A stretch of 64,000 nucleotides of DNA from TM7 phylum sp. oral taxon 349 (lineage in GTDB: Bacteria > Patescibacteriota > Saccharimonadia > Saccharimonadales > Saccharimonadaceae). Where the stretch lies: the NCBI GenBank assembly GCA_018127705.1, contig CP072328.1, positions 620,001 to 684,000 on the forward strand, read 5' to 3'. Position numbers and translations under genes: made by a program. Numbering within the stretch: the first letter of the stretch is position 1; each line of letters opens with the position of its first letter. Below the pieces are notes generated by a model. The model was not told where the DNA came from and ran no database searches. It worked only from the letters and a program-made list of their open reading frames with translations. Shown here piece by piece: positions 1 through 64,000 of the stretch.

Positions 1-528
1 GGCGCTTACTACCGGATCGCACACGAAAAACAAATCAAGCACATGTTCGCACAATCCGGCGCGGGCAAGCTCTTCGCCGACTTCGCCGAGTGCGCGCCCG
101 TCTAGCAGTACAATCTCTACGCCTTCTTCGCGCGCATCGCGCAGCCATTTACGCAATAGTGCATCTTTGAATGCTTGGCTGCGCGGGCGAGCGCCAATCT
201 TCACGCTGTTTGCGCTGATTTTTGGCGTGTAGAGTAACGTATCGCGGTCTGCCCGCGGCAGATGGTATACAAATTTCACGCGGCGTACGCAGGCGTCTTC
301 GTTATGCTTGTCGGCGAGGAATGTATCTATTGCTATTGGATCATCCAAGTCTATGCCGTATTCCTGCATCATCACTACGAGCACGCGAAAGACTTGCCCT
401 GCATCGATCAGCATGACGGGCAATGATAGCTCATCGCGTATATAGTCTTTTACCAAGCTTACGATCGTACCTTTGCCGCTGCGCGCATCGCCATCGAACG
501 TTACCAGCTTAGGAAGTGGGTTGGTCAT
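1..528 (-). CDS. cmk: Cytidylate kinase-like protein (3' part cut by window edge)
   Basis: Read on the minus strand from the ATG at 526-528 and running off the left edge; about 176 codons are visible. The N-terminus has a P-loop, GDARSGKG, after a short beta strand (KLVTFD), and a later DGRALG motif resembles the DGR(D/E) motif of cytidylate kinases. The family phosphorylates CMP/dCMP to the diphosphate in the cytoplasm. The spacing of P-loop and DGR motif fits Cmk rather than adenylate kinase. The C-terminal LID and remainder are outside the window. The assignment is by motif, not by alignment; another small nucleoside-monophosphate kinase is the main alternative. Confidence 0.7.
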   Translation of the reverse strand, partial: MTNPLPKLVTFDGDARSGKGTIVSLVKDYIRDELSLPVMLIDAGQVFRVLVVMMQEYGIDLDDPIAIDTFLADKHNEDACVRRVKFVYHLPRADRDTLLYTPKISANSVKIGARPRSQAFKDALLRKWLRDAREEGVEIVLLDGRALGEVGEELARAGLCEHVLDLFFVCDPVVSA

Positions 529-571
529 TAGGGTATATGATAGCATATGATTTTTTTGGAGGGGTAATACT

Positions 572-1492
572 TGGATACTCTAAACTAAAACGGAACATCC
601 CATATACTTAGAGATGTAAAGCAACTAAGTACAGAAAGGACGCTCCGTATGTCTAACATACCAAACTTTGCCAGCAATAAGAAGTGCTGGAGGCTTATCA
701 ACAAGCTTGTCTTTGGGGAGGAGGTGTCGTGCCCGCTCTGCGGGTGCGAGCTGCAAGAAAACTACCTCTCAAGATATCTCTGGTGCAAAATATGCCGCAA
801 AAAGCTCAGAGCCACTGCCTGGCATGGTTCCTGGCTGTATGGCATGAAGCTGTCGTCCAAACAACTATTCAAGCTAATCTGGTGCTGGCAGAATCGTAAA
901 AGTGTTGAGGCGGCTATACTGTTTGCTGGCGTTAGTTATCCAACTGTAGCTAGATGGTTCTCCCGCTTTCGAGAGAACCTGCCAGACGCTGCAACAATGC
1001 TAGAAGGCTTAATCCAAGCCGACGAAAGCTACTTCTCAAAGCTCAAGAGTAAACAAGCTACCTACATAGTTACTGGCGCCATTGAGCAGGATACCGGGCG
1101 CTTAGCCTTGCGTATAACCGGCGGCTTCCATGACGGACGAAGCCAAGATGTGCTTGAACAGTTCATCCAAGACAGCGTAAAACCAGGCAGCCTAATTATT
1201 ACCGACAAATGGTACGGTTACGACGAATTACCGCTCCTAGGCTACGAGCATGAAAGCCACAACCACAGCAGAGGCGACTTTGCTAATACCAACAAAGCTG
1301 AGCTAATTTGGAGCGTAGCCAAGCGCCACATGCGCAAACTCTACGGACAACGCATCCTAACCCACCAACTAGAAGAACTCTGCAAAGAATGGATGGCAAG
1401 AGCCAACCGCCCCAAGCTATTCGAGGACCCGATGACTTACCTGCGCTTTACTTTGGATGTTCCGGGTTAGTTGACTGAACCTAATACTTGCC
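572..1492 (+). mobile_element. IS1595-family (ISXO2-like) insertion sequence
   Basis: A single transposase gene flanked by imperfect inverted ends. The left end near 572-598 (ACTAAAACGGAACATCC) matches the reverse complement of the right end near 1456-1472 (GGATGTTCCGGGTTAGT), and similarity continues outward for about 10 bp. I did not find a clear target duplication, so the outer limits are approximate. Decayed relatives lie at 32963-33007 and 57901-58800. Confidence 0.75.
649..1470 (+). CDS. IS1595-family transposase (ISXO2-like)
   Basis: 273 aa, intact. The N-terminus carries the zinc ribbon typical of the family (CPLC near residues 28-31, then CKIC near 46-49). The DDE-type core follows: QADESY near 122-127, IITDKWYGYDE near 183-193 and a C-terminal NKAELIWSVAKRHMRK segment that corresponds to the ISXO2 'N.(V/E)E..WS..KR' block. 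It presumably cuts and pastes its own element. The start ATG follows AGAAAGGACGCTCCGT. It is probably still active, because the frame and the catalytic motifs are complete. Confidence 0.9.
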   Translation: MSNIPNFASNKKCWRLINKLVFGEEVSCPLCGCELQENYLSRYLWCKICRKKLRATAWHGSWLYGMKLSSKQLFKLIWCWQNRKSVEAAILFAGVSYPTVARWFSRFRENLPDAATMLEGLIQADESYFSKLKSKQATYIVTGAIEQDTGRLALRITGGFHDGRSQDVLEQFIQDSVKPGSLIITDKWYGYDELPLLGYEHESHNHSRGDFANTNKAELIWSVAKRHMRKLYGQRILTHQLEELCKEWMARANRPKLFEDPMTYLRFTLDVPG

Positions 1493-1534
1493 GGGCATTA
1501 CATAAATAGCACGCCCATGCGCTATACTAAGCTC

Positions 1535-2344
1535 ATGAAGCTTTTCTCCTGGAACGTTAATGGCATCCGCGCCGTCATTAGTAAAGGCGAGTTTGCACGA
1601 TTCATTAGCACATACAGCCCTGACATCATCTGTTTACAAGAGACGAAAGCATCACGCAGCCAAGTAGAGATTGACTTACCTGAATACACTGAGCATTTCT
1701 ACTCGGCAACAAAAAAAGGCTATTCAGGAACAGCGATTTTCTCAAAAACGCCAGCACACTGCTACCGCGACGGCTTTCCGAACGATATCGTCCAGCGATT
1801 CCAGCTAACAGACGACCGCTATGGTGATCCGAACAACGAGGGGCGCATTATCGCCGCAGAATTTGACGATTTTTGGCTTGTAACGTGCTACACGCCAAAT
1901 TCCAAAGGCGATTTAAGCCGACTGAGCCTACGCCAGCGCTGGGACGCCGCATGTCTCGCATACCTGCAAGAATTAGAGACGGGGCGATACGGTGTCGCTA
2001 AACCGATCTTATACTGCGGCGATATGAATGTAGCATACGCCGATATTGACCTTGCAAACCCGAAATCAAACGCCGGCAAACATGGTTTTACTAATGAAGA
2101 GCGCGCTGGTTTTCAGGCATATCTTGATACTGGGTTTATTGATGTCTTCCGCGCCGCCCACCCGCACGAAGCGAACGCTTACACTTGGTGGACGCATTGG
2201 GCGAATGCCCGGGCGCGCAACGTTGGCTGGCGGATCGACTACTGGCTGGCATCTGCCGCAATCGCACCGCATGTACAAAACCCAGCAATTCACGCCAAAC
2301 AAATGGGTAGCGATCACTGCCCGGTGAGCATTGAATTTATATAA
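1535..2344 (+). CDS. xthA: Exodeoxyribonuclease III (AP endonuclease, Xth family)
   Basis: 269 aa from the ATG at 1535. This start gives the canonical N-terminus MKLFSWNVNGIRA; an upstream in-frame ATG at 1517 would overlap the promoter. Visible family motifs are NVNG, LQETK (catalytic Glu), GTAIFSK, CGDMN, WRIDYW and the C-terminal GSDHCPV (catalytic Asp-His). The enzyme nicks DNA 5' of abasic sites and has 3'-5' exonuclease activity in base excision repair. The -10 box TATACT at 1523-1528 is only 6 nt before the ATG, so the mRNA is probably leaderless. It stands alone between two insertion sequences. Confidence 0.93.
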   Translation: MKLFSWNVNGIRAVISKGEFARFISTYSPDIICLQETKASRSQVEIDLPEYTEHFYSATKKGYSGTAIFSKTPAHCYRDGFPNDIVQRFQLTDDRYGDPNNEGRIIAAEFDDFWLVTCYTPNSKGDLSRLSLRQRWDAACLAYLQELETGRYGVAKPILYCGDMNVAYADIDLANPKSNAGKHGFTNEERAGFQAYLDTGFIDVFRAAHPHEANAYTWWTHWANARARNVGWRIDYWLASAAIAPHVQNPAIHAKQMGSDHCPVSIEFI

Positions 2345-2431
2345 ACTTATCCCCTTAAATATTATCCTTTTCTAAGAAATAAACCTTTATTTGGTAATTC
2401 AGGAGCAATAAAAGCACAAGAAGTACGTACC

Positions 2432-3444
2432 AGGCTCACTACCTTTGCGACACATTTATTAGCAGCTATGCCAATCCAATAGATCAAGCGGATAATTTCC
2501 ATTAATGCTTGAGTGCCGCCTGAACTGGTTGTAGTATGCGAGATACCAATAAATCCTTTCCGGCACAATTGATGCACGTATGTTTGGAGATAAGCATTCC
2601 TCTTGGATAGTACGATTGAATCTCTCAATATGGGCATTGTCATTACTCTTGCGCACTCTGGAATGGCGCAAGGCAATCCCTTTAGAATTCAGTTGATCGT
2701 GAAACCATTTACCAAACTCTGGCCCGTTGTCGGTTTGTAGCATCGCCAGCGAGATACCGAGATAATCTTGTCCGCGCATAACAAAATGAAAGCTCGCCCG
2801 CTGATTGCATTTGGGAGAATACTCAGCATAGGCAGCACGCGAAAAGAGATCTATGAGTGTATAGACATAAAAGCGCCCGCCATCTCTTTGCACGAAATGA
2901 ATAGTATCCGCCTGCACTAAGTCTCCTGGTTTATTAGCTAGCGGGCGCGGTATATAAGGCCGATGCCGTTTCCACTTGCTTATAGGTTTTTGTGAGACCT
3001 TGGCGCCGCAAGGTACGCTTAACGCTACTGAGTGATACCGCTACGCCGCGCTCTTGCAGCTCAAGATGAATAAAATACGCACCGCGGCCGCTCCGCTGTC
3101 TTTCTGTTACAATAGCCGCAACTATCTCGTCTGGCAATGTATGAGGATGATGCCGCGGCGCTGAAGACAAGGTCGGTATATGAGCATTCCATGCTAAGTC
3201 TAGGGTCTTAGCTTTTTCTATCCATCGATACAGCGTCGTCCGGTGTACGCCGCTCCGGCGGGCAGCTTCAGCGACACTCATGCCTTGGCGTATGACCAGA
3301 TCTACTGCCGCTCGTCTAGCCTTTGGAGCGTAAGGATTGTTAGAATAAGCCATAGCAGACTACTCCTTTCTGATTAGGTGGTACTAATCTAGTGTAGGAT
3401 AGTCTGCTTTTTTAGGCAGAGGATGTTGCGAAGGTAGTGAGCCT
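2432..3444 (-). mobile_element. IS481-like insertion sequence, transposase frameshifted
   Basis: Bounded by inverted repeats: AGGCTCACTACCTTTGCGAC at 2432-2451 matches the reverse complement of 3425-3444 at 18 of 20 positions. The element is about 1.0 kb and carries one transposase reading frame broken by an indel. No clean target duplication was seen. The right end lies 12 bp upstream of the -35 box of the structured small-protein locus at 3456. Confidence 0.75.
2459..3353 (-). pseudogene. IS481-like transposase, disrupted by a frameshift
   Basis: The 5' part (3353 to 2934) encodes a helix-turn-helix start (GMSVAEAARRSGVHRTTLYR) and a second HTH; the 3' part (to 2459) encodes the rve/integrase core with QADTIHFVQ (first Asp), LQTDNGPEF (second Asp) and NAHIERFNRT (Glu). 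Around 2950-2970 the continuous sense jumps frame: KWKRHRPYIPRPL follows TYKQ in the +1 frame and leads directly into the core. A +1 shift is not the -1 programmed slip of IS3 elements, so I read this as an indel. The element is probably inactive unless helped in trans. Confidence 0.75.
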
Positions 3445-3455
3445 TTACGAAAGTA

Positions 3456-3602
3456 TTGACTTTTATTCGTAAACGTGCTATTATATGAACTAGCCTTAAG
3501 TGATGGCACAACCATCATTTAAGCACACTCTCGGTTGAGCCAGATGCTCCCGAGAGCCTGAGGTACCAAAAGTTGGTATCTCAAAAAGAAAGGGGATGTC
3601 CG
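3456..3602 (+). promoter_or_regulatory. Consensus promoter and three-hairpin leader, locus 1
   Basis: The promoter is near-ideal: TTGACT (3456-3461), a 17-nt spacer, then TATTAT (3479-3484). The leader then holds three consecutive hairpins: 3495-3523 (12 bp with one G-T pair, loop CACAA), 3528-3556 (CTCTCGG with CCGAGAG plus an inner GAGC/GCTC) and 3560-3582 (GAGGTACCAA with TTGGTATCTC, loop AAG). The third ends just before the ribosome-binding site AAAGGGG. The same order is found at 4743-4887. Confidence 0.7.
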
Positions 3603-3746
3603 ATGGATATCCTTATCGTCCTCGTTGTTATTTCCGCTCTTCTCTTTATGTGGGATAGGATTACCTCTCCCACCAGGGAAGAAAGGGAGACGCATACGCG
3701 CCTCCGGGAGGCAGAAAGGAGGGACACTGTTCCCGAGGAGTGGTAG
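3603..3746 (+). CDS. Small membrane protein, 47 aa (structured-transcript locus 1)
   Basis: I do not recognise a family. The ATG at 3603 is 7 nt after AAAGGGG (3589-3595), which decides the start. The protein has one N-terminal hydrophobic helix (residues 2-17, DILIVLVVISALLFMW) and a strongly charged C-terminal half rich in Arg and Glu (TREERETHTRLREAERRD). It should be a single-span inner-membrane protein with a cytoplasmic or surface tail. A 14-bp stem (3732-3764, one G-T pair) forms across the stop codon. Length and layout recall type I toxin peptides such as Hok, but no antisense RNA promoter was found, so this is only an analogy. Codon use (AGG, GAG, CTC) differs from the housekeeping neighbours. 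Confidence 0.6.
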   Translation: MDILIVLVVISALLFMWDRITSPTREERETHTRLREAERRDTVPEEW

Positions 3747-3870
3747 TCTTTACCACTCTTCGGGGAACGGGGTTACCCGCTCGTTCTTGAGCGGGTAGCC
3801 CCCCGCGACAAATAATCTTCTCTGAGATTTTTGTCGCACCACCCCGCACAGCCAGTGCGGGGTATTTCCT
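3732..3870 (+). terminator. Hairpin-tiled 3' region ending in a Rho-independent terminator, locus 1
   Basis: Hairpins follow one another: 3732-3764 across the stop codon (CCCGAGGAGTGGTA with TACCACTCTTCGGG), 3769-3802 (GGGGTTACCCGCTC with GAGCGGGTAGCCCC), about 3804-3837 (GCGACAAA with TTTGTCGC) and 3842-3862 (CCCCGCAC, loop AGCCA, GTGCGGGG), then TATTTCCTTT. The last is a terminator; the others have no obvious terminator role. Confidence 0.75.
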
Positions 3871-3887
3871 TTGTAGGCTTTTATGGA

Positions 3888-4601
3888 TTAGAATTCGCTG
3901 TCGCTATAGTTATATATACGCTCGGTAAGCGGTATGCTGTTTAAGCATGCTGCTATTTCGGTTTCAAAACCTTTATACTTTTTCGGTTCTAACATCATAT
4001 CTTCAAGCGTACGCCATGCGTTATGTCCGCCATCAAATTCAACTTGCAATTTACCGCTAAACCGATCGCAGAACATTAGCTGGAATAATTTATCTTCAAT
4101 GATTTCGCCTGTCTCTTGATGGCGTACGCGTTCATGGTATATACCGCGATATTCAAATGTACCAGTTAGTCCAGTTTCTTCTTTTAGCTCGCGCGTAGCA
4201 GCGTCTAGCAGTGTTTCGCCCCAACGTACCTTGCCGGTTGGCGCGCCCCAAAAGCCGAAGTAGGGGTGTTTCAGTCGTTTCTGTAATAGATATTCTACCA
4301 TATGCGTTTTGGGATTATACTGTTCAACTACAAGCAGTACGGCAACTTTCGGCTGCCGTTCAATCACGCCGGCATCGGTATCAAGTTTGTTAGCGTATTC
4401 TTTGCCTATTACGCTGAGTTGGTATGCATTACCAATTTTGTTGATATAGCCTAGTTTGACTAGTTGTTTGATGTGAAATTTTACATGATCACTTTCTAGT
4501 CCACTGGCTTTTTGCAGCTCCGCGAAGCGTGCTGCTGGCATAAATAGCAGCTCCCGCAGAATCTTGATCTGCGCTGAGTGAAGTCCTTCTCCGCACCTCA
4601 T
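3888..4601 (-). CDS. Winged-helix Nudix hydrolase-like protein
   Basis: 237 aa. The first ~75 residues look like a winged helix ([20 protein letters not shown], then [14 protein letters not shown]), followed by a Nudix domain with the box [22 protein letters not shown] near residues 118-140 (G5-E-T-x3-A-x2-REL-x-EETG). Nudix enzymes hydrolyse nucleoside diphosphates linked to another moiety; HTH-Nudix fusions can instead be metabolite-sensing regulators such as NrtR, though there the domain order is reversed. The REL..EE residues are intact, so it may be catalytic. Start ATG 4601 follows GGAGGAGA by 7 nt; GTG at 4604 is also possible. It converges on locus 1. Confidence 0.8.
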
Positions 4602-4742
4602 CACTCTCCTCCATCTTCATCATATTTCATTACTCACACTGTAACGTATATCTTACTGTGATACTAGGGAAGTTAGTTTCCGGTAAGTGTAATAGTTATA
4701 ATTATAAATTTTAATATTATGACATAATTTTAGTAAAAAGTA

Positions 4743-4887
4743 TTGACTTTAACATCCTTATATGATATATATGTATATTAGCCTTTTTGATAGCACCAGC
4801 TATCATAGGCGCTTCGTCTTCAAGTCAGACACTTGAAGGCTTGAGGTGCCAAAGGCTGGCACCTCATACAACAAGAAAGGAAGAGCC
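4743..4887 (+). promoter_or_regulatory. Consensus promoter and three-hairpin leader, locus 2
   Basis: TTGACT (4743-4748), 17-nt spacer, TATATA (4766-4771). Three hairpins follow as at locus 1: 4788-4805 (TGATAGC, loop ACCA, GCTATCA), 4818-4838 (CTTCAAGT, loop CAGAC, ACTTGAAG) and 4843-4865 (GAGGTGCCA, loop AAGGC, TGGCACCTC). The third is similar in sequence to the third hairpin of locus 1 and is followed by AAGAAAGGAAG and the start codon. Confidence 0.7.
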
Positions 4888-5184
4888 GTGAGCTCTTTTC
4901 TTGACACTATCTCCATCTTCATTGTTTTTGCACCGTGGCTTCTCGGAGCCACGGTCAACAAGGCCTTTGAGAGTGATAGGTGGCGAGACGTCGCTACCTG
5001 TATCGCTGTAATTGCCGCCTTGACGGTGGTGTTTACCTTCCAAGCGTGTGTCTGGAGGGCAAACGACTGGGATTTCGTATCCCAAACTATGGCGATAGTA
5101 ATAGACACCGCAGTGCTGTTCCCCGGAGTGGCATTCTTTGTTATGATGCCATTCATGATAGAGGAGGATGAGAAGAAAGACTAG
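4888..5184 (+). CDS. Three-helix small membrane protein, 98 aa (structured-transcript locus 2)
   Basis: No family recognised. The GTG at 4888 is preceded by AAGAAAGGAAGAGCC. Three hydrophobic segments are seen, near residues 5-21 (TISIFIVFAPWLLG), 38-54 (CIAVIAALTVVFTFQA) and 68-87 (AIVIDTAVLFPGVAFFVMM), followed by an acidic/basic tail EEDEKKD. Hairpins also occur inside the coding region: ACCGTGGCT with AGCCACGGT near 4932-4955, and GGTGGCGA with TCGCTACC near 4979-4998. It is monocistronic: its own promoter is upstream and a terminator follows. Codon use resembles loci 1 and 3. Confidence 0.65.
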   Translation: MSSFLDTISIFIVFAPWLLGATVNKAFESDRWRDVATCIAVIAALTVVFTFQACVWRANDWDFVSQTMAIVIDTAVLFPGVAFFVMMPFMIEEDEKKD

Positions 5185-5252
5185 GTGCCTTCGCGCCCAG
5201 CTGGTGGGTGCAAAATAAAACAAACCAGCAAAATCGTCTGAGATCCAGGCGT

Positions 5253-5289
5253 CCCCGCACGGGTTACTCGTGCGGGGTTATTTCTTTTT
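5253..5289 (+). terminator. Rho-independent terminator, locus 2
   Basis: CCCCGCACG (5253-5261), loop GGTTACT, CGTGCGGGG (5269-5277), then TTATTTCTTTTT. The stem begins with the same CCCCGCAC/GTGCGGGG as the locus 1 terminator. The T run overlaps the stop codon of the convergent ATPase gene, so this element may serve both directions. An upstream hairpin at about 5192-5211 (GCGCCCA with TGGGTGC) is part of the same tail. Confidence 0.8.
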
Positions 5290-7635
5290 GGAGTCAGGAT
5301 TGGATGTAGCGTCTGACGTGCATGATACGTCATCCATACCGCGCTCAATCTTTAAACCAGCGCGCCCAGCAATAATATACTGCACAACCGCCGCAGCTGC
5401 TACGATCGCTACGCCAGGCCACAGTAGCGCCGCATTTGGCGCAGTGAAGTCAAAGAAGCGTCGCAGTGGAACAATCACAAACCCAGCAATCGCCACCACC
5501 GCGACTGCAGCCAAGTACAGCGCACGCGCCAATTTCGCGCGGTTATCAAGCGTAACACCAAGCATAATTCCCGCTAAAAACACCAAATATACACCAAAAA
5601 ATGTTGCGATGAGCACTGTCATTGTGGCAGCCTGCGGCGGCTGGACACCAGGCGTTTTTAGCATAATCCAGTATACAGCCGCAATTGTTAAGCCTGTGAG
5701 GATAGCGATCGGCGCAACCGCCCGTAGTGTATCGCGCCAAAAACCACGCGGATCCACACGATGTGCGGGCGAAGGCGGAAACAGCGTCCACATAATTGTT
5801 GGCATCGTCACGAGAAAGATGTTTAAGAATGTCACGTGGCGCGGCGCATATGGATAGACAACGCCAAGCACGATCGTCGAAAATAGCAGCACGACGCCGT
5901 AGATAATCTTATGGAAGAAGAGAATCGCGATGATTTCAATCGCCTGAATGATCCGATTGCCTAGCTGCATGCCAGCCGGCAGCGACGTAAACGAGTTGTT
6001 CAGTAGGATCAGGTCGGCAACGCGGCGGCTAGCAGGCGCACCAGCACGCATAGCGACACCAAGATCGGCTTGCTTAAGCGCAAGCGCATCATTTACGCCG
6101 TCGCCAACCATACCAGTGAATTTACCCTGGTTGCGAAAATGGGCAATCAGACGCTCTTTCTGCTCCGGTAAGACGCGCGCAAAGATCGTATGCTCGTCGG
6201 CAGCACGCATAAAGGCTTCTCTGCTTAATTTCGCTAGTTCGGCGCCGGTGATTGATTTTTCGGGGTTATGAATGCCCGCCGCCCGCGCAATATACTGCAC
6301 CGTGCGCGGATTATCGCCGCTAATCACACGAATCGACACGCCATGCCCTTGCAAAAAACGTACGGTATCCTGTACGCCGTCGCGCAAGCTATTGCGCAGT
6401 ATAACGATTCCAAGCGGTTTGCCCGAACCGCGCGCAAGGTTTTTAAGCGGCGTTTTTGCGTCGGAAAATCCAGCAAGCAGCAATACGCGCATGCCGCGCA
6501 ACACCCACGAGTCAATTTGCTTAGACTGTGTCTCATTCAATGGCGCAAGTTTCGCTACAAATTCCGGCGCCCCCATAACAAGCGTACGCGTCTTGCCGCT
6601 TATTACCGCGCGGACGCCTGCTAGTTTGCGCGCCGATGAGAAGGCGAGTACGCCGGTAATATTCGCATCAAGCGGCGGATTAGCCGCCGCCAGAATTGCT
6701 GCCGCCGTAATATTACCGCCGCCTGTTTCACGCGCCACCAGTGCTGCTAGGCGAGCAACATCAGTATGCGCGTTAAACGATTCGCACGACTCTAATGTTA
6801 CTTCATCACTCGTTAGCGTGCCAGTTTTATCGACACAGAGCACGCCAAGGAGCGCCATCGCCTCAATTGCCGATAACTTTTGCGGCAACACCTTTGCCTG
6901 CGCCAAATGCAGCGACCCAAACGCTAGCAGCAGGGAACTCGCGAGCAATAGCCCCTCAGGGATCACTGTCACCGATGCAACGGTAATTGTTTTTAAAATC
7001 TGTATCGAATCAAATCCAGAAAAATAATAACTCACAAAAATTAACAGCGATAGCACAATTGCACCGTATGTCAAAAAAGTAATCGCTGTTTGGATTGCGC
7101 GCTGCAATGGCGTAAGCGCCGGCGTGTAACGCTTCAATACCGCACTGATCGCGCCAGCACGCGTATCTGCCCCAAGCGCCCGCACAGTAACGACACCATC
7201 GCCCGCCGTTACGACAGTTGCAGCGTATACGCGGTCATGCGCTGATTTCTCAACGGCCGCCGATTCACCGGTCAGCATACTCTCGTCTAATTCTAGCCCG
7301 TGCGACCGTACCACGTCGCCGTCTGCCGGCAGTTCATCGCCCGCGCGAATGTGTAGTATGTCTCCTAACCGCAATTTATCATACGAAATCTCAACGATTT
7401 TGCCCTTACGCTCCACGCGCGCAATCGGCGCATTCATTAATTCCAGCTTTTTCAGTACGCGTTTGGCGCGAATTTCCTGCACGACACCAATTACCGTATT
7501 AATAGAAATCACTACCGACATAAACCATGCATCGCGATACTCGCGCACGTAGAGCAGCGCGCCCGCCAATACAAAAACCGCCAGTACGACGGGCGAAAGC
7601 ACATTCCGTTTTATAATTTCCAGATAATCGCGCAT
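5278..7635 (-). CDS. P-type cation-transporting ATPase (short N-terminus)
   Basis: 785 aa from ATG 7633-7635. Motifs: LTGESA (actuator), PEGL in a transmembrane helix, DKTGTLT (phosphorylated Asp), ISGDNPRTV and MVGDGVNDALALKQADLGVAM (HAD hinge). About eight hydrophobic segments are visible, including a C-terminal bundle. It is an ion pump of the inner membrane; the substrate (Ca2+, Mg2+ or another cation) cannot be read from motifs, although the PEG motif points away from heavy-metal CPx pumps. Its ATG overlaps the TGA of the upstream gene (TGATG), implying translational coupling. The family's usual N-terminal cytoplasmic region is short here. Confidence 0.88.
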   Translation of the reverse strand: MRDYLEIIKRNVLSPVVLAVFVLAGALLYVREYRDAWFMSVVISINTVIGVVQEIRAKRVLKKLELMNAPIARVERKGKIVEISYDKLRLGDILHIRAGDELPADGDVVRSHGLELDESMLTGESAAVEKSAHDRVYAATVVTAGDGVVTVRALGADTRAGAISAVLKRYTPALTPLQRAIQTAITFLTYGAIVLSLLIFVSYYFSGFDSIQILKTITVASVTVIPEGLLLASSLLLAFGSLHLAQAKVLPQKLSAIEAMALLGVLCVDKTGTLTSDEVTLESCESFNAHTDVARLAALVARETGGGNITAAAILAAANPPLDANITGVLAFSSARKLAGVRAVISGKTRTLVMGAPEFVAKLAPLNETQSKQIDSWVLRGMRVLLLAGFSDAKTPLKNLARGSGKPLGIVILRNSLRDGVQDTVRFLQGHGVSIRVISGDNPRTVQYIARAAGIHNPEKSITGAELAKLSREAFMRAADEHTIFARVLPEQKERLIAHFRNQGKFTGMVGDGVNDALALKQADLGVAMRAGAPASRRVADLILLNNSFTSLPAGMQLGNRIIQAIEIIAILFFHKIIYGVVLLFSTIVLGVVYPYAPRHVTFLNIFLVTMPTIMWTLFPPSPAHRVDPRGFWRDTLRAVAPIAILTGLTIAAVYWIMLKTPGVQPPQAATMTVLIATFFGVYLVFLAGIMLGVTLDNRAKLARALYLAAVAVVAIAGFVIVPLRRFFDFTAPNAALLWPGVAIVAAAAVVQYIIAGRAGLKIERGMDDVSCTSDATSNPDSKKK

Positions 7636-8126
7636 CAGTTGGTCAAGATCCTCCGGTACGCTAGCTTCACCGCCGGACGCCAACCGGTACGCGCATCGTG
7701 GTCGGCGCAATAAATCATATCATTTTTCACCTCGTTGATAATGAGAAGTGCCGGGCAATACGGTGCAAGCGTACGATAATACCGCAAGTCATCCGGCTGA
7801 ATATCGCGGCGACCTGGATAAATAGCGACGAATTTACGCCGTGCAACATCGTCAAAGTACATTGGACGACCCCGCGGCGGCACAAACATCTCCACCCGCA
7901 CACCCATGCGCGTCGCCATCTTTTTGATATCACCAAGCGTTAAATGCGCCGGGCCTTCAATATAGCAATATAATTGGCGTTTTTTTGACACAAAAAACGT
8001 CGCCTGTGCATTCTGTCCGCAATTAAGGCGCTGCACGACAATCGCGTCAACTTCAATCGGCATACCAAACAACTCGTTTGCCGCCCGCTCCAGCGCCAAA
8101 CTATCAACCAACTGGTCGGATTCCAT
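7635..8126 (-). CDS. Conserved-looking hypothetical protein, coupled to the ATPase gene
   Basis: 163 aa. Start chosen at ATG 8126 because TATAAT lies 7 nt upstream, the leaderless arrangement common here; longer frames have no support. The protein is soluble, with mixed alpha/beta composition and segments such as CGQNAQATFFVSKKRQLYCY and ALLIINEVKNDMIYCADHD. No catalytic motif was recognised. The stop-start overlap (TGATG) with the P-type ATPase gene suggests co-translation, so a role linked to that pump or to a shared regulon is possible, but this is inference. Confidence 0.65.
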   Translation of the reverse strand: MESDQLVDSLALERAANELFGMPIEVDAIVVQRLNCGQNAQATFFVSKKRQLYCYIEGPAHLTLGDIKKMATRMGVRVEMFVPPRGRPMYFDDVARRKFVAIYPGRRDIQPDDLRYYRTLAPYCPALLIINEVKNDMIYCADHDARTGWRPAVKLAYRRILTN

Positions 8127-8262
8127 AGGGTAATTATAGCATAATCGCCGGGGTGTAAATTCGGAGCACACGTATCTTTTTTCAAGAGCGAGAGCTATAG
8201 GCATCGTAAAGCTCTCATAGCGGGTAGCCTGCAGCACTCAACATGCGGTACAATAAAATGCA

Positions 8263-11200
8263 ATGACAGCTTTTCATGCGCGCTACAACAAACTTAATGC
8301 CGCCCAGCGCGAGGCGGTCGATACAATTGAAGGACCCTTGCTCGTAGTGGCAGGGCCAGGTACAGGTAAAACTGAGCTGCTGAGTATGCGCGTCGCAAAT
8401 ATTCTATATAAAACCGACACGCTGCCGGAAAACATTTTGTGCCTCACGTTTACCGACAGTGGCGCAACAGCAATGCGAGCGCGCCTGGCGCGTATTATCG
8501 GGCCTGATGCCTACAAAGTAGCAATTCAAACATTTCATAGTTTTGGCACAGAAACGATCAACCACAACAGCGAATATTTTTACCATGGCGCGGCATTCAA
8601 ACCGGCTGACGATTTAACAATGCACGCATTCATGACGCAGATTTTCGATGAGCTGCACTATGATAATCCGCTCGCAAGCAAAATGAATGGCGAATACACG
8701 CACCTGCGCGACGCTATGCAAGTGATTAGCGAACTAAAGCAGGCAGGCCTGACAGGCAATGAATTGCTGCAGATTATTGCAAGCAACGATGAGACGCTTG
8801 ACGCAGTTGAAGCGAATGTAGCATCAATTTTCGCAAACAAAATCAGCAAAACAACAATCACGCTCATCGCACCCATCGCAAAGGCGGTCGCCGAGCTGCC
8901 GCTGCCGAAATTACCGCCCGCAATTACGCCGCTTGCAAACAATTTGGCACTTAGCTTAGCGCATGCCTTCGATGCCGCGGTTGAATCAGGCAAAACCACG
9001 CCAATCACCGCCTGGCGCAACGCCTGGATGGAGAAAGATTCAACCGGCGCGTTTGTGTTTAAGGATCGTAAGCGCCATGCTAAGCTGCGTGCTATGGCGC
9101 CAGTATATAACCGCTACCGCGAACTGATGCAGAAAGCGGCGTTATACGATTACGATGACATGATCCTAAGTGTCGTGCAAGCAATTGAGCGATCGTCTGA
9201 ACTCAAATTCAATCTACAAGAACGCTATCATTATATTCTCGTCGATGAATTTCAGGACACGAATTTAGCACAGCTGCGTATTCTGTTTAACCTCACCGAC
9301 AGTCCAACAGGCGACGCGCCAAATATTATGGCGGTTGGCGATGACGACCAGGCAATTTACAGCTTTCAAGGTGCGGACGTTGGCAATATTCACCGGTTCC
9401 GCGAACGCTATCCAAATTACCGCCATGTCGTACTCACCGAAAACTACCGCTCAGCGCAAACGATCCTTGATGACGCACGCGCCGTTATCACGCAAGCAAA
9501 CGGACGCTTAGAGACAACGATGGAGATTAACAAGCAATTGACGTCACATACAGCAGAAAGCAAGATGGTTGAGTTGCACGAACATACTACGCCCGCAGAC
9601 GAACGTGCCTGGATCGCAAAACATATCGCCGAACAGATTGCGCGTGGCACTCGCCCAAGCGACATCGCTGTAATTAGCCGACGGCACCGCGATTTGGTCG
9701 AGCTACTGCCATATCTCCATGAGCGAGGCATTGCGGTCAATTACGAACGGCGAGATAACGTGCTAGATGACGAGCGTATCATGGCAATCGAGCTGCTTGC
9801 ACGCGCTGTTGTCGCTATTGCCGACGGACAACACAGCGAAGCCGACAGCTTACTGCCCGAGCTTGTGTCGCATCCAATGTACGATTTTTCGCCTGAAACA
9901 ATCTGGAAACTAAGTGTTAACGCCTACCGCAACCACACATCATGGATTAATACCATGCTTGCAACGCCCGCGCTCGCCCCATTTGCAGCGTGGTTGCTGG
10001 AGCGAGCAAGGGCAGTCGCGCACGAATCGGTTGAAGAGTTTATCGACGAGCTCATCGGCGTGCCAAACAATAAGAAACGGCAATTTACATCGCCGCTCTA
10101 CGATCATTATTTCGGTGCAAGCGTACTCGCAAAAAATCCCGAAGCATACCTTGAAGCGCTTGAAGCTCTGCGCACAATCCGCAGCAAACTGCGCGACTAT
10201 CGCGGCGATCATCTCACTATCGCCGATTTTGTCGACTTTATTGACGGCTACCGACAGCTTGATACGCCGATTACCAGCGTACGCAGCCGCAGCGATACAA
10301 TCGACGACGCTATCAACCTGATGACCGCCCATAAGTCTAAAGGACTTGAGTTCGACACTGTTTACGTCATTAATTCCATTGATGCACAGTGGGGCGAACG
10401 CGTCCGCGGGCGCAGCCGCACTATCAGCTACCCGGAAAATATTACTATCGCGCCGAACGCCGATACCTATGATGAGCGCCTGCGCCTCTACTTCGTCGCC
10501 ATGACGCGCGCTAAACGCCAGCTGTTTTTAACGTACGCACGCGCCGATCTAAACGGCAAGGATACGCTCGTCGCCAGCTTCCTGACTGGCGTGGACTTAC
10601 AGCCAATCGTACACCACACGCCGGAGACAGTCGCGCAATTAACCGCACAAGCACAAACTGCGTGGCATGACCGTATCGTTCATAAGCCGACCACTAGCAT
10701 GAAGGCATTACTCGCACCAATACTGGAACAATACAAGCTTTCTGCCACACATCTCAATAATTTCATTGATATCTCGCACGGCGGACCGCAAGGATTTCTA
10801 ATGAATAATTTGCTGCGCTTTCCGCGCGCAAAAACGGTAAGCGCCAGCTTCGGTACTGCTATTCACGCCGCATTGCAACGCGCCCACACTCACTTGAGTG
10901 CCACCGGCGAACGCCGCCCCGCCGAAGACGTCATTGGTGACTTTGTCCGCGAATTACACGACCAGCGCCTCAGCATAGACGAATTCAACCACTACGCTAA
11001 GCGCGGCACCGACGCACTTAGCAAATTTTTACATACTGAATACGACAGCTTCACGCCTGCGCAAAAAGCTGAGCTTAACTTCGCATCGCAAGGGGTCACG
11101 CTGGACGGCGCCCGCTTGACCGGCTCGCTTGACCTCGTTGATATCAACGACAACCATATCTTCGTGACAGACTACAAAACCGGCAAGCCAAGCACAAGCT

Positions 11201-11544
11201 GGACAGGGCGGGGCGATTACGAAAAAATCAAGCTGCACAAATACCGCCAACAGCTTATGTTCTATCAATTGCTCTGCCAGCACTCGCGCGATTACGCCGG
11301 CTACAAGTTTGACGGCGCGATTCTGCAGTTCGTTGAGCCGGACTCGCATGGCAATATTCACAGCCTCGACCAAACGTTCAGTGCTGAGGAGCTCGCACAA
11401 TTCGCTATACTCATCGCCGCAGTCTGGCGCTGCATCATCACGCTTGAGCTGCCAGACGCGAGCGATTACTCCGCTGATTATAAGGGTATGCTGCAATTTG
11501 AGAAAGATTTAATCGCAGGAAACGAAGTAAGCGCACAGGACTAA
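8263..11544 (+). CDS. UvrD/Rep-family helicase with C-terminal RecB-like nuclease domain
   Basis: 1093 aa. SF1A motifs in order: AGPGTGKTELLS (Walker A, near residue 30), FTDSGATAMRARL (Ia), VDEFQDTN (Walker B), GDDDQAIYSFQGA (III), LTENYRS (IV), TAHKSKGLEFDTVYV (V) and RLYFVAMTRAKR (VI). The last ~250 residues contain GTAIHAAL, GSLDLVD and DYKTGK, the H-D-K pattern of PD-(D/E)XK RecB/AddB-type nucleases. It therefore resembles a single-chain helicase-nuclease for double-strand break processing, as seen in lineages without RecBCD. TACAAT at 8249-8254 is 8 nt before the ATG, so transcription is probably leaderless. Confidence 0.92.
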   Translation: MTAFHARYNKLNAAQREAVDTIEGPLLVVAGPGTGKTELLSMRVANILYKTDTLPENILCLTFTDSGATAMRARLARIIGPDAYKVAIQTFHSFGTETINHNSEYFYHGAAFKPADDLTMHAFMTQIFDELHYDNPLASKMNGEYTHLRDAMQVISELKQAGLTGNELLQIIASNDETLDAVEANVASIFANKISKTTITLIAPIAKAVAELPLPKLPPAITPLANNLALSLAHAFDAAVESGKTTPITAWRNAWMEKDSTGAFVFKDRKRHAKLRAMAPVYNRYRELMQKAALYDYDDMILSVVQAIERSSELKFNLQERYHYILVDEFQDTNLAQLRILFNLTDSPTGDAPNIMAVGDDDQAIYSFQGADVGNIHRFRERYPNYRHVVLTENYRSAQTILDDARAVITQANGRLETTMEINKQLTSHTAESKMVELHEHTTPADERAWIAKHIAEQIARGTRPSDIAVISRRHRDLVELLPYLHERGIAVNYERRDNVLDDERIMAIELLARAVVAIADGQHSEADSLLPELVSHPMYDFSPETIWKLSVNAYRNHTSWINTMLATPALAPFAAWLLERARAVAHESVEEFIDELIGVPNNKKRQFTSPLYDHYFGASVLAKNPEAYLEALEALRTIRSKLRDYRGDHLTIADFVDFIDGYRQLDTPITSVRSRSDTIDDAINLMTAHKSKGLEFDTVYVINSIDAQWGERVRGRSRTISYPENITIAPNADTYDERLRLYFVAMTRAKRQLFLTYARADLNGKDTLVASFLTGVDLQPIVHHTPETVAQLTAQAQTAWHDRIVHKPTTSMKALLAPILEQYKLSATHLNNFIDISHGGPQGFLMNNLLRFPRAKTVSASFGTAIHAALQRAHTHLSATGERRPAEDVIGDFVRELHDQRLSIDEFNHYAKRGTDALSKFLHTEYDSFTPAQKAELNFASQGVTLDGARLTGSLDLVDINDNHIFVTDYKTGKPSTSWTGRGDYEKIKLHKYRQQLMFYQLLCQHSRDYAGYKFDGAILQFVEPDSHGNIHSLDQTFSAEELAQFAILIAAVWRCIITLELPDASDYSADYKGMLQFEKDLIAGNEVSAQD

Positions 11545-11658
11545 CTACCGTACGAATTACGCCGATCCACCCGCACGAAACGAGCCTAAGATATGCCCCG
11601 ACCCAGCGCGCAGCAATTATTAAAAATATCCTAATTAGCTCGAATTATAGCAATAAAC

Positions 11659-11820
11659 TTGACCAACTCTGCAGAGCATGGTACGATACAAATGCTCCAA
11701 CCGAGCGAATCCTGGTAGCGCCCCAATGGGCGCACCCGAAACGCTCTGGTACGGGAGTGTTTTGTACGGGATTCGCCGACAATCTTGCCGACACTTCGGC
11801 GGGAAGGAGGTGCATGGCTC
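11659..11820 (+). promoter_or_regulatory. Promoter and branched hairpin leader, locus 3
   Basis: TTGACC (11659-11664), 17-nt spacer, TACGAT (11682-11687). The leader has CGAATCC (about 11706-11712) able to pair with GGATTCG (about 11769-11775), enclosing two hairpins: 11714-11736 (GCGCCC, loop CAAT, GGGCGC) and 11739-11762 (AAACGCTC with GAGTGTTT). A third follows at 11787-11800 (GCCGA, loop CACT, TCGGC). The ribosome-binding site GGAAGGAGG (11802-11810) comes directly after it, as in loci 1 and 2. Confidence 0.68.
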
Positions 11821-12003
11821 ATGGGCTTCTTCTGGGAGGACACCTCCAGGGAGGCGTATGATAACGCCGACGAAGCTGTAAACCGGGGTAACCCTACCCC
11901 GGAACAGCGCCGCCTCAACGAGCGACGCGCTAAGGTCGCGGGTTCTTGGGGCGAAAAGGCTCGCGCCGCGCAGCGAGGCAAGCTGGGGAAGTACAAGAAG
12001 TAG
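11821..12003 (+). CDS. Small charged soluble protein, 60 aa (structured-transcript locus 3)
   Basis: No family recognised. The ATG at 11821 is 10 nt after the strong site GGAGG (11806-11810); another ATG at 11814 is in a different frame and gives no product. The protein starts MGFFWEDTSREAYDNADEAV and ends with a very basic part (RRLNERRAKVAGSWGEKARA, GKLGKYKK), so binding to nucleic acid is plausible but unproven. The coding region contains a perfect 8-bp hairpin near 11883-11902 (CCGGGGTA, loop ACCC, TACCCCGG), and another (AAGAAGTA, loop GCAG, TACTTCTT; 11995-12014) spans the stop codon. Confidence 0.6.
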   Translation: MGFFWEDTSREAYDNADEAVNRGNPTPEQRRLNERRAKVAGSWGEKARAAQRGKLGKYKK

Positions 12004-12019
12004 CAGTACTTCTTCTCAA

Positions 12020-12409
12020 TTGGTGGTCGAGTGCCTCGTACAGCACTTGAGAACACGGAGCGCCAAACTCCGTCCGCTCGTCTACCCAGACGTAAAACGG
12101 GTCGGGTTTGTGATTTCTTCCCGGTCGCTTCTGCGCAACAATGTGCAGGGCGGCAAAAGAAATCACCGGGCGCGTATGGCAACCGACTTACATAGGGCAT
12201 TACTCCTTATGTAAGCTGTGGCGGATTCGATTCCCGCCGCGCCCACTGGGGTCGTTCGTCTTATCGGGGTGACGGACGACGGTGGTTAGCGGGAGCATAG
12301 CAACGATGCTACGCTCCCCGAGCATATGCTCCCACCCGGAGTGGAAGATCTTCCCTTCTTTCACTCCGCCCTTCCTCGTAGCTCCGGCATCACTGCCGTT
12401 TTGAGCCTC
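12020..12409 (+). ncRNA. Long hairpin-tiled 3' RNA domain of locus 3
   Basis: About 390 nt without a credible ORF but nearly filled with complementary pairs: TCGAGTGC/GCACTTGA (12027-12050), ACGGAG/CTCCGT (about 12055-12073), CGTCT/AGACG, GTGATTTCTT with AAGAAATCAC (about 12111-12165) enclosing CTGCGC/GTGCAG, the tRNA-like fold at 12168-12245, GTCGTTCGTC with GACGGACGAC, GGGAGC-TAGCA with TGCTA-GCTCCC, GAGCATATGCTC, GGAAGATCTTCC inside GGAGTG/CACTCC, and CGGCA/TGCCG. I infer a structured RNA co-transcribed with the 60-aa protein. No known RNA class was matched by eye. Confidence 0.6.
12168..12245 (+). other. tRNA-like fold inside the locus 3 RNA
   Basis: A 7-bp acceptor-like stem (GGGCGCG 12168-12174 with CGCGCCC 12238-12244) is followed by an unpaired A. 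A T-arm has the classic loop TTCGATT (12226-12232) on GCGGA/CCCGC, with one A-C mismatch next to the loop. An 11-bp hairpin (12187-12215, loop CATTACT) takes the place of the anticodon arm, and there is no recognisable D-arm. Position 33 is not U, and CCA is not encoded. It is therefore tRNA-like, not a normal tRNA; it could be an RNase P/Z target or a tmRNA-like mimic. Confidence 0.5.
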
Positions 12410-12446
12410 CCCCTATCTCAAGAACGAGATAGGGGCTTATTTATTT
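12410..12446 (+). terminator. Rho-independent terminator, locus 3
   Basis: CCCCTATCTC (12410-12419), loop AAGAAC, GAGATAGGGG (12426-12435), followed by CTTATTTATTT. A perfect 10-bp stem ends the structured transcript just upstream of the dus promoter. Confidence 0.85.
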
Positions 12447-12465
12447 CCGTGGTACAATGACAAAG

Positions 12466-13485
12466 ATGAAATCATTTTGGGATAAGCTGCCGCAACCATT
12501 TTTTGCGCTTGCGCCGATGGAAGCGGTGACAGACGTCGTATTCCGCCATGTCGTGCAGCGGGCAGGCGCACCTGACGTATTTTTCACCGAATTTGCTAAT
12601 GCGACAGGCTGGGTACATGCCGGCGATAAAGCAATCGCCGGACGGCTACTTAAAACTGGCGACGAACACCCGCTAGTAGCGCAAATCTGGGGAGGGGAGC
12701 CGGGTGACATGGAACAATTCGCGGCGCATTGCGCGCGGCTTGGCTTCGACGGTATCGATATTAACATGGGTTGCCCGGCAAAAAGTGCTATCAAATCCGG
12801 TGGAGCAGCACTGATTCGCCGCCCAGACGTCGCAGTTGCCGCTATTCATGCCGCTAAGGCCGCTGGATTACCCGTCAGCGTCAAGACGCGGCTCGGCTAC
12901 ACACACGTCAATGAATGGCGCGAGTGGTTGCAAATATTATTAGAGCAGAACATCGTTAATCTAACTATTCACCTGCGGACGAAAAAAGAAATGAGTAAGG
13001 TGCCAGCGCATTATGAACTGATTGACGATATTGTCGCGCTGCGTAACGCGGTAGCGCCGCATACATTACTGACAATTAATGGCGACATACGCGACCGAGA
13101 GCATGGACTAGCGCTCGTATCTGAGCACCCCGGCGTCAACGGCATTATGATCGGACGGGGCGTGTTTGCGAACCCGTTTTGCTTCGCTGCAAACGACGCC
13201 GGGTGTTTGCATTCTCAGAACAATCTGGAGCAAAACGAAACTATTTCGACCAATAACGATAGCGCAGTAATTTGGTGCGCAGAATTATTTAGCCTCCTCA
13301 GCTACCATCTTGATCTCTTTGATCGCTACCAGCCGCAAACCGGACGTCCATTCGAAACTCTCAAACGCTTCTTCAAAATCTATATCAAAGGCTTCGACGG
13401 CGCAAAAGAACTGCGAGATCAGCTAATGCACACAGTCTCAACCGATGAAGTACGCCAGATCCTGCACCCTCATTCAACCGCTTGA
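12466..13485 (+). CDS. dus: tRNA-dihydrouridine synthase
   Basis: 339 aa. The ATG at 12466 is preferred over 12457 because the latter lies inside the -10 box TACAAT (12453-12458); the gap is 7 nt, a leaderless layout. Motifs: LAPMEAVTD (FMN site), NMGCPAK (with the catalytic Cys), KTRLGY, HLRTKKEMSK (His/Lys), NGD and GIMIGRG. The enzyme reduces uridine to dihydrouridine in tRNA D-loops using FMN. It is followed after about 55 nt by cysS, which has its own -10 box. Confidence 0.92.
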   Translation: MKSFWDKLPQPFFALAPMEAVTDVVFRHVVQRAGAPDVFFTEFANATGWVHAGDKAIAGRLLKTGDEHPLVAQIWGGEPGDMEQFAAHCARLGFDGIDINMGCPAKSAIKSGGAALIRRPDVAVAAIHAAKAAGLPVSVKTRLGYTHVNEWREWLQILLEQNIVNLTIHLRTKKEMSKVPAHYELIDDIVALRNAVAPHTLLTINGDIRDREHGLALVSEHPGVNGIMIGRGVFANPFCFAANDAGCLHSQNNLEQNETISTNNDSAVIWCAELFSLLSYHLDLFDRYQPQTGRPFETLKRFFKIYIKGFDGAKELRDQLMHTVSTDEVRQILHPHSTA

Positions 13486-13540
13486 TAGAAATATTGATCA
13501 AAATCACAGGCAAATAGCGCATCATGGTACAATGAAAGAA

Positions 13541-15028
13541 ATGAAACTATATAATACCCTCACGCGCAGCCTTGACGAATTTACGCCAATGTCGCCAGAC
13601 CGAGTAACGCTCTACACCTGCGGGCCAACGGTATACGATTATCTTCACGTCGGCAACTGGGCAGCCTACGTTTATTGGGATACGCTGGTGCGCGTGCTGA
13701 AATTTAACGGATACGAGGTTGAGCGCGTGATGAATATCACCGACGTCGGGCATTTAGTAAGCGACGCCGACGACGGTGAAGACAAACTAGAGAAGGGGGC
13801 GCGGCGCGACGGCAAAACCGCTTGGGAAATTGCCGAGCATTACACCGAGGCATTTGTGCGCGGCATGCACGAGTTCGGACTTACTCCGCCAGAGCATATG
13901 GTGCGCGCAACGGATTTCATTCCGCAGCAATTAGCACTCGTCCGCACGCTAAAAGAGAAGGGCTATACGTATCAAACCAGCGACGGGATTTATTTTGACA
14001 CGAGCAAGTTCCCGCGCTACGCAGATTTCGCACAATTAGATTTAGCGGCGCAAAAAGCCGGCGCGCGCGTTGAGGCTAATAGCGGAAAACGCCAGCCGTG
14101 GGATTTTGCGCTGTGGAAATTTACCGAGCCGGGCAAACGCCGCGATATGGAGTGGGAAACTCCAGAAGATTTACTTGATTCACACGGGCGCGAAACGCCC
14201 GGGGTGGCAAGTAGAGTGGCAGGCACAGTTATGGGCTTCCCGGGTTGGCATTTGGAGTGCAGCACCATGGCGATGGAGCTGCTTGGACAAACGATTGACA
14301 TCCACACCGGCGGTATTGACCACATTCCCGTGCACCACACCAACGAGATCGCCCAGAGTGAGGCGGCTAGCGGCGTACAATTTGCGCGGTATTGGCTGCA
14401 CTGCAATCACCTGAAAATTGACGGCGGCAAAATCAGTAAGTCGCTCGGTAACGGCTATACAATGACTCACCTAAAAGAACGCGGCTTCACGGCAATGGAT
14501 TTACGCATGTTTATTCTGCAAAGCCATTACCAAAGCGAAGGAAATTTCTCATTTGACATTCTAGCGGCTGCGCGCAACCGTTTGAAGAATTGGCGCGATG
14601 TCGCCTGCCTGCGCCATCAAATTCACGACCGCCTAAACGACGACACAGAGCGCAATGACGCGCCGCAGTATTTATCGCCACAGGCTGCGATCGGCGCAAT
14701 GCGCGAAGCGCTCAACAATAATCTGAACACACCAGAAGCGCTTAGTATTATCGACGAGTCGTTTTCGAGCATTAGCCAACGGCCACTTGACACAATTTAC
14801 CGCACGGGATTAGTAGAACTATTGCAAACAATTGACGATGTGCTCGGGCTCCAGCTGCTTGATTCAACGCCAGATATCAACGACGATGCTAAGCAGCTAC
14901 TGGTAGAACGCCGACGCGCACGCGACAATAAAAATTGGGCGCACTCTGATAAGTTACGCGACCAGCTCAAAGCACAGGGAATCATCGTGCGCGACACGGC
15001 GCACGATACAATTTGGACGTACGCATGA
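13541..15028 (+). CDS. cysS: Cysteinyl-tRNA synthetase
   Basis: 495 aa from ATG 13541 (N-terminus MKLYNTLTR, typical of CysRS); ATG 13532 is possible but overlaps the -10 box TACAAT at 13528-13533. Class I motifs: CGPTVYDYLHVGN (HIGH-type), the zinc-binding Cys/His set including GWHLECS, and GGKISKSLGN (KMSKS-type). The C-terminal DALR-like helical domain is present (LLVERRRARDNKNWAHSDKL), ending with GIIVRDT as is common. It charges tRNA-Cys in the cytoplasm. It converges closely with the AI-2E family gene (8-nt gap). Confidence 0.95.
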   Translation: MKLYNTLTRSLDEFTPMSPDRVTLYTCGPTVYDYLHVGNWAAYVYWDTLVRVLKFNGYEVERVMNITDVGHLVSDADDGEDKLEKGARRDGKTAWEIAEHYTEAFVRGMHEFGLTPPEHMVRATDFIPQQLALVRTLKEKGYTYQTSDGIYFDTSKFPRYADFAQLDLAAQKAGARVEANSGKRQPWDFALWKFTEPGKRRDMEWETPEDLLDSHGRETPGVASRVAGTVMGFPGWHLECSTMAMELLGQTIDIHTGGIDHIPVHHTNEIAQSEAASGVQFARYWLHCNHLKIDGGKISKSLGNGYTMTHLKERGFTAMDLRMFILQSHYQSEGNFSFDILAAARNRLKNWRDVACLRHQIHDRLNDDTERNDAPQYLSPQAAIGAMREALNNNLNTPEALSIIDESFSSISQRPLDTIYRTGLVELLQTIDDVLGLQLLDSTPDINDDAKQLLVERRRARDNKNWAHSDKLRDQLKAQGIIVRDTAHDTIWTYA

Positions 15029-15036
15029 AAACGATA

Positions 15037-16188
15037 TTATTCTGATGACGCAGCTTTTTTGAGCTTGCTCGCTAGCTTACCGAGCACCGGCTTGTCGTGT
15101 TTACTTTCTTCACGCTTAGCTTTGGCGCGCTCAAGGTAGTCGTCAAGGAACACTTTGATTGTACCGGCAATTGGGATAGCAATGAAACCGCCAGCGACAC
15201 CCGCAACATACAGACCAACCGTCACCGCTGTCAGAACCATCAGAGCTGATAGCTCGACTTTCTTAGACTGAATCGCCGGCGAGATGAAGTTATTCTCAAT
15301 CTGCTGGTACACAACGAAAAATACCGCGTAGGCGATACCCGCCGGCACATTGTTAAACGCCAAAAGCAGCGTGACAAGCACGCCGGCAATCGTCGCGCCA
15401 AACATTGGAATCAGAGACAGTACAAACACGATTAAAATTGTCGGCATAACCAAATTTGCGTCAATCGCCGGCACAAATAGACTAATACCGAATACAAATG
15501 CACCTGCTACTAATGAACCAATACCGGAAACTATCAACTGCCCGGCAACATAGCCGGTAATAACATTGTAGATGCGTCCAACAAGCCGTTTATGATGCTC
15601 CATGCGCGCTTGATTATCATACAGACCCCAAACGCGCCGCATCCACTCCGGCCCCTCGAGCAGCATCAAAAACGACAAGACAATAACCAAGAATAATGAG
15701 GTCACAAACGACGCCAGCGAGCCAACACTGCCAATAATGCTACCGCTTAGATCAGTCGCCCAGTGGGATGCTTGCGTTCTGATTGACTCCAAAACTGAGT
15801 TTACTTGCTCGCGCATGCTATGCTCGTCAATAAACCGATTGACACCGTGCCACTGCGTGCTCGCCTGATCGATAATCCCGGGCACCGACTCGGCAAACTT
15901 CGCCGTCTGCTGCACGATTGGCGGCACCACAAACCACACGACACAAAATAAAAACACGACGAGCAGCGTAAATGCGAGCGCTGTACCGCCCAACCGGCTT
16001 TTGCCGGGAATGAGCTTTGCCAGCCGCGCCACTGGACGATTGAGCGCAAGCGCCAAAAACAGCGCCGTGCCCAAAATAACCAGCGCTGTCTGCGCTAAAT
16101 AAATTGTTAGCCCCGCTAGGCCAAAACCAATCACCACAAGCCAAAAACGAATAAACGTTTTTGTGTCAATTTCAATCTGTACCTTCAT
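15037..16188 (-). CDS. AI-2E family transporter (PF01594-type permease)
   Basis: 383 aa from ATG 16188, with TATACT 7 nt upstream on the minus strand. About eight transmembrane helices are seen, including VVIGFGLAGLTIYLAQTALV near the N-terminus, a central loop region of about 90 aa (residues ~80-160), and the conserved block PMFGATIAGVLVTLL followed by QQIENNFISPAI. The C-terminus is a Lys-rich cytoplasmic tail. Family members export small molecules or ions (AI-2 exporter TqsA, Na+/H+ antiporters in some lineages); the substrate cannot be inferred here. Confidence 0.88.
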   Translation of the reverse strand: MKVQIEIDTKTFIRFWLVVIGFGLAGLTIYLAQTALVILGTALFLALALNRPVARLAKLIPGKSRLGGTALAFTLLVVFLFCVVWFVVPPIVQQTAKFAESVPGIIDQASTQWHGVNRFIDEHSMREQVNSVLESIRTQASHWATDLSGSIIGSVGSLASFVTSLFLVIVLSFLMLLEGPEWMRRVWGLYDNQARMEHHKRLVGRIYNVITGYVAGQLIVSGIGSLVAGAFVFGISLFVPAIDANLVMPTILIVFVLSLIPMFGATIAGVLVTLLLAFNNVPAGIAYAVFFVVYQQIENNFISPAIQSKKVELSALMVLTAVTVGLYVAGVAGGFIAIPIAGTIKVFLDDYLERAKAKREESKHDKPVLGKLASKLKKAASSE

Positions 16189-16245
16189 GCCTATTAGTAT
16201 AGCGCAATCATTCAGATTGCGCACCCGATCTAGTATACTATGCTT

Positions 16246-18777
16246 ATGGCTTTCTACACAAAATCAGTAAAACAAACACTCGACGATCTCCAAACAACAA
16301 GCGGCGGATTGTCGGCAATTGAATCAAAACAGCGGCTACGGCAATACGGGCCAAATTCAATAAAATTACGCACCGAGCCGCTCTGGCGCAAACTGCTTGA
16401 ACCGTTCTTATCAGTCTTTATGGCGGTGCTTGTCGTAGCAATTGGCATCAGCCTGTGGCATCGGTCGTATTTTGACGCAGCCATTATCGGCGCAATCATA
16501 TTAATGAATGCTCTGATTTATTACGTGCAGCGGTTTTCAACCGAGCGGATTTTACGTTCGTTGCAAAAGCGATCCACAGTGAAAGTTGAGGTGCTGCGCA
16601 AAGATAAAAGCGTCACAGTCGACGCTGTCAACATTGTACCGGGTGATGTCATTGTACTGGACGAAGGAGACAAGATTCCTGCCGATGCCCGCATTATTGA
16701 AGCGCGGTCGTTTCGCGTCGACGAGTCGCAGCTAACGGGCGAATCGCTGCCAATTTCAAAACAAGTTGAAACGCTTGGCACCGACCGGCAAATCTACGAA
16801 CAATCAAACATGGTCTTCCAGGGGTCATTCGTTATCGGCGGCGAAGCGCGTGCCGTCGTCGTAGCGACAGGCAACAACACTGAATTTGGGCGGCTGAGCG
16901 ACTTGTCGGCGACGAGCGAAGAAGTTAATCCAGTCGAAAGGAAAATCGATACGCTTATCACACAGATCGTTATCGTCATTAGTCTCGTTGCACTCGTCAC
17001 AATGGGGCTAGCGCTGTGGCGCGGAATCGCATGGGATGAAGCGCTACGATTCGTGATCGCGCTGAGCGTGAGCGCTGTGCCTGAGAACTTACCAATTGCA
17101 ATTTCAATTATCCTGGTTCTCGCTATGCAGCGAATGGCACGACGTAAAGCATTGGTACGCACAATGGGATCAATTGAATCAATTGGCGCAATTACAACTA
17201 TTGCTACCGATAAAACTGGTACGCTTACGCACAATAAACTGTCAGTACAAGAATTATGGCATCCGCGCAACCAACGTAAATGCACATTACAGACTTTGGC
17301 GGATGCAATCGTACCACACACGCGGCACAGCGTCGCCGATCCGCTTGATACAGCATTTCGCTCGTTTATCGCAAAAAATCCGCCGGCAAACGTTCGTAAA
17401 CCAGTAAAGGCGTATCAATTCGAACATGCTTTAGCGCTGAGCGGTGCGCTGTATCATAACGGCGCACAGTACGCACTAGCACTCAAGGGCGCGCCTGAGC
17501 AGCTAATTGAACGCTGTAACTTAACTGAAGGCGAGCGCGAACGCGCCACTATTGAACTGCACCATCTAACGGGGCTTGGATTTCGCGTGATTGCGCTCGG
17601 GCACGCAACGCTTAAGAAGCCGCTGGAATCACTTGAGGAAATATCGCCGCGCCAGCGTATCACGTTTGACGGATTCGTCGCTATCGCCGACACGCTCCGT
17701 GCGGAAGCAAAAAGTGCTATTGCCACCGCGCAGGCCGCCGGCATTACCGTGCGCATGATTACCGGTGACCATTTTGAAACAGCATATCATATTGGCAGGG
17801 AGCTAGGGCTCGTACATCATCGCAGCGAGGTGTTTGATAGCCGCCAAATGAGTATGATGTCCGACGATGACCTTGCTGAACGCCTAAAAACCATTCGCGT
17901 CTGCGCGCGCGTACTGCCAGAGTATAAGCACCGCATCTTAGAAATTCTCAAGCAACATGATATTACCGCTATGACAGGCGATGGCGTCAACGACATCCCT
18001 GCACTCACGAACGCACATGTCGGCGTCGCAATGGGCTCGGGCGCACAAATTGCCAAAGATGCAGGCGACATCATTCTGCTTGACAATAATTTCCAGTCGA
18101 TCGTGTCAGCAATTCATGAAGGGCGTACCGTATACGCTAATATCAAACGCATGGTAACGTATTTACTGTCGACAAATCTAGGCGAGGTGCTCGTGTCGCT
18201 CGGATCGCTCATCGTTGGGTTGCCGCTGCCGCTCACGCCAGTACAGATCTTGTGGATCAACATTGTCACTGATAGCGCAATGGTTATTCCGATCGGTATG
18301 GAGCCAGGCGAAGCACGCAATATGAAGCAACCGCCTAAACCCGCCAACGCGCCGTTGCTCAGTACGTTTATGATTTCGCGAATCATCATCATGGCGCTCC
18401 TAATGGCAGTGCTTGTGCTGACACTCTACGCGCTGTTTGACCATTGGCATGGTGCTGGCTATGCGCGCACAGTCGCATTTTGCGCGCTTGCAACAGTGCA
18501 GTGGGCAGGCGCGTTTGAGGCTCGCAGCGATTACGAGTCGCTCTTCCGGCGCATTAAAAAGCGCAATACGCCGTTCCTCGTCGGGTTGCTCGTCGCGGTC
18601 GGGCTGCAGCTCATCGCAATCGCAAGTCCATTTGCTCCCTACTTGCACGTTGCACCGATTGCTGCTACCGACTTCGCCGCCGCAACAACAGTCGCATTCG
18701 TCCTGCCGATTATCGTATTAGAGCTGCACAAATGGTTCGGGCGCACATTCCTCGGCAAGCGCCCGGAGTTAAATTAA
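16246..18777 (+). CDS. P-type cation-transporting ATPase (PMR1/SERCA-like)
   Basis: 843 aa. Start ATG 16246 lies 6 nt after TATACT (16234-16239); ATG 16240 is too close to it. It has the cation-ATPase N-terminal domain (VKQTLDDLQTTSGGLSAIES, then LRQYGPNSI), actuator TGES, PENLPIAI, DKTGTLT, MITGDH, MTGDGVNDIPALTNAHVGVAMG and a six-helix C-terminal domain (NLGEVLVSLGSLI, VQILWINIVTDS). This is the PMR1/SERCA-like architecture, suggesting Ca2+ or Mn2+ export, though the ion is an inference. It differs from the ATPase at 5278 by having the full N-terminal domain. Confidence 0.9.
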   Translation: MAFYTKSVKQTLDDLQTTSGGLSAIESKQRLRQYGPNSIKLRTEPLWRKLLEPFLSVFMAVLVVAIGISLWHRSYFDAAIIGAIILMNALIYYVQRFSTERILRSLQKRSTVKVEVLRKDKSVTVDAVNIVPGDVIVLDEGDKIPADARIIEARSFRVDESQLTGESLPISKQVETLGTDRQIYEQSNMVFQGSFVIGGEARAVVVATGNNTEFGRLSDLSATSEEVNPVERKIDTLITQIVIVISLVALVTMGLALWRGIAWDEALRFVIALSVSAVPENLPIAISIILVLAMQRMARRKALVRTMGSIESIGAITTIATDKTGTLTHNKLSVQELWHPRNQRKCTLQTLADAIVPHTRHSVADPLDTAFRSFIAKNPPANVRKPVKAYQFEHALALSGALYHNGAQYALALKGAPEQLIERCNLTEGERERATIELHHLTGLGFRVIALGHATLKKPLESLEEISPRQRITFDGFVAIADTLRAEAKSAIATAQAAGITVRMITGDHFETAYHIGRELGLVHHRSEVFDSRQMSMMSDDDLAERLKTIRVCARVLPEYKHRILEILKQHDITAMTGDGVNDIPALTNAHVGVAMGSGAQIAKDAGDIILLDNNFQSIVSAIHEGRTVYANIKRMVTYLLSTNLGEVLVSLGSLIVGLPLPLTPVQILWINIVTDSAMVIPIGMEPGEARNMKQPPKPANAPLLSTFMISRIIIMALLMAVLVLTLYALFDHWHGAGYARTVAFCALATVQWAGAFEARSDYESLFRRIKKRNTPFLVGLLVAVGLQLIAIASPFAPYLHVAPIAATDFAAATTVAFVLPIIVLELHKWFGRTFLGKRPELN

Positions 18778-18814
18778 GTATATGGGAAGTGAGACAATAT
18801 AACTAAAGTAGTGG

Positions 18815-19037
18815 TATGATGCACATCTAGGAGACGTACATTTGGCAGTCGCAAATTCAGTAGACAAAGTATTATCATTAACGACATCGAGAGACATTAG
18901 GGGGCTAGGGTTTCGGGCTATCGCTAGGCGTCGATAAAAATAGTATTCGAGATGCTTCTACAGAAATGAGCCACCCGTAATAGTCACTTTTCACCAATGT
19001 GGTTGACGGAGCATCAACCACTAGAGAAAGGGGCGTC
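18815..19037 (+). promoter_or_regulatory. Promoter region and leader of the plus-strand AspRS-like gene
   Basis: A -10 box TATGAT (18815-18820) with a weak -35 (GAGACA, 18791-18796; 18-nt spacing). The ~215-nt leader ends in a perfect 8-bp hairpin GTGGTTGA/TCAACCAC (18999-19021), followed at once by GAGAAAGGGG and the ATG. This last part copies the hairpin-then-GAAAGGGG arrangement of loci 1 and 2. I found no T-box sequence in it. Confidence 0.55.
18842..18937 (+). CDS. Possible 31-residue leader ORF upstream of aspS copy 1
   Basis: TTG at 18842 is 9 nt after AGGAG, and the frame runs 31 codons to TAA at 18935-18937. The predicted peptide (start AVANSVDKVLSLTTSRDIRG, very basic end RAIARRR) has no known relative. 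It lies entirely in the aspS leader, so a regulatory leader peptide is possible. It holds only two Asp codons, so a classical attenuator is unlikely. Evidence is limited to the ribosome-binding site and frame. Confidence 0.3.
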   Translation: MAVANSVDKVLSLTTSRDIRGLGFRAIARRR

Positions 19038-20336
19038 ATGTCCGTAAGGATTATGGCTGGGGAGATCATACGGGAGGTCGGTCACGTAGTAGCCGTTAAA
19101 GGATTCGTGGAAGCAGTTAGGGTGCACAAGAGTGTACAGTTCGTCATTATCCGCGGCTCCACTGGCAAGGTTCAGGTTACACATCTGAAGTCTAAGAGTG
19201 AGCTGCTTGCTCAACTGATCGAACAGCTCACTCCCGAGTCTGCAGTCATCGTCACGGGTAAGGTAATCAAGGCGCCTCAGGTCAAACTGGGCGGCATCGA
19301 GATTACCCCGACAGCGATTGAAGTTGCAAACTTCGCCGAGCCTCTGCCTATCCAGGCAGGAGCATCACTTGAGGTACGCATGGATCACCGTCAGGTTAGC
19401 TTGCGCTCTCCCGAGAGCCAGTTGATCTTGCAGGTTCAGACGACGCTCGAGCGAGCCATGCGCCAATTTTGGGCGGAGCGCGGATTCGTCGAGATCCATT
19501 CACCGAAGCTTCTTAGTACAGCTAGCGAGTCCGGGGCAGAGTTGTTCTCTCTACCGTACTTCGGTCGAACGGCCTACCTGGCCCAGTCACCGCAGTTCTA
19601 CAAGCAGCTGGCGATTGCTGGTGGCTTTGAAGGCGTCTTCGAAATCGGTCCGGTATTCCGAGCTAACCCGTCGCACACTTCCCGTCATGACACTGAGTTT
19701 ACATCAGTAGACACGGAGTTCGCGTGGGTAGAGTCGCACGAGACAGTGATGAAGTTTGAGGAGCAGTTCCTCGCTTTCATTCTGGGTGTCGTTGCCGAAA
19801 GGCACGGCACCGAACTTGAGGCGATCTTCGGAACGACACTTGAAGCGCCAACAACTCCGTTCCCGCGGATCACGCTGAGCGAAGCACGTAAGTGGCTCGC
19901 AAGGCTGGGTCACGAAATCACAGAGAAGGCGGACCTCGACCCTGAGGGAGAGCGTCTGCTCTATCGTCTGATCGCCGAGAAGTACGGTCACGAGTTCGTT
20001 TTTGTAACCGACTATCCGGCCGAGGTACGCGCGTTCTACCACATGCGCCACCCTGACACTAGCGTGACCAAAAGCTTTGACCTTCTGTGGAAGGGGCTTG
20101 AGGTCACGACAGGTGCTCAGCGTGAGCATCGCTATGAGCAGCTGGTTAAGCAGGCTAAGGAGAAGGGCTATACCCTCGCTCCTCTGGAGGACTACTTTAA
20201 TTTCTTCCGGTACGGCTGCCCGCCGCATGGCGGGTTTGGCATCGGTCTGACCCGACTGCTCATGTGCATCACGGGACTCAGCAATGTGAGGGAGGCCACC
20301 TTCCTTTATCGCGGGATCAACCGTCTCACACCATGA
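19038..20336 (+). CDS. aspS: Aspartyl-tRNA synthetase-like protein, archaeal type (copy 1)
   Basis: 432 aa from ATG 19038 (site GAGAAAGGGG). It has an N-terminal OB-fold anticodon-binding domain (GFVEAVRVHKSVQFVIIR) and a class II core with motif 2 FRANPSHTSRHDTEF and motif 3 GFGIGLTRLL; it ends NRLTP. The bacterial GAD insertion domain is absent, so this is the archaeal/eukaryotic-like form, about 430 aa. That form may be discriminating or may also charge tRNA-Asn. A second copy lies convergent at 20493-21809 with about half its residues in common by eye. This copy uses more G/C-ending codons and has a hairpin-rich leader and tail, suggesting transfer or a different expression programme. Confidence 0.85.
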   Translation: MSVRIMAGEIIREVGHVVAVKGFVEAVRVHKSVQFVIIRGSTGKVQVTHLKSKSELLAQLIEQLTPESAVIVTGKVIKAPQVKLGGIEITPTAIEVANFAEPLPIQAGASLEVRMDHRQVSLRSPESQLILQVQTTLERAMRQFWAERGFVEIHSPKLLSTASESGAELFSLPYFGRTAYLAQSPQFYKQLAIAGGFEGVFEIGPVFRANPSHTSRHDTEFTSVDTEFAWVESHETVMKFEEQFLAFILGVVAERHGTELEAIFGTTLEAPTTPFPRITLSEARKWLARLGHEITEKADLDPEGERLLYRLIAEKYGHEFVFVTDYPAEVRAFYHMRHPDTSVTKSFDLLWKGLEVTTGAQREHRYEQLVKQAKEKGYTLAPLEDYFNFFRYGCPPHGGFGIGLTRLLMCITGLSNVREATFLYRGINRLTP

Positions 20337-20346
20337 TCGTGAGTAT

Positions 20347-20484
20347 GGAGTATATTTTTATACTCCACGGGCGGATACTGGCGGCTTAAACCATAAGCAT
20401 GCCAGTACCCGCCCGATCACACCAAATCCTTTTTGAGTTACGTTATAACAGTTATAACTGTAGCTAATGGAGTATTTGGTGTGA
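20347..20484 (+). terminator. Structured intergenic region between the two AspRS-like genes
   Basis: Hairpins: 20347-20366 (GGAGTATA, loop TTTT, TATACTCC); 20369-20414 (GGGCGGATACTGGC with GCCAGTACCCGCCC, 13 of 14 pairs, with an inner GCTTA/TAAGC); and a long-range 11-bp stem TCACACCAAAT (20417-20427) with ATTTGGTGTGA (20474-20484) enclosing the palindrome ACAGTTATAACTGT (20449-20462). It probably terminates both convergent genes, but it is more elaborate than a simple terminator. Confidence 0.65.
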
Positions 20485-20492
20485 TGTTTATT

Positions 20493-21809
20493 TTATGGCG
20501 TCAACCGCTTCGGTCCTCTATAAAGATAGGTTACTTCACGTACGTTAGAGACGTTTAGCAGTTTCATCAAGAGCCGGCTTGGGCTGAGACCAATACCTCC
20601 ATGAGGCGGGCAACCGTACTTAAAGAAGTTGAAATAAAATTCAAGTGGTTCTTTGTGCAAGCTTTTTTCTTCTGCCTGCTTCATTAGTTGCTCATAGCGA
20701 TGCTCACGCTGAGCGCCGGTTGTTATCTCTATGCCGTTCCATAATAAGTCAAAGCTTTTTGTAAGCGTTTGATCTCCTTCAGGCCTCATGTGATAGAAAG
20801 GGCGAGCTGACACAGGGTATTCTGTTACAAATACAAATTCATGCCCGTACTTTTCTTTTATAATCTCAGAGAGAGCTCGCTCTTCCTCCGGACTTAAGTC
20901 ATCAGATTTTTCTGAGTTGACTCCTTTCTTCGCTAACATTTCTTTTGCATCACGAAGCGGTATACGAGGAAAGGGAAGCGTCGGAACGATGACATCTCTG
21001 CTGTAGCTATCGTAAATTTTCTTACCATGCACCTCCTTAACAGTACGAATCATCGCTTCAAGCCAACGTTCTTCCTCATCCATAATATCGTAATGTGAAT
21101 CAATATACGAAAGCTCCATGTCATAACCGGTAAATTCAGTATCATGGCGCGATGTAAACGATGGATTTGCCCGGAAAACCGGACCAACCTCAAACACTTT
21201 ATCAAAGCCAGATGCCATCGCCATTTGCTTATAGAATTGTGGCGACTGGGCAAGGTAAGCCTTCTTGCCAAAGTAATCTAGCTCAAATAGTTCTGCTGCA
21301 CCCTCACTTGGCGTCCCGAGCAATTTAGGCGAGTGAATTTCTATATAGCCGTTTGAAACCCAATAGTTTCTCGCAGCTTGTTCCATTGTTGTCCATATCT
21401 CAAAAATAAGCTTTTTGCTATTTTGGCGTAAATCTATCCATCTCCAATCAAGCCTATTCTGCAGATCTGCTTCATTTTCTGCGTGTTCGGCAACTGGTAT
21501 AGGAAGTTGTGAATTGGCTTTTGACAATATGTCTATAGATTCCACTAGCAACTCTACTCCTTGCGGAGCGGCGTCTTGAATTTGAATACTGCCAGACATA
21601 CGAATAACGGACTCGTCGGTTAAACCCTTGCTGGTACTGAATATTTTCTCATTCTTTTTTAACACTACTCCCTGAAATAATCCATGCTCATTTCGTAGCA
21701 CGATAAATAAAATCTTTCCTTGATTACGTATTGTATCCACCCATCCCTCTAGTGTAGCGGTAGTGTGTTCGCCTTTTTCAATTAATTCTTGCGCGGTTAG
21801 ATGTTTCAT
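20493..21809 (-). CDS. Aspartyl/asparaginyl-tRNA synthetase, archaeal AspRS-like (copy 2)
   Basis: 438 aa. Start at ATG 21809 (MKHLTAQELIEKGEH) behind CAGGAGAAAGG; longer frames run into the T-box terminator. OB-fold (LEGWVDTIRNQGKILFIVL) plus class II core with FRANPSFTSRHDTEFTGYDM and GGIGLSPSRLL, ending KRLTP as in AspRS. A T-box leader precedes it. Having two AspRS-like enzymes suggests divided labour: one for Asp and one for Asn (direct AsnRS activity), or one feeding an amidotransferase route. Motifs alone cannot tell AspRS from an AspRS-derived AsnRS. Confidence 0.82.
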   Translation of the reverse strand: MKHLTAQELIEKGEHTTATLEGWVDTIRNQGKILFIVLRNEHGLFQGVVLKKNEKIFSTSKGLTDESVIRMSGSIQIQDAAPQGVELLVESIDILSKANSQLPIPVAEHAENEADLQNRLDWRWIDLRQNSKKLIFEIWTTMEQAARNYWVSNGYIEIHSPKLLGTPSEGAAELFELDYFGKKAYLAQSPQFYKQMAMASGFDKVFEVGPVFRANPSFTSRHDTEFTGYDMELSYIDSHYDIMDEEERWLEAMIRTVKEVHGKKIYDSYSRDVIVPTLPFPRIPLRDAKEMLAKKGVNSEKSDDLSPEEERALSEIIKEKYGHEFVFVTEYPVSARPFYHMRPEGDQTLTKSFDLLWNGIEITTGAQREHRYEQLMKQAEEKSLHKEPLEFYFNFFKYGCPPHGGIGLSPSRLLMKLLNVSNVREVTYLYRGPKRLTP

Positions 21810-21811
21810 CT

Positions 21812-22051
21812 TGTCCTTTCTCCTGTTAAAATTAAAAATCCTTGCAACTAACATATACGCTAGTTGCAAGGACGTTATCAAACGTGGTGCCACCTTGCTT
21901 CGCTACAATAGCCTCATTGCACGCTATCACGGGCGCTCCCGGAGAGTTCTAGTTGCAAGCACTAAGCTCTTACTTTCTTCTCTCGGCTCGATAGTGTCTG
22001 CTATGTCATTGCCTTTACAGCCTATAATAGCAAATCTGAGAATAAAGTAAA
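21812..22051 (-). promoter_or_regulatory. T-box riboswitch controlling AspRS-like copy 2
   Basis: Promoter on the minus strand: TTTACT (22046-22051), 16-nt spacer, TATTAT (22024-22029). The leader has the T-box core AAGGTGGCACCACG (complement of 21883-21896), fitting the consensus GGUGGNACCRCG, and a terminator stem CCTTGCAACTA/TAGTTGCAAGG (21840-21871) followed by ATTTTTAATTTT. A stem I-like fold pairs CACTATC with GATAG-GTG; in my fold the internal loop contains CAATGAG, making AAU (Asn) a candidate specifier, but GAC also occurs in the 5' strand. Uncharged tRNA would favour readthrough into the synthetase gene. Confidence 0.85.
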
Positions 22052-22089
22052 AGAGCATCCTACTCTCAGGCTCAGCCACCTAACCCCAC

Positions 22090-22263
22090 CTATATCAACT
22101 CAACTTTTATTAGTGTTAGCATAACCTCTTTTGCCGTGATTATAGCTATCGTGAATATAACCGAGAAGTAGTAGCTTATCGTAGCTATTCCATCCGTCTG
22201 TGATACATAAGCCGCTAGAAGACTACCAAGTCCCCGAATAAATTTCTCAATCACACAGTACAT
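22090..22263 (-). CDS. Possible small membrane protein, 57 aa
   Basis: An ATG-to-TAG frame of 58 codons with a hydrophobic central segment (YYFSVIFTIAIITAKEVMLT). No strong ribosome-binding site is close: GGAGAAGCGG lies about 20 nt upstream. It ends just upstream of the T-box promoter. The amino-acid pattern looks like a real membrane helix, but coding status is uncertain. The rest of the stretch 22264-22399 holds nothing I can identify. Confidence 0.3.
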   Translation of the reverse strand: MYCVIEKFIRGLGSLLAAYVSQTDGIATISYYFSVIFTIAIITAKEVMLTLIKVELI

Positions 22264-22399
22264 TTATGCATACCGATTCCGCTTCTCCGGATATTTTGTT
22301 TTAGTTTACTAAATCGTTTTTCGTCCAAAAAAATCAGCTTGAGTCATTGGGGGCTATTTTCTTCTCCGTGCTACACGAAGGGCAAGTCAAAGGAATTAT

Positions 22400-24445
22400 C
22401 TATTGCAAACGCCGCTTTGACCGCCGCGAGCGCAATAGCGTTATATCAGAAACATCTTTGCGCCGCCCGATGCGCCGCTTAGCGTCAATAAGCCGCTCGG
22501 TGGATACGCAAGGAATTTGCTCAATACGCTCGGCGTCGCGCTGCAATTGCCGCAGCGGCCAGCCCATCCACGTTTTCATAAGCGTATACTGCCCGCGTAC
22601 GAGCACGCGCTTACCGCTTGTCCAAGTGGCTTCGTGCCAGGTTTTTTGCGCGCGGAATTGTTCGTAAATCTCGTTTGATACGACAATATCAACGTCATGC
22701 GTATCGCGCAAATGCAGCATATCAAGCACCGCGCCGCCGACCACAACATACTGCGCTGGGTCAAGGTTCAGGTCTAAAATCATATCGCGCGCCGGCGGGC
22801 TCGCCGGATGAGCCAGCGCTTTCGTTAGCGTTGCGTATAAATTCCGCTCGCCGATGATATCTGTCATGCCGTAAATATCAAACTGCGCGCGCAGGCTCGG
22901 CGACATATGCGCAAAAGCAATAGCAATTCCATCTTCGCTCAGCTCGCGGTACAACCGTTTCAACTCTTCAATCGCCGTGTAGTCAATGTCGTCAATCGCA
23001 CCGGCGTCAATCACCACGTAGCGCACCGCATGGCGCGCCCGCATAATCGCTCGCTTAAGCCGCGCTACAAAATAATTCACATTCTCAAAAAACAGCGATT
23101 CGTCGAATCCGTACACCAACACGTCGTGCGGTATTTTTTGCTCGCGGCCAAGACGCTCTTTCGCCCAATCCGATAGTACACCGTCGCGCAGCAAAATCGT
23201 ATCGTGCGGGCGATATTGCCGGCGCAAGCGCTCCATCAGCGACACTGTTACCGCAATCAGCACGCCGAGCTGTACACCGAACAGCACCGTGCATACTAAC
23301 GCAATCATCGCAACAACAAACTCTTCGTAGCGCACCATCCACAAATTACGCAATTCACGAAATCGAATCAGTTGAAACCCAATAACGCACACAATCGCCG
23401 CTAACGCTGCTTGCGGCACGTAGCGAAACAACGATCCGCCCCACAGCAGTAGCCCGCCGACCATGATACCGGACAGAATTGTCGTCATCTGCGAACGCAT
23501 ACCCGCATTGCTTGCCACCTGCGTACGCGATGGCGTCGCGTTCGCCAAGAATCCTTGGAACAGCGACGTCGCAATCGACGATACGCCAAGCGCCACAAAA
23601 TCACGGTTCAGCGCCACGTCCTCATCGTGGTCGCTCGCTAAATTACGAATCATCGTCGTAGACTGCACTAGCGATACCACAACGATCGACAACGCTGTCG
23701 GCAGCAATACCGTTACCAAATCAAAATCAACATGCGGCAACATAAATCGCGGCAGTCCGCGCGGTAATTCTCCCGCAAACGCCACGCCGAAGTCCTGTAC
23801 ATGAAATATTATTGCAAATAACGCTGCTACAACTAATCCAACCAATTCGCCGGGCACGCGCGTGCGGTGAAACACTATCATCGTACCAATGACAAGGATT
23901 GATACTGTCACCGTCATGCCGTTGATTGACGGCATTTGCGCCATAATTGAGCCGATGTAATGCCATATTTCACCGTGCCCCGCAACTTTCACGCCCAATA
24001 ATGCCGCCAATTGCAATACGACAATCTGCACGCCTACGCCTGCCAAAAAACCAATCATTACCGGGCGCGAAATTAAATCCGACAAAAACCCGAACCGCGC
24101 CACGCCGAGTAGTATCAGTATCGCGCCGGCGATCAGCCCGAGTACAAATACCGCGTTCATATACTCAGCCGTACCCGCTGCCGCAACCAACGCCGCACCG
24201 GACGCCACTAAAATCGCTGTCGGCGAGTTCGGACCGACTACTAACCGCCGCGTATGCGCCAACAATCCAAATACAATCGGCGCGATCATCGCCGCATACA
24301 GACCCATCACTGGCGGCACACCGACGATTACAGCAAGCGCTAACGCGCTCGGCACAGTCACCGCTGTCACTACAAGCGCTGCAACCATATCGTACGGCAA
24401 GTACTGCAGCTTATACCGGAACACGCTCGGTAACCTGTTACGCAT
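22400..24445 (-). CDS. SulP-type anion transporter with STAS and C-terminal nucleotidyltransferase-like domain
   Basis: 681 aa. The first ~400 residues form the SulP/SLC26 membrane domain (DMVAALVVTAVTVPSALALA, GPNSPTAILVASGAALV, ANATPSRTQVASNAG). A STAS domain follows (VRYVVIDAGAIDDIDYTAIE). The last ~130 residues are unusual: VVVGGAVLDMLHLRDTHDVD matches the nucleotidyltransferase-fold pattern GG...DxD, then IVVSNEIYEQF and a very basic end (RRIGRRKDVSD, RSRRSKRRLQ). SulP proteins move sulfate, bicarbonate or other anions. A fused nucleotidyltransferase-like domain is not a standard SulP partner. TATCAT lies about 8 nt before the ATG. Confidence 0.85.
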   Translation of the reverse strand: MRNRLPSVFRYKLQYLPYDMVAALVVTAVTVPSALALAVIVGVPPVMGLYAAMIAPIVFGLLAHTRRLVVGPNSPTAILVASGAALVAAAGTAEYMNAVFVLGLIAGAILILLGVARFGFLSDLISRPVMIGFLAGVGVQIVVLQLAALLGVKVAGHGEIWHYIGSIMAQMPSINGMTVTVSILVIGTMIVFHRTRVPGELVGLVVAALFAIIFHVQDFGVAFAGELPRGLPRFMLPHVDFDLVTVLLPTALSIVVVSLVQSTTMIRNLASDHDEDVALNRDFVALGVSSIATSLFQGFLANATPSRTQVASNAGMRSQMTTILSGIMVGGLLLWGGSLFRYVPQAALAAIVCVIGFQLIRFRELRNLWMVRYEEFVVAMIALVCTVLFGVQLGVLIAVTVSLMERLRRQYRPHDTILLRDGVLSDWAKERLGREQKIPHDVLVYGFDESLFFENVNYFVARLKRAIMRARHAVRYVVIDAGAIDDIDYTAIEELKRLYRELSEDGIAIAFAHMSPSLRAQFDIYGMTDIIGERNLYATLTKALAHPASPPARDMILDLNLDPAQYVVVGGAVLDMLHLRDTHDVDIVVSNEIYEQFRAQKTWHEATWTSGKRVLVRGQYTLMKTWMGWPLRQLQRDAERIEQIPCVSTERLIDAKRRIGRRKDVSDITLLRSRRSKRRLQ

Positions 24446-24566
24446 ATGGTTTTATGATACCGACCAAAGATAACGGTTGTCAATCAGAAGAGCGAGTCCT
24501 CTCGTGCCACCAGTTAAAAATCAAGTAGCAAATAAATGACCTCTGCCTCATGCTATAATTGCCAAT

Positions 24567-25256
24567 ATGACACACGGCGATCTGGAAACGACGCACCCCA
24601 CAATTCTACTGGTTGAGGACGAACCGGCACTACGCGAAGGCACGGGGCGATTTCTGCGTACGCGCGGTTACCGAGTACTGACAGCAGAGGACGGACAATC
24701 GGCACTCGCTCAGATCCAGCAGGCTGATATCATCATACTTGATATTATGCTGCCAGACATGACGGGACTTGAAGTGCTTGAACAATTACGACAGGTAAGC
24801 GATGTCCCGGTGCTCATCGTAACCGCACTTGGCGACGAAGCTACCCAAATCAGCAGTTTTAATCGATTAGCGGACGATTATGTAACCAAACCGTTTTCGC
24901 TCACTGTTTTAGACAAACGCCTGCAAGCGCTATTACGCCGCCATCCGCCGCTACCGAAACGCTGGCATTATGGCAAAGCAGAGGTAGATTTCGCAGCTTA
25001 TACTAGCCAATACGCAGGGCGCGACGCTGCCTTAACACCAAAAGAGATCCAGCTACTGAAATTATTCGTTAGTCACCCTGGACGCGTCTGGAGCCGGCAA
25101 GCAATACTGGATGCGCTATGGACACACGAGGAATTGCCATTTGACCGCGTCATTGACGTATACGTCAAAAATCTACGCAAACGACTACATCTTGATTGCA
25201 TCGTCACTGTGAAGGGAGTCGGCTACCGCTATGAAGCGCCTAACGTTATTTCCTAA
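24567..25256 (+). CDS. OmpR-family response regulator
   Basis: 229 aa; TATAAT (24554-24559) is 7 nt before the ATG, so the mRNA is probably leaderless. Receiver domain: LVEDEPA (acidic pocket), IILDIMLPD (phospho-acceptor Asp near residue 57), VTA and YVTKPFS (conserved Lys). The C-terminal winged helix (LTPKEIQLLKLFVSHPGRVWS, then VDVYVKNLRKRL-type recognition region) binds DNA. The gene overlaps the sensor kinase gene by 26 nt, and an ABC exporter follows, so it probably controls that exporter. Confidence 0.92.
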   Translation: MTHGDLETTHPTILLVEDEPALREGTGRFLRTRGYRVLTAEDGQSALAQIQQADIIILDIMLPDMTGLEVLEQLRQVSDVPVLIVTALGDEATQISSFNRLADDYVTKPFSLTVLDKRLQALLRRHPPLPKRWHYGKAEVDFAAYTSQYAGRDAALTPKEIQLLKLFVSHPGRVWSRQAILDALWTHEELPFDRVIDVYVKNLRKRLHLDCIVTVKGVGYRYEAPNVIS

Positions 25257-26661
25257 AACATTCCTAGCGTCAATCAGCATGCTCGCAGCGATGATTATCA
25301 TAGCACACGGGTTAATTTATTTATTAATGCCAGCAGTCTATTTACAGCAAAAACAGCAGACGGCTGAATCCCAGATAGTCGATTTAAGCCGCCAATTACG
25401 CGGACAATCAGCTGATACTATGCGACAAACTGCCCGTAGCTTTGCGCTACGTCATAACGTCACCATCACACTAACGATCGACGGACGAGACGAGACATTT
25501 CAGGGGTTTCAAGCAGTTAATATCATCGCTGAGCAGCCAGTTGACACAAGCCTCGTGACAATTGCTGGCGAGCATATTGATCCGGCGTCAATCATCATTA
25601 GAACGACGACAGTGCGCGGATCGGCGGGCATAGTGAGCGTCAAGCTCCTCGCCGATGTCGAGTCTGTTAACCAAGCAAAAGCAACAACGCTGCGGATTTT
25701 GCCATATACGATGACAGCATCTCTGCTCGTGGCGCTTATCTTCTCTTACTGCTACAGCCAGTTTATTACGCGCCCTATCCGCCGCATAGCAAAGGTTACC
25801 ACAGCAATGCAGCAGCTGCAGCCCGACGCGCATTACACAGGTAAGGGTCAAGACGAAATCGCCGTACTAGGAAACAACGTCAACCGGCTATATGATAATT
25901 TGCGCCGCACTATTCAGTCGCTGGAACGTGAAAACGCGCATATTACGCGCCTCGAAAAAGAAAAAATAGCCTTTTTGCACGCCGCTTCGCACGAGCTCAA
26001 GACGCCGCTTGCGAGCCTGCGAATTATGCTCGAAAATATACAGCTCGGCGTTACACCAGCGGCAGAGCGAGAGCAGCAATTAGCTGAATCGCTCGCAACA
26101 GTCGACCGACTGGCCGCTATGGTACAAGATACGCTACGTACTAGCCAAACCGCCGAGCAAGCAGTCGCGCGCCAAAAAACGTTGAGAGTTGACCAGCTCG
26201 TAGAGTATGTTATCAACGACTACCAATTGCTAGCGTCAACACGGAAGCTGGTCTTTGCAGCAGATCTTACGCCGCTTAAAGTCCGCGCTAATCCTGACAT
26301 GCTTCAGCGCGTCTTGTCAAACGTAATCTCAAACGCCGTGCGCTACAGTAATCGCGGCAGCACGATTAGCGTGCGCATTCATCATAACGTACTCTCTGTT
26401 ACAAATCAGTGCAAACCGCTCAGTACGCGCGAGTGCACCCGCGTATTTGAACCATTCTACCGCTTACGACAAAGCAGGGGAAAAACGAATAAAATTGGCA
26501 GCGGCATTGGTCTTTACACTGTAAAGTTACTCCTTGACGCACGCGGCTGGTCGTATCAATTTACACCAGTCAAAGATGGCGTGCGCTTTATAATCGACTT
26601 TAGTACTGAACGCCAGACTACCATAGCCAACCACCGTACCACTCACACCAGCAAACCATAA
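25231..26661 (+). CDS. Sensor histidine kinase
   Basis: 476 aa, with two transmembrane helices (near residues 9-31 and 155-180) bracketing an extracytoplasmic sensor loop of about 120 aa, then a HAMP-like region, a HisKA domain with HAASHELKTPLASLR (phospho-acceptor His) and an HATPase domain with NVISNAVRYSN (N box), FEPFYR (F box) and GSGIGLYTVK (G box). It presumably phosphorylates the regulator encoded just upstream. The signal is unknown; the neighbouring FtsX/MacB-type exporter suggests envelope stress or peptides. Confidence 0.92.
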   Translation: MKRLTLFPKTFLASISMLAAMIIIAHGLIYLLMPAVYLQQKQQTAESQIVDLSRQLRGQSADTMRQTARSFALRHNVTITLTIDGRDETFQGFQAVNIIAEQPVDTSLVTIAGEHIDPASIIIRTTTVRGSAGIVSVKLLADVESVNQAKATTLRILPYTMTASLLVALIFSYCYSQFITRPIRRIAKVTTAMQQLQPDAHYTGKGQDEIAVLGNNVNRLYDNLRRTIQSLERENAHITRLEKEKIAFLHAASHELKTPLASLRIMLENIQLGVTPAAEREQQLAESLATVDRLAAMVQDTLRTSQTAEQAVARQKTLRVDQLVEYVINDYQLLASTRKLVFAADLTPLKVRANPDMLQRVLSNVISNAVRYSNRGSTISVRIHHNVLSVTNQCKPLSTRECTRVFEPFYRLRQSRGKTNKIGSGIGLYTVKLLLDARGWSYQFTPVKDGVRFIIDFSTERQTTIANHRTTHTSKP

Positions 26662-26667
26662 TCTCCA

Positions 26668-26728
26668 TTTCACATTACTTTCATATTAGCGTGCTACACT
26701 CCGATGTGAAAGTAACGAAAGGAGATTT
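26668..26728 (+). promoter_or_regulatory. Promoter and inverted repeats upstream of the ABC exporter genes
   Basis: TTTCACAT (26668-26675) faces ATGTGAAA (26704-26711), and the overlapping TTACTTTCA (26675-26683) faces TGAAAGTAA (26707-26715). A -10 candidate TACACT sits between them (26695-26700). The symmetry makes this a good candidate binding site for the OmpR-type regulator. AAAGGAG precedes the first permease ATG. Confidence 0.55.
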
Positions 26729-28111
26729 ATGTCATTTATGCACCGAGCCTGGCTGTACGTCGCCAGGAAAAAACTAAAAAGCCTCATCGTACTGGCAATT
26801 TTGCTCGTGATGGCAACCATCATGCTGAGCGGGTTTGCCATCAAGCATTCAACCGACCATGCAGCTAAAGAGTTAGATAAAACACTCATGACGGGCGCTA
26901 CCTTAGGTAATAATCAGCGGACAAACCCCGGGACGAACCGCGGATCTGGCACTGTATCCAGCAAAGATATCAATGCAATCAAACACCTGCCAGGAGTAAC
27001 AAATTACGTAGCACGCCAGCAAGTCTTAAGCGATTTTCCCGATACCAAGTTAGTGTCACTACCGGACGGCACGAGCGGTTACGATACGAGCAAAGCGGCA
27101 CAATTCGGCAACGCTGCTGATGTATTAGGCGTTAATACTTCAGAGCTGGAAAATAAATTCCGCGCCGGTTCAATTAAATTAACCTCCGGGCGGCATATCA
27201 AGCCAAACGATACGCACAAAATCCTCGTACACGAAAAATGGGCGCAGAAAAACGGACGCAAGCTTGGCGACACCTTTACGCTTAAAGCTAACCCGCACGA
27301 CACCGACAACCGGCATAACTCAACAGAAAAAGCCACCGTACAAATCGTCGGAATGTTTAGCGGTACCAACCCACGCCAGGCTACTTACCAAGTCGAGCTG
27401 TTTGAGAATTTGTTCTTTACCGACATTGCTACCACACGCACGCTCAGTAAAGATACCGAGCAAACAGAAATTTACCAGGATGCTACATTCTTCACTAAAG
27501 GTGCTGCACAGCTTGACGAACTACTGAAGCAAGCGGAAAAATTACCAATTAACTGGCGCATGTATCAATTAACTAAAAATAGCCAAGAGTTAGCAGGCGT
27601 AACGGGTGCAGTCAAGGGCGTATACAGCCTCATTGACGGCATGTTGGTCGCAACCGGCTTCTTCAGTGTTGTTATCATCAGCCTCGTGTTATTCCTCTGG
27701 ATGAACGAACGTAAACGCGAAGCAGGCGTATTACTCGCAACTGGCATCTCAAAATCAAACATCGTTTTGCAATACATCGCAGAGATAGTCATGATTGCGG
27801 TTATCGCTTTTGGCGCTTCGTTCTTCACAGCCGGATTAGTAGCACAACATGTAGGCGACCATATCGTCAATCAAGCGGCGCACAACGCCAAGCAAGCAGG
27901 CGAGGCACAGCTCAAAGGCGCATCACTTGGTGCTAATGCCGACTCGGTCATCTCGTCGCGCACGCTCGAAAAAGTTTCTGTGCAAGTAGCGCCAAGCGAC
28001 CTCGTCGCAGTGTGGAGTGTCGGATTAATCATTATCATTGCTGCGGTACTGCTCGCGAGCCGACCAGTCACCCAATCAACGCCAAAAGAACTACTGACGG
28101 AGGTGGAGTAA
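26729..28111 (+). CDS. FtsX/MacB-type ABC permease, subunit 1
   Basis: 460 aa. An N-terminal transmembrane helix (SLIVLAILLVMATIMLSGFA), a large extracytoplasmic MacB-like domain (residues ~45-300), then three C-terminal helices (MLVATGFFSVVIISLVLFLW, IVMIAVIAFGASFFTAGLV, WSVGLIIIIAAVLLASRP). Between helices is the FtsX-type motif RKREAGVLLATGISKSNIV. Such proteins act as mechanotransmission exporters for peptides or lipoproteins rather than classical channels. It is the first gene of a three-gene operon behind the two-component system; the next gene starts 4 nt downstream. Confidence 0.88.
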   Translation: MSFMHRAWLYVARKKLKSLIVLAILLVMATIMLSGFAIKHSTDHAAKELDKTLMTGATLGNNQRTNPGTNRGSGTVSSKDINAIKHLPGVTNYVARQQVLSDFPDTKLVSLPDGTSGYDTSKAAQFGNAADVLGVNTSELENKFRAGSIKLTSGRHIKPNDTHKILVHEKWAQKNGRKLGDTFTLKANPHDTDNRHNSTEKATVQIVGMFSGTNPRQATYQVELFENLFFTDIATTRTLSKDTEQTEIYQDATFFTKGAAQLDELLKQAEKLPINWRMYQLTKNSQELAGVTGAVKGVYSLIDGMLVATGFFSVVIISLVLFLWMNERKREAGVLLATGISKSNIVLQYIAEIVMIAVIAFGASFFTAGLVAQHVGDHIVNQAAHNAKQAGEAQLKGASLGANADSVISSRTLEKVSVQVAPSDLVAVWSVGLIIIIAAVLLASRPVTQSTPKELLTEVE

Positions 28112-28114
28112 CCG

Positions 28115-29338
28115 ATGGCTATGCTAACGCGTGCGTGGACGGCCGTGGTACGCCGGCTCACGCGCAGTCTCATCATCCTGGCAGTGATAGCACTCATCTT
28201 TACATTGCTCATGAGCACAGTGGCAGTGCGACAGACAATGACAAACTTACGCTTGAATGTTGAGCGCAACATCCGCGCCGGTTTTAGCCTGAGCGGTACT
28301 AAAGGCGAAGGCTTACCAATAAAAGACGCCGATACGGTGCGGCGCCTCGCTGAGATAGGAGCGCGCAACTACCAAGTGCAAACAACCGCTCGACCAAATG
28401 GATTAACGTTGATTGACGGTGGTATTCAGCTCAGCAACGAAGCCGATGCCGCAGCCGGCGTCACTGGCACAACCGACAGCCAATCGCTCAGCCAATTTAC
28501 CGGGCGGCTATACCAGCTGGAGCAGGGTAAACATATTAGCGAAAATACCCGGCAGGCAGCACTAGTCCACACGGCCTTTGCACAAAAGAACGGGTTAAAA
28601 CTAGGCAACCGCATACAGCTACAGCAAGGCGACCGTCAGGTTGATCTTACTATCACCGGCATATTCAGCGGCAAAACCGACAAACCTGGTCCGCTACCGT
28701 CCGATCAGGCAGAAAACCAAATCATTACTTCTTTAGCGGCGGCGCAGCAACTATCTGGTTCTAAGCAGCTTACCCGCGCCACATACTTTTCCTCCAACCC
28801 GCGTGCTTTGCCAGACCTCGTCAGGCGCGTCAAAACTTTGCCGCTTGAGTGGAGCAAACTAGAATTAACCGATAATGCTGCGTCATTTGCCAACGTTATC
28901 AATAGCATCGCTAGCATTGAGCACATTCTAGCCATCGGTACGCTTGGCATTAGTCTCGCTGGAATAGCAACACTGTCGCTCGTGTTGGTTTTCTGGGTAC
29001 GCAGCCGCATCCACGAGATTGGCACATTGCTCGCCATCGGCACAAGCAAACGGCAAATCGCCGAGCAAATAATGATTGAACTATTGCTTATCGCCATCGT
29101 CGCGCTGCTAGGCGCTATGCTTAGTAGCCAGGCACTATCGCACCATCTCACATCCAATCTATTGAATAACTCCAGCCATGTTGCCGGCACGCTGGCCGTT
29201 CAGCCGCAAGCTGCGCCACTCGCTAGCTACCTTCTCGCAGCCAGCCTTGGTCTTGCTGTAGTCGTCGCCTCCGGTATAGTAGCTCTCGCGCCTATTCTGC
29301 GCCGCACCCCGAAACAAATTTTAACCACATTACGATAG
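28115..29338 (+). CDS. FtsX/MacB-type ABC permease, subunit 2
   Basis: 407 aa, with the same topology as the upstream permease: one N-terminal helix (SLIILAVIALIFTLLMSTVAV), an extracytoplasmic domain, and three C-terminal helices with the motif SRIHEIGTLLAIGTSKRQI. The start follows CGGAGGTGGAGTAACCG, four nt after the previous stop, so translation is coupled. The two permeases probably form a heterodimer with the ATPase encoded next. They are related but clearly diverged from each other. Confidence 0.88.
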   Translation: MAMLTRAWTAVVRRLTRSLIILAVIALIFTLLMSTVAVRQTMTNLRLNVERNIRAGFSLSGTKGEGLPIKDADTVRRLAEIGARNYQVQTTARPNGLTLIDGGIQLSNEADAAAGVTGTTDSQSLSQFTGRLYQLEQGKHISENTRQAALVHTAFAQKNGLKLGNRIQLQQGDRQVDLTITGIFSGKTDKPGPLPSDQAENQIITSLAAAQQLSGSKQLTRATYFSSNPRALPDLVRRVKTLPLEWSKLELTDNAASFANVINSIASIEHILAIGTLGISLAGIATLSLVLVFWVRSRIHEIGTLLAIGTSKRQIAEQIMIELLLIAIVALLGAMLSSQALSHHLTSNLLNNSSHVAGTLAVQPQAAPLASYLLAASLGLAVVVASGIVALAPILRRTPKQILTTLR

Positions 29339-29346
29339 GAGACTTT

Positions 29347-29994
29347 ATGTCAACATTAACTCTCGACAACATTATCTACTCATACGCCGACGGTACGAGC
29401 AATGTGCTCAATGGCATTAGCTACGATTTCCAGCCAGGAAACTTCTACGCTATCGTCGGGCAATCCGGCGCCGGTAAATCAACATTGCTCGGGTTGCTCG
29501 CTGGTCTAGACGAACCGACCGGCGGGCAAATCCTCTTCAACGACCAAAATATTGCCGATCAGGGCTATTCATATCACCGCAAGCATACCATCTCGCTGGT
29601 TTTTCAAAACTACAATCTGATCGACTACCTAACACCATTAGAGAACCTGAAACTCGTCAATCCAAAAGCCACCGCCGAAACCTTGCGCAGCATGGGCTTG
29701 GATGACGACCATATCCGCCGCAGCGTTCTCAAACTATCCGGCGGACAGCAGCAACGCGTCGCAATTGCGCGCGCCCTTGTTTCCGACGCGCCAATTATTC
29801 TCGCCGACGAACCGACCGGCAACCTAGACGAAGCCACCGCCAGCGATATTATCGCTACTCTACGCTCAGCCGCTCATGACAACGGCAAATGCGTCATCGT
29901 CGTCACCCACAGCAAGCAGTTGGCAAAAGCGGCGGATGTAGTATTAAAGTTGCGCAATAAAAAGTTGACGAAAGGCTACGGGGAGAAAAGGTAG
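29347..29994 (+). CDS. ABC transporter ATP-binding protein (MacB/LolD-like)
   Basis: 215 aa, a complete nucleotide-binding domain: [12 protein letters not shown] (Walker A), Q-loop VFQNYNL, signature [20 protein letters not shown] (Walker B plus D-loop) and VTHS (switch His). It is closest to the MacB/LolD/FtsE type by motif pattern (DEPTGNLD). A good ribosome-binding site (ATAGGAGACTTT) lies 8 nt after the preceding stop. It powers the heterodimeric permease encoded upstream. Confidence 0.93.
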
Positions 29995-30014
29995 CTCATA
30001 AAAGCAATACAGCT

Positions 30015-30051
30015 AGGAATGTGCTGCTATCGGCGGCGCATTCCTTTTTTC
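30015..30051 (+). terminator. Terminator of the ABC exporter operon
   Basis: AGGAATGTGC (30015-30024) pairs with GCGCATTCCT (30036-30045, one G-T pair), followed by TTTTTT. Confidence 0.85.
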
Positions 30052-30099
30052 AATAAACGGGCTATTAGAAATCGTTTGAAGAAATTGGCTAAAACAATA

Positions 30100-30143
30100 A
30101 AACCTAAATAATATTAAACTTGACTTTAATATTATTTAGGTTT
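30100..30143. promoter_or_regulatory. 19-bp perfect inverted repeat upstream of the DUF2089 gene
   Basis: AAACCTAAATAATATTAAA (30100-30118) is an exact inverted repeat of 30125-30143, separated by CTTGAC. The centre and right arm read TTGACTTTAATATTATTTAG, so a promoter may overlap it. It probably acts as an operator for the HTH protein encoded 30 bp downstream; a simple attenuator hairpin is the alternative. Confidence 0.55.
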
Positions 30144-30172
30144 AATCTGAGGATAGAAAGGAGATAGCAAAG

Positions 30173-30463
30173 ATATCTACGAACAAACTTCCTCAGTGGC
30201 TGACCTTATTAACCGAAGAAGATCTTGAATTCACAAGGCAATTTATTATTAATTCGGGCTCTCTAAAAGAAATGGCTAAATATTACAATGTCTCTTATCC
30301 AACTATTCGGTTACGCCTAGACAAGTTGATTCAAAAAGCTTCTAGCAGCCCGCTGGACAACGATACGTTTACCAGCTTAGTTAAACAACTGGCTCTTGAT
30401 GGTGAAGTGTCCTACGAAGCAGCTAAAAAACTAATTAATTTCCATAGAAAAGAGCGGAGATAA
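30173..30463 (+). CDS. DUF2089-like helix-turn-helix protein with a probable ATA start
   Basis: 96 aa if started at ATA 30173, 9 nt after AAAGGAG. No ATG, GTG or TTG is available between the ribosome-binding site and 30272, yet the protein sense is continuous (LPQWLTLLTEEDLEF, then SGSLKEMAKYYNVSYPTIRL) and matches the DUF2089 family from its normal N-terminus. The second half is a helix-turn-helix with GEVSYEAAKKLI. It is likely a small regulator of the membrane protein encoded next (4-nt gap). Internal ATG 30272 would lose about a third of the protein. Confidence 0.75.
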   Translation: MSTNKLPQWLTLLTEEDLEFTRQFIINSGSLKEMAKYYNVSYPTIRLRLDKLIQKASSSPLDNDTFTSLVKQLALDGEVSYEAAKKLINFHRKERR

Positions 30464-30467
30464 CATT

Positions 30468-30740
30468 ATGAAAACGTTAATTCTATTTATATCAATTACG
30501 TTATTCTTTACAGAATGGTACACTATTCGCAAAACGAGCATAAAATCATTTATACCTATTTTGGCAGTTCTACTTATAAGTCTGCCCATTGGATTATTTT
30601 ACGCTTTACATTTAGTTGCTTTTCCGATTATATTCATCATCCTCGCTTGGGTACTCTGTTTTATAGAAGACGAGATAAAAGAATACTTCAACCGAAGAGA
30701 ACTAACCGAAGAGGAACGATCTCAATTAAGGGATTTATGA
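30468..30740 (+). CDS. Small membrane protein, partner of the DUF2089 regulator
   Basis: 90 aa with three hydrophobic stretches (ILFISITLFFTEWY, SFIPILAVLLISLPIGLFY, FPIIFIILAWVLCFIE) and a charged tail ending TEEERSQLRDL. No enzyme motif. The pair 'DUF2089 regulator then small membrane protein' is also found in Firmicutes (from memory of the family). AAAGAGCGGAGATAAC gives its ribosome-binding site. AT content is higher than in the housekeeping genes. Confidence 0.7.
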   Translation: MKTLILFISITLFFTEWYTIRKTSIKSFIPILAVLLISLPIGLFYALHLVAFPIIFIILAWVLCFIEDEIKEYFNRRELTEEERSQLRDL

Positions 30741-30838
30741 CCAAAATTCGCTAAACAAAATTACCTAAAAAGTTTACGCTGATTTACTTAACAGCCCATG
30801 TTACCGCAAATGTTATCAGGAAAGTCATACTGTAAGTC

Positions 30839-31062
30839 TTGCGCGGTACAGCATCTTCATATACACTATGTACTATAAAGCGTCTGAGTTCCAGTCACGC
30901 CGGAACGAGCTGGGTGTCAAAATACACCACGGGAGTGAAGCCGTAAAGTTACACAACCGAAATCGCGATCCATTCGTAGAGCCGGTACTGAGCGCTATAA
31001 TTCAGTAATGAATCATAGAATAAGGATGGGACCGCGGGAGGTTCCTTTTTTAATTACCTCTC
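30839..31062 (+). promoter_or_regulatory. T-box riboswitch A, upstream of the dipeptidase/racemase cluster
   Basis: Promoter TTGCGC (30839-30844), 17-nt spacer, TACACT (30862-30867). The T-box core AAGGATGGGACCGCGG is at about 31022-31037. A short terminator GGGACC, loop GCGGGA, GGTTCC (31028-31045) is followed by a T run and uses the core as its 5' arm, so the two folds are exclusive. Hairpins GTTCC/GGAAC and GGTGT/ACACC lie upstream. Positions 30870-31042 are identical to the complement of 57635-57807. The specifier could not be fixed by eye; CAC triplets near 30927-30932 would suit histidine. Confidence 0.85.
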
Positions 31063-31108
31063 GTTCCTTAGATATAATAACTTATTAATTTTATCTAGGG
31101 AGGTTTTT

Positions 31109-31813
31109 ATGTCAAAGATCACATCAAAAAACATCAATATACAGAACAAACGAATCTTGACATACGATGATATGGCAGCTGTTCAGCCAGGCAATAGCCA
31201 AGAGCCATTGGTTGATGTACGAACATATAGTCCGACGATAATTGCAGAATACGAACAATCTGATATGCACGCCTATACCGGCAGCCTGATTATCGTACGC
31301 GATACTGTCGCTCAAAGATTAGCCAGGGTCAATAACACCCTGCAAGAAGATGATTTGCGGCTGCGTATCGTATATGGCTATCGCCACCCAAACGTTCAGC
31401 AGGCATACTTTCGCAAACGCAAAGCAGCCTTACGAAAAGATAATCCGGAAATGCCTGAGTACGATTTAATACGCTTAACTCACGATTTCATCGCCGTACC
31501 AGACGTTGCCGGACATCCAATGGGCGCAGCGGTCGACTTAACGATCGTAGACAAGAATGATAAACCTCTTGATATGGGAAGCTCTATAGCCAATTACTCT
31601 AATCTGGATATCATCAAAACATACGCAGCAGGACTATCCGCTAACCAAATTGCCAACCGTCGGCGCCTCCATGATGCGATGATCGCCGAAGGTTTCGCGC
31701 CATTCTACGGCGAATGGTGGCACTTTTCGTATGGCGACCGCGAATGGGCGGCATTTTACGGTAGGACAGCTTTATACGGTCCAGTAGATTTTAGGATTAA
31801 GGCAAATCAGTAA
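31109..31813 (+). CDS. D-Ala-D-Ala dipeptidase-like protein (VanX/DdpX, M15D) copy 1
   Basis: 234 aa, start preceded by AGGGAGG. The VanX zinc and catalytic signature is intact: AGHPMGAAVDLTI (His and Asp ligands) and GEWWHFSYGDREW (catalytic Glu and His ligand). An Arg in the region RIVYGYRHPNVQQ also fits. The enzyme splits dipeptides with D-amino acids, typically D-Ala-D-Ala. No signal peptide is seen, so it acts in the cytoplasm on imported dipeptides. It is the first gene behind T-box A, which would raise its expression when the cognate tRNA is uncharged. This fits recycling of peptidoglycan dipeptides. Confidence 0.88.
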   Translation: MSKITSKNINIQNKRILTYDDMAAVQPGNSQEPLVDVRTYSPTIIAEYEQSDMHAYTGSLIIVRDTVAQRLARVNNTLQEDDLRLRIVYGYRHPNVQQAYFRKRKAALRKDNPEMPEYDLIRLTHDFIAVPDVAGHPMGAAVDLTIVDKNDKPLDMGSSIANYSNLDIIKTYAAGLSANQIANRRRLHDAMIAEGFAPFYGEWWHFSYGDREWAAFYGRTALYGPVDFRIKANQ

Positions 31814-31838
31814 TTACTCTAAAGAGATGCTGTACGCC

Positions 31839-32591
31839 TCAATAAACAATTTCCATTTCACTAGCCAACACTACACGGTCTTCAAAGAACTCGACCGAAA
31901 TAGTCTTACCGGTTGGCTGAGTGATCAACTGACTGCCCGTAACTTTACCAACCGCAATAGTTCCCGATCCGCATGATGATTCATAGTAGCAGGTGTCTAC
32001 CGCTCGCACCCATACAACAGGATGAATCGTAATCGTATCCGACGTCGCTTTTTGATACCAAACAACACCAACAGCATCACGATTGCGCAGTCCAAGATAC
32101 TTAACAATTTGACGGTGTTGCGGAATATAATCAGCAGGAAGAACCCCTTCAATGATCACATGCACAATACCGCCCAAATCAACAATTGAGACAACTGTAC
32201 CGTTTTCAAGCGGTACAGTTTTTATCCCAATTTTCATGCCTGGAAACGAAGCCTTAACGAAAAAGGTAGTATTACTTCGCCGTTCAACAGAAGCGCTAAC
32301 AACGCCATTAAATCCAGAAACTGAAAAAGATACATTATTTTCATCCTGCACTTGACTAAGCAAGACAGCTGCAGCGCGTGTCGCATTACCGCAAAATTCG
32401 CCACCAGCCATTTCAAAGTGTCGTTCACTCGGAATGAGGAAACCGGCCTGCTCAACGCCGCGCGCGGTAAAATCGCGCTCAAGAATCTTGCCACGCGACT
32501 CGTAATCTCGCCGAAGAAGCGTATGATCAAGAATCTCAATTACTGTGCCATTGCCTCCCGCTGCGGTGATAAGTTTTTTGTTCGTCTCCAT
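31839..32591 (-). CDS. DapF-fold amino-acid racemase/epimerase (histidine racemase-like candidate)
   Basis: 250 aa. Both catalytic cysteines of the DapF fold are in place: GGEFCGNATRAA near residue 73 and ESSCGSGTIAVG near 208. DapF makes meso-diaminopimelate, but the N-terminal substrate region here is not the usual DapF one, and no lysine pathway genes are nearby. Relatives include histidine racemases (CntK type), attractive because a linked T-box regulates hisG. It is convergent with the VanX-like gene and is not behind T-box A. AAGGAAAAGT precedes the ATG at 32591. Confidence 0.8.
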   Translation of the reverse strand: METNKKLITAAGGNGTVIEILDHTLLRRDYESRGKILERDFTARGVEQAGFLIPSERHFEMAGGEFCGNATRAAAVLLSQVQDENNVSFSVSGFNGVVSASVERRSNTTFFVKASFPGMKIGIKTVPLENGTVVSIVDLGGIVHVIIEGVLPADYIPQHRQIVKYLGLRNRDAVGVVWYQKATSDTITIHPVVWVRAVDTCYYESSCGSGTIAVGKVTGSQLITQPTGKTISVEFFEDRVVLASEMEIVY

Positions 32592-33135
32592 ACTTTTCCT
32601 TACTTTTAACTGTCTTCACAATAACAATTCGCAGTCCAAGCGTCAACGCATAACGGATGCGACAAAGGCATTCGAGACTTTACGATATCACTCCCTGCAT
32701 GCTACTATTAATTATAGTATGAGCACATACCCAACAGCTATTAGCGACTTCAACATCGTTATTGACTTAAATCAATATTTGTATTCCAAACCTAAGCAAT
32801 ACGAGGCATCATCTATGTTTAATAAGAAAGAAGCTCACTATTACTGCAAAAGAGCTATAAGGTGAATAAATTGCCCTAAAATAGTCGGTAAAATTAAAGT
32901 ATGCATAAGAAGCATACATAAAATATACAAACCAACAACTAACCCGCTAAAGAGTATTCGTTATGCCTACCATACCAACATTTAGCAGTAAGAAGTGCCA
33001 GACTACTTAAATTGCTATGACTCCATTATTCAAAATACCCGCAAGAATCACACATTTTTGACATCAAAATATCACTATGATAGTCTAAAATTATAGTTAG
33101 CCTTTTAATAAAATACTTTACAGGATTTACGTAAT
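32592..33135. other. Mostly non-coding stretch with an IS1595 remnant
   Basis: A weak ORF (32719-32865, 48 codons, starts MSTYPTAISDFN) has TATAGT directly before it but no known relative. At 32963-33007 the sequence ATGCCTACCATACCAACATT and following AGCAGTAAGAAGTGCCAG copies the first 15 codons of the IS1595 transposase at 649 with several changes, then stops, so a truncated IS relic is left. The remainder is AT-rich and holds nothing else I can identify. Confidence 0.55.
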
Positions 33136-33742
33136 ATGAGAAAGCAACATTTTCAGATAATAGAATTGCGCGATATAGCATCAAGCAACGATCTTTCGCA
33201 GCAGTACATAGATGGGATTGCTGAATGTGTAGGAAGTGCATTCGGGGGGGGGCATTAGCCCCGAGGACGCTCTCTCTCATATGCAGGGCGATCAATTACT
33301 CATCGGACTTGACAGTGACAATAATGTCGCCGGGTTTAGCGCGCTAGCAGTTGAGACTGCTGACAATAAAGGGATTGAACACACGTCGCTCGTGTATCCA
33401 TGTGCTTATTTTGCCGCAGCAGCGATCGCCAAAGCATACCAAGGCTTAGGATTATACTCTAGTTTAAATGATAGACGTTTAGCGTTTACTGAAAAATCAG
33501 GTCTGTTGAATATATATACAAGAACGCAGAACCCAAAAGTCGAGAGGGGGATAACATCTGCGCTTGAGCGCATGCAAGAACAAAACCGAATACGAAAGTT
33601 TACTCTAGGTCGCTATGTAGTAAGAGCCGTATATGATGGCATGCTTACAGACGAAAGACCACAAACAAAAACTATATCATATGACAACCTGGACTATGAC
33701 CGTGGTGATGCCAACATAGTATCTTGGCAAATGATCAAATAA
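33136..33742 (+). CDS. GNAT-family N-acyltransferase-like protein, out of frame at a G9 tract
   Basis: The ATG at 33136 (AGGA about 10 nt upstream) opens a frame that reads to a tract of nine G (33244-33252) and then meets TAG at the CAT-TAG after it; the remaining ~165 codons continue in the +1 frame to 33742. With eight G, the frames join to one ~200-aa protein (..GSAFGGGISPED..). The C-terminal part has a GNAT-type motif (AIAKAYQGLGLYSSLNDRRL) and IYTRTQNPKV. A GNAT next to an N-acylamino-acid racemase suggests N-acylation of D-amino acids. The G tract makes phase variation likely; a sequencing error is the alternative. Confidence 0.7.
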
Positions 33743-33755
33743 TCCAGGAGGAGAT

Positions 33756-34406
33756 ATGCAAAAGCACATCCTTATCATTGGCGGCATGGGTCCGCAAGCA
33801 AGCATCCATGCCCATAAGCGCTTGATTGAAACCTATCAAGAGCATTATCAAAATACCGGTAACAGTGACTATCCACGCATCACCCATTTATCACTTAACG
33901 TGGAGGACTTTATATCCGATGAAACAAAAAAGGAAGCTGCAAAAAACTATATTTTGACATGCCTGAAAGAGATTGACATGTCATCGGTTGATGTAGGTTT
34001 TATCGCCTGTAACACTGCTCATATATTGTATGACGACATCCAAGCGGCCACCAGAGGCAAGCTCATTTCGCTCATTAGTCTTGCACAAAAACAGTTTAGG
34101 GGTAGACATGTTGGTCTTGTCGCATCACCGACAACTATTAGACAACGCTTATATGGCGACGACGTATTAACGCCCGATAGCGCTAGCATAAAGGCGATAG
34201 AAGAAATTATTCGCAGCGTGATCTCTGGCACGCCAAGCAATAAGCTTACACCAGTACTTGAGCGTGAAGTACAAAAACTCCACGCCCGCGGCGCCGAAGT
34301 TATCGTTCTCGGCTGCACCGAACTGTCAGTAGTTGGGAGTCATTTAAAGCTTAACTACATCCTTGATCCAATTGAGCTGATTGTACACGAGGTGATAGAC
34401 AAATAA
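33756..34406 (+). CDS. Aspartate/glutamate racemase family protein
   Basis: 216 aa, start behind CCAGGAGGAG. The two catalytic cysteines are seen in IACNTAHILY (near residue 87) and LGCTELSVV (near 189), with the N-terminal IIGGMGPQAS of the Asp/Glu/hydantoin racemase superfamily. It interconverts D- and L-forms of acidic amino acids without cofactor. It is in one run with the GNAT and enolase-type genes: spacing of 13 nt and 0 nt (next ATG at 34407). MurI is less likely because of the salvage-type neighbours. Confidence 0.87.
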   Translation: MQKHILIIGGMGPQASIHAHKRLIETYQEHYQNTGNSDYPRITHLSLNVEDFISDETKKEAAKNYILTCLKEIDMSSVDVGFIACNTAHILYDDIQAATRGKLISLISLAQKQFRGRHVGLVASPTTIRQRLYGDDVLTPDSASIKAIEEIIRSVISGTPSNKLTPVLEREVQKLHARGAEVIVLGCTELSVVGSHLKLNYILDPIELIVHEVIDK

Positions 34407-35561
34407 ATGGAAAATATCCTAAAAAGTAATATACGAATAAAGCACTATTTCGTAGAGCTTATTGAAATACCTTTTACAAATCCCGTGCATCTACCCTTCG
34501 GCACTATAACGACAAGACCATCAGCCTGGCTTACAATTGAAGCTGAGGTTGACAACAAAGTAGTCCGCGGCGCAGCGGAAGGGACATCTCTACCTATACA
34601 GATTCCGATGTATGACGACTATTCGGGTAATCTACAGCAAAACATAAGCCGCATATTAACTAGTCTCACAAATAACAAGCTAACGGTTTCAGAGACGATA
34701 AATCGCATAAACTCAGTTGATCTTGGCGGAAATTTCGCAACTGCTCGCATGACCGTCGAAGCGGCTATTTTAGATGCTGTCGCTCGCTCGCATAAAAGAA
34801 GCGTCGTTAGCTACCTAGACAATAAGCCGTCCAGTGCTGTGAGGTATATACCGTATGGTAAAAGTATCACAGAAAAAGATAGAAATAGCATCATATCTGC
34901 AGCAAATAATGCAGTAAAGGACGGGGCAAAACGACTAAAATTTAAAGTATCGCCAGAGAACTGCTATACACTGCTATCATCTTTACGGCAAATTCAGAAA
35001 ATGTATCCTAATATAGATTGTGCGGTAGATGCCAACGGCATGTTTGACCCCGAGAATGAAACGCACATTCATATGTTACATCTCATAGATGAACTCAATC
35101 TATTAACGATTGAGGAACCTGTATCTCGTGCCGGAAGAGTGTTCGGACTAGACGCACATCGATCATTAGCGCAAAAACTCAAGCTACAGACACCTATTAC
35201 GGTAGACGACGCTATAAAATCGCTAAAAGACGCTAAGACAACTCTAAGCGAAGGACTAGCGGATATCATCAATCTTAAGCCTGGTAGGATAGGATCTTTT
35301 GTAAAGTGCGTTGAGATCGCTAACTATGCGAAGTCAATAGGAAAAGAAGTGATGGTCGGAGGAATGTTTGAAGCGACACCAGGGAGAATGATGACATTAT
35401 CTCTCGCCGCCTACTGCCTTACATTAAACTTTAAGATTCCTGGCGACGTGTCCCTTCCTCAGGAGCGCCTCATTTCCGACATCACCACCCAGCAATTACA
35501 CCTTAACGATGATTATAGCGTCATATTTAAGCCAACGCATGGATGGGGATACTCTATATGA
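34407..35561 (+). CDS. Enolase-superfamily N-acylamino-acid racemase / dipeptide epimerase-like
   Basis: 384 aa. Catalytic pattern of the muconate-lactonizing subgroup: RLKFKVS (KxK), CAVDANGMF, TIEEPVS (metal-binding Asp and Glu), PITVDDAI and INLKPGRIG (second Lys). The LKPGR block and GGMFEATPGR are closest to the OSBS/N-succinylamino-acid racemase branch; Ala-Glu dipeptide epimerase is the main alternative. OSBS for menaquinone is unlikely in a scavenger with no men genes here. The gene begins immediately after the racemase stop and its stop overlaps the next start (ATGA), so the block is translated together. Confidence 0.85.
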   Translation: MENILKSNIRIKHYFVELIEIPFTNPVHLPFGTITTRPSAWLTIEAEVDNKVVRGAAEGTSLPIQIPMYDDYSGNLQQNISRILTSLTNNKLTVSETINRINSVDLGGNFATARMTVEAAILDAVARSHKRSVVSYLDNKPSSAVRYIPYGKSITEKDRNSIISAANNAVKDGAKRLKFKVSPENCYTLLSSLRQIQKMYPNIDCAVDANGMFDPENETHIHMLHLIDELNLLTIEEPVSRAGRVFGLDAHRSLAQKLKLQTPITVDDAIKSLKDAKTTLSEGLADIINLKPGRIGSFVKCVEIANYAKSIGKEVMVGGMFEATPGRMMTLSLAAYCLTLNFKIPGDVSLPQERLISDITTQQLHLNDDYSVIFKPTHGWGYSI

Positions 35562-36565
35562 AGACAAGAAACCATATATACGATAGCTACGGATTGTTAT
35601 CTACCGACTTTAATTTAGCGCAATTTGAAATTGAATGGGGCAAGAAGCTGAAGAGTAATCAATTTCGAAACATAGCGATATCTATTATTGAAGAGGGTGC
35701 CGCACGAAGGTTTTTAGCACATAAGCTATCAAGCGACAGTCTAGCCAAGATAAACGCTAAAGAGACTATGCGATCAGCTAAAAATGCTGAGTATTTCCGC
35801 CAAAAAGTAGCATCAGTTCAAATAAATGAGTGCCGGGAGCCATTGGTAGACCTTAGAGAATTGCCCGAAGCCACTACCGGAATATGGACATTTACCAATC
35901 AAGGATATCATGAAGCCTGCGGCGAATGGGCTGGCAAGAAAAAATTGTTTCTTGTGCGCGGTTCTGTAGCAGAGAAGCTTACCGAGCTAGCTCATAACTT
36001 ATTAGCATTTAATATCAAGCTCCATTTTCAAGATGGGTTCCGTCCAACTGGCGTACAGGAAGGCTTATTTCTGCGACGCATAGATATGGCTAGACAATCT
36101 CATCCAGAATGGATTGACCAAGAGATACTATTAGAAGCAAAATCAAAAACAGCATTTACTCCGCGTTTTGCCGCTCATAAAGCAGGAGCTGCTGTTGATG
36201 TCAGTATGTATGACGGCACCTCCCGCGAATTTCTTGATATAGGACAAGGTTATCCTGGCGGAGGTGAAATTGTTCGCCTAAATACAGAATTCGTAACGCA
36301 GCATCAATGGCAAAATCGTAAAGTTCTTGAATACTTAGCACGAAAAAGTGGACTATCTATGTATCCGTATGAGAATTGGCACCTATGTTATGGAGACACA
36401 ACGGCAGCTGTCGTCAATTCAAAAAAGCCTCCATACACAGCAAAATACGGTCCAATAAAAGAATGTGATCTAAAATCTGGAAAAATTATCGCTGGATATT
36501 CTTCGCAGGAGCTTGATACCGTATTCTCGGCTGCCGAAAGTGGTCACGTTCGCCAATCGGCATAG
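35558..36565 (+). CDS. VanX-like D,D-dipeptidase (M15D) copy 2, with extra N-terminal region
   Basis: 335 aa from ATG 35558 (ATGA overlap with the upstream stop). The catalytic signature is present: AAHKAGAAVDVSMYDG (His and Asp) and YENWHLCYGD (Glu and His). It is about 100 residues longer than copy 1 because of an N-terminal extension (residues 1-110) without known motifs; GDTTAAV in place of GDREW shows divergence. It likely cleaves other D-containing dipeptides or N-acylated ones. Two different M15D enzymes in one cluster suggest a broad dipeptide diet. Confidence 0.83.
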   Translation: MKTRNHIYDSYGLLSTDFNLAQFEIEWGKKLKSNQFRNIAISIIEEGAARRFLAHKLSSDSLAKINAKETMRSAKNAEYFRQKVASVQINECREPLVDLRELPEATTGIWTFTNQGYHEACGEWAGKKKLFLVRGSVAEKLTELAHNLLAFNIKLHFQDGFRPTGVQEGLFLRRIDMARQSHPEWIDQEILLEAKSKTAFTPRFAAHKAGAAVDVSMYDGTSREFLDIGQGYPGGGEIVRLNTEFVTQHQWQNRKVLEYLARKSGLSMYPYENWHLCYGDTTAAVVNSKKPPYTAKYGPIKECDLKSGKIIAGYSSQELDTVFSAAESGHVRQSA

Positions 36566-36676
36566 ATGGGAATTGCCCGCAGACTCTCTCAACTGAGCCG
36601 CAATGTATCAGCTGCTGTCCATCTAGAGACTTTAAGCAGCCAAATAATTATCAAAGAATTGTGAAGGAAATTGTAG

Positions 36677-36949
36677 ATGAATGAAATAATAGATCAACAA
36701 CGAAACCGCATAGACGAAGTCGACAAGCTATTGATCGATTTATTATCTGAAAGATTTGACGCTGCGAGGATAATAGGTATGCAAAAACAGCTTAATGGCA
36801 TACATGTATTAGATAAACTCCGAGAATCAGAAGTTCTTGACGATAGAGCAAGTTATGCAGAGTCAAAACGAATAGATCCCGGCTTCGTAAGACGACTCAT
36901 ACAAATGATCATGGATGAGTCAAAATCTATACAAAATCAGTCCGCTTAG
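36677..36949 (+). CDS. Chorismate mutase-like protein, AroQ type
   Basis: 90 aa, start preceded by GTGAAGGAAATTGTAG. It has the all-helical AroQ pattern: RNRIDEVDKLLIDLLSERFD (N-terminal helix with Arg and Asp-x-x-Leu), RIIGMQKQ (Lys) and a final helix FVRRLIQMIMDESK. The family converts chorismate to prephenate, but no shikimate genes are in view. In salvage contexts an AroQ fold may work on another substrate (isochorismate-pyruvate lyase is a known variant). It is 110 nt after the dipeptidase gene and may share its transcript. Confidence 0.8.
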   Translation: MNEIIDQQRNRIDEVDKLLIDLLSERFDAARIIGMQKQLNGIHVLDKLRESEVLDDRASYAESKRIDPGFVRRLIQMIMDESKSIQNQSA

Positions 36950-36997
36950 ATCAAGCAGGCAGTGCAAGTGCTAATGTTGTACAATATAAGATATCTG

Positions 36998-37678
36998 TTA
37001 TTGTTTAATAATATAATCATCTCTACATGTTGCCAGTATCGTTGCATTTGTAACATCTAGGCGTTTAGTATCACGTAATACGAATCTACTCTTTTTGATA
37101 TGTTGAATTGCAATAATTATTGCGACACCTCTCCTAACAAATTTAATTTGTGCATAAAATATGCTGCAATCAAAAGTATGTATTTCTGCACGTAGAATAA
37201 AGACAAGGTGTTTTTAATAATACAACTACTCAGCTTGGCAGGAGTAACAAAGCGAGCAACCTAAGAAGATTGAGAAAGACATAACACAACTCCGCTATAC
37301 GCATCCAACAAGACTAGCAGCAAAACCGATAGAGTGCGCGGAATACTTCCAAGCTATGGGTTTTAGCGGGCAAACCCAGGCAAATTAAATAAACCCGATT
37401 TTGGCTGAGCGGTCAAAGAACAGATCGTCTAGCATTAAGAATCCGCATATGATCATAAAGGTAAAAAAACAAGATATCTTGAGCTATATTTACTCTGTCA
37501 CCCTTAATTGTCCTACGAAGTTTTGTGTCATAATAATAACAGCAGTGATCTATAATATTAGAATCTAGATATTCTGCCAAAATTTAAAACTAAGAAAGCT
37601 AATCGTCGATGTACTATTTAGAGTAGTTATTGCAAGAATAAGGCTGCAAGCAGTACGCCAGCAGATAGGAGAAGCTTT
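36998..37678. other. Accessory gap with decayed coding fragments
   Basis: The minus strand of 36998-37142 reads openly for 48 codons, ending RDDYIIKQ and containing IIIAIQHIKKS, which resembles the C-terminus (VDIAIQRIKKGK) of the orphan gene at 54079. The shared DNA is TTTTTGATATGTTGAATTGC at 37096-37115. Near 37280-37390 a plus-strand fragment RYTHPTRLAAKPIECAEYFQ is followed by a stop. I read the stretch as gene debris; no intact gene is seen. Just before the next gene is AGGAGAAGCTTT. Confidence 0.4.
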
Positions 37679-38539
37679 ATGAATAATGAAATTAAATTAT
37701 TTGAGGGAAACCAAATTCGCTCAGTCTGGGACAATGAAAAAGAAGAGTGGTATTTCAGTATTGTAGATATTATTGGAGTATTAACAGAAAGCAAGAACCC
37801 AAGAAGATACTGGAGTGACTTAAAGAGAAAAATGAAAGACGAGGAGGGCGCGATCCAGTTGTACGGAAAAATCGTACAACTGAAATTAGAATCTTCAGAC
37901 GGCAAAAAGTACAATACAGACACAGCTGATATGCAAGGTATATTCCGCATTATTCAATCTATACCATCGCCAAAGGCAGAACCATTTAAAATGTGGTTAG
38001 CAGAAGTTGGTAAAGAAAGAATAGATGAGATCATTGACCCAGAGCTTACTATTGATAGAGCTTTGGAGACTTACGTAAGAAAAGGCTACTCAAGAGAATG
38101 GATTAATCAGAGACTACAAGCTATTCAAGTGAGAAAGGAATTAACAGACGCTTGGCACGATCACGGCGTAAAAGAAGGCAAAGAATACGCTATTCTAACC
38201 AACGAAATCTCTAAAGCCTGGAGCGGACTGACAACAAGACAGTACAAAGACTTCAAGGGATTGAAAAAACAAAACTTAAGAGACAATATGTCGACAACAG
38301 AGCTTATTTTAAACATGCTTGCAGAAACAGCCACAAAAGATATTGCCAACACATCTAATCCTCAGGGGCTTGAAGAGAATAAGAGAGTTGCCAAGCGTGG
38401 TGGCGATGTAGCAAAAGTTGCTAAAGAAACTCTTGAAAAAGAAACCGGGCAACCTGTTATCACTCCTAAAAATGCAATTGATTTTGGCAAATTAATTAAT
38501 GATGTTACAGAAGAATCTGCAACCAAGAGAAAAGACTAA
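37679..38539 (+). CDS. Bro-N domain protein (phage antirepressor / DinD-like)
   Basis: 286 aa. The N-terminal ~110 residues match the Bro-N fold: LFEGNQIRSVWDNEKEEWYF, SIVDIIGVLTESKNPRRYW, FRIIQSIPSPKAEPFKMWLA. The C-terminal half is DinD-like (GKEYAILTNEISKAWSGLT, then YKDFKGLKKQNLRDNMS). Such proteins are antirepressors or DNA-damage-inducible modifiers of RecA filaments, usually carried by phages or islands. It has a strong ribosome-binding site (AGGAG, 7-nt gap). Its position close to tRNA-Gln, among decayed genes, suits an integrated element. Confidence 0.85.
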   Translation: MNNEIKLFEGNQIRSVWDNEKEEWYFSIVDIIGVLTESKNPRRYWSDLKRKMKDEEGAIQLYGKIVQLKLESSDGKKYNTDTADMQGIFRIIQSIPSPKAEPFKMWLAEVGKERIDEIIDPELTIDRALETYVRKGYSREWINQRLQAIQVRKELTDAWHDHGVKEGKEYAILTNEISKAWSGLTTRQYKDFKGLKKQNLRDNMSTTELILNMLAETATKDIANTSNPQGLEENKRVAKRGGDVAKVAKETLEKETGQPVITPKNAIDFGKLINDVTEESATKRKD

Positions 38540-39150
38540 TCACTAATCTAATATAGAACTCGCAGGAGCTTATTCTAGGACAGGTAGAAGAGACCGCCCA
38601 ACCGCACAAGAACGGTAAATAACGGCAGCAAAAATCACGACTTGAACAATTCGGAGATAGGCGGGCGATGGTCGTATACTTTTTCGCGGTATAATGTCGC
38701 TATGACATCAATTCTTACAACCATACAAAATCTATTTAATCGCGTGGAATAAAAGAGCTCGCCGCGTACCAGCACAAGCAGCCGCGAGGCATTCAGGTTA
38801 AAACTGGCTACGATACGCAATCAAGCGCTACACCGCTCGCGTGGTGAAGATTGATGGCAAAAAAGATCAGTGAGCTTATCGTCACCGAGGGTAAGACACC
38901 GGAAGACCTAGTATACATGGTGAACGACGCAATACTAACATATCTTGATATTCCAGAACGAATAGGGGTACACTTGCCGAAATTGTTGCCAGAAGATATA
39001 GATTTTGATACATGCTCGCAAAAGCGAAAGCTTGTGCTAGCAAAATAGTCATACGAGCGATTCGTTTTATCGACCGATAAAAACACGAAAGCTTATAACT
39101 CTATTAGAGTTGGCTCAAAAACTGCTTCTAGGGCGGGAGCAGAAAGCAGT
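38540..39150 (+). other. Degenerate gene and a small ORF near tRNA-Gln
   Basis: TATAAT about 38691-38696 is followed 6 nt later by an ATG (38702) whose frame (MTSILTTIQNLFNRVE) stops after 16 codons; other frames continue for short spans (GIQVKTGYDTQSSATPLA), as in a frameshifted gene. An ORF at 38854-39048 encodes 64 aa (start MAKKISELIVTEGKTPEDLV, end KRKLVLAK) and could be its remaining C-terminus or a small protein. No family recognised. Confidence 0.35.
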
Positions 39151-39222
39151 TTTCTGCCTTTGGCAAGAATTAAAAATCTCAATCAAAAAATCGCCCATTT
39201 GAGCGACAATTTGGATCTACTC
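39151..39222 (-). terminator. tRNA-Gln terminator inside a tRNA-flanking repeat
   Basis: On the minus strand TCGCTC, loop AAAT, GGGCGA is followed by TTTTTT (complement of 39185-39206), a terminator for tRNA-Gln. The similarity to the tRNA-Glu flank (60189-60262) extends beyond the terminator by about 35 bp, including TTTTTAATTC and TGCCAAAGGCA. Confidence 0.75.
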
Positions 39223-39229
39223 TCTAAAA

Positions 39230-39304
39230 TGGCTGGGTCGGCAGGATTCGAACCTGCGAATGCTGGGACCAAAACCCAGTGCCTTACCACTTGGCGACGA
39301 CCCA
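39230..39304 (-). tRNA. tRNA-Gln (anticodon TTG)
   Basis: 75 nt on the minus strand including an encoded CCA. The acceptor stem is TGGGTCG/CGACCCA with discriminator G; the anticodon stem CTGGG/CCCAG carries loop TTTTGGT, giving TTG; the T-loop is TTCGAAT. All arms pair well. Confidence 0.95.
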
Positions 39305-39500
39305 CTATCACCGACTGCAGGTAGAGTAATTATACCACATGCTATTTTTAATTGGAAATGACTAATGCGGGATGGGTGCAATTATCTAGCCCAGAGCACC
39401 AATAAACTATTTAATGATCAATTAGCCTGCCTACATTCTACGCTTGTTCTATGCTAGTTGGCTAAACCCAATTGTCCTATCGCGACATTCAGCCTTTGGA
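39305..39500. other. Spacer between tRNA-Gln and the methylase gene
   Basis: About 195 bp including the tRNA-Gln promoter region; no ORF or clear repeat seen. ATTATACCACATGC (complement gives TATAAT at about 39330-39336) is a likely -10 for the tRNA. Confidence 0.4.
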
Positions 39501-40229
39501 TTAGTCGATCATGCCTGCCTCTACGGATTTCGAAAAACACGCTAGCCACTGCTGAGTATCTAGCTGCGAAGGCTTCAAATCACCATGATACAACCGCCGA
39601 AACGCTCGCGAATCATGGTAGCAATTGTAAACAAACGCACTAAAATTGCGCGCTAGAGCAGGATCAAGCAATGGTTCAGCACGTAGCTTCAGCTCCAATA
39701 GCACCGTATCAACCGCAGGCGGCGGCGTGAAATCACTGCGACGCAGCGGACGGCGAATCCGCACCGCCCACCATGGCGCCAATGCTTGTCCGAGTGCACT
39801 ATGAAAATGCGCTGAGTCCAGCACTAACTTCTGAGCAAACTGCTTTTGCACAATCAAGTATATCGCGCGGGGTGGGGTATCAGCAAATGCTAGCTTTGCG
39901 ACGATCTTTGAACTCAAAGAAAAAGGAATATTCGCAAAAACCTTATATGGCTCACGCGGTAACTCAGCGCGCAAAAAATCCTGTGCTACGATTTTCACGT
40001 TGCCATAACGCGCCATATTACGCCGCAAAAGTATAAGCGCTTGTGACTCGTTTTCATATGCTATCACACACGCCGCCCGACGCGCCAATACCGCTGAAAT
40101 CGCGCCACTGCCTGCGCCAATGTCAATCACTGTGTCGCGCCGGCGGATATTGCTGTGCCCAACTAACTCGCCGATTAGTCGCGAACCGCGCAAGAAATGC
40201 TGCCCATGAGTTGCTACACGCCGTTTCAT
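39501..40229 (-). CDS. rRNA adenine N6-dimethyltransferase, Erm/KsgA family (Erm-like)
   Basis: 242 aa. ATG 40229 lies 6 nt after TATAAT (complement of 40236-40241), a leaderless layout. Motifs: HGQHFLRGSRLI, VIDIGAGSGAIS (SAM motif I), YENE, and the catalytic motif IV ANIPFSLSS. KsgA normally has NLPY or NIPY and about 260-280 aa; the IPFSLSS motif, the shorter length and the IRRPLRRSDFTPPPAVDTVL segment look more like Erm enzymes, which dimethylate A2058 of 23S rRNA and give macrolide resistance. Which rRNA is its target is not certain. Confidence 0.8.
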   Translation of the reverse strand: MKRRVATHGQHFLRGSRLIGELVGHSNIRRRDTVIDIGAGSGAISAVLARRAACVIAYENESQALILLRRNMARYGNVKIVAQDFLRAELPREPYKVFANIPFSLSSKIVAKLAFADTPPRAIYLIVQKQFAQKLVLDSAHFHSALGQALAPWWAVRIRRPLRRSDFTPPPAVDTVLLELKLRAEPLLDPALARNFSAFVYNCYHDSRAFRRLYHGDLKPSQLDTQQWLACFSKSVEAGMID

Positions 40230-40310
40230 AGCGCCATTATACTATTATTATCGCTACAAGCTACAGCCCATCTAGCCAAAACTAACCATAAGCTTTATAA
40301 TACAGTCAAT

Positions 40311-42710
40311 ATGAAGACACACGATAAACAATCTATCAAACAATATTTGCGTGCGGTTGATTACCTGACTGTGGCGCAAATCTTTCTAGCAGAAAACCAT
40401 CTACTCAGCCGCGACGTTACATTTGACGACGTAAAATCGCGCATTTTAGGACACTGGGGCAGTGGACCGGGGATTAATTTCGCATACGCGCACCTCAGCT
40501 ACTTCGCAAAACAACACGATCAAGATGCTATGTTTGTGCTTGGTCCAGGACATGGGTTCCCGGCGCTACAAGCCAACTTGTTCCTTGAAGGCACACTCGG
40601 GCATTTTGATCAAAGCATGCAACCGAATCTCGCCGGCATCCGCAAACTGTGCCGTGAATTTAGCTGGCCTTACGGATTTCCTAGCCATTCAAACCCTGAA
40701 ACACCCGGCGTCATTCTAGAGGGTGGGGAGCTTGGCTACGCACTTAGCACGAGCTATGGTGCCGCGATGGATAATCCCAACCTACTAGTAGCATGCTTAA
40801 TAGGAGACGGTGAAGCGGAAACCGGTCCAACCGCTGGCGCATGGCATTTGAACAAGCTATTCAATCCGCGCAAGGACGGTGTCGTACTGCCGATTCTTCA
40901 TCTCAACGGCTACAAAATTTCCGCGCCAACTGTATTCGGGCGTATGAGCAATTACGAACTAATGACATTATTCAGCGGCTACGGTTACGAACCTCGTATT
41001 GTCGACGCGACAAAAGAAGGTGTTGACCCGCACGACGAGATGGCGGCAGCGCTTGAATGGGCGCATGCGCTCGTTGCGGAAATTCGCGCTAGCAGCGACA
41101 AAATTGCACCACGCATGCCGATGATTGTTATGCGCACGCTCAAGGGATGGACAGGACCAAAAGAAGTTGAGGGCAATAAAATTGAAGGAAATTGCCTAGC
41201 ACATCAGACCGTACTCAGCGAGGCAAAGTCCGACCCTGAACAACTGAAGATATTAAACCACTGGCTAAAGAGCTATAAGTTTAACGAACTGTTTAGCGAG
41301 CTCACCGGATTTGGAGACTTCGTAGGCGATATTTTGCCAAGCACGCCTGAAAAACGCCTCGGTATGAGTAAACACGCGCACGGCGGCGATGGTGTTTATA
41401 AACCGCTCATATTACCGAATGTCAACGACTTCGCCGAAGATGCCGAAACGCCCGGTACAATCGGCTCAAGCAGTATGCGACGCGCCGGTGCCTATTTAGC
41501 AGAGGTCTTCCGCCAAAATGCTGACAACAAAAATTTTCGTTTCATGAGTCCAGACGAAACATACTCAAATAAACTTGATGAAATCTTCCAAGCTACCAGC
41601 CGCAGCTGGCAGTGGCCGATCATGAGCTGGGATAAGGATCTCTCGCAAGACGGGCGCGTCATGGAGATGCTCAGCGAGCACAATATGCAAGGTCTAATGC
41701 AGGGCTACGTCTTAACTGGTCGCCACGCAATGTTCGCAAGCTACGAGGCATTCTTGCAAGTTGTCTCAAGCATGGTTGATCAATATGCTAAATTCCTCAC
41801 ACAAAGCCGTAGCGTTGCTTGGCGCGGCACGATTCCGAGCCTGAATTATATTCTCACATCAAGCGGCTGGCGGCAAGATCACAACGGCTTCAGCCATCAA
41901 AACCCTGGCTTTATTGATGACATTCTGCGCCGCCAAAGCAACTTTTCGAACGTTTATTTTCCATCAGACGGCAATGTCACGCTCGTATGCCTTGAAGAAA
42001 TGTTATCAAGCGTACGTCAAATCAACGCGCTCGTTGCCGGTAAAACGCTTGAGCCACGCTGGCTATCAACCGAATTAGCACGCCAGCAGGTCAGCGAAGG
42101 TTTGATGATTTGGGATTTCGCTAGCGATGAAAACCCAGATATCGTAATGGCAGCTTGCGGCGACTACCCGACAAAGGAAACGATGGCAGCAATTGATATC
42201 ATCAAAACCGAATGTCCGGCGGCAAAAATCCGCTGCGTTAATGTGTCCAGCCTAACAACCATGGGACTTGGTACGCTACGCAATGTTGCAACGCAAAAGA
42301 AATTCGACGAGATCTTTACGCACGATAAACCAGTCATTTTCAATTTCCACGGCTATCCGCAAACACTTAAGTCGATTCTATTCAACTATGACGTGCATTC
42401 GCACCGCTTTGACATTCGCGGTTACAAGGAGATCGGCAGCACAACGACACCATTTGACATGCACGTACGCAATGAGACTAGTCGTTACGATCTCGCGATC
42501 GCTGCGCTGCGGCAACTCGGACGGTGCGGTATCATGCCGTTTGAAGAGGCTGAACACCGCGCTGCAATCTACCAAGCGAAAATCGATGAAAACACCGCTT
42601 ATATCAAAACAAACGGCGTTGATTTACCAGAGATTGACGCCTGGGTGTGGCCAGCAGCGCGCGGCGAAGCGCAAACCGCTGAAGAAGCGTGGCACGGGCA
42701 AACGAACTAA
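40311..42710 (+). CDS. xfp: Xylulose-5-phosphate/fructose-6-phosphate phosphoketolase
   Basis: 799 aa, normal for the family. TATAAT (40296-40301) is 9 nt before the ATG. ThDP-dependent motifs: GHWGSGPGINFAYAHL, FVLGPGHGFPALQ, IGDGEAETGPTAGAWH (ThDP/metal site) and SGWRQDHNGFSHQNPGF in the C-terminal half. It splits xylulose-5-P (or fructose-6-P) with phosphate to acetyl phosphate and a triose or tetrose phosphate. In an organism without a TCA cycle this gives ATP through acetate kinase. It ends 4 nt inside the convergent plsC gene. Confidence 0.96.
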   Translation: MKTHDKQSIKQYLRAVDYLTVAQIFLAENHLLSRDVTFDDVKSRILGHWGSGPGINFAYAHLSYFAKQHDQDAMFVLGPGHGFPALQANLFLEGTLGHFDQSMQPNLAGIRKLCREFSWPYGFPSHSNPETPGVILEGGELGYALSTSYGAAMDNPNLLVACLIGDGEAETGPTAGAWHLNKLFNPRKDGVVLPILHLNGYKISAPTVFGRMSNYELMTLFSGYGYEPRIVDATKEGVDPHDEMAAALEWAHALVAEIRASSDKIAPRMPMIVMRTLKGWTGPKEVEGNKIEGNCLAHQTVLSEAKSDPEQLKILNHWLKSYKFNELFSELTGFGDFVGDILPSTPEKRLGMSKHAHGGDGVYKPLILPNVNDFAEDAETPGTIGSSSMRRAGAYLAEVFRQNADNKNFRFMSPDETYSNKLDEIFQATSRSWQWPIMSWDKDLSQDGRVMEMLSEHNMQGLMQGYVLTGRHAMFASYEAFLQVVSSMVDQYAKFLTQSRSVAWRGTIPSLNYILTSSGWRQDHNGFSHQNPGFIDDILRRQSNFSNVYFPSDGNVTLVCLEEMLSSVRQINALVAGKTLEPRWLSTELARQQVSEGLMIWDFASDENPDIVMAACGDYPTKETMAAIDIIKTECPAAKIRCVNVSSLTTMGLGTLRNVATQKKFDEIFTHDKPVIFNFHGYPQTLKSILFNYDVHSHRFDIRGYKEIGSTTTPFDMHVRNETSRYDLAIAALRQLGRCGIMPFEEAEHRAAIYQAKIDENTAYIKTNGVDLPEIDAWVWPAARGEAQTAEEAWHGQTN

Positions 42711-43438
42711 ACAGGTATTTCTTCACCGTTTTCAAGCACGATTGTATGTCTTGGCCTCAATGAAATACGCTCGTCAACGTATGGCAACCCAGCGAGATTT
42801 GCTGTTTCGCGCATTGCTATATCAACAACGTGCTGTAGGACGCGGCGTTTCTGCGTGCTATCATTAGTATTCTTAAACACTTCATAGTCTGTCTCGTATT
42901 CGATTGGTGCACCAATCGTAACATCAATTGGCTTATCGTTTGGCGTAAGAGAATCCAAGTCATCCATTGCCACGTCCCGGCTAATGCCAACCGGCAGTAG
43001 ATCTACGTCGACACCACAATCACGCGCCGCTAAGAGCACCCGAGACGCGCCTGTTCTCCCTTTTGTAACGCGGTGCTCGCCAGTGTATGCACCCTCCGGA
43101 AAAACCAGCACAGACCAGCCATCTTGGATTGCTCGCACCGCCATATCAAGCCCGACTTCAACTCTATCGCGCCCGCCATGAACTTCAAGCGGAATGCCAT
43201 ACAGAGTCTGCTCAATAAGCCGCCGACGCGCTTTGTGCTCCTCTGTGTCACGCTTCCACATAAGCCGTGAGCTCATCACTACCTGGCAGGCTTCAGACAA
43301 AACGTACGGGACGGCAAATATATCAAGCAGGCTCGTGTGGTTTGCGACAATCAGAGATGGATTTTCGATATGTGCATCACCTTTAGCCTTAATTCTCATC
43401 TTTCGACCAATATCTTGCAATAGAGGCTTCTTTTCCAT
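42707..43438 (-). CDS. plsC: 1-acyl-sn-glycerol-3-phosphate acyltransferase-like (PlsC)
   Basis: 243 aa. Acyltransferase motifs: NHTSLLD (NHx4D), then SRLMWKR, GGRDR and VFPEGAYTG (FPEG). It transfers a fatty acyl group to lysophosphatidate or a similar acceptor at the membrane. It lacks a clear N-terminal transmembrane helix, so it probably binds the membrane peripherally. Its ATG overlaps the stop of the SGNH hydrolase gene by one base (TAATG), so the pair is co-translated. CPR bacteria often rely on host lipids, and remodelling of imported lysolipids is a plausible role. Confidence 0.85.
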   Translation of the reverse strand: MEKKPLLQDIGRKMRIKAKGDAHIENPSLIVANHTSLLDIFAVPYVLSEACQVVMSSRLMWKRDTEEHKARRRLIEQTLYGIPLEVHGGRDRVEVGLDMAVRAIQDGWSVLVFPEGAYTGEHRVTKGRTGASRVLLAARDCGVDVDLLPVGISRDVAMDDLDSLTPNDKPIDVTIGAPIEYETDYEVFKNTNDSTQKRRVLQHVVDIAMRETANLAGLPYVDERISLRPRHTIVLENGEEIPV

Positions 43439-44013
43439 TACAACCTTTCTTGAATGTAATTTCTGACTATTTTTGCAACTCTGTCGTGCCCGCGTGGCGA
43501 AAAATGTAATCCGTCAGACAGCGGAAGCCTACCCAGCACAATCGTATCGCCCAGCTCGGTACGACGCGTTATTAGCTGCTGCTGTACCGCAAGCGACTTC
43601 GATGTAAATTCCGGCCCAGATGTATCGTCAACCGCAAACGGTGGCGGCAAAATATATACGACGCGCACACCACTAGCGCATTCAGCATACCATGTTAAAT
43701 CAGCTATGATATCATCGGCCGCTCGGTGAAATCGTTGCTGCAAATCATTCGTACCGAGTGCAATAATCACCAAGTCGACGGGAAGTGCTGCATGTAAACA
43801 TTCAACAAAATAATCGTGTCCATTTTTATGCGGCTTATCAGTACGAAAACTGCCTGCAACACGTCCACATACACCGTCAACAACAATATCCACCCGCCTG
43901 CGCAGCATACGGCGCACTTGATTCGCCCAGCGGCGACTATACGGTATGCGGCTTCCTCCAAAACGTGCACCCCATACATTTGAATCGCCATATATCAAAA
44001 TTCGTTGCCTCAT
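43438..44013 (-). CDS. SGNH/GDSL-family hydrolase
   Basis: 191 aa. Blocks I, III and V of SGNH enzymes are seen: IYGDSNVWG (nucleophile Ser), ALGTNDL (Gly/Asn oxyanion site) and DGLHFSPRGHD (catalytic Asp-x-x-His). Members are esterases, lysophospholipases or deacetylases. Coupling to plsC suggests lipid or lysolipid turnover: one enzyme removes an acyl chain and the other adds one. No signal peptide, so it works in the cytoplasm. Confidence 0.87.
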   Translation of the reverse strand: MRQRILIYGDSNVWGARFGGSRIPYSRRWANQVRRMLRRRVDIVVDGVCGRVAGSFRTDKPHKNGHDYFVECLHAALPVDLVIIALGTNDLQQRFHRAADDIIADLTWYAECASGVRVVYILPPPFAVDDTSGPEFTSKSLAVQQQLITRRTELGDTIVLGRLPLSDGLHFSPRGHDRVAKIVRNYIQERL

Positions 44014-44122
44014 TCTCTGCGTAGCGCCCTACCTTTCACTCCAAATCATTATTTTTCCCATTGTAGCACAAACTCTAATAATCAAGCTTTTCAAGCCTCT
44101 GCAAAACCGGTAAGATAGGATA

Positions 44123-45469
44123 GTGAAACAGCCACGATACGAAACAGTGACGCTCGAAAAGATTGTCGGCGGCGGGCAAGCACTCGGAACGCTAAGCGAT
44201 GGACGCAAATGCTTCGTGTGGGGTGGATTGCCAGACGAGACCGTGACATTTCGCGTAACAAAAAAGAAAGCGCATTTTGTTGAAGGTAGCGTCACCGAAG
44301 TCCTACACGCCTCGCCCGAGCGCATCGCACCGCGCGACGCCGATAGCTACCTGAGTACAAGCCCGTGGCAAATCATGACGTTTAGCGCCGAACAGCGCTA
44401 CAAGGCAGCGCTGATTGAAGAAGCCTTTAAGCTGCATACTATTGTATTGCCGCACAAAATCAACGTGTATACTGATGGACGCGAATTTCAATACCGCAAT
44501 AAGGTAGAATTTAGCTGGTTTAGCGAGAGAGCAGGCGAATCGTACCCCGATACGCTTGACCTCGCATTCTTCCGTCGTGGCAGCAAAGGCAAAATCATCG
44601 TCAATGAATGTAGTTTATTGCCGCCCGAAGTCATAGCGCTCGCGCATAGTGTCCGCGATATACTACGCCGCAAACATATATCTGCTCGCCAATTAAAAAC
44701 ATTACTCATTCGTAGCAATCAACAGGGAAGCTGCGTTTGGCAGCTGTACATAAAAGATAGACTAGCAGACGCCATTACGCACGAAGAGGCAGAGGCACTA
44801 TCCGCGCAGGGCGGGGAAATCATCTATTCTGACCCACGCAGTCCAGCTAGCCGCATCACCGCACGCCTCGCAAAATTTGGCGTTACCACACTCACCGATA
44901 CAATTCTTGGCACGCCATTTCGCTATGCTTGCGAGGGATTTTTTCAGGTAAATATACCTACATACGAGCAAGCTTTGCGTGATATACAAGAGTGGGTTTC
45001 CTATCCAAAATATACAACACTTGCTGGCAATAATTTCAACAGAAAGAGCCCCTCGGTGATTGACCTCTACGCCGGCGTCGGCACAATCGGACTGACCGTT
45101 GGCGGCGATAACGTCACGCTCATTGAAATCAACGAGTTCGCTGTCGCTGAAATGCAACGCAACATCGCCGCCCTCGGGCGCGCCAATGCCCGCGCCATCC
45201 TCGCCCCCAGCGAAAAAGCTCTCGACTTCATCACCCCTAACCACATTGTCATCGTCGACCCACCGCGCGCCGGATTACACGCTGACGTTGTCGCCAAATT
45301 GCTTGAAGCTACACCACCGCGTATTATCTATCTTAGCTGCAACCCTATCACTCAAGCTCGCGACATCGCCCTTCTTGCTAAGGAATATAGCATCCACACC
45401 CACCAGGGTTACAACTTTTTTCCACGCACGCCGCATATCGAGCATCTCGTCGTATTAGATAGAAAATAG
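44123..45469 (+). CDS. 23S rRNA (uracil-5-)-methyltransferase, RlmD/TrmA family
   Basis: 448 aa from GTG 44123 (AGGAT just upstream; a leaderless start is possible). An N-terminal TRAM domain (LEKIVGGGQALG, then FVWGGLPDETVTFRV) is followed by a Rossmann methylase: VIDLYAGVGTIGL (SAM site), IVDPPRAGL and the catalytic Cys in LSCNPITQARDI. The FeS cysteine cluster typical of RlmD is not evident, so the precise target (U1939, U747 or tRNA U54) stays open. Confidence 0.87.
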   Translation: MKQPRYETVTLEKIVGGGQALGTLSDGRKCFVWGGLPDETVTFRVTKKKAHFVEGSVTEVLHASPERIAPRDADSYLSTSPWQIMTFSAEQRYKAALIEEAFKLHTIVLPHKINVYTDGREFQYRNKVEFSWFSERAGESYPDTLDLAFFRRGSKGKIIVNECSLLPPEVIALAHSVRDILRRKHISARQLKTLLIRSNQQGSCVWQLYIKDRLADAITHEEAEALSAQGGEIIYSDPRSPASRITARLAKFGVTTLTDTILGTPFRYACEGFFQVNIPTYEQALRDIQEWVSYPKYTTLAGNNFNRKSPSVIDLYAGVGTIGLTVGGDNVTLIEINEFAVAEMQRNIAALGRANARAILAPSEKALDFITPNHIVIVDPPRAGLHADVVAKLLEATPPRIIYLSCNPITQARDIALLAKEYSIHTHQGYNFFPRTPHIEHLVVLDRK

Positions 45470-45677
45470 GAAGAATCACACAATCTCCTCAAAACCCGAT
45501 AGAGCTAACCGCTATAAACGACTGCCTCACCTAGCAATTCAATCAGTGCTGTTACTTATCCTTCATAATGTTTAATGCTGCGTAGGCCAAGCTTAGCGAG
45601 ATTAATGTCGTAAGAATTATTCTATTAAGGAGTGTGGCACGTTGCCTATCTGTACGGCAGCGTGCGATAATTATCAT

Positions 45678-46493
45678 ATGACAAATCAGAAAACTACTGT
45701 ATCGTATTGGCGCAAACAGGAAAAAACTAAACCGTTATTTCCCGATATTGAATGGGCGAAACCAGAGCAGCGAGCGCAACGCGGACGCCTAGGGCTTGTT
45801 GGCGGCAATAAACTCGGTTTCGCAGGCGTCGCCGAGGCATATCAAACTGCGCTGAACACCGGAGCGGGAGAGGTTCATGTCGTACTGCCAGACGCGCTGA
45901 AACGTTCAATTCCTTCCACCATGGCTAATGTTATCTTTGCGCCAAGCAATCCAAGCGGCAGTTTGGCTCGCGGCGCTATCAACGAACTACGCGCGCTTGG
46001 CAGCTGGAGCACAGGATTACTACTCGCAGGCGATGCTGGGCGCAATAGTGAAACCGCCATCGTCTATAGCGATCTGCTTAGTAAATACGATGGTTCGCTT
46101 GTTGTCACGCGCGACGCAGTTGACCTAGTACGCAACGATGCTGAGGCAATCGCCACCCGCCCGCGTACAGTGCTCGTACTAAGCTTTGCGCAGCTACAAA
46201 AATTATTCCGCGAATTGTATTATCCTAAAATTCTGACATTTAGCATGCCTCTGCTGCAACTGGTTGAAACGCTGCATAAATTTACCATCACATACCCACT
46301 GACGATCGTAACATTGCACCGCGATACGCTCATCATTGCGCATGGCGGCGAAGTTGTAACGACCGATTGGCACGACCCGATGCGCGTATGGCGGGGCGAA
46401 ACCGCTGCGCGCGCTGCGACCTATCTATTGTGGACGCCGAGTCAGCCACTTGAAGCTATCACAACAAGTGTCGCCGCACAATCCGTATTATAG
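45678..46493 (+). CDS. ADP/ATP-dependent NAD(P)H-hydrate dehydratase-like protein (YjeF C-terminal fold)
   Basis: 271 aa from ATG 45678 (45642 is less likely because it lies across the probable promoter). The ribokinase-like fold is suggested by RGRLGLVGGNKLGFAGVAEA, NTGAGEVHVVLP, GLLLAGDAGRN (in place of the usual GPGLG) and VVTRDAVDLV. NnrD enzymes repair damaged NAD(P)HX. The final GLG..(N/G)xGTGD motif is poorly kept (MRVWRGETAARAATYLLW), so activity may be altered. The gene ends before a strong bidirectional terminator. Confidence 0.65.
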   Translation: MTNQKTTVSYWRKQEKTKPLFPDIEWAKPEQRAQRGRLGLVGGNKLGFAGVAEAYQTALNTGAGEVHVVLPDALKRSIPSTMANVIFAPSNPSGSLARGAINELRALGSWSTGLLLAGDAGRNSETAIVYSDLLSKYDGSLVVTRDAVDLVRNDAEAIATRPRTVLVLSFAQLQKLFRELYYPKILTFSMPLLQLVETLHKFTITYPLTIVTLHRDTLIIAHGGEVVTTDWHDPMRVWRGETAARAATYLLWTPSQPLEAITTSVAAQSVL

Positions 46494-46580
46494 TATCTCC
46501 AAACAGAGCAGACTAAAACGATAAGCACCGACCGTAAAGGGAGAAAGTAGTTACACTTACTTCACGCATCATTCCAACAA

Positions 46581-46620
46581 AAATACCCGGGGAGATATAT
46601 CCCCGGGTATTTCGTTTGGT
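46581..46620. terminator. Bidirectional terminator between convergent genes
   Basis: AAATACCCGGGGA (46581-46593), loop GATATA, TCCCCGGGTATTT (46600-46612): a perfect 13-bp stem with A/T runs on both sides, between the dehydratase-like gene and the surface-protein gene. Confidence 0.9.
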
Positions 46621-46630
46621 ACAGATTTGT

Positions 46631-47761
46631 TTATTGTAGTTGGCGGCGACTCATGACGTATGCGGTAGCGACGGCGGCTAAGCTGCCTAGGCCAACCAGC
46701 GGAGCGACCATGCTGCCCAGACCAGTGTGCGGCAATTCATTCGGCGGAGTTGTTGGTGTTTCGCACTTCGACATGTCAGTTGTGTACTCGTCGTTCAGAT
46801 CACTCTTCTTGACTGTCACGATTGACTTATCCTTGATGCGGCAAACCTTCACATTTTCACAGTCCGACAAGTTCTTTGAATGCTTCTCTTGGTTAAACTC
46901 GCTTTGTTTGATAGTAACGATGTTACCAGTTTTCAGTTCACAGACTTGCATCTTTTCACAGTCCGACAAGTTCTTTGAATGCTTTTTGCTGTCGAATTCG
47001 CTTTCGCGGATCGTGACAATCGTGCTGCTTTCAAGCTCGCAGACTTGGATTTGTTTACAGTCGTTTACGTCTTTCGAGTATTTCTTGCTATCAAACTCTT
47101 TTTCTTTGATCGTAACGATTTTGTAGCTCGTTAGGTCACAGACTTGGATTTGTTTACAGTCGTTTATGTCTTTCGAGTAGCGGTTACTGTCAAACTCGTT
47201 CTCTTTAATCGTAACAATTTTATTTGTTGTTAGGTCACAGACTTGGATGTTCTTGTACTGATAGGTTGCAAAACCCCAGACCGGATTACCACAGTCCTTA
47301 ATCACCGCAGCGATAAACTTGCCATAGCTGTCAAACCAGACGAATGCTTCAAAGTGATCATAGAGGAAGCTGTTGCCAACCTCAAACATATAGTACGTAT
47401 GGCCGTCAACCGTGTCTGGACCACGCGATGCACCTGGGTAACGCGTATTACGCTGGATTGTACGAGCGCCTGTTGCAACCGTTTGACCGTCAACGACGAC
47501 ACGGCCATCCCTATAGACCGTACCTGTTTTCATACCGGTACCGTTTATCATAGAATCATTGATATAGTATCGGTTGTAAAGCGTCTTCATGTGGCTACTG
47601 CCATAGTACGTGTCTTTCAACGACTGATGCGTTGGCGTACCACACTCTACAACGTTAATGTATCCATCACAGACAGCATGTGCCGGCAACGCATACCAGA
47701 TACCGGCAGCAACCGCGACGCTCGCGACCGCTCCGATAACAATTTTCTTTAGGCTTATCAT
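46631..47761 (-). CDS. Sortase-anchored surface protein with Cys-paired repeats and LPHTG signal
   Basis: 376 aa. N-terminal signal peptide (KKIVIGAVASVAVAAGIWY, cleavage near AHA). A ~120-aa unique domain precedes five tandem repeats of about 33 residues (residues ~165-335) with the form VCDL...IVTIKE.EFDS.KYSKD..DC. One Cys sits at each repeat start and one at its end, so intra-repeat disulfides are likely. The C-terminus is a sorting signal: ELPHTG, a hydrophobic span (MVAPLVGLGSLAAVATAYVM), then SRRQLQ. It should be fixed to the envelope by a sortase; one is encoded 2 kb away. Role may be in host contact. Confidence 0.88.
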   Translation of the reverse strand: MISLKKIVIGAVASVAVAAGIWYALPAHAVCDGYINVVECGTPTHQSLKDTYYGSSHMKTLYNRYYINDSMINGTGMKTGTVYRDGRVVVDGQTVATGARTIQRNTRYPGASRGPDTVDGHTYYMFEVGNSFLYDHFEAFVWFDSYGKFIAAVIKDCGNPVWGFATYQYKNIQVCDLTTNKIVTIKENEFDSNRYSKDINDCKQIQVCDLTSYKIVTIKEKEFDSKKYSKDVNDCKQIQVCELESSTIVTIRESEFDSKKHSKNLSDCEKMQVCELKTGNIVTIKQSEFNQEKHSKNLSDCENVKVCRIKDKSIVTVKKSDLNDEYTTDMSKCETPTTPPNELPHTGLGSMVAPLVGLGSLAAVATAYVMSRRQLQ

Positions 47762-47963
47762 TACTTCCTCCTTTTACGCCTCTGTACCTCACATTAGCTT
47801 ATGGTTCCATAATAGCACAATCTTTATTTATTGTCAATAATAATACATAAAAATAAGCGGAATTCAATAACTTTTAGCTTTCTTAGGCAACTTTAGGCAA
47901 GACTTTCGGTAAAAATTCGCCAAAAAAGATGGCATATGCTATACTTACGTAGACAATTTCTAC

Positions 47964-48050
47964 GCCGCGGTGGTGGAATTGGTAGACACGTTAGACTCAA
48001 AATCTGATGTCCGTATGGACGTGCCGGTTCAAGTCCGGCCCGCGGTACCA
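47964..48050 (+). tRNA. tRNA-Leu (anticodon CAA)
   Basis: 87 nt with a long variable arm (TGTCCGTATGGACG), typical of class II tRNAs. Acceptor GCCGCGG/CCGCGGT with ACCA encoded; anticodon stem TTAGA/TCTGA with loop CTCAAAA gives CAA. A -10 box TATACT is about 20 nt upstream. Confidence 0.95.
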
Positions 48051-48059
48051 ATGAAGATG

Positions 48060-48106
48060 TTCCAGACAGTACGATCTTAAAAGCTCGTTGACCTCTGGAA
48101 TTTTTT
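48060..48106 (+). terminator. tRNA-Leu terminator
   Basis: TTCCAGA (48060-48066) pairs with TCTGGAA (48094-48100), followed by TTTTTT. Confidence 0.75.
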
Positions 48107-48109
48107 CAT

Positions 48110-48617
48110 TTTTACATATTTCACAAAATATTCTATACTATGTATTTCAAGATTATTAGCATATCAACGCTTCCTTTCGTTTTTGGTCGTTTTTACGAGT
48201 ATATAAATTTAGTTTGTTGCTCCAACTTCAATGAATCACCCTCCATGCGTATTCAAAAGCTAGAGTGCTTCTTCCAAGAGAAAGGGCACCCGTACACCGA
48301 GCGTAACCTTGCAACCTTGCGCAAGCTGCAATCCCTTCGTTCCTAACGCTATGCACCGTGGCGTCCGGCTGATTACCGCGAACACTTAACAGGATATTGA
48401 ATTAGCGCAGTAACAGGAAGTAGATCCACAATCTTTTAGTATCGCTCAATGCGATGCTGACTAACCTTACTGAGTTTTTTGCGGTTGATCAAGATTTAGC
48501 GTGGAATCGTAAGCAAAAATTGCTTATTTTCTCTAAAAAAATAGAATTTGAGGCTGCTTAACAGAGATAGATAAAGTACAATAAGAAATGAATGAAGTTA
48601 ACAAAAGTGTCTAACTA
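48110..48617 (+). other. Gap with short gene fragments
   Basis: Two open fragments are visible: 48140-48346 (ending RNLATLRKLQSLRS) and 48454-48561 (35 aa, starting MLTNLTEFFAVDQDLAWNRK). Neither has a good ribosome-binding site or a family I know. They may be debris of an accessory gene near the tRNA. Confidence 0.3.
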
Positions 48618-49115
48618 ATGCAGCAATTCACCCAAAAATATACCATCATTCAACTCTTTAAAGATATACCTGAAGGTACGCAATTTTCAGCAAGCAATTG
48701 GCCACTCCATGTAACCATAGCGGATACCTTTGCGATTGATTGGGATGTGCCAACCATGGTAGAAAAGCTTACCCAATTATTAAGCTCTCGTACATCAGCA
48801 ACCTCAGTCGTTGAAAATGATAGATTCTTTGGCGATCAAAGACAGGTGCGGGTAGCCTTACTCAAGAAAACTGACGATTTAGTAAAACTTCACCAAGATG
48901 TCATCAAGGTACTTGAACGGGGTGGCTGGAAACCAAATGACCCGCAGTTTGCGAAAGAAGGATTCTTGCCACACTCAACCGTACAAAAACACACCCGCTT
49001 AAATAAAGGTGATGAAGTGATATTTAACGCGCTAACTATCATCGATATGTTTCCTGGCGAAAACCCATATCAGCGGAGAGTTATCAAGACAATCAAAATC
49101 AGCGATGCCGGATAG
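48618..49115 (+). CDS. 2H phosphoesterase / 2'-5' RNA ligase-like protein
   Basis: 165 aa. Two HxT/S motifs mark the 2H fold: WPLHVTIADTF (near residue 28) and FLPHSTVQK (near 118). Relatives process 2'-5' or cyclic phosphodiester bonds in RNA or nucleotides (ThpR, LigT, YjcG). No ribosome-binding site stands out. It lies alone downstream of tRNA-Leu, so a role in RNA end repair is possible but cannot be deduced. Confidence 0.8.
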   Translation: MQQFTQKYTIIQLFKDIPEGTQFSASNWPLHVTIADTFAIDWDVPTMVEKLTQLLSSRTSATSVVENDRFFGDQRQVRVALLKKTDDLVKLHQDVIKVLERGGWKPNDPQFAKEGFLPHSTVQKHTRLNKGDEVIFNALTIIDMFPGENPYQRRVIKTIKISDAG

Positions 49116-49813
49116 CCTATAACTTCCTTGATTATTGCTTTATAACCAAGGAAGTTTTCTAAAGCTATAGGCGAACAATTAAAATCTCGCATAGAGACAA
49201 CCCAGTCCGAACAAAAACTAAAAGGCCTACTTATTAACCAACTCAAGTAGCCTAGAGTTACTAAAAATACAGAGAAACAAAAAACTATCCAACAAAACAA
49301 AGAGCTGGAGGCAATTACGATAGTATGAGCGTTGATTTTGTGTGAACTGCGCTTAATGCCGCTACGTGATTACCGAATTTTGCATATTGCCAATTGCATC
49401 TAATACTTGATTGTAGTAATTACTGTCATATTCATTAGGGTTTCGGGTATTTATGACAACTTCCACGCCGTGATAGTGTAGTTTGGCAAAAAACGGATAG
49501 AAGTATTTTCATCCTCTTTTCAGTGATAAAAGATCTTTCAATAATCGCTCTTCATTCTTACTATTCATCAAGCTGCACATAGAATGCCATTAAAACGTGC
49601 CCTGACTGAAAAGGGCGCTCTTACCGAACAGCTCCACGACAGGTCAATGTAAAATACCGCGAACGTAGCGATAAATTTTACCTAAGGCGAAGTTTTTATT
49701 TTTACCTAAGAATAAGCGGTCTAGCCCGTGCTGTACGTGTATTCAATGGTGTATCGTTAGCAACCAATCACTTTTGTGTTCATGCCCCAAATACGCTATA
49801 CTATGACACATAT
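49115..49813. other. Long intergenic stretch beginning with a nested hairpin
   Basis: GCCTATA (49115-49121) and AACTTCCTTG (49121-49130) pair with CAAGGAAGTT (49147-49156) and TATAGGC (49166-49172), a nested stem that overlaps the phosphoesterase gene's last codons and may terminate it. The rest (to 49796) is AT-rich with no credible gene. The sortase -10 box TATACT is at 49797-49802. Confidence 0.5.
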
Positions 49814-51142
49814 ATGAACGATGATCGATCCTCGTTATCGGTGCCGTCACGGCAGTCTACAGACGCCGATATTTCTGATAATCCTGCGCAAAAACAAGCA
49901 GCAGACATTGTTCGCGAACAAATCAATGCAATCTATCAAAATGATCCGTACGCAACCGGCACAATACCGAGTAAGACCGCTCCGGCAACATCAAAATCAA
50001 CAAACCAATCTACACATGGCTATGCCCAGCCAACCGGCACCGTCGCGCAAACGCAAGCACTTTCACAGCAACGCGTCATGCCAGGGCCAGGCGCAGTCAA
50101 CACGCACGAGGATAATCCATACAGCCGAACACTCAGCCACGATTCACCACTCAAGACCCAGGACAACTCATGGCAAAAATATCACACCGCCTGGCAATCG
50201 TATTATCAGCAATACTATGAACGGTACTACATCTCGCAAGTAGCAGCCGCTAAAAAATCACTTAACGACCAAGCAAAAATCCATCGCACCGCTGCCGAGG
50301 AGCTTCGCGCGATTGAAAACACGGAAGCACTTACACCACATGAAGCAATCAATGACTTGCGTGATTCATTACGACACAAAATCAGAAAACGTGCGGCAAA
50401 AGTGCGCAAGAGTCGTAATTTCGTACCAATTATGGCAGCCCTCGGCGTGCTGCTCGTATTTTTGTTTTTGCAATACAACCGTGTCTTATTTGCATATGTT
50501 GAAGCGTATGTTGCGCCAGGGGCGATGGATCCAGAATCAATTATTGTGTCATCAAACGCAGAGACGCCTGTATCCGCCGATCCAAAGCTTATTATCCCAA
50601 AAATTGCCGTAGATGAACCAATTGTCTGGGATGCCGATGCATCCAGCCAAAGCTCCCTCAATGCCGCTATGGCGCGTGGTGTAGTGTGGTTTAATATACA
50701 AGGTGCAAACGCTCGCCCAGGCGAACGAGGCAATTTCGTCGTATCAGGTCACTCTTCAAACGACTGGCTTGATAGCGGTAATCACAAGTTTGTCTTTGCG
50801 CGGCTTGAGAGAATGGCGGCCGGCGATGTTGTCTACGTTAATTACAACAGCAAACGCTACACATACAAGATCACACGCACGCAGGTCGTCAAACCAACTG
50901 ACGTGAGTGCGCTCCAAATCGGTAGCGACAAGCCGTATATCACACTCATCACATGCGTACCGCTTGGCACGGCACTCAATCGGTTGCTAGTATTTGGCGA
51001 GCAAATTAGTCCAAATCCAGACGAGACAGCAACGTCCACGGCGACAAACAAACCTGCGGCTAATAATACTAACTCCGCTAAGAAGATGCCCGCGAATTCG
51101 CCAACATTCATTGAACGGCTATTTGGCATTGGCGCGCGGTAG
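49814..51142 (+). CDS. Sortase (class D/E-like) with long cytoplasmic N-terminus
   Basis: 442 aa. Residues 1-205 are polar and Gln/Asn/Ser rich with a charged coiled-coil-like part (KKSLNDQAKIHRTAAEELRA); one transmembrane helix follows (FVPIMAALGVLLVFLFLQY). The sortase domain has the catalytic His in FVVSGHSSNDWLDSG, Cys in ITLITCVPLGTALNRLLVFG and Arg in NRLLV. A low-complexity tail (TATSTATNKPAANNTN) ends it. It is likely to anchor LPxTG proteins such as the LPHTG protein at 46631. The ~200-aa cytoplasmic region is unusually long for a sortase. Confidence 0.9.
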   Translation: MNDDRSSLSVPSRQSTDADISDNPAQKQAADIVREQINAIYQNDPYATGTIPSKTAPATSKSTNQSTHGYAQPTGTVAQTQALSQQRVMPGPGAVNTHEDNPYSRTLSHDSPLKTQDNSWQKYHTAWQSYYQQYYERYYISQVAAAKKSLNDQAKIHRTAAEELRAIENTEALTPHEAINDLRDSLRHKIRKRAAKVRKSRNFVPIMAALGVLLVFLFLQYNRVLFAYVEAYVAPGAMDPESIIVSSNAETPVSADPKLIIPKIAVDEPIVWDADASSQSSLNAAMARGVVWFNIQGANARPGERGNFVVSGHSSNDWLDSGNHKFVFARLERMAAGDVVYVNYNSKRYTYKITRTQVVKPTDVSALQIGSDKPYITLITCVPLGTALNRLLVFGEQISPNPDETATSTATNKPAANNTNSAKKMPANSPTFIERLFGIGAR

Positions 51143-51326
51143 GCGACGAAATAAAGAAAGACCATGAAGCAAACAGGCTTTACAAAAGTTAGTTACGCGC
51201 AATAATGTATTTGTTAGTGACGCAGCCATGCTTGATGTCGATAGCAAACACAGATGATCTGTCGCTAGCGAAAAATCACACAGTACACGTCTAAGATACC
51301 GTACGGCTAACGCGTAAGCTAAACTA

Positions 51327-52799
51327 CTATTCCGTCGTCAGGGACAATCGCATCAAACGCACCGTACCGGCAGCTTCGTCGCGCGTGAAATAGTAGAAAA
51401 ATTTATCATTGCCGGCAAGCAATGTCGCGGCATAGCTTGCGTTGCGGGCAAGCGTCTGCATGTTCGTACCGTCGTAATCCATAAATTCAACCGTACCATC
51501 CGCCGTACTCAGCAAATGAAAATCGTCAAGCCAACCAATTTTAGCATTTAGCGCCGCGGACGGAGCTACAGTAGCAATCGACGATAGTTCTAGATCGTAC
51601 GTCACAATGTCGCGTCCGTTTTGAATGTAGACAAAACGCTGTTCACGCGGCGAGAAGCCAGCGAACGCGACATCTTTTGCAAGTGACAGTTTTGCAATCA
51701 TCTTACTCTTGACAGTATCCATAGAATCGCTGCTTGGCAATTCAGCGCGATATACGGTCGCGCTATCACCCGCCACAACCAGCTGATAAAGTTCATTATA
51801 ATAGCTCGCAATCGTATAGCTAAGACTGCGACCGGACATATTTGTAAATGTTTGCACTGTTTTAGCAGTGAGTTTATCTTTCGACACATAGCCAACAGTG
51901 CGTATGCCACTAGAGTCGGCGTACGTAGCATAGCCAATCCAACCATTGTACGCCACGACAAGCGAGCTTGCATTTGTAACGAGCGGGCCAGACAACGTAG
52001 ATGTCGATAAGTTCAAGCGGCGAATATCGTGATTCATCGTGAGAACGTAAGCGACGTCACTGTCGGTCGGGTCGTATTGAAACTCAGCGATAGAAATGCC
52101 AAATTCGGTAGATAAGTTACGCGCAGGATCGCCGCTATCTTTTGATACAAGCAGGTATTCAGCCTTGTCAGCATCGTACGTATGCAGCACGAGCACTCGC
52201 TTGTTTACATAGTCCCAGCCGGCAAGCGAGAAGCGATCTGAACCGGCAGTGCTCGATACAGTAATTTTATCAGCCGGCACCGCTACTGAGCTGTGCTCAA
52301 CACCGGTATCATGTACGCGCGAGAAAGTGACTGTCGGCTGCGTATCGTTTTCAATCACCGCGAAACGCGAGCGGTCGAAGCTCGCCATGGCGCTCGCAAT
52401 ACTGCCATATGTCGCCGCAGTTTCGATCTTCGGGTCGGTCGGCACGAGCCGTACGTAGTTAAGCCACAGAACCGCGCCCGGCTTAACTGTAGCTTGCTTT
52501 TGCCAGGGCTTATAGCCGTCGCGCGATACCGTAACAGCGTGATTACCAGCTGTCGCAGTGATCCGTGTCGCCGTGCGGTTCGACAGCTTAGCTGTGTCCA
52601 ACTGGATTTCGGCACCGCTCGGACGCGAATTAAACTGAATCATACCGCCTTGTTCAAACCGTCCGTCAAACTGATTGTAACGATATCCAAGCGCGATAAA
52701 CAACGCTACTACAACAAGTCCAAGCGTCGTCAATATCATCACTGCGTAAGTGAATGTTAGCCTCAGACGCAATTTACGCTTAGAATCGTATTCATACAT
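51327..52799 (-). CDS. PEGA-domain membrane-anchored protein with beta-propeller-like region
   Basis: 490 aa from ATG 52799 (TATAAT 11 nt upstream; ATG 52808 is too close to it). One N-terminal transmembrane helix (FTYAVMILTTLGLVVVALFIAL), then a PEGA domain (INSRPSGAEIQLD-type: FNSRPSGAEIQLDTAKLS, VSRDGYKPWQK), followed by ~370 residues of repeated beta segments resembling a propeller (YDPTDSDVAYVLTMNHD, FSPREQRFVYIQNGRD). It is an extracytoplasmic protein of the envelope. No catalytic motif. Confidence 0.8.
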   Translation of the reverse strand: MYEYDSKRKLRLRLTFTYAVMILTTLGLVVVALFIALGYRYNQFDGRFEQGGMIQFNSRPSGAEIQLDTAKLSNRTATRITATAGNHAVTVSRDGYKPWQKQATVKPGAVLWLNYVRLVPTDPKIETAATYGSIASAMASFDRSRFAVIENDTQPTVTFSRVHDTGVEHSSVAVPADKITVSSTAGSDRFSLAGWDYVNKRVLVLHTYDADKAEYLLVSKDSGDPARNLSTEFGISIAEFQYDPTDSDVAYVLTMNHDIRRLNLSTSTLSGPLVTNASSLVVAYNGWIGYATYADSSGIRTVGYVSKDKLTAKTVQTFTNMSGRSLSYTIASYYNELYQLVVAGDSATVYRAELPSSDSMDTVKSKMIAKLSLAKDVAFAGFSPREQRFVYIQNGRDIVTYDLELSSIATVAPSAALNAKIGWLDDFHLLSTADGTVEFMDYDGTNMQTLARNASYAATLLAGNDKFFYYFTRDEAAGTVRLMRLSLTTE

Positions 52800-52895
52800 A
52801 GCTTTCATTTATTATATCATTATTACTTTCGCCATTTGTGTATAGCGCACCGCGTGGTATGATAAGTATAAGCATATAGCGATAGAGGATAGGGT

Positions 52896-53951
52896 ATGAA
52901 CAAAAAAGTAAGTATTAATGGAACAATCTACGACGCCGAAACTGGCAAAATTCTGCACGTTGAACGCAACACAAACGTACAGAGTATAACGTCACGCCGT
53001 GCGATTGATATTCATGTTCGCCCTCAGCGCTCGCAAACGTTACAACGCCGCTATGTTAGTAAGGCTAAATCGATCAACGGTATAAAAGCGTGCGCTAAAC
53101 CCGCCGCACGTACTACGTTCCCGACAGTACAAGAAACTGCGCCACGTATAACAGCACAGCCGCGAGCTCAATCACACCCAACAATCCAGAAACATCGCAC
53201 CGTGAAACGCACACCGCAAGCGATCACACACCCACACGTTACACACTTCGCGAAAGCGACACCCGCACACGCACAGGTTCAAGCGTTGACACAGCAAACT
53301 ACACCAGACGTTGCACCGATGCGGCACGCGATGATACAAGCAGTCGAGCAAAAACGCCAAATGAACGCCGCCGAACAAGCGCGTATCGTACTGCCGTCCC
53401 ACGTAATCAAGCAGCAAGCGATTGAGTCTGCCACTAAGCAGATGAAACCGCGCTCAGAACGCAAAGAAATCAAGCAGCCAAAAAAATATTCAAAATTTCG
53501 CCAATTTGTTAGCACGGCAAGCGTCGCATTCGCCGTCATGTTGCTTGGCGCGTATTTTACGTACTTGAATATGCCAGCGCTTAGCACGCGCGTTGCTGCT
53601 GCGCAAGCAGGGATTAACGCAACATACCCAGGTTATCAACCAGCAGGCTATACGTTAAACGGACCAGTTGCATATGACAAAGGCAGCGTTACAATGAAGT
53701 TTGCGTCAAACGGTAGCAGTGAGACATTTACGCTCGCACAGACTAAATCAAACTGGGACTCAAGTGCTGTACTCGAAAATTACGTCAAACCGACCGCTGG
53801 TCGCAAGTACAGCACCGCCACTATCAACGGCTTAACGATTTATACTTACAACAGCAACGCCGCATGGGTAAATGGCGGCATATTATACACTGTGCAGGGT
53901 AGCGCACAGCTCGCACCAGATCAAATAGAACGGCTGGCAGCGAGTCTATAG
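52896..53951 (+). CDS. Membrane protein of unknown function with basic N-terminal region
   Basis: 351 aa, start behind GAGGATAGGGT. Residues 1-205 are basic, Gln/Thr/His-rich and low in complexity. One transmembrane helix (TASVAFAVMLLGAYFTYLN) near residue 215 is followed by a ~130-aa outside domain (GYQPAGYTLNGPVAYDKGSVTM, then NGLTIYTYNSNAAWVNGG) that looks like the DUF4367-type fold of sigma-regulator-like proteins. Its position next to the PEGA and sortase genes suggests an envelope role. Confidence 0.65.
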   Translation: MNKKVSINGTIYDAETGKILHVERNTNVQSITSRRAIDIHVRPQRSQTLQRRYVSKAKSINGIKACAKPAARTTFPTVQETAPRITAQPRAQSHPTIQKHRTVKRTPQAITHPHVTHFAKATPAHAQVQALTQQTTPDVAPMRHAMIQAVEQKRQMNAAEQARIVLPSHVIKQQAIESATKQMKPRSERKEIKQPKKYSKFRQFVSTASVAFAVMLLGAYFTYLNMPALSTRVAAAQAGINATYPGYQPAGYTLNGPVAYDKGSVTMKFASNGSSETFTLAQTKSNWDSSAVLENYVKPTAGRKYSTATINGLTIYTYNSNAAWVNGGILYTVQGSAQLAPDQIERLAASL

Positions 53952-54078
53952 CTAAAATTACGTGGCGTATTACCTACATTACAATAATGCTTGAGTTTCC
54001 GCAAATTTTCACAGCACTCCTAATATCGCCTATACCTAAACAAGTAAGTTCTCAAAAAACGCCAAAATATATAAGGAA

Positions 54079-54486
54079 TCATTTCCCTTTTTTGATACGT
54101 TGAATTGCAATATCAACATAAGAATCAATTCCTCCACGACGATCTGGAACTTCAATTCTCGCCCTGCCAATTACAGCTGATCGTCCAAAATCCCTAAGCG
54201 CAACATGGGTCATAGCTGTCGCTATAGTACGATACGCTACGTTTTTTTCATGAAGCCTAAGTGCTATTCCGCTTACCATTGATCCAAAATTCGACAGATT
54301 ACCTTTTGGTAAATTAGTACGATTTGCAAATATGTCGTCCAGCCAAACGAGACCTGATGCTTGTAGCTGAGGCCGACTATTATTGAGCCAATGAAGCATT
54401 GCAGAGTTGTCACTATAACGCTCATTAGCTATTTCTTCTAGCGTACCAGACCAAGCAATCGCAGCAAGCGTCAAACGACCAAGCAT
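54079..54486 (-). CDS. Orphan protein, 135 aa
   Basis: ATG 54486 is preceded on the minus strand by TATATT about 8 nt away, so a leaderless start is possible. The protein is soluble (LAAIAWSGTLEEIANERYSD, then RTIATAMTHVALRDFGRSAV) with a basic C-terminus RRGGIDSYVDIAIQRIKKGK. I do not recognise the family. A decayed fragment of a related C-terminus lies at 36998-37142. It is head-to-head with the next gene, 20 bp apart. Confidence 0.5.
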   Translation of the reverse strand: MLGRLTLAAIAWSGTLEEIANERYSDNSAMLHWLNNSRPQLQASGLVWLDDIFANRTNLPKGNLSNFGSMVSGIALRLHEKNVAYRTIATAMTHVALRDFGRSAVIGRARIEVPDRRGGIDSYVDIAIQRIKKGK

Positions 54487-54506
54487 ATCTCGCTCAATAT
54501 ACCAAC

Positions 54507-55073
54507 TTGTCGGGTGAGTCTCGCCCTAAAGATATAAAATTACGCGCAGCAGTTGGTATAGCAGCTAGTGGAGGAGTATGGGAAGGTATTGAAAAGACCT
54601 ACGAGAAAACAGGAATTGAAGTAGGATATCTTACAAAAGTTAATGCAAGTCCCGAAATACCTGGAAAATCCTTAGGTATGGCACTACCTGTATCACGAGA
54701 TCTAACCTTATTTGGCGGACGTGTAACAAACCTAAAAGGTGGACTTCAGTTAATCCACCCTTACATGTTACCATTCTCTAAACCTATGCCGAGCATCATT
54801 CGGCCCGAGTATCAGATTGAGGCTTCGCAAAAGTTACTTGAATTTAGCAAGGTAATTGTGAATACAATTGAAGAATATTCTGAAGCCGTTCTTCGCATAG
54901 GAGACCTTATAGACAAAAATACAGGAATACCATACACAACTCTAAGATGTCTCAATGATACCATGTGTATGCCAACTTATGATGTGTCTTTGGCTGACTA
55001 CTTAGACTATTCTCTTGCAATCCTTAACGAAAATAAGGATACTATACTGCAAGAGTGTTTAGCAACAGATTAA
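54507..55073 (+). CDS. Orphan protein, 188 aa, probable TTG start
   Basis: The TTG at 54507 follows CAATATACCAAC with no good ribosome-binding site; upstream codons are open into the divergent gene. The protein starts LSGESRPKDIKLRAAVGIAA and has an alpha-helical C-terminal half (SQKLLEFSKVIVNTIEEYSE, DVSLADYLDYSLAILNENKD). No family recognised. The N-terminal region may be truncated by the rearrangement that put it next to 54079. Confidence 0.45.
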   Translation: MSGESRPKDIKLRAAVGIAASGGVWEGIEKTYEKTGIEVGYLTKVNASPEIPGKSLGMALPVSRDLTLFGGRVTNLKGGLQLIHPYMLPFSKPMPSIIRPEYQIEASQKLLEFSKVIVNTIEEYSEAVLRIGDLIDKNTGIPYTTLRCLNDTMCMPTYDVSLADYLDYSLAILNENKDTILQECLATD

Positions 55074-55109
55074 GGATATACAACGAAGACTTTTCGGTAC
55101 GTCTCTGCG

Positions 55110-55832
55110 TTATATAGACATTTTATCGTTCTCGGTTTTCTCCATCTTATAGCAAACAATACCGCTATATTCGTTAGACAGGAACGGATAAAACGATTCG
55201 CCGCCTTTTTCTGTTAGCACAAAATCTCTAAGAGCTGGGTCGTGTTCGCCATACAATTTGCCATAGACATTGTAGAACTCAACATTTTTATCGCCGCAAA
55301 CTTCCTGACCGTTCCGATTCGCTTCTATAAATCGACGCACCGCAGCGTATGTTAGATCAAATGTCCTTTTAGTACCTTTCGGCCCGCATTCAAATTCTAT
55401 AGCCGGCACAGGCATGTGCTGAGCTAACGGTCCGGCAATTTTTGACTTTTCCGAATACCACACAACATTACGGCTCAATCCCGCCGATTTTGCTAATCTA
55501 ATATTTTCTTCTGTAGGGTAAGGTATGATTGTAACGATGCCGCTGTCTGTTTTTGTCCCGTGAAGATCAATCACGACATCAAACTTTTTACTGTATTCAA
55601 TTAGCTCTGCTGCGCGGCAAGCTTCATATACGGGACTATTAATATCGCCTGGAGCACTGCGATTAAGATCCTGTTCGACGAAACGCGTGTTGGCCGCAAA
55701 AGCCTTTTCGTTTCCTATAATCCAATCATAGTCGTATTTTTCCTTAGGTAATTCTTTCTCAAGTTGCCGCATCACCTTAACGCTATCTCGTTCATTACCA
55801 TGAGTAGCAGCGATAAATAGAATTTTACGCAT
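55110..55832 (-). CDS. AstE/AspA-family deacylase (M14-like)
   Basis: 240 aa. ATG 55832 follows GGAGG (complement of 55837-55841) and overlaps the upstream gene by 8 nt. Zinc and catalytic motifs: AATHGNE (HxxE), DLNRSAP, DLHGTKTD (His ligand) and AIEFECGP (catalytic Glu). The family removes acyl groups from N-acyl amino acids (aspartoacylase, succinylglutamate desuccinylase). In an operon with hisG and hisE behind a T-box it may free an amino acid from an N-acyl store, possibly N-acetyl-histidine. The substrate is inferred only. Confidence 0.85.
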   Translation of the reverse strand: MRKILFIAATHGNERDSVKVMRQLEKELPKEKYDYDWIIGNEKAFAANTRFVEQDLNRSAPGDINSPVYEACRAAELIEYSKKFDVVIDLHGTKTDSGIVTIIPYPTEENIRLAKSAGLSRNVVWYSEKSKIAGPLAQHMPVPAIEFECGPKGTKRTFDLTYAAVRRFIEANRNGQEVCGDKNVEFYNVYGKLYGEHDPALRDFVLTEKGGESFYPFLSNEYSGIVCYKMEKTENDKMSI

Positions 55833-56370
55833 ATCGCCTCCTATATTCAGCAGCTGCCTCAAAGGCTTTTTTGACCGCTTCTTCTGGCGACGCTGCACCG
55901 ATTGTTAATATTCGATTACGAGTGTCGAGGTATTCATCAGCAAGTTTATCGGCCCAGCCCCCGTAGCCTGCTAGTGCTACCATCGGGATATCGGCCTGAT
56001 AGGCGATAGCTAATTCGGTGAGTGTGCCTGAACCACCGCTTATCGCGATCACCGCATCGCAACCAGTTACCAGTACGGTTTCTCGACCGCCGCCGCGTTC
56101 CAGTCCGCAGGGGATGATAATGTCAGCATCTTTCTCCCAAACGTCTTTTCCTTTGCCATATGTGATGCCAACCGTTAATCCGCCAGCATCTTTTGCACCG
56201 CGACATGCCGCCGTTGACAGGGAATCGCTATCTTTTTCGGCTCCAAAAAACAAGATCCCGCCTTCTTCGGCTATTAACCTGCCGGCTTCGTATGCCACTC
56301 TTTCAACTTCTTTGCTATATTTTAGATCGGCCGCCGAACCCATTACACCGATTTGAAATTTTCTTGCCAT
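55825..56370 (-). CDS. TIGR00725-type LOG-like protein
   Basis: 181 aa. It has a Rossmann-like N-terminus (IGVMGSAADLKYSKEVERVA), a GAKDAGGLTVGI segment and the phosphate-binding motif AISGGSGTLTELAIA, which corresponds to the LOG motif PGGxGTxxE. LOG enzymes hydrolyse nucleoside 5'-monophosphates to base and ribose phosphate. Lying between hisE and a deacylase, it could act on phosphoribosyl nucleotides, but that is inference. Ribosome-binding site GGAGATAAGGAAAC is visible. Confidence 0.83.
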   Translation of the reverse strand: MARKFQIGVMGSAADLKYSKEVERVAYEAGRLIAEEGGILFFGAEKDSDSLSTAACRGAKDAGGLTVGITYGKGKDVWEKDADIIIPCGLERGGGRETVLVTGCDAVIAISGGSGTLTELAIAYQADIPMVALAGYGGWADKLADEYLDTRNRILTIGAASPEEAVKKAFEAAAEYRRRYA

Positions 56371-56385
56371 GTTTCCTTATCTCCT

Positions 56386-56676
56386 TTACTTTATTAACTT
56401 ATTATCGTGACGTTCTTGAAGACGCCTCTCTATATCGGTAATCTTAATGTCTTTTGCAACTAACAAAACTAAGAGATGATAAACCAAATCGGCAACCTCG
56501 CCAATAAATTCATCGTTTTCATCATTCTTTGCAGCGATTACAACTTCAACTGATTCTTCGCCAACTTTTTGGATAACCCTATCTAGACCTCTGTCGAGTA
56601 ATTGTTTTGTGCAGGACGTGCTTTCATCGCTATTACGCCTGCTCTCTATGATTTTGTATAATTCTCTAATTGTCAT
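56386..56676 (-). CDS. hisE: Phosphoribosyl-ATP pyrophosphohydrolase
   Basis: 96 aa, full length for HisE. MazG-like helical fold with SCTKQLLDRGLDRVIQKVGE, then EESVEVVIAAKND and DLVYHLLVLL; the E-E-x-x-E and D residues for metal are present. It converts phosphoribosyl-ATP to phosphoribosyl-AMP, step 2 of histidine synthesis. HisI, HisA and later enzymes are not encoded here, so the pathway is cut short in this window. It is 9 nt after hisG. Confidence 0.92.
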   Translation of the reverse strand: MTIRELYKIIESRRNSDESTSCTKQLLDRGLDRVIQKVGEESVEVVIAAKNDENDEFIGEVADLVYHLLVLLVAKDIKITDIERRLQERHDNKLIK

Positions 56677-56685
56677 ACATCCTCC

Positions 56686-57567
56686 TTATGCTATGATTTT
56701 TTCAATCGATGACACGAGAATCCCGCGCGCGCCAAGACTTTTCAATTTGTTAGCCACCTTCCAAAAATCATCTTCATTCATGACTGCGTGTACTGCCAGC
56801 CAACCAGGCTTCGTTAATTCCACTACGGTTGGAGCATCAAGTCCAGGGGCGATATTTTTAATTTTATCGATATTCTCTTTGGGTGCGTTCATCATAATAT
56901 ACTTCAAATTCTTTGCAGCAAGTGCCGACTCAAGACGAACTAGCATCTGAGCAATTAGATCTTCCTTGTCTTTTGAAAGCGTCTTTTCGTTTCTAATAAG
57001 AACGGCTTCGGTTTCTAGAATTGTTTCTATGGGGCGTAGGTCATTTAATAAAAGAGTGCTACCGCTAGCCATTATATCAACAATCGCATCTGCCACCCCA
57101 AGTGCAGGTGTAATTTCAACCGATCCAGCTATCACAGTAGTTTTAATGTCAATACCGCATTTCGCAAAATATTTTCTAGTCGTGTTTGGGAAAGTTGTAG
57201 CAATTATTTTTCCTTGCAAATCTTTAATCGTAGTAATATTTGATTCTTTAGGAACAGCGGCAACAAGCTTACAATAGCCAAATCCCGGACACAGAACTTC
57301 ACGCGTAGCAGTAGCTCCAGCTTCACGCAAAACATTTTGGCCAACAATGCCAATGTCTACAACGCCGCGCTCTATATAGCCAGGTATATCATCGTCGCGG
57401 CAAAACAAGATTTCAACTGGATAATTGCGGCATGCAGCAAAAAGTCTACGGCCATACACCTCGAACTCAAGACCCATCATCCTTAGCGTTCTCAGAGAAT
57501 CTTCGGTAAGCCGTCCATCTTTTTGGATAGCAATTTTTAAGTTTTCTTTGTTTAATTTCTTATCCAT
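56686..57567 (-). CDS. hisG: ATP phosphoribosyltransferase, long form
   Basis: 293 aa. Start ATG 57567 sits behind GAGGAGG; a GTG upstream (57588) is inside the leader. Features: IAIQKDGRLTEDSLRTLRMM, FCRDDDIPGYIERGVVDIGI, and the PRPP-binding region EITPALGVADAIVDIMASG. About 80 C-terminal residues (KNIAPGLDAPTVVELTKPGW) form the ACT-like domain of HisG-L, so histidine feedback is likely and HisZ is not needed. It makes phosphoribosyl-ATP. T-box B precedes it. Confidence 0.94.
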   Translation of the reverse strand: MDKKLNKENLKIAIQKDGRLTEDSLRTLRMMGLEFEVYGRRLFAACRNYPVEILFCRDDDIPGYIERGVVDIGIVGQNVLREAGATATREVLCPGFGYCKLVAAVPKESNITTIKDLQGKIIATTFPNTTRKYFAKCGIDIKTTVIAGSVEITPALGVADAIVDIMASGSTLLLNDLRPIETILETEAVLIRNEKTLSKDKEDLIAQMLVRLESALAAKNLKYIMMNAPKENIDKIKNIAPGLDAPTVVELTKPGWLAVHAVMNEDDFWKVANKLKSLGARGILVSSIEKIIA

Positions 57568-57621
57568 GATAAAAACCTCCTCAGGCACAATAAATCTATA
57601 TTATTTACCCAAGGAACGAGA

Positions 57622-57843
57622 GATCAAAAAAGAGACCTCCCGCGGTCCCATCCTTATTCTATGATTCATTACTGAATTATAGCGCTCAGTACCGGCTCTA
57701 CGAATGGATCGCGATTTCGGTTGTGTAACTTTACGGCTTCACTCCCGTGGTGTATTTTGACACCCAGCTCGTTCCGGCGTGACTGGAACTCAGACGCTTT
57801 ATAGTACGTTATGAATGGTAGCAGAGTGTCTAAAACAAGTCAA
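57622..57843 (-). promoter_or_regulatory. T-box riboswitch B, upstream of hisG
   Basis: Promoter TTGACT (complement of 57838-57843), 17-nt spacer, TACCAT (complement of 57815-57820). From 57807 down to 57635 it is identical to T-box A (30870-31042). The terminator GGGACC, loop GCGGGA, GGTCTC then TTTTTT occupies 57626-57649. Downstream of the repeat the two leaders diverge quickly, and so do the promoters, so only the RNA element was copied. A histidine-specific T-box is the expected control for hisG. Confidence 0.87.
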
Positions 57844-57849
57844 CAATCT

Positions 57850-58800
57850 GTCTCGGCCAATCCTATTGTGCGGTGAGTTCAGCAGACGTTTAAGCGAAGG
57901 TCAGCTTACACTCAAATCTTTTTTTCTAGTTATACCACGGAGTGTTGAACCAGGGTTCACCCAACCAACCCGTAAAGCCATAGTAAACCGTAGGAATGCT
58001 ATTGGGCTGGCGAGCAGTTCTGGCTGGTTAGCTCTTGCCATCCATTCTTGGCAAAGAGAGTCTAGCTGTCTCGTCAGGATTCTTCCGCCGAACAGCTTCC
58101 CGAGCATACCGCTTTGTCACGCTCCAGACATTCTCTCCTTGGTTGGTACTGGCAAAGCACCCTTTGCTATGATTCCAACTCTCATGAGCGTAGCCAAGTA
58201 GTTCTTAGCTCGTCATACGCCCCACCATTTGTCACTCGCCACTAGGCTGCCTGCTACGATGTAATCCTGAACAAATTGTTCAAGCGATTGTCTATCCCCG
58301 GCTGCCGGTAATGCGTAGGGCAATGCGCCCAGTCGTAGTATCTTTAGCGCCAACTACGATGTGCTGAGGCTGTTTGGATCGCCTCTTGCCAAAGTAGCTT
58401 TCATCTACTTGTACCACACTCTCCAGCATGGTGGTGAGCTTGCTGCTGCCAGGCAGTTGCTTGCGGAATCGGGTAAACTAGCGCCGAACAGTAGTATAGC
58501 TTACGCTAGCTAATAGGTATGACGTTTCCGTTGAGCGTTTTGTTTGCTAGCAGTAGAGCAGGATGAACAGAGCTGCCGGGGACTTAGCTTCATGCCGTAT
58601 AACCAACTAGCCTGGTAGCTGTTAGCTGGTAGCTGTTAGCTGGTAGCTGGTAGGCCGGTATTTCTTGCGGCACAGTTTACACCACAGATATTTGTTGCAA
58701 TAGTTTTCATGAAGACCCTTATGGCAGCGAGGACAAGATGGAGAAGGGGGCGCGCCGCGAGGGCGTCATACCATCAGGACGTCGCTCACTCATTAGTAAC
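57850..58800 (-). pseudogene. Decayed IS1595-family transposase
   Basis: Minus-strand fragments in different frames match the intact transposase at 649: the zinc-ribbon region near 58640-58740 (CPRCHKGLHENY, then CNKYLWCKLCRKKYRP), the catalytic region around 58290-58420, and the end near 57930-58100 (GRILTRQLDSLCQEWMARAN, LRFTMALRVGW). Multiple stops and shifts. It is an old copy, more distant than the intact element. Confidence 0.75.
58610..58656. repeat. Short tandem repeat within the IS remnant
   Basis: TAGCTGGTAGCTGT-type units: CTGGTAGCTGTTAG occurs twice in a row and then shortens to CTGGTAGCTGGTAGG. It is a small expansion in dead DNA, unlikely to have a function. Confidence 0.7.
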
Positions 58801-58974
58801 AACATTATACACTATATTGTTAATACTGTCAATGATTATCCTCCATTAACCCCTCAACCGCAAAGGATAAGCTCAATAAAGACACGTTTCAATTTTAGCC
58901 CCGTGGTTTAATGGATTTTTGGAAAGTCTAATATAACCGGAAAGGGCGTTAGAAACGCGTCTAACAACAAGCAT
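58801..58974. other. Spacer between two IS remnants
   Basis: About 170 bp, AT-rich; nothing recognisable apart from a possible promoter-like TATTGTTAATACTG. Confidence 0.3.
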
Positions 58975-59680
58975 ATGCAACTTTGCTACGATGAACGTAT
59001 AGTTATCGAGAATAGGTTAAAGAATGGCGAATCATACGCTGCCATTGCCAAGCCGCTTGGACGCTCAACCAGTACTATCTCTCCGTGAGGTTAATAGCTT
59101 TATTGAGGAGCAAATACAAAGGCTGCCCGGGTCGAAAACGGAATAAGAATAGACAGCCGCGTTACTATACCGGCCATTGCCAGCCTAGATAGCCCGCAAG
59201 TACCGCGGGCCCAAGTTATGGTTAGTACCATTCGTAAGGCTAAAGAGGGCGTTAAAAGGCACGGCAGAGGCTACATAGCAAGATGTATAGCTATTAACCC
59301 ATACCGAGCGCAAGTCCGGATTAGGCTCTATTAGTTTAGCTATTGGCTGCAATGCCGCCAGTATTACCAAACAAACCAAGGTGGATATTGAAAGAGTCTT
59401 TAGCAAAAGTAATGTTGCCACCATTACTTACGGCAATGGGGGCTGAGTTTAGCAGCTGGCCGTGCCACTTGAGAAAACACTGGCTGCAGATATTTACTTT
59501 GCTAACCCGTATAAATCCAGCCAGCGCGGCAGGAATGAAAACTTTAATGGGCTAATTAGAGATTTTTATCCTAAAGGCACTGACTTCAAAAAGCTTACGG
59601 CTCTAATGTATATTAGACTTAGAAAATCTATTGAACAACAGACCCAGAAAGCGTCTAGGCTACTTAACCCCGCTTGAAGT
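58975..59680 (+). pseudogene. Decayed IS30-family transposase
   Basis: The ATG at 58975 opens YDERIVIENRLKNGESYAAI and AKPLGRSTSTIS, the HTH of IS30 transposases, and then stops. The C-terminal DDE part reappears at 59460-59677: [40 protein letters not shown]. The central part is shifted and broken by stops. Not functional. Confidence 0.8.
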
Positions 59681-59757
59681 CTTTAAGGCAAATTGTTGTG
59701 GTTAGGGTGTTAAGTTAAGCAGCTCTAGTCTCTATAATAGCTGCAGAGGAGATAAAT

Positions 59758-60130
59758 ATGGGAAAATAAGATGTTTTGTAAGCCTTGATTACGATAACGA
59801 TGCTACACTTAAAAACCTTTTAATCGGTCAGGCAAAGTATGAGGGTTCACCATTTGAGATTGCAGATTAGTAAAAGCTCAACTTGGCGCGATGAGGTGCG
59901 AACGCGCATTCGTCACTCGGACTTAGTTATTGTAATCTGCGGCAAAAAATACGGACACAGCAGTTGGTGTAGCTACCGAACTATCATCGCACAAGAGGAG
60001 GGTAAGAACTACTTTCTGTTGGGCGGCTACAGCAGCGGGGCAACAAAAAGTTATATGTACTTTTTTACTGGACAAAAAGCAATCTTGCAAGAAATATTCA
60101 GCTTGAACCTATTTTTGTATAACAAAACCC
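59758..60130 (+). pseudogene. Decayed TIR-like protein (DUF1863/MTH538, Thoeris ThsB-type)
   Basis: Joining frames by eye gives a DUF1863-type protein: CFVSLDYDNDATLKNLLIGQ, AKYEGSPFEIAD, then after a shift SSTWRDEVRTRIRHSDLVIV, ICGKKYGHSSW and IAQEEGKNYFLLGGYSSGAT. At least two lesions are seen: ATGGGAAAATAAG (one A short, giving MGK-stop) and the TAGTAA after FEIAD. GAGGAG precedes the ATG. TIR-like proteins of this family include ThsB of the Thoeris anti-phage system; no ThsA-like gene is near. It is a dead copy, possibly left by an island at tRNA-Glu. Confidence 0.7.
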
Positions 60131-60188
60131 CATCCAAACACCCACTAGCGCGGGCTCAAAAAACCATTTTCCAAAAAAGGGAAGTGGT

Positions 60189-60262
60189 TTTTGCCTTTGG
60201 CAGGAATTAAAAACCAATCAAAAAAATCGCTCATTTGGGCGACGATTTAGATTTCTACTCTG
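60189..60262 (-). terminator. tRNA-Glu terminator inside the tRNA-flanking repeat
   Basis: On the minus strand TCGCCC, loop AAAT, GAGCGA then TTTTTT (complement of 60221-60242). The whole 74 bp is similar to 39151-39222 downstream of tRNA-Gln, including the TTTTTAATTC and TGCCAAAGGCA parts beyond the terminator. Confidence 0.75.
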
Positions 60263-60265
60263 AAT

Positions 60266-60340
60266 TGGTGATCGTACCGGGAATCGAACCCGGATTGTCA
60301 GGATGAGAACCTGATGTCCTAACCGTTAGACGATACGACC
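60266..60340 (-). tRNA. tRNA-Glu (anticodon CTC)
   Basis: 75 nt with encoded CCA on the minus strand. Acceptor GGTCGTA/TACGATC (one G-T pair), anticodon stem TCAGG/CCTGA with loop TTCTCAT giving CTC, T-loop TTCGATT. A CTC isoacceptor normally exists beside a TTC one, expected elsewhere in the genome. Confidence 0.94.
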
Positions 60341-60363
60341 TAGCGCTACCTACTATACCAAAA

Positions 60364-60756
60364 CTACTCGCTTGTGTCTACCAATGAATTGCCAATTTGC
60401 TGGACGATCTCAAGCAAACGTCGCGGTGTAATTTCTGCCTTTACAAAATATGCGTCAACATTATGTTCTATTTCTTGGCGCGTTTCTTCATCTTGGTCAA
60501 AGTTTGTCATGACGGCGACATGCGAATGCTTTGCAACCGGGTGCTTCTTAACCTCGCGCAAGATTTCCTGTCCGCGTAGTTCTGGTAACATGATGTCAAG
60601 TAGTATTAAGTCGTACGCCTTGTTGGTTGCCATCACTAGCCCGTCACGCCCGTCAATTGCCCACTCGACGTCGTAACCCGCTTGACGCAGACTGCGCACA
60701 TACATCTCGCCGATGAATCTGTCATCTTCAATCATTAAAATTGTTTTGATCGCCAT
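60364..60756 (-). CDS. Single-domain (CheY-like) response regulator
   Basis: 130 aa from ATG 60756 (AGGAG in the preceding 15 nt). Receiver residues: MIEDDRF (acidic pair), LILLDIMLPE (phospho-acceptor Asp near 52), VMTNF (Thr) and YFVKAEI (Lys). There is no output domain, so it works by protein contact or as a phosphorelay partner. It follows the sensor kinase gene after 13 nt, and they are very likely a pair. Confidence 0.9.
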   Translation of the reverse strand: MAIKTILMIEDDRFIGEMYVRSLRQAGYDVEWAIDGRDGLVMATNKAYDLILLDIMLPELRGQEILREVKKHPVAKHSHVAVMTNFDQDEETRQEIEHNVDAYFVKAEITPRRLLEIVQQIGNSLVDTSE

Positions 60757-60769
60757 ATCGTAGCTCCTT

Positions 60770-62323
60770 TTACCCCGAATAGGTTGCATGATTAGTAATT
60801 GATTCGCCATGTCGCATAACGAGTGCCGTATTAACTTGTCCGTTTGCCCGCAAAGTCTCGGCAACGCTGGCATAAATCGGTAACGTAAACGAGAACGTTG
60901 AACCAACACCTTCGGTGCTTGATACGCCAATCGTACCGCCATGGCTTTCGATAATTGCTTTACAAATGTACAATCCAATCCCTGTGCCTGCAACGGTTTC
61001 ACGCGAACGGTGTGAACGATAGAACTTGTGAAATAGATTATTAACAACGTTTGCTGGCATGCCGATACCGTTATCTACGACTGAAACTTTTACGAACATA
61101 CCCTCAACAGCAGCGTTAACACGCACGATACCACCGTTATTTGAATATTTTATACCATTATCAATTAGATTTGATAAAACTTCGCTAATACTTGACGGGT
61201 CAGCAGCGACAGTCGGTAAATCTTCGGGGATATCAACAACAAGTTGACGGCGTTGTGATGAAGCGCGTAAGTTCATGTCGTCGCGAATTGTTTGGTAAAT
61301 GCGCGCGAGCGATTCTTCGTTAAGGTGGATCTTTAGGTGCCGTCGGTCGTATTTACTTGTGTTCAGAATATTGTTGATGTAGCCGGATAGGCGGTTGCCG
61401 CTAACAATGAGGCGCTGGAATAGCTCTTTCTGTTCAGCGGTAAGCGTATCTTCAAGTTCGAGCGATAGTACGTCTAAATAGCCGCGGATGACTGTAATTG
61501 GACCGCGTAATTCATGCGCTGCAAACGAGATAAAATCTAGCCCGTCGTCTTCCGGCTGGTAAATGTCCGATTCGTCGTATGCCACTAGGACAACTTCAGC
61601 AGCACTCCCTTGCTCAAAGTTGGCAGTTACATTGAAGATTCGCCGGGCTTCGTCACCAATGATTTTATTTGGTACGCGCAGCCAAGTTTGCTGGGCATGT
61701 ACTGTATTAGTCTCGCAAGCGGTAAGCCAGTTTGTGAAATCATCTGGTTCGTCAAATAATAATTCTAATCTGAGAGCGCCCTCTTTTGTTTGCTTAACGG
61801 GCGCTGCGCGATTAGCGAACGAAATCTCGCCGGCAGTATTCATAACGACGATGCCGGCGTTTATTTGGTTAAGTGCAGTAAGTAACATTTTATAGCGCTG
61901 CGACATGCGTGAATTGTCAGCATTAGCGTTGTCGGCAGAGTTGTTCTCGTAAATATAAAGGAGCATATCATGAAAGCCGTCTTTAGCGTAACGCGGCAAG
62001 TTTGGATTACCGAGCGGCTGGTTAACGGTCTGTCCGGCGGCGCGCGCAATTGCAGTCGCTAAGTCGCGCAAGGGTGTCAGCAAAAACAATACTAAATAAA
62101 TGTTCAGGGCCACTGACGTTATAATTGTCGCGCCCATCGTGATGGCAAACGGTAGCGTGTCAATGTGCGCACCCGCCACAACAAGCGCTCCGCCGACTAC
62201 TAGCACGACGAGTAACTGTGCGAGGATCGAAAGCAAAATTGCATTCCGGCGGTAGATTCCCCAATAATCGCGCATCTCGGCGACACGTTTCGGCGCATGA
62301 TGTACATTTTTTTCTAATGCCAC
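60770..62323 (-). CDS. PAS-containing sensor histidine kinase
   Basis: 517 aa from GTG 62323 (GGAGG about 10 nt upstream). Two N-terminal transmembrane helices (LLSILAQLLVVLVVGGALVV and TIITSVALNIYLVLFLLTPL) are joined by a very short loop, so it has little outside domain. A HAMP-like linker, a PAS-like region (ALNQINAGIVVMNTAGEISF), HisKA with SFAAHELRGPITVIRGY, and HATPase with NLIDNGIKYSN and GTGIGLYICKAI follow. The start overlaps the DUF3048 gene end by 10 nt, so the three genes form one operon. Confidence 0.92.
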   Translation of the reverse strand: MALEKNVHHAPKRVAEMRDYWGIYRRNAILLSILAQLLVVLVVGGALVVAGAHIDTLPFAITMGATIITSVALNIYLVLFLLTPLRDLATAIARAAGQTVNQPLGNPNLPRYAKDGFHDMLLYIYENNSADNANADNSRMSQRYKMLLTALNQINAGIVVMNTAGEISFANRAAPVKQTKEGALRLELLFDEPDDFTNWLTACETNTVHAQQTWLRVPNKIIGDEARRIFNVTANFEQGSAAEVVLVAYDESDIYQPEDDGLDFISFAAHELRGPITVIRGYLDVLSLELEDTLTAEQKELFQRLIVSGNRLSGYINNILNTSKYDRRHLKIHLNEESLARIYQTIRDDMNLRASSQRRQLVVDIPEDLPTVAADPSSISEVLSNLIDNGIKYSNNGGIVRVNAAVEGMFVKVSVVDNGIGMPANVVNNLFHKFYRSHRSRETVAGTGIGLYICKAIIESHGGTIGVSSTEGVGSTFSFTLPIYASVAETLRANGQVNTALVMRHGESITNHATYSG

Positions 62324-63438
62324 GCGACGCCTCCTCCACTATTTGCCACCGCGCCTATCCAGGTTTGCCCGCGGTTAAGCGCAATCTCTTTGCCGCTGGC
62401 GTCAAAAAAGCGGAGTGGTTCAGCGCGGCTGCCTTTGCGCCATGTTGCTTCAGCGACTGTTCCATTTTGGAAAACATGCGCTACGCCGCTCCCGATCGTG
62501 ACGATACTTTGCCGCCAACCGTCTTCATACACAGTGGTCTCATTGACGCGCATAGCAATGACAACGCTCGGCGCAATGCGACCTTCTTCACGGTCGTTGC
62601 TAACCGCGCCGCCAATGCTACGCAGGTAGGAATTGCTTGCTTTATCGTAATCGTAGTGCGTGTTGTAAAGCGGGCCGCTGAAGTTGATATCAATACTTGC
62701 GGCATTTGGTTGTTCGCTAGCCGTACCGTCGGCGCGCATTTGGCCGGAAAACTGCGAGTTTTTGTAGCCTTTTGCGGTGTTGAGTGCATCAAGTTTTTCA
62801 AAGTTCGTGTAGACGTTATGCGGTGCATAGCGATCGCGAGCACGCCAATAACTGCCACCGTTGAAGAACTGGTCGATATCGCGGTAGCTGCCGTTGCGAA
62901 TTTCTGCGAGTGCCGCTGCGCTGCCGCCGACATGGGCGACGCTCGCTTGGTATGGTGCAAGCCAATCAACATAATACATGCGCAGGCTGCGAACCGGTCC
63001 AACTAAACCCGGTTTGTGCTGTTGGTATAAACATAAAAATCGCGTGATACCCCCTTCGGCGATCGCTTCATATACGACCTCTGCCTGCTTTAGCCCGGAT
63101 TGCGGACGTGAGTCCGGTGAATTTTCAATCATCACCGCAGTGACCGGTTTGGCGGCAGCGGCTTCGTCGGCAACCTCTATTCCATTGAGCTGCGAGTAAA
63201 ATTTTGTCGGCTTAGTTTTCTTTTTACGTATAATTGGCGTGTGGTCGGCTTGTACGACAGGCGGCTGATAGGTTAAATAAAATGCCGTCGCACTGCCAAT
63301 AAAAATTAGAAGCACACCGCAAATCAATATCGTCACCAAGCGGTGGCGTTCAATAAACGCACGAAACCGTTTGATCTTGCCTGGCTGTTGCTTAGCAAGC
63401 AGCTTGCGGCTGAGTTCGGTTGATTTTTTTGCGTCCAT
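62314..63438 (-). CDS. DUF3048 (YerB-like) envelope protein
   Basis: 374 aa. ATG 63438 has TATAAT about 10 nt upstream. One transmembrane helix (LVTILICGVLLIFIGSATAF) near residue 35 anchors it, with the rest outside. The DUF3048 core is clear: AVMIENSPDSRPQSGL, EVVYEAIAEGGITRFLCLYQ, GPVRSLRMYYVDWL and DRYAPHNVYTNFEKL; then the second conserved part, FSGPLYNTHYDYD to GSRAEPLRFFD. The domain has no established biochemical role. Operon with a kinase suggests envelope sensing. Confidence 0.88.
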   Translation of the reverse strand: MDAKKSTELSRKLLAKQQPGKIKRFRAFIERHRLVTILICGVLLIFIGSATAFYLTYQPPVVQADHTPIIRKKKTKPTKFYSQLNGIEVADEAAAAKPVTAVMIENSPDSRPQSGLKQAEVVYEAIAEGGITRFLCLYQQHKPGLVGPVRSLRMYYVDWLAPYQASVAHVGGSAAALAEIRNGSYRDIDQFFNGGSYWRARDRYAPHNVYTNFEKLDALNTAKGYKNSQFSGQMRADGTASEQPNAASIDINFSGPLYNTHYDYDKASNSYLRSIGGAVSNDREEGRIAPSVVIAMRVNETTVYEDGWRQSIVTIGSGVAHVFQNGTVAEATWRKGSRAEPLRFFDASGKEIALNRGQTWIGAVANSGGGVAWH

Positions 63439-63827
63439 GCTTATGGTTATTATAACAGATTGCGTACAGTACCGTGGTGTTTTAATTGTAATACTTGCGG
63501 CTTGATATCTTTAGGTCGGAAAAAGATAACAAAACTATTGCTAATTTCATATAACTGATAAAAAACGCAACTGAGCACCGATCTATATAGCGTTAAAAGC
63601 TAAACGCGCTATCGGATGATAGTGGTCATATTGAACGCTTAAGCCCACCCACGCGTCACGTTTAATTCAGAGACTGGCAAAGACTATTTTGCCAAAACGG
63701 CAATTAACTGGAATTTAAATATTTGCGTTGGAGACGGTTTTATTGTTTCGTTAACAAAAGAGAACTTCCTTACCACTATCCGCCCGAATGCCCATCAACA
63801 AAGACAGATATACATATATCATTCACG
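63439..63827. other. Intergenic stretch between the DUF3048 and gltX genes
   Basis: About 390 bp. The -10 box for the DUF3048 gene (TATAAT on the minus strand, complement of about 63450-63455) is at the left edge. I see no ORF above 30 codons with a ribosome-binding site, and no strong hairpin. The sequence is AT-rich. Confidence 0.4.
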
Positions 63828-64000
63828 TTAGAATGACGCTAGTCTCCTGAGCGTTGTCTCTTTACCGAGTAGCGCGAGGGTGTCGTTTAGCTGCGGGCTG
63901 AATGGCGCCCATGTAGTAGCAATACGGACGAGACTAAACAAGATACCAGGTTTTTGACCAGTTTTTTCTAGTAAATCATTGAGACACTGCTGGATTGATT
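63828..64000 (-). CDS. gltX: Glutamyl-tRNA synthetase, C-terminal end (cut by window edge)
   Basis: 57 codons visible on the minus strand ending at TAA 63828-63830. The peptide (CLNDLLEKTGQKPGILFSLV, RIATTWAPFSPQLNDTLALL, GKETTLRRLASF) matches the end of the anticodon-binding domain of GluRS, where 'G..P..LF..LR.A.TG...SP.L...L..LG.E..L.RL' is conserved. In organisms without GlnRS this enzyme also charges tRNA-Gln for later amidation. Confidence 0.8.
   Translation of the reverse strand, partial: SIQQCLNDLLEKTGQKPGILFSLVRIATTWAPFSPQLNDTLALLGKETTLRRLASF

Follow-up and report, generated by a model that had tools for sequence, protein, structure and literature searches.

The window, the 64,000-nt stretch of the TM7 phylum sp. 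oral taxon 349 genome (G000; 1.02 Mb, single contig) that we analyzed, carries immediately upstream of dus a unit that represents one form of the hypervariable locus separating a uvrD-like gene from dus. We propose that this unit encodes a dual-function RNA scaffold that would both control and express a swappable small protein, a reading to which we give a probability of roughly 0.45. Judging from sequence, the unit appears to have its own promoter and terminator signals and a conserved three-way-junction leader that ends at the Shine-Dalgarno region, its structured 3′ part consists of an H-type pseudoknot followed by a tRNA-like domain that is non-decoding by eye, and its small ORF can give way to an unrelated one on a retained RNA scaffold. 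The original prediction, which had described the span as a hairpin-tiled transcript combining a small protein with an ornate RNA, had not anticipated the syntenic but hypervariable locus, the presence of a pseudoknot, or the swapping of the ORF.

A candidate transcription unit with structural and coding selection

The span from 11659 to 12446 looks like a single transcription unit made up of a promoter, an ORF, a structured RNA, and a terminator (Table 1). The promoter-like sequence occurs once in the span, compared with a shuffle mean of 0.2, and its position places the presumed transcript start at 11694. The terminator scan alone is at chance (one in the span, shuffle mean 1.2), and the terminator stem shows a compensatory U-A to C-G change in G009. 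The motif AAGGAGG (11804 to 11810) lies 10 nt 5′ of the 60-aa ORF start.

Table 1. Features of the window unit and its flanking genes, with the basis of each assignment
Feature	Positions	Strand	Basis or remark
Upstream flank: UvrD helicase with PD-(D/E)XK nuclease domain	8263..11544	+	
Putative promoter TTGACC-17-TACGAT, TG ahead of second hexamer	11659..11687	+	sigma-70-type
Predicted 5′ leader: three-way junction, then hairpin, then Shine-Dalgarno region	11694..11820	+	leader model R1, folds
Shine-Dalgarno AAGGAGGTG	11804..11812	+	sequence
60-aa basic ORF, exchangeable payload	11821..12003	+	pS/pN against G009, relatives
Tentative H-type pseudoknot CGTCT/AGACG with ACCC/GGGT	12079..12102	+	by eye
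H-type pseudoknot immediately 5′ of tRNA-like domain	12100..12166	+	shuffles, G009 compensatory change
tRNA-like domain	12168..12245	+	strict scan, clan models, G009 identity
3′ hairpin domain	12247..12400	+	G009 alignment, compensatory pairs
Putative terminator: 10-bp stem, 6-nt loop, T-rich tail	12410..12446	+	hairpin = 12410..12435, G009 change
Downstream flank: dus, dihydrouridine synthase	12457..13485	+	start perhaps 12466

Two further observations concern this stretch. A TACAAT element (12453 to 12468) overlaps the annotated dus start, and the dus mRNA may be leaderless, with its start codon at 12466. On the minus strand, a 189-aa open frame (11631 to 12200) runs antisense across most of the RNA; since no antisense frame of that span was seen in the G009 ORF list, it is probably due to chance.

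The predicted fold of positions 11659 to 12442 (784 nt) has a minimum free energy (MFE) of -379.2 kcal/mol with a z-score of -11.8, and none of 20 shuffles was equally stable. G009 is the sole genome among the 59 others searched that carries the whole element, at the same place and with 74% identity. This identity is distributed unevenly, at 87.5% in the promoter (28 of 32 bases of 11659 to 11690), 86.2% in the leader, 55.6% in the ORF, 73.3% from the ORF end to the pseudoknot region, 67.2% in the pseudoknot region, 83.5% in the tRNA-like domain (66 of 79 bases of 12168 to 12246), 71.1% in the 3′ domain (108 of 152 aligned bases, with compensatory pairs), and 92.9% in the terminator.

To use this comparison, we predicted a structure from the window sequence alone (11691 to 12442) and checked its pairs in G009. 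Outside the ORF, 16 of 19 pairs with changes on both sides were still paired, compared with 25 of 67 in the six slid controls taken together, and for one-sided changes the excess was small (19 kept, 20 broken). Where a pair touches the ORF, both-side changes were kept in 5 of 13 cases, no better than in the slid controls. The ORF itself has a pS of 0.83 and a pN of 0.31 against G009, indicating coding selection. Therefore, these results point to a structurally selected RNA around a coding-selected ORF.

The original prediction is borne out as an observation and in part as an interpretation. It had claimed a promoter-to-terminator span, for which we find a promoter-like sequence above shuffles and a terminator stem with compensatory change, and one small protein gene with an excellent ribosome-binding site, which agrees with the 60-aa ORF, its AAGGAGG motif, and its coding selection. 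Its claim that stems tile nearly the whole span is supported outside the ORF only. It had also pointed to homologues as the place where stems might prove not to be preserved by compensatory mutations, and outside the ORF the stems are so preserved in G009. Finally, it had been unable to match the RNA to a named class, and the Rfam search agrees, with no family reaching its gathering score in the span; at a lax threshold there were five matches, every one with E of at least 0.56, the tRNA-type match being tRNA-Sec (17.5 bits, E 1.8).

tRNA-like domains and the pseudoknots that precede them

In the window unit, a 7-bp acceptor stem is formed by GGGCGCG (12168 to 12174) and CGCGCCC (12238 to 12244), and the T-arm GCGGA-TTCGATT-CCCGC (12221 to 12237) forms four of its five stem pairs. 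The domain has no D-arm, a long helix at the anticodon-arm position, and a discriminator A. It encodes no CCA, and the three tRNAs in the window do encode CCA. The element is not recognized by ARAGORN and lies below the RF00005 cut-off; some other loci hold recognized tRNAs. The approximately 390 nt of structure originally predicted 3′ of the ORF, within a span folding at a z-score of -11.8, and the tRNA-like fold claimed there are both recovered, the former as about 400 nt of structured RNA and the latter as an acceptor stem and a TTCGATT T-arm.

A strict scan (7/7 acceptor pairs, a T-stem, and a T-loop) of 34 intervals, chosen after removal of three duplicates as well as of L117, G017, and L120, found 25 tRNA-like elements spread over 18 of them; shuffles gave 0.3 on average and at most 2. 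The other 16 intervals hold no strict element. None was found on the reverse strand or in 16 Bacillota dus upstream regions, and adding L120, L127, and L128 brings the count to 19 of 37 intervals. By eye, decoding is ruled out by a GCAA tetraloop (L030) or CACA (L032) in place of the anticodon loop, by long helices (G000, G009, L025), and by long inserts (L041, L029). Normal-looking tRNAs also occur at the locus, namely Gly-GCC in G004 and Cys-GCA in G005.

An H-type pseudoknot fits directly 5′ of 12 of the 25 elements, at a score reached by at most 4 of 60 shuffles. In the window its helices are S1 (12100-12106/12120-12126) and S2 (12110-12119/12157-12166), with 0/60 shuffles as good; the same holds for G009, where S2 carries a compensatory change. 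The corresponding counts are 0 for L032, 1 for L029, 3 each for L027 and L031, and 4 for L025, while two of the three elements of L026 gave 2/60 and 0/60. For G004 (0/60) and two L036 elements (4/60, 0/60), long hairpins may account for the score. The pseudoknot is at chance level at three elements (G005, one of those in L043, and L088), and the remaining 10 of 25 gave none. In G163 and G177, 0/100 shuffles were as good. The tentative pseudoknot at 12079 to 12102 shows an S1 change from U-A to C-G in G009; it runs into the outermost pairs of S1 in the downstream pseudoknot, and the script did not recover it, choosing other pairings in G000 and G009.

The original prediction had also likened the unit to tmRNA, which stands in part. 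For the G009 domain, tmRNA is the top model of the tRNA/tmRNA clan, at 30.6 bits against a cut-off of 47 and with the middle 296 model positions skipped. Since ordinary tRNAs score similarly, at about 30 bits, we read this as resemblance of the domain and not as membership. The window element is absent from the 10 tmRNA-model matches in G000. The unit itself is not a tmRNA; a genuine tmRNA lies elsewhere in the genome (G000:C1:926790-927188; L123), as does SmpB, and a tmRNA gene was rejected as an identity for the unit. That genuine tmRNA scores 100.5 bits in Rfam, yet ARAGORN missed it.

L036 and L041 represent a further architecture at the uvrD-dus locus. They hold three and two tRNA-like elements, respectively, some inside a CATGAAAGTT...AACTTTCATG long-range pairing that is not above shuffles (2/20 in L036, 5/20 in L041). 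In neither did our scan find a small ORF preceded by a Shine-Dalgarno motif, and the ORF and the tRNA-like module are therefore separable. Separately, the G012/L028 interval contains a second unit at position 1394, which has what looks by eye like a promoter and also a long-armed tRNA-like element.

The uvrD-dus locus and its exchangeable small ORFs

Within the genus, dus is present in 11 of 13 genomes, and all 11 carry an insert upstream of it. The script measured these inserts at 372 to 1,441 nt; it misjudged the upstream ORF of G012, where the insert, measured in L028, spans 1,662 nt. In genus members other than G009, the inserts have no DNA match to that of the window at E 0.001. A public scan with a Dus alignment returned at least 80 loci, of which we took 30 as Saccharibacteria or close kin (26 are named Saccharibacteria, Saccharimonadia, TM7, or Nanosynbacter) and set aside the other 50, mainly Bacillota by name. 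Three of the 30 (L031, L035, L042) lie at contig ends and are not assessable. Among the matches listed, a large insert is present in 24 of the 27 assessable loci (22 inserts of at least 445 nt plus L029 and L052), three of which, L025, L028, and L040, are the genus members G003, G012, and G010; no insert is present in L049, L055, and L102 (21 to 31 nt). The locus also occurs in the oral taxon TM7 348 genome (L033).

The inserts fold strongly, with z-scores below -3 in 28 of 30 (median -7.3) versus 0 of 19 neighboring coding stretches; each z-score is based on 12 to 20 shuffles and covers no more than about 640 nt of its interval. Ten further folds gave z-scores of -3.9 to -15.2; these include G017 and L111, which lie away from dus, and a repeat of G002, whose two runs gave -2.2 and -3.9. 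A helix of the type GACAG...CTGTC forms a 14-bp long-range pairing in G017 and closes the inserts of nine further loci (L034, L038, L039, L043, L044, L048, L053, L054, and L119, that of L043 not being above shuffles), and a shortened version occurs in L046. Across five chosen loci, double changes are found at 6 of its 14 positions. In the window class, a search for long-range closing helices gave none above shuffles; the shuffles that were as good numbered 11 of 20 for G000, 4 for G009, 20 for L025, and 3 for L028.

A leader model (R1) built from four genomes and run on 394 genomes matched seven, the further ones being the second locus of G073, G156, and G092. A model of the pseudoknot region (R2) matched five of 394, of which G163 and G177 are new, and missed the window, though the pseudoknot script finds the same topology there. 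Because R1 and R2 match so few genomes, the leader and pseudoknot-region modules are narrow. A clear Shine-Dalgarno hairpin is present in the MFE structure of three of the seven leaders, that of the window not being among them. This one leader is found with different ORFs, of the helical type in G000 and G009 and cysteine-rich in L025, L028, and the second locus of G073. At this second locus (G073 C3, L111), which is unrelated to uvrD-dus, the leader and the cysteine-rich ORF lie beside a nusA-like gene (by eye) without the tRNA-like part, and this is a minimal unit.

The sister pair G163 and G177 illustrates the exchange of the ORF. Their uvrD and dus genes are 94% and 96% identical (400 nt each), the leader 89%, the ORF-to-element stretch 88%, the tRNA-like element 75%, and the 3′ part 91%. 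By contrast, their ORFs give no BLASTP alignment and reach 50% only when force-aligned. The G163 ORF shares 63% identity with its counterpart in G009, from another genus and on a different scaffold, and by eye the ORF of G177 looks similar to the one in L032. With scaffold parts at 88 to 91% identity and ORFs that cannot be aligned, the small ORF therefore behaves, in this one pair, as an exchangeable cassette.

We scanned 39 units (37 uvrD-dus intervals, G017, and L111) for ORFs of 35 to 100 codons behind a Shine-Dalgarno motif. Such an ORF is present in 33, a count that has no shuffled control and includes some overlapping chance frames; in G007 the only match differs from the ORF taken as payload. 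By the scan rules, L036, L037, L041, L046, L052, and L128 have none, and L128 has one by eye. The payloads appear to be either basic and helical like that of the window (helical being a guess from sequence) or cysteine-rich; the window payload is basic and lacks cysteine. In the G009 interval (L010), a second promoter-ORF unit (MFSFKEAAKIVT..., 65 aa) lies upstream of the homologous element.

The window protein has no Pfam match over cut-off (DUF7059, E 0.17), no NCBIfam match, and PHROG 5501 as its best PHROGs match (E 0.13). Among other payloads, seven searched in Pfam and five in NCBIfam all stayed below cut-offs, and three in PHROGs gave E 0.0083 or worse; the best match of any payload to a family is L025 to RtpA (E 0.0009, 19.3 bits, cut-off 65). 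A phage element was considered and rejected: the 60-aa protein matched none of 50,697 phage records in a tblastn search, and none of 31 pattern matches in viral contigs was confirmed. The protein family has eight matches in 392 genomes of the order, four being query rows. Seven of the eight lie inside the uvrD-dus interval and the other (L122) is spurious, with a stop codon and in an unrelated region, so the co-occurrence of protein and RNA that the original prediction proposed to check is found. A match in G262 (L007) was discarded as it sits within a dnaK-like gene, by eye. The relative in G017 (L006) lies away from uvrD-dus, yet within a strongly folding stretch; there the small protein is located between a sigma-like/HTH gene and a secretion-ATPase-like gene (by eye), inside the 14-bp closing helix.

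Alternative explanations, known systems, and implications

A rival reading is a large ribonucleoprotein scaffold of the OLE or GOLLD kind, with the RNA as the active component and the small protein, basic or cysteine-rich, as its binding partner. The small payloads, basic in the window and cysteine-rich in others, and the co-occurrence of protein and RNA favor this reading, as do size, fold stability, and tRNA inclusion, which resemble GOLLD, an RNA with tRNAs in its linker in some cases (PMC12286853). We nevertheless consider it unlikely, as an unrelated protein has been swapped in on a nearly unchanged scaffold, which argues against a fixed protein-RNA pair, and neither the window nor 16 related loci have an Rfam match to OLE, ROOL, or GOLLD. 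The 3′ half of tmRNA has the order ORF, pseudoknot, tRNA-like domain. This order recurs in the window unit and would fit a tmRNA-derived element acting in ribosome rescue or cis-tagging its own product, as would the absent D-arm, the pseudoknot directly ahead of the domain, and the top clan score in G009. That origin is improbable, given that the ORF has its own Shine-Dalgarno sequence and start codon and sits outside the tRNA-like domain, that the score stays under its cut-off and is matched by ordinary tRNAs, that CCA is not encoded, that a genuine tmRNA and SmpB are present, and that the window copy, with its T-stem mismatch, is not among the tmRNA-model matches of its genome.

An insertion hotspot of decaying tRNA genes and small ORFs with no function of their own could explain the hypervariable content and the normal-looking tRNAs in G004 and G005, but compensatory evolution, coding selection, long-range closing helices with double changes, and strong folding in 28 of 30 intervals speak against it, and we disfavor it as very improbable. 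The least probable of these rivals, though close to the hotspot reading, is an autoregulatory dus leader in which the neighboring dihydrouridine synthase binds a tRNA mimic: dus synteny and tRNA mimicry do coincide at many loci, but dus is preceded by a terminator-like hairpin and also by a distinct -10-like element, a 310-aa ORF separates the RNA from dus in L029, no D-arm is seen by eye in the tRNA-like domains of G000, G009, and L025, and related units lie away from dus in G017 and in G073 C3.

The unit resembles tmRNA (RF00023) in having an acceptor stem and T-arm without a D-stem and a long helix replacing the anticodon arm, and in combining an ORF with a pseudoknot in a single RNA. However, the tRNA-like domain of tmRNA is assembled from both RNA ends enclosing a tag ORF that lacks its own Shine-Dalgarno sequence and start, whereas that of the window is continuous (12168 to 12245) and follows an ORF with its own ribosome-binding site (AAGGAGG and ATG). 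In tmRNA, pseudoknots flank the ORF; in the window unit, one pseudoknot 3′ of the ORF is well supported and a second is seen by eye only. GOLLD and ROOL are likewise large, ornate bacterial RNAs associated with tRNAs, and the GOLLD linker sometimes holds tRNAs (PMC12286853); unlike them, the window unit has no Rfam match, lies at a hypervariable syntenic chromosomal locus, and embeds a protein gene whose 60-aa product has no phage match. OLE is described as a large structured bacterial RNA with protein partners, but the window unit has no Rfam match to it and its protein gene is exchangeable. The L025 payload recalls anti-TRAP (RtpA) in being a small CxxC protein, but its match is weak and far below cut-off, and the window payload has neither cysteine nor such a match. 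The unit matched no Rfam class and its payloads no curated protein family in our searches, and among open-licence papers we found no description of the locus.

Returning to the dual-function scaffold, the RNA would regulate and stabilize payload translation. The leaders of some relatives could sequester the Shine-Dalgarno sequence within a hairpin. The pseudoknot and tRNA-like module might be recognized by the tRNA machinery (RNase P/RNase Z, EF-Tu, a synthetase, or SmpB) and serve as a processing or sensing element. The rapid turnover of payload and scaffold hints at an arms race, whose other side may be phages or the bacteria on which these episymbionts live. A bolder proposal, which we consider unlikely, is a phylum-wide platform in which an RNA with a pseudoknot and a non-decoding tRNA domain like that of tmRNA would be a docking frame for exchanged, unrelated small genes, the cassette being defined by the RNA scaffold and not by a protein or integrase, and payload output being coupled to the state of the translation machinery.

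If the scaffold reading is true, Saccharibacteria would possess a large and highly variable RNA class at one point of synteny, with exchangeable genes inside a conserved frame. The repeated acceptor-plus-T-arm domains, which seemingly lose decoding, lend themselves to targeted biochemistry with RNase P, RNase Z, EF-Tu, and SmpB.
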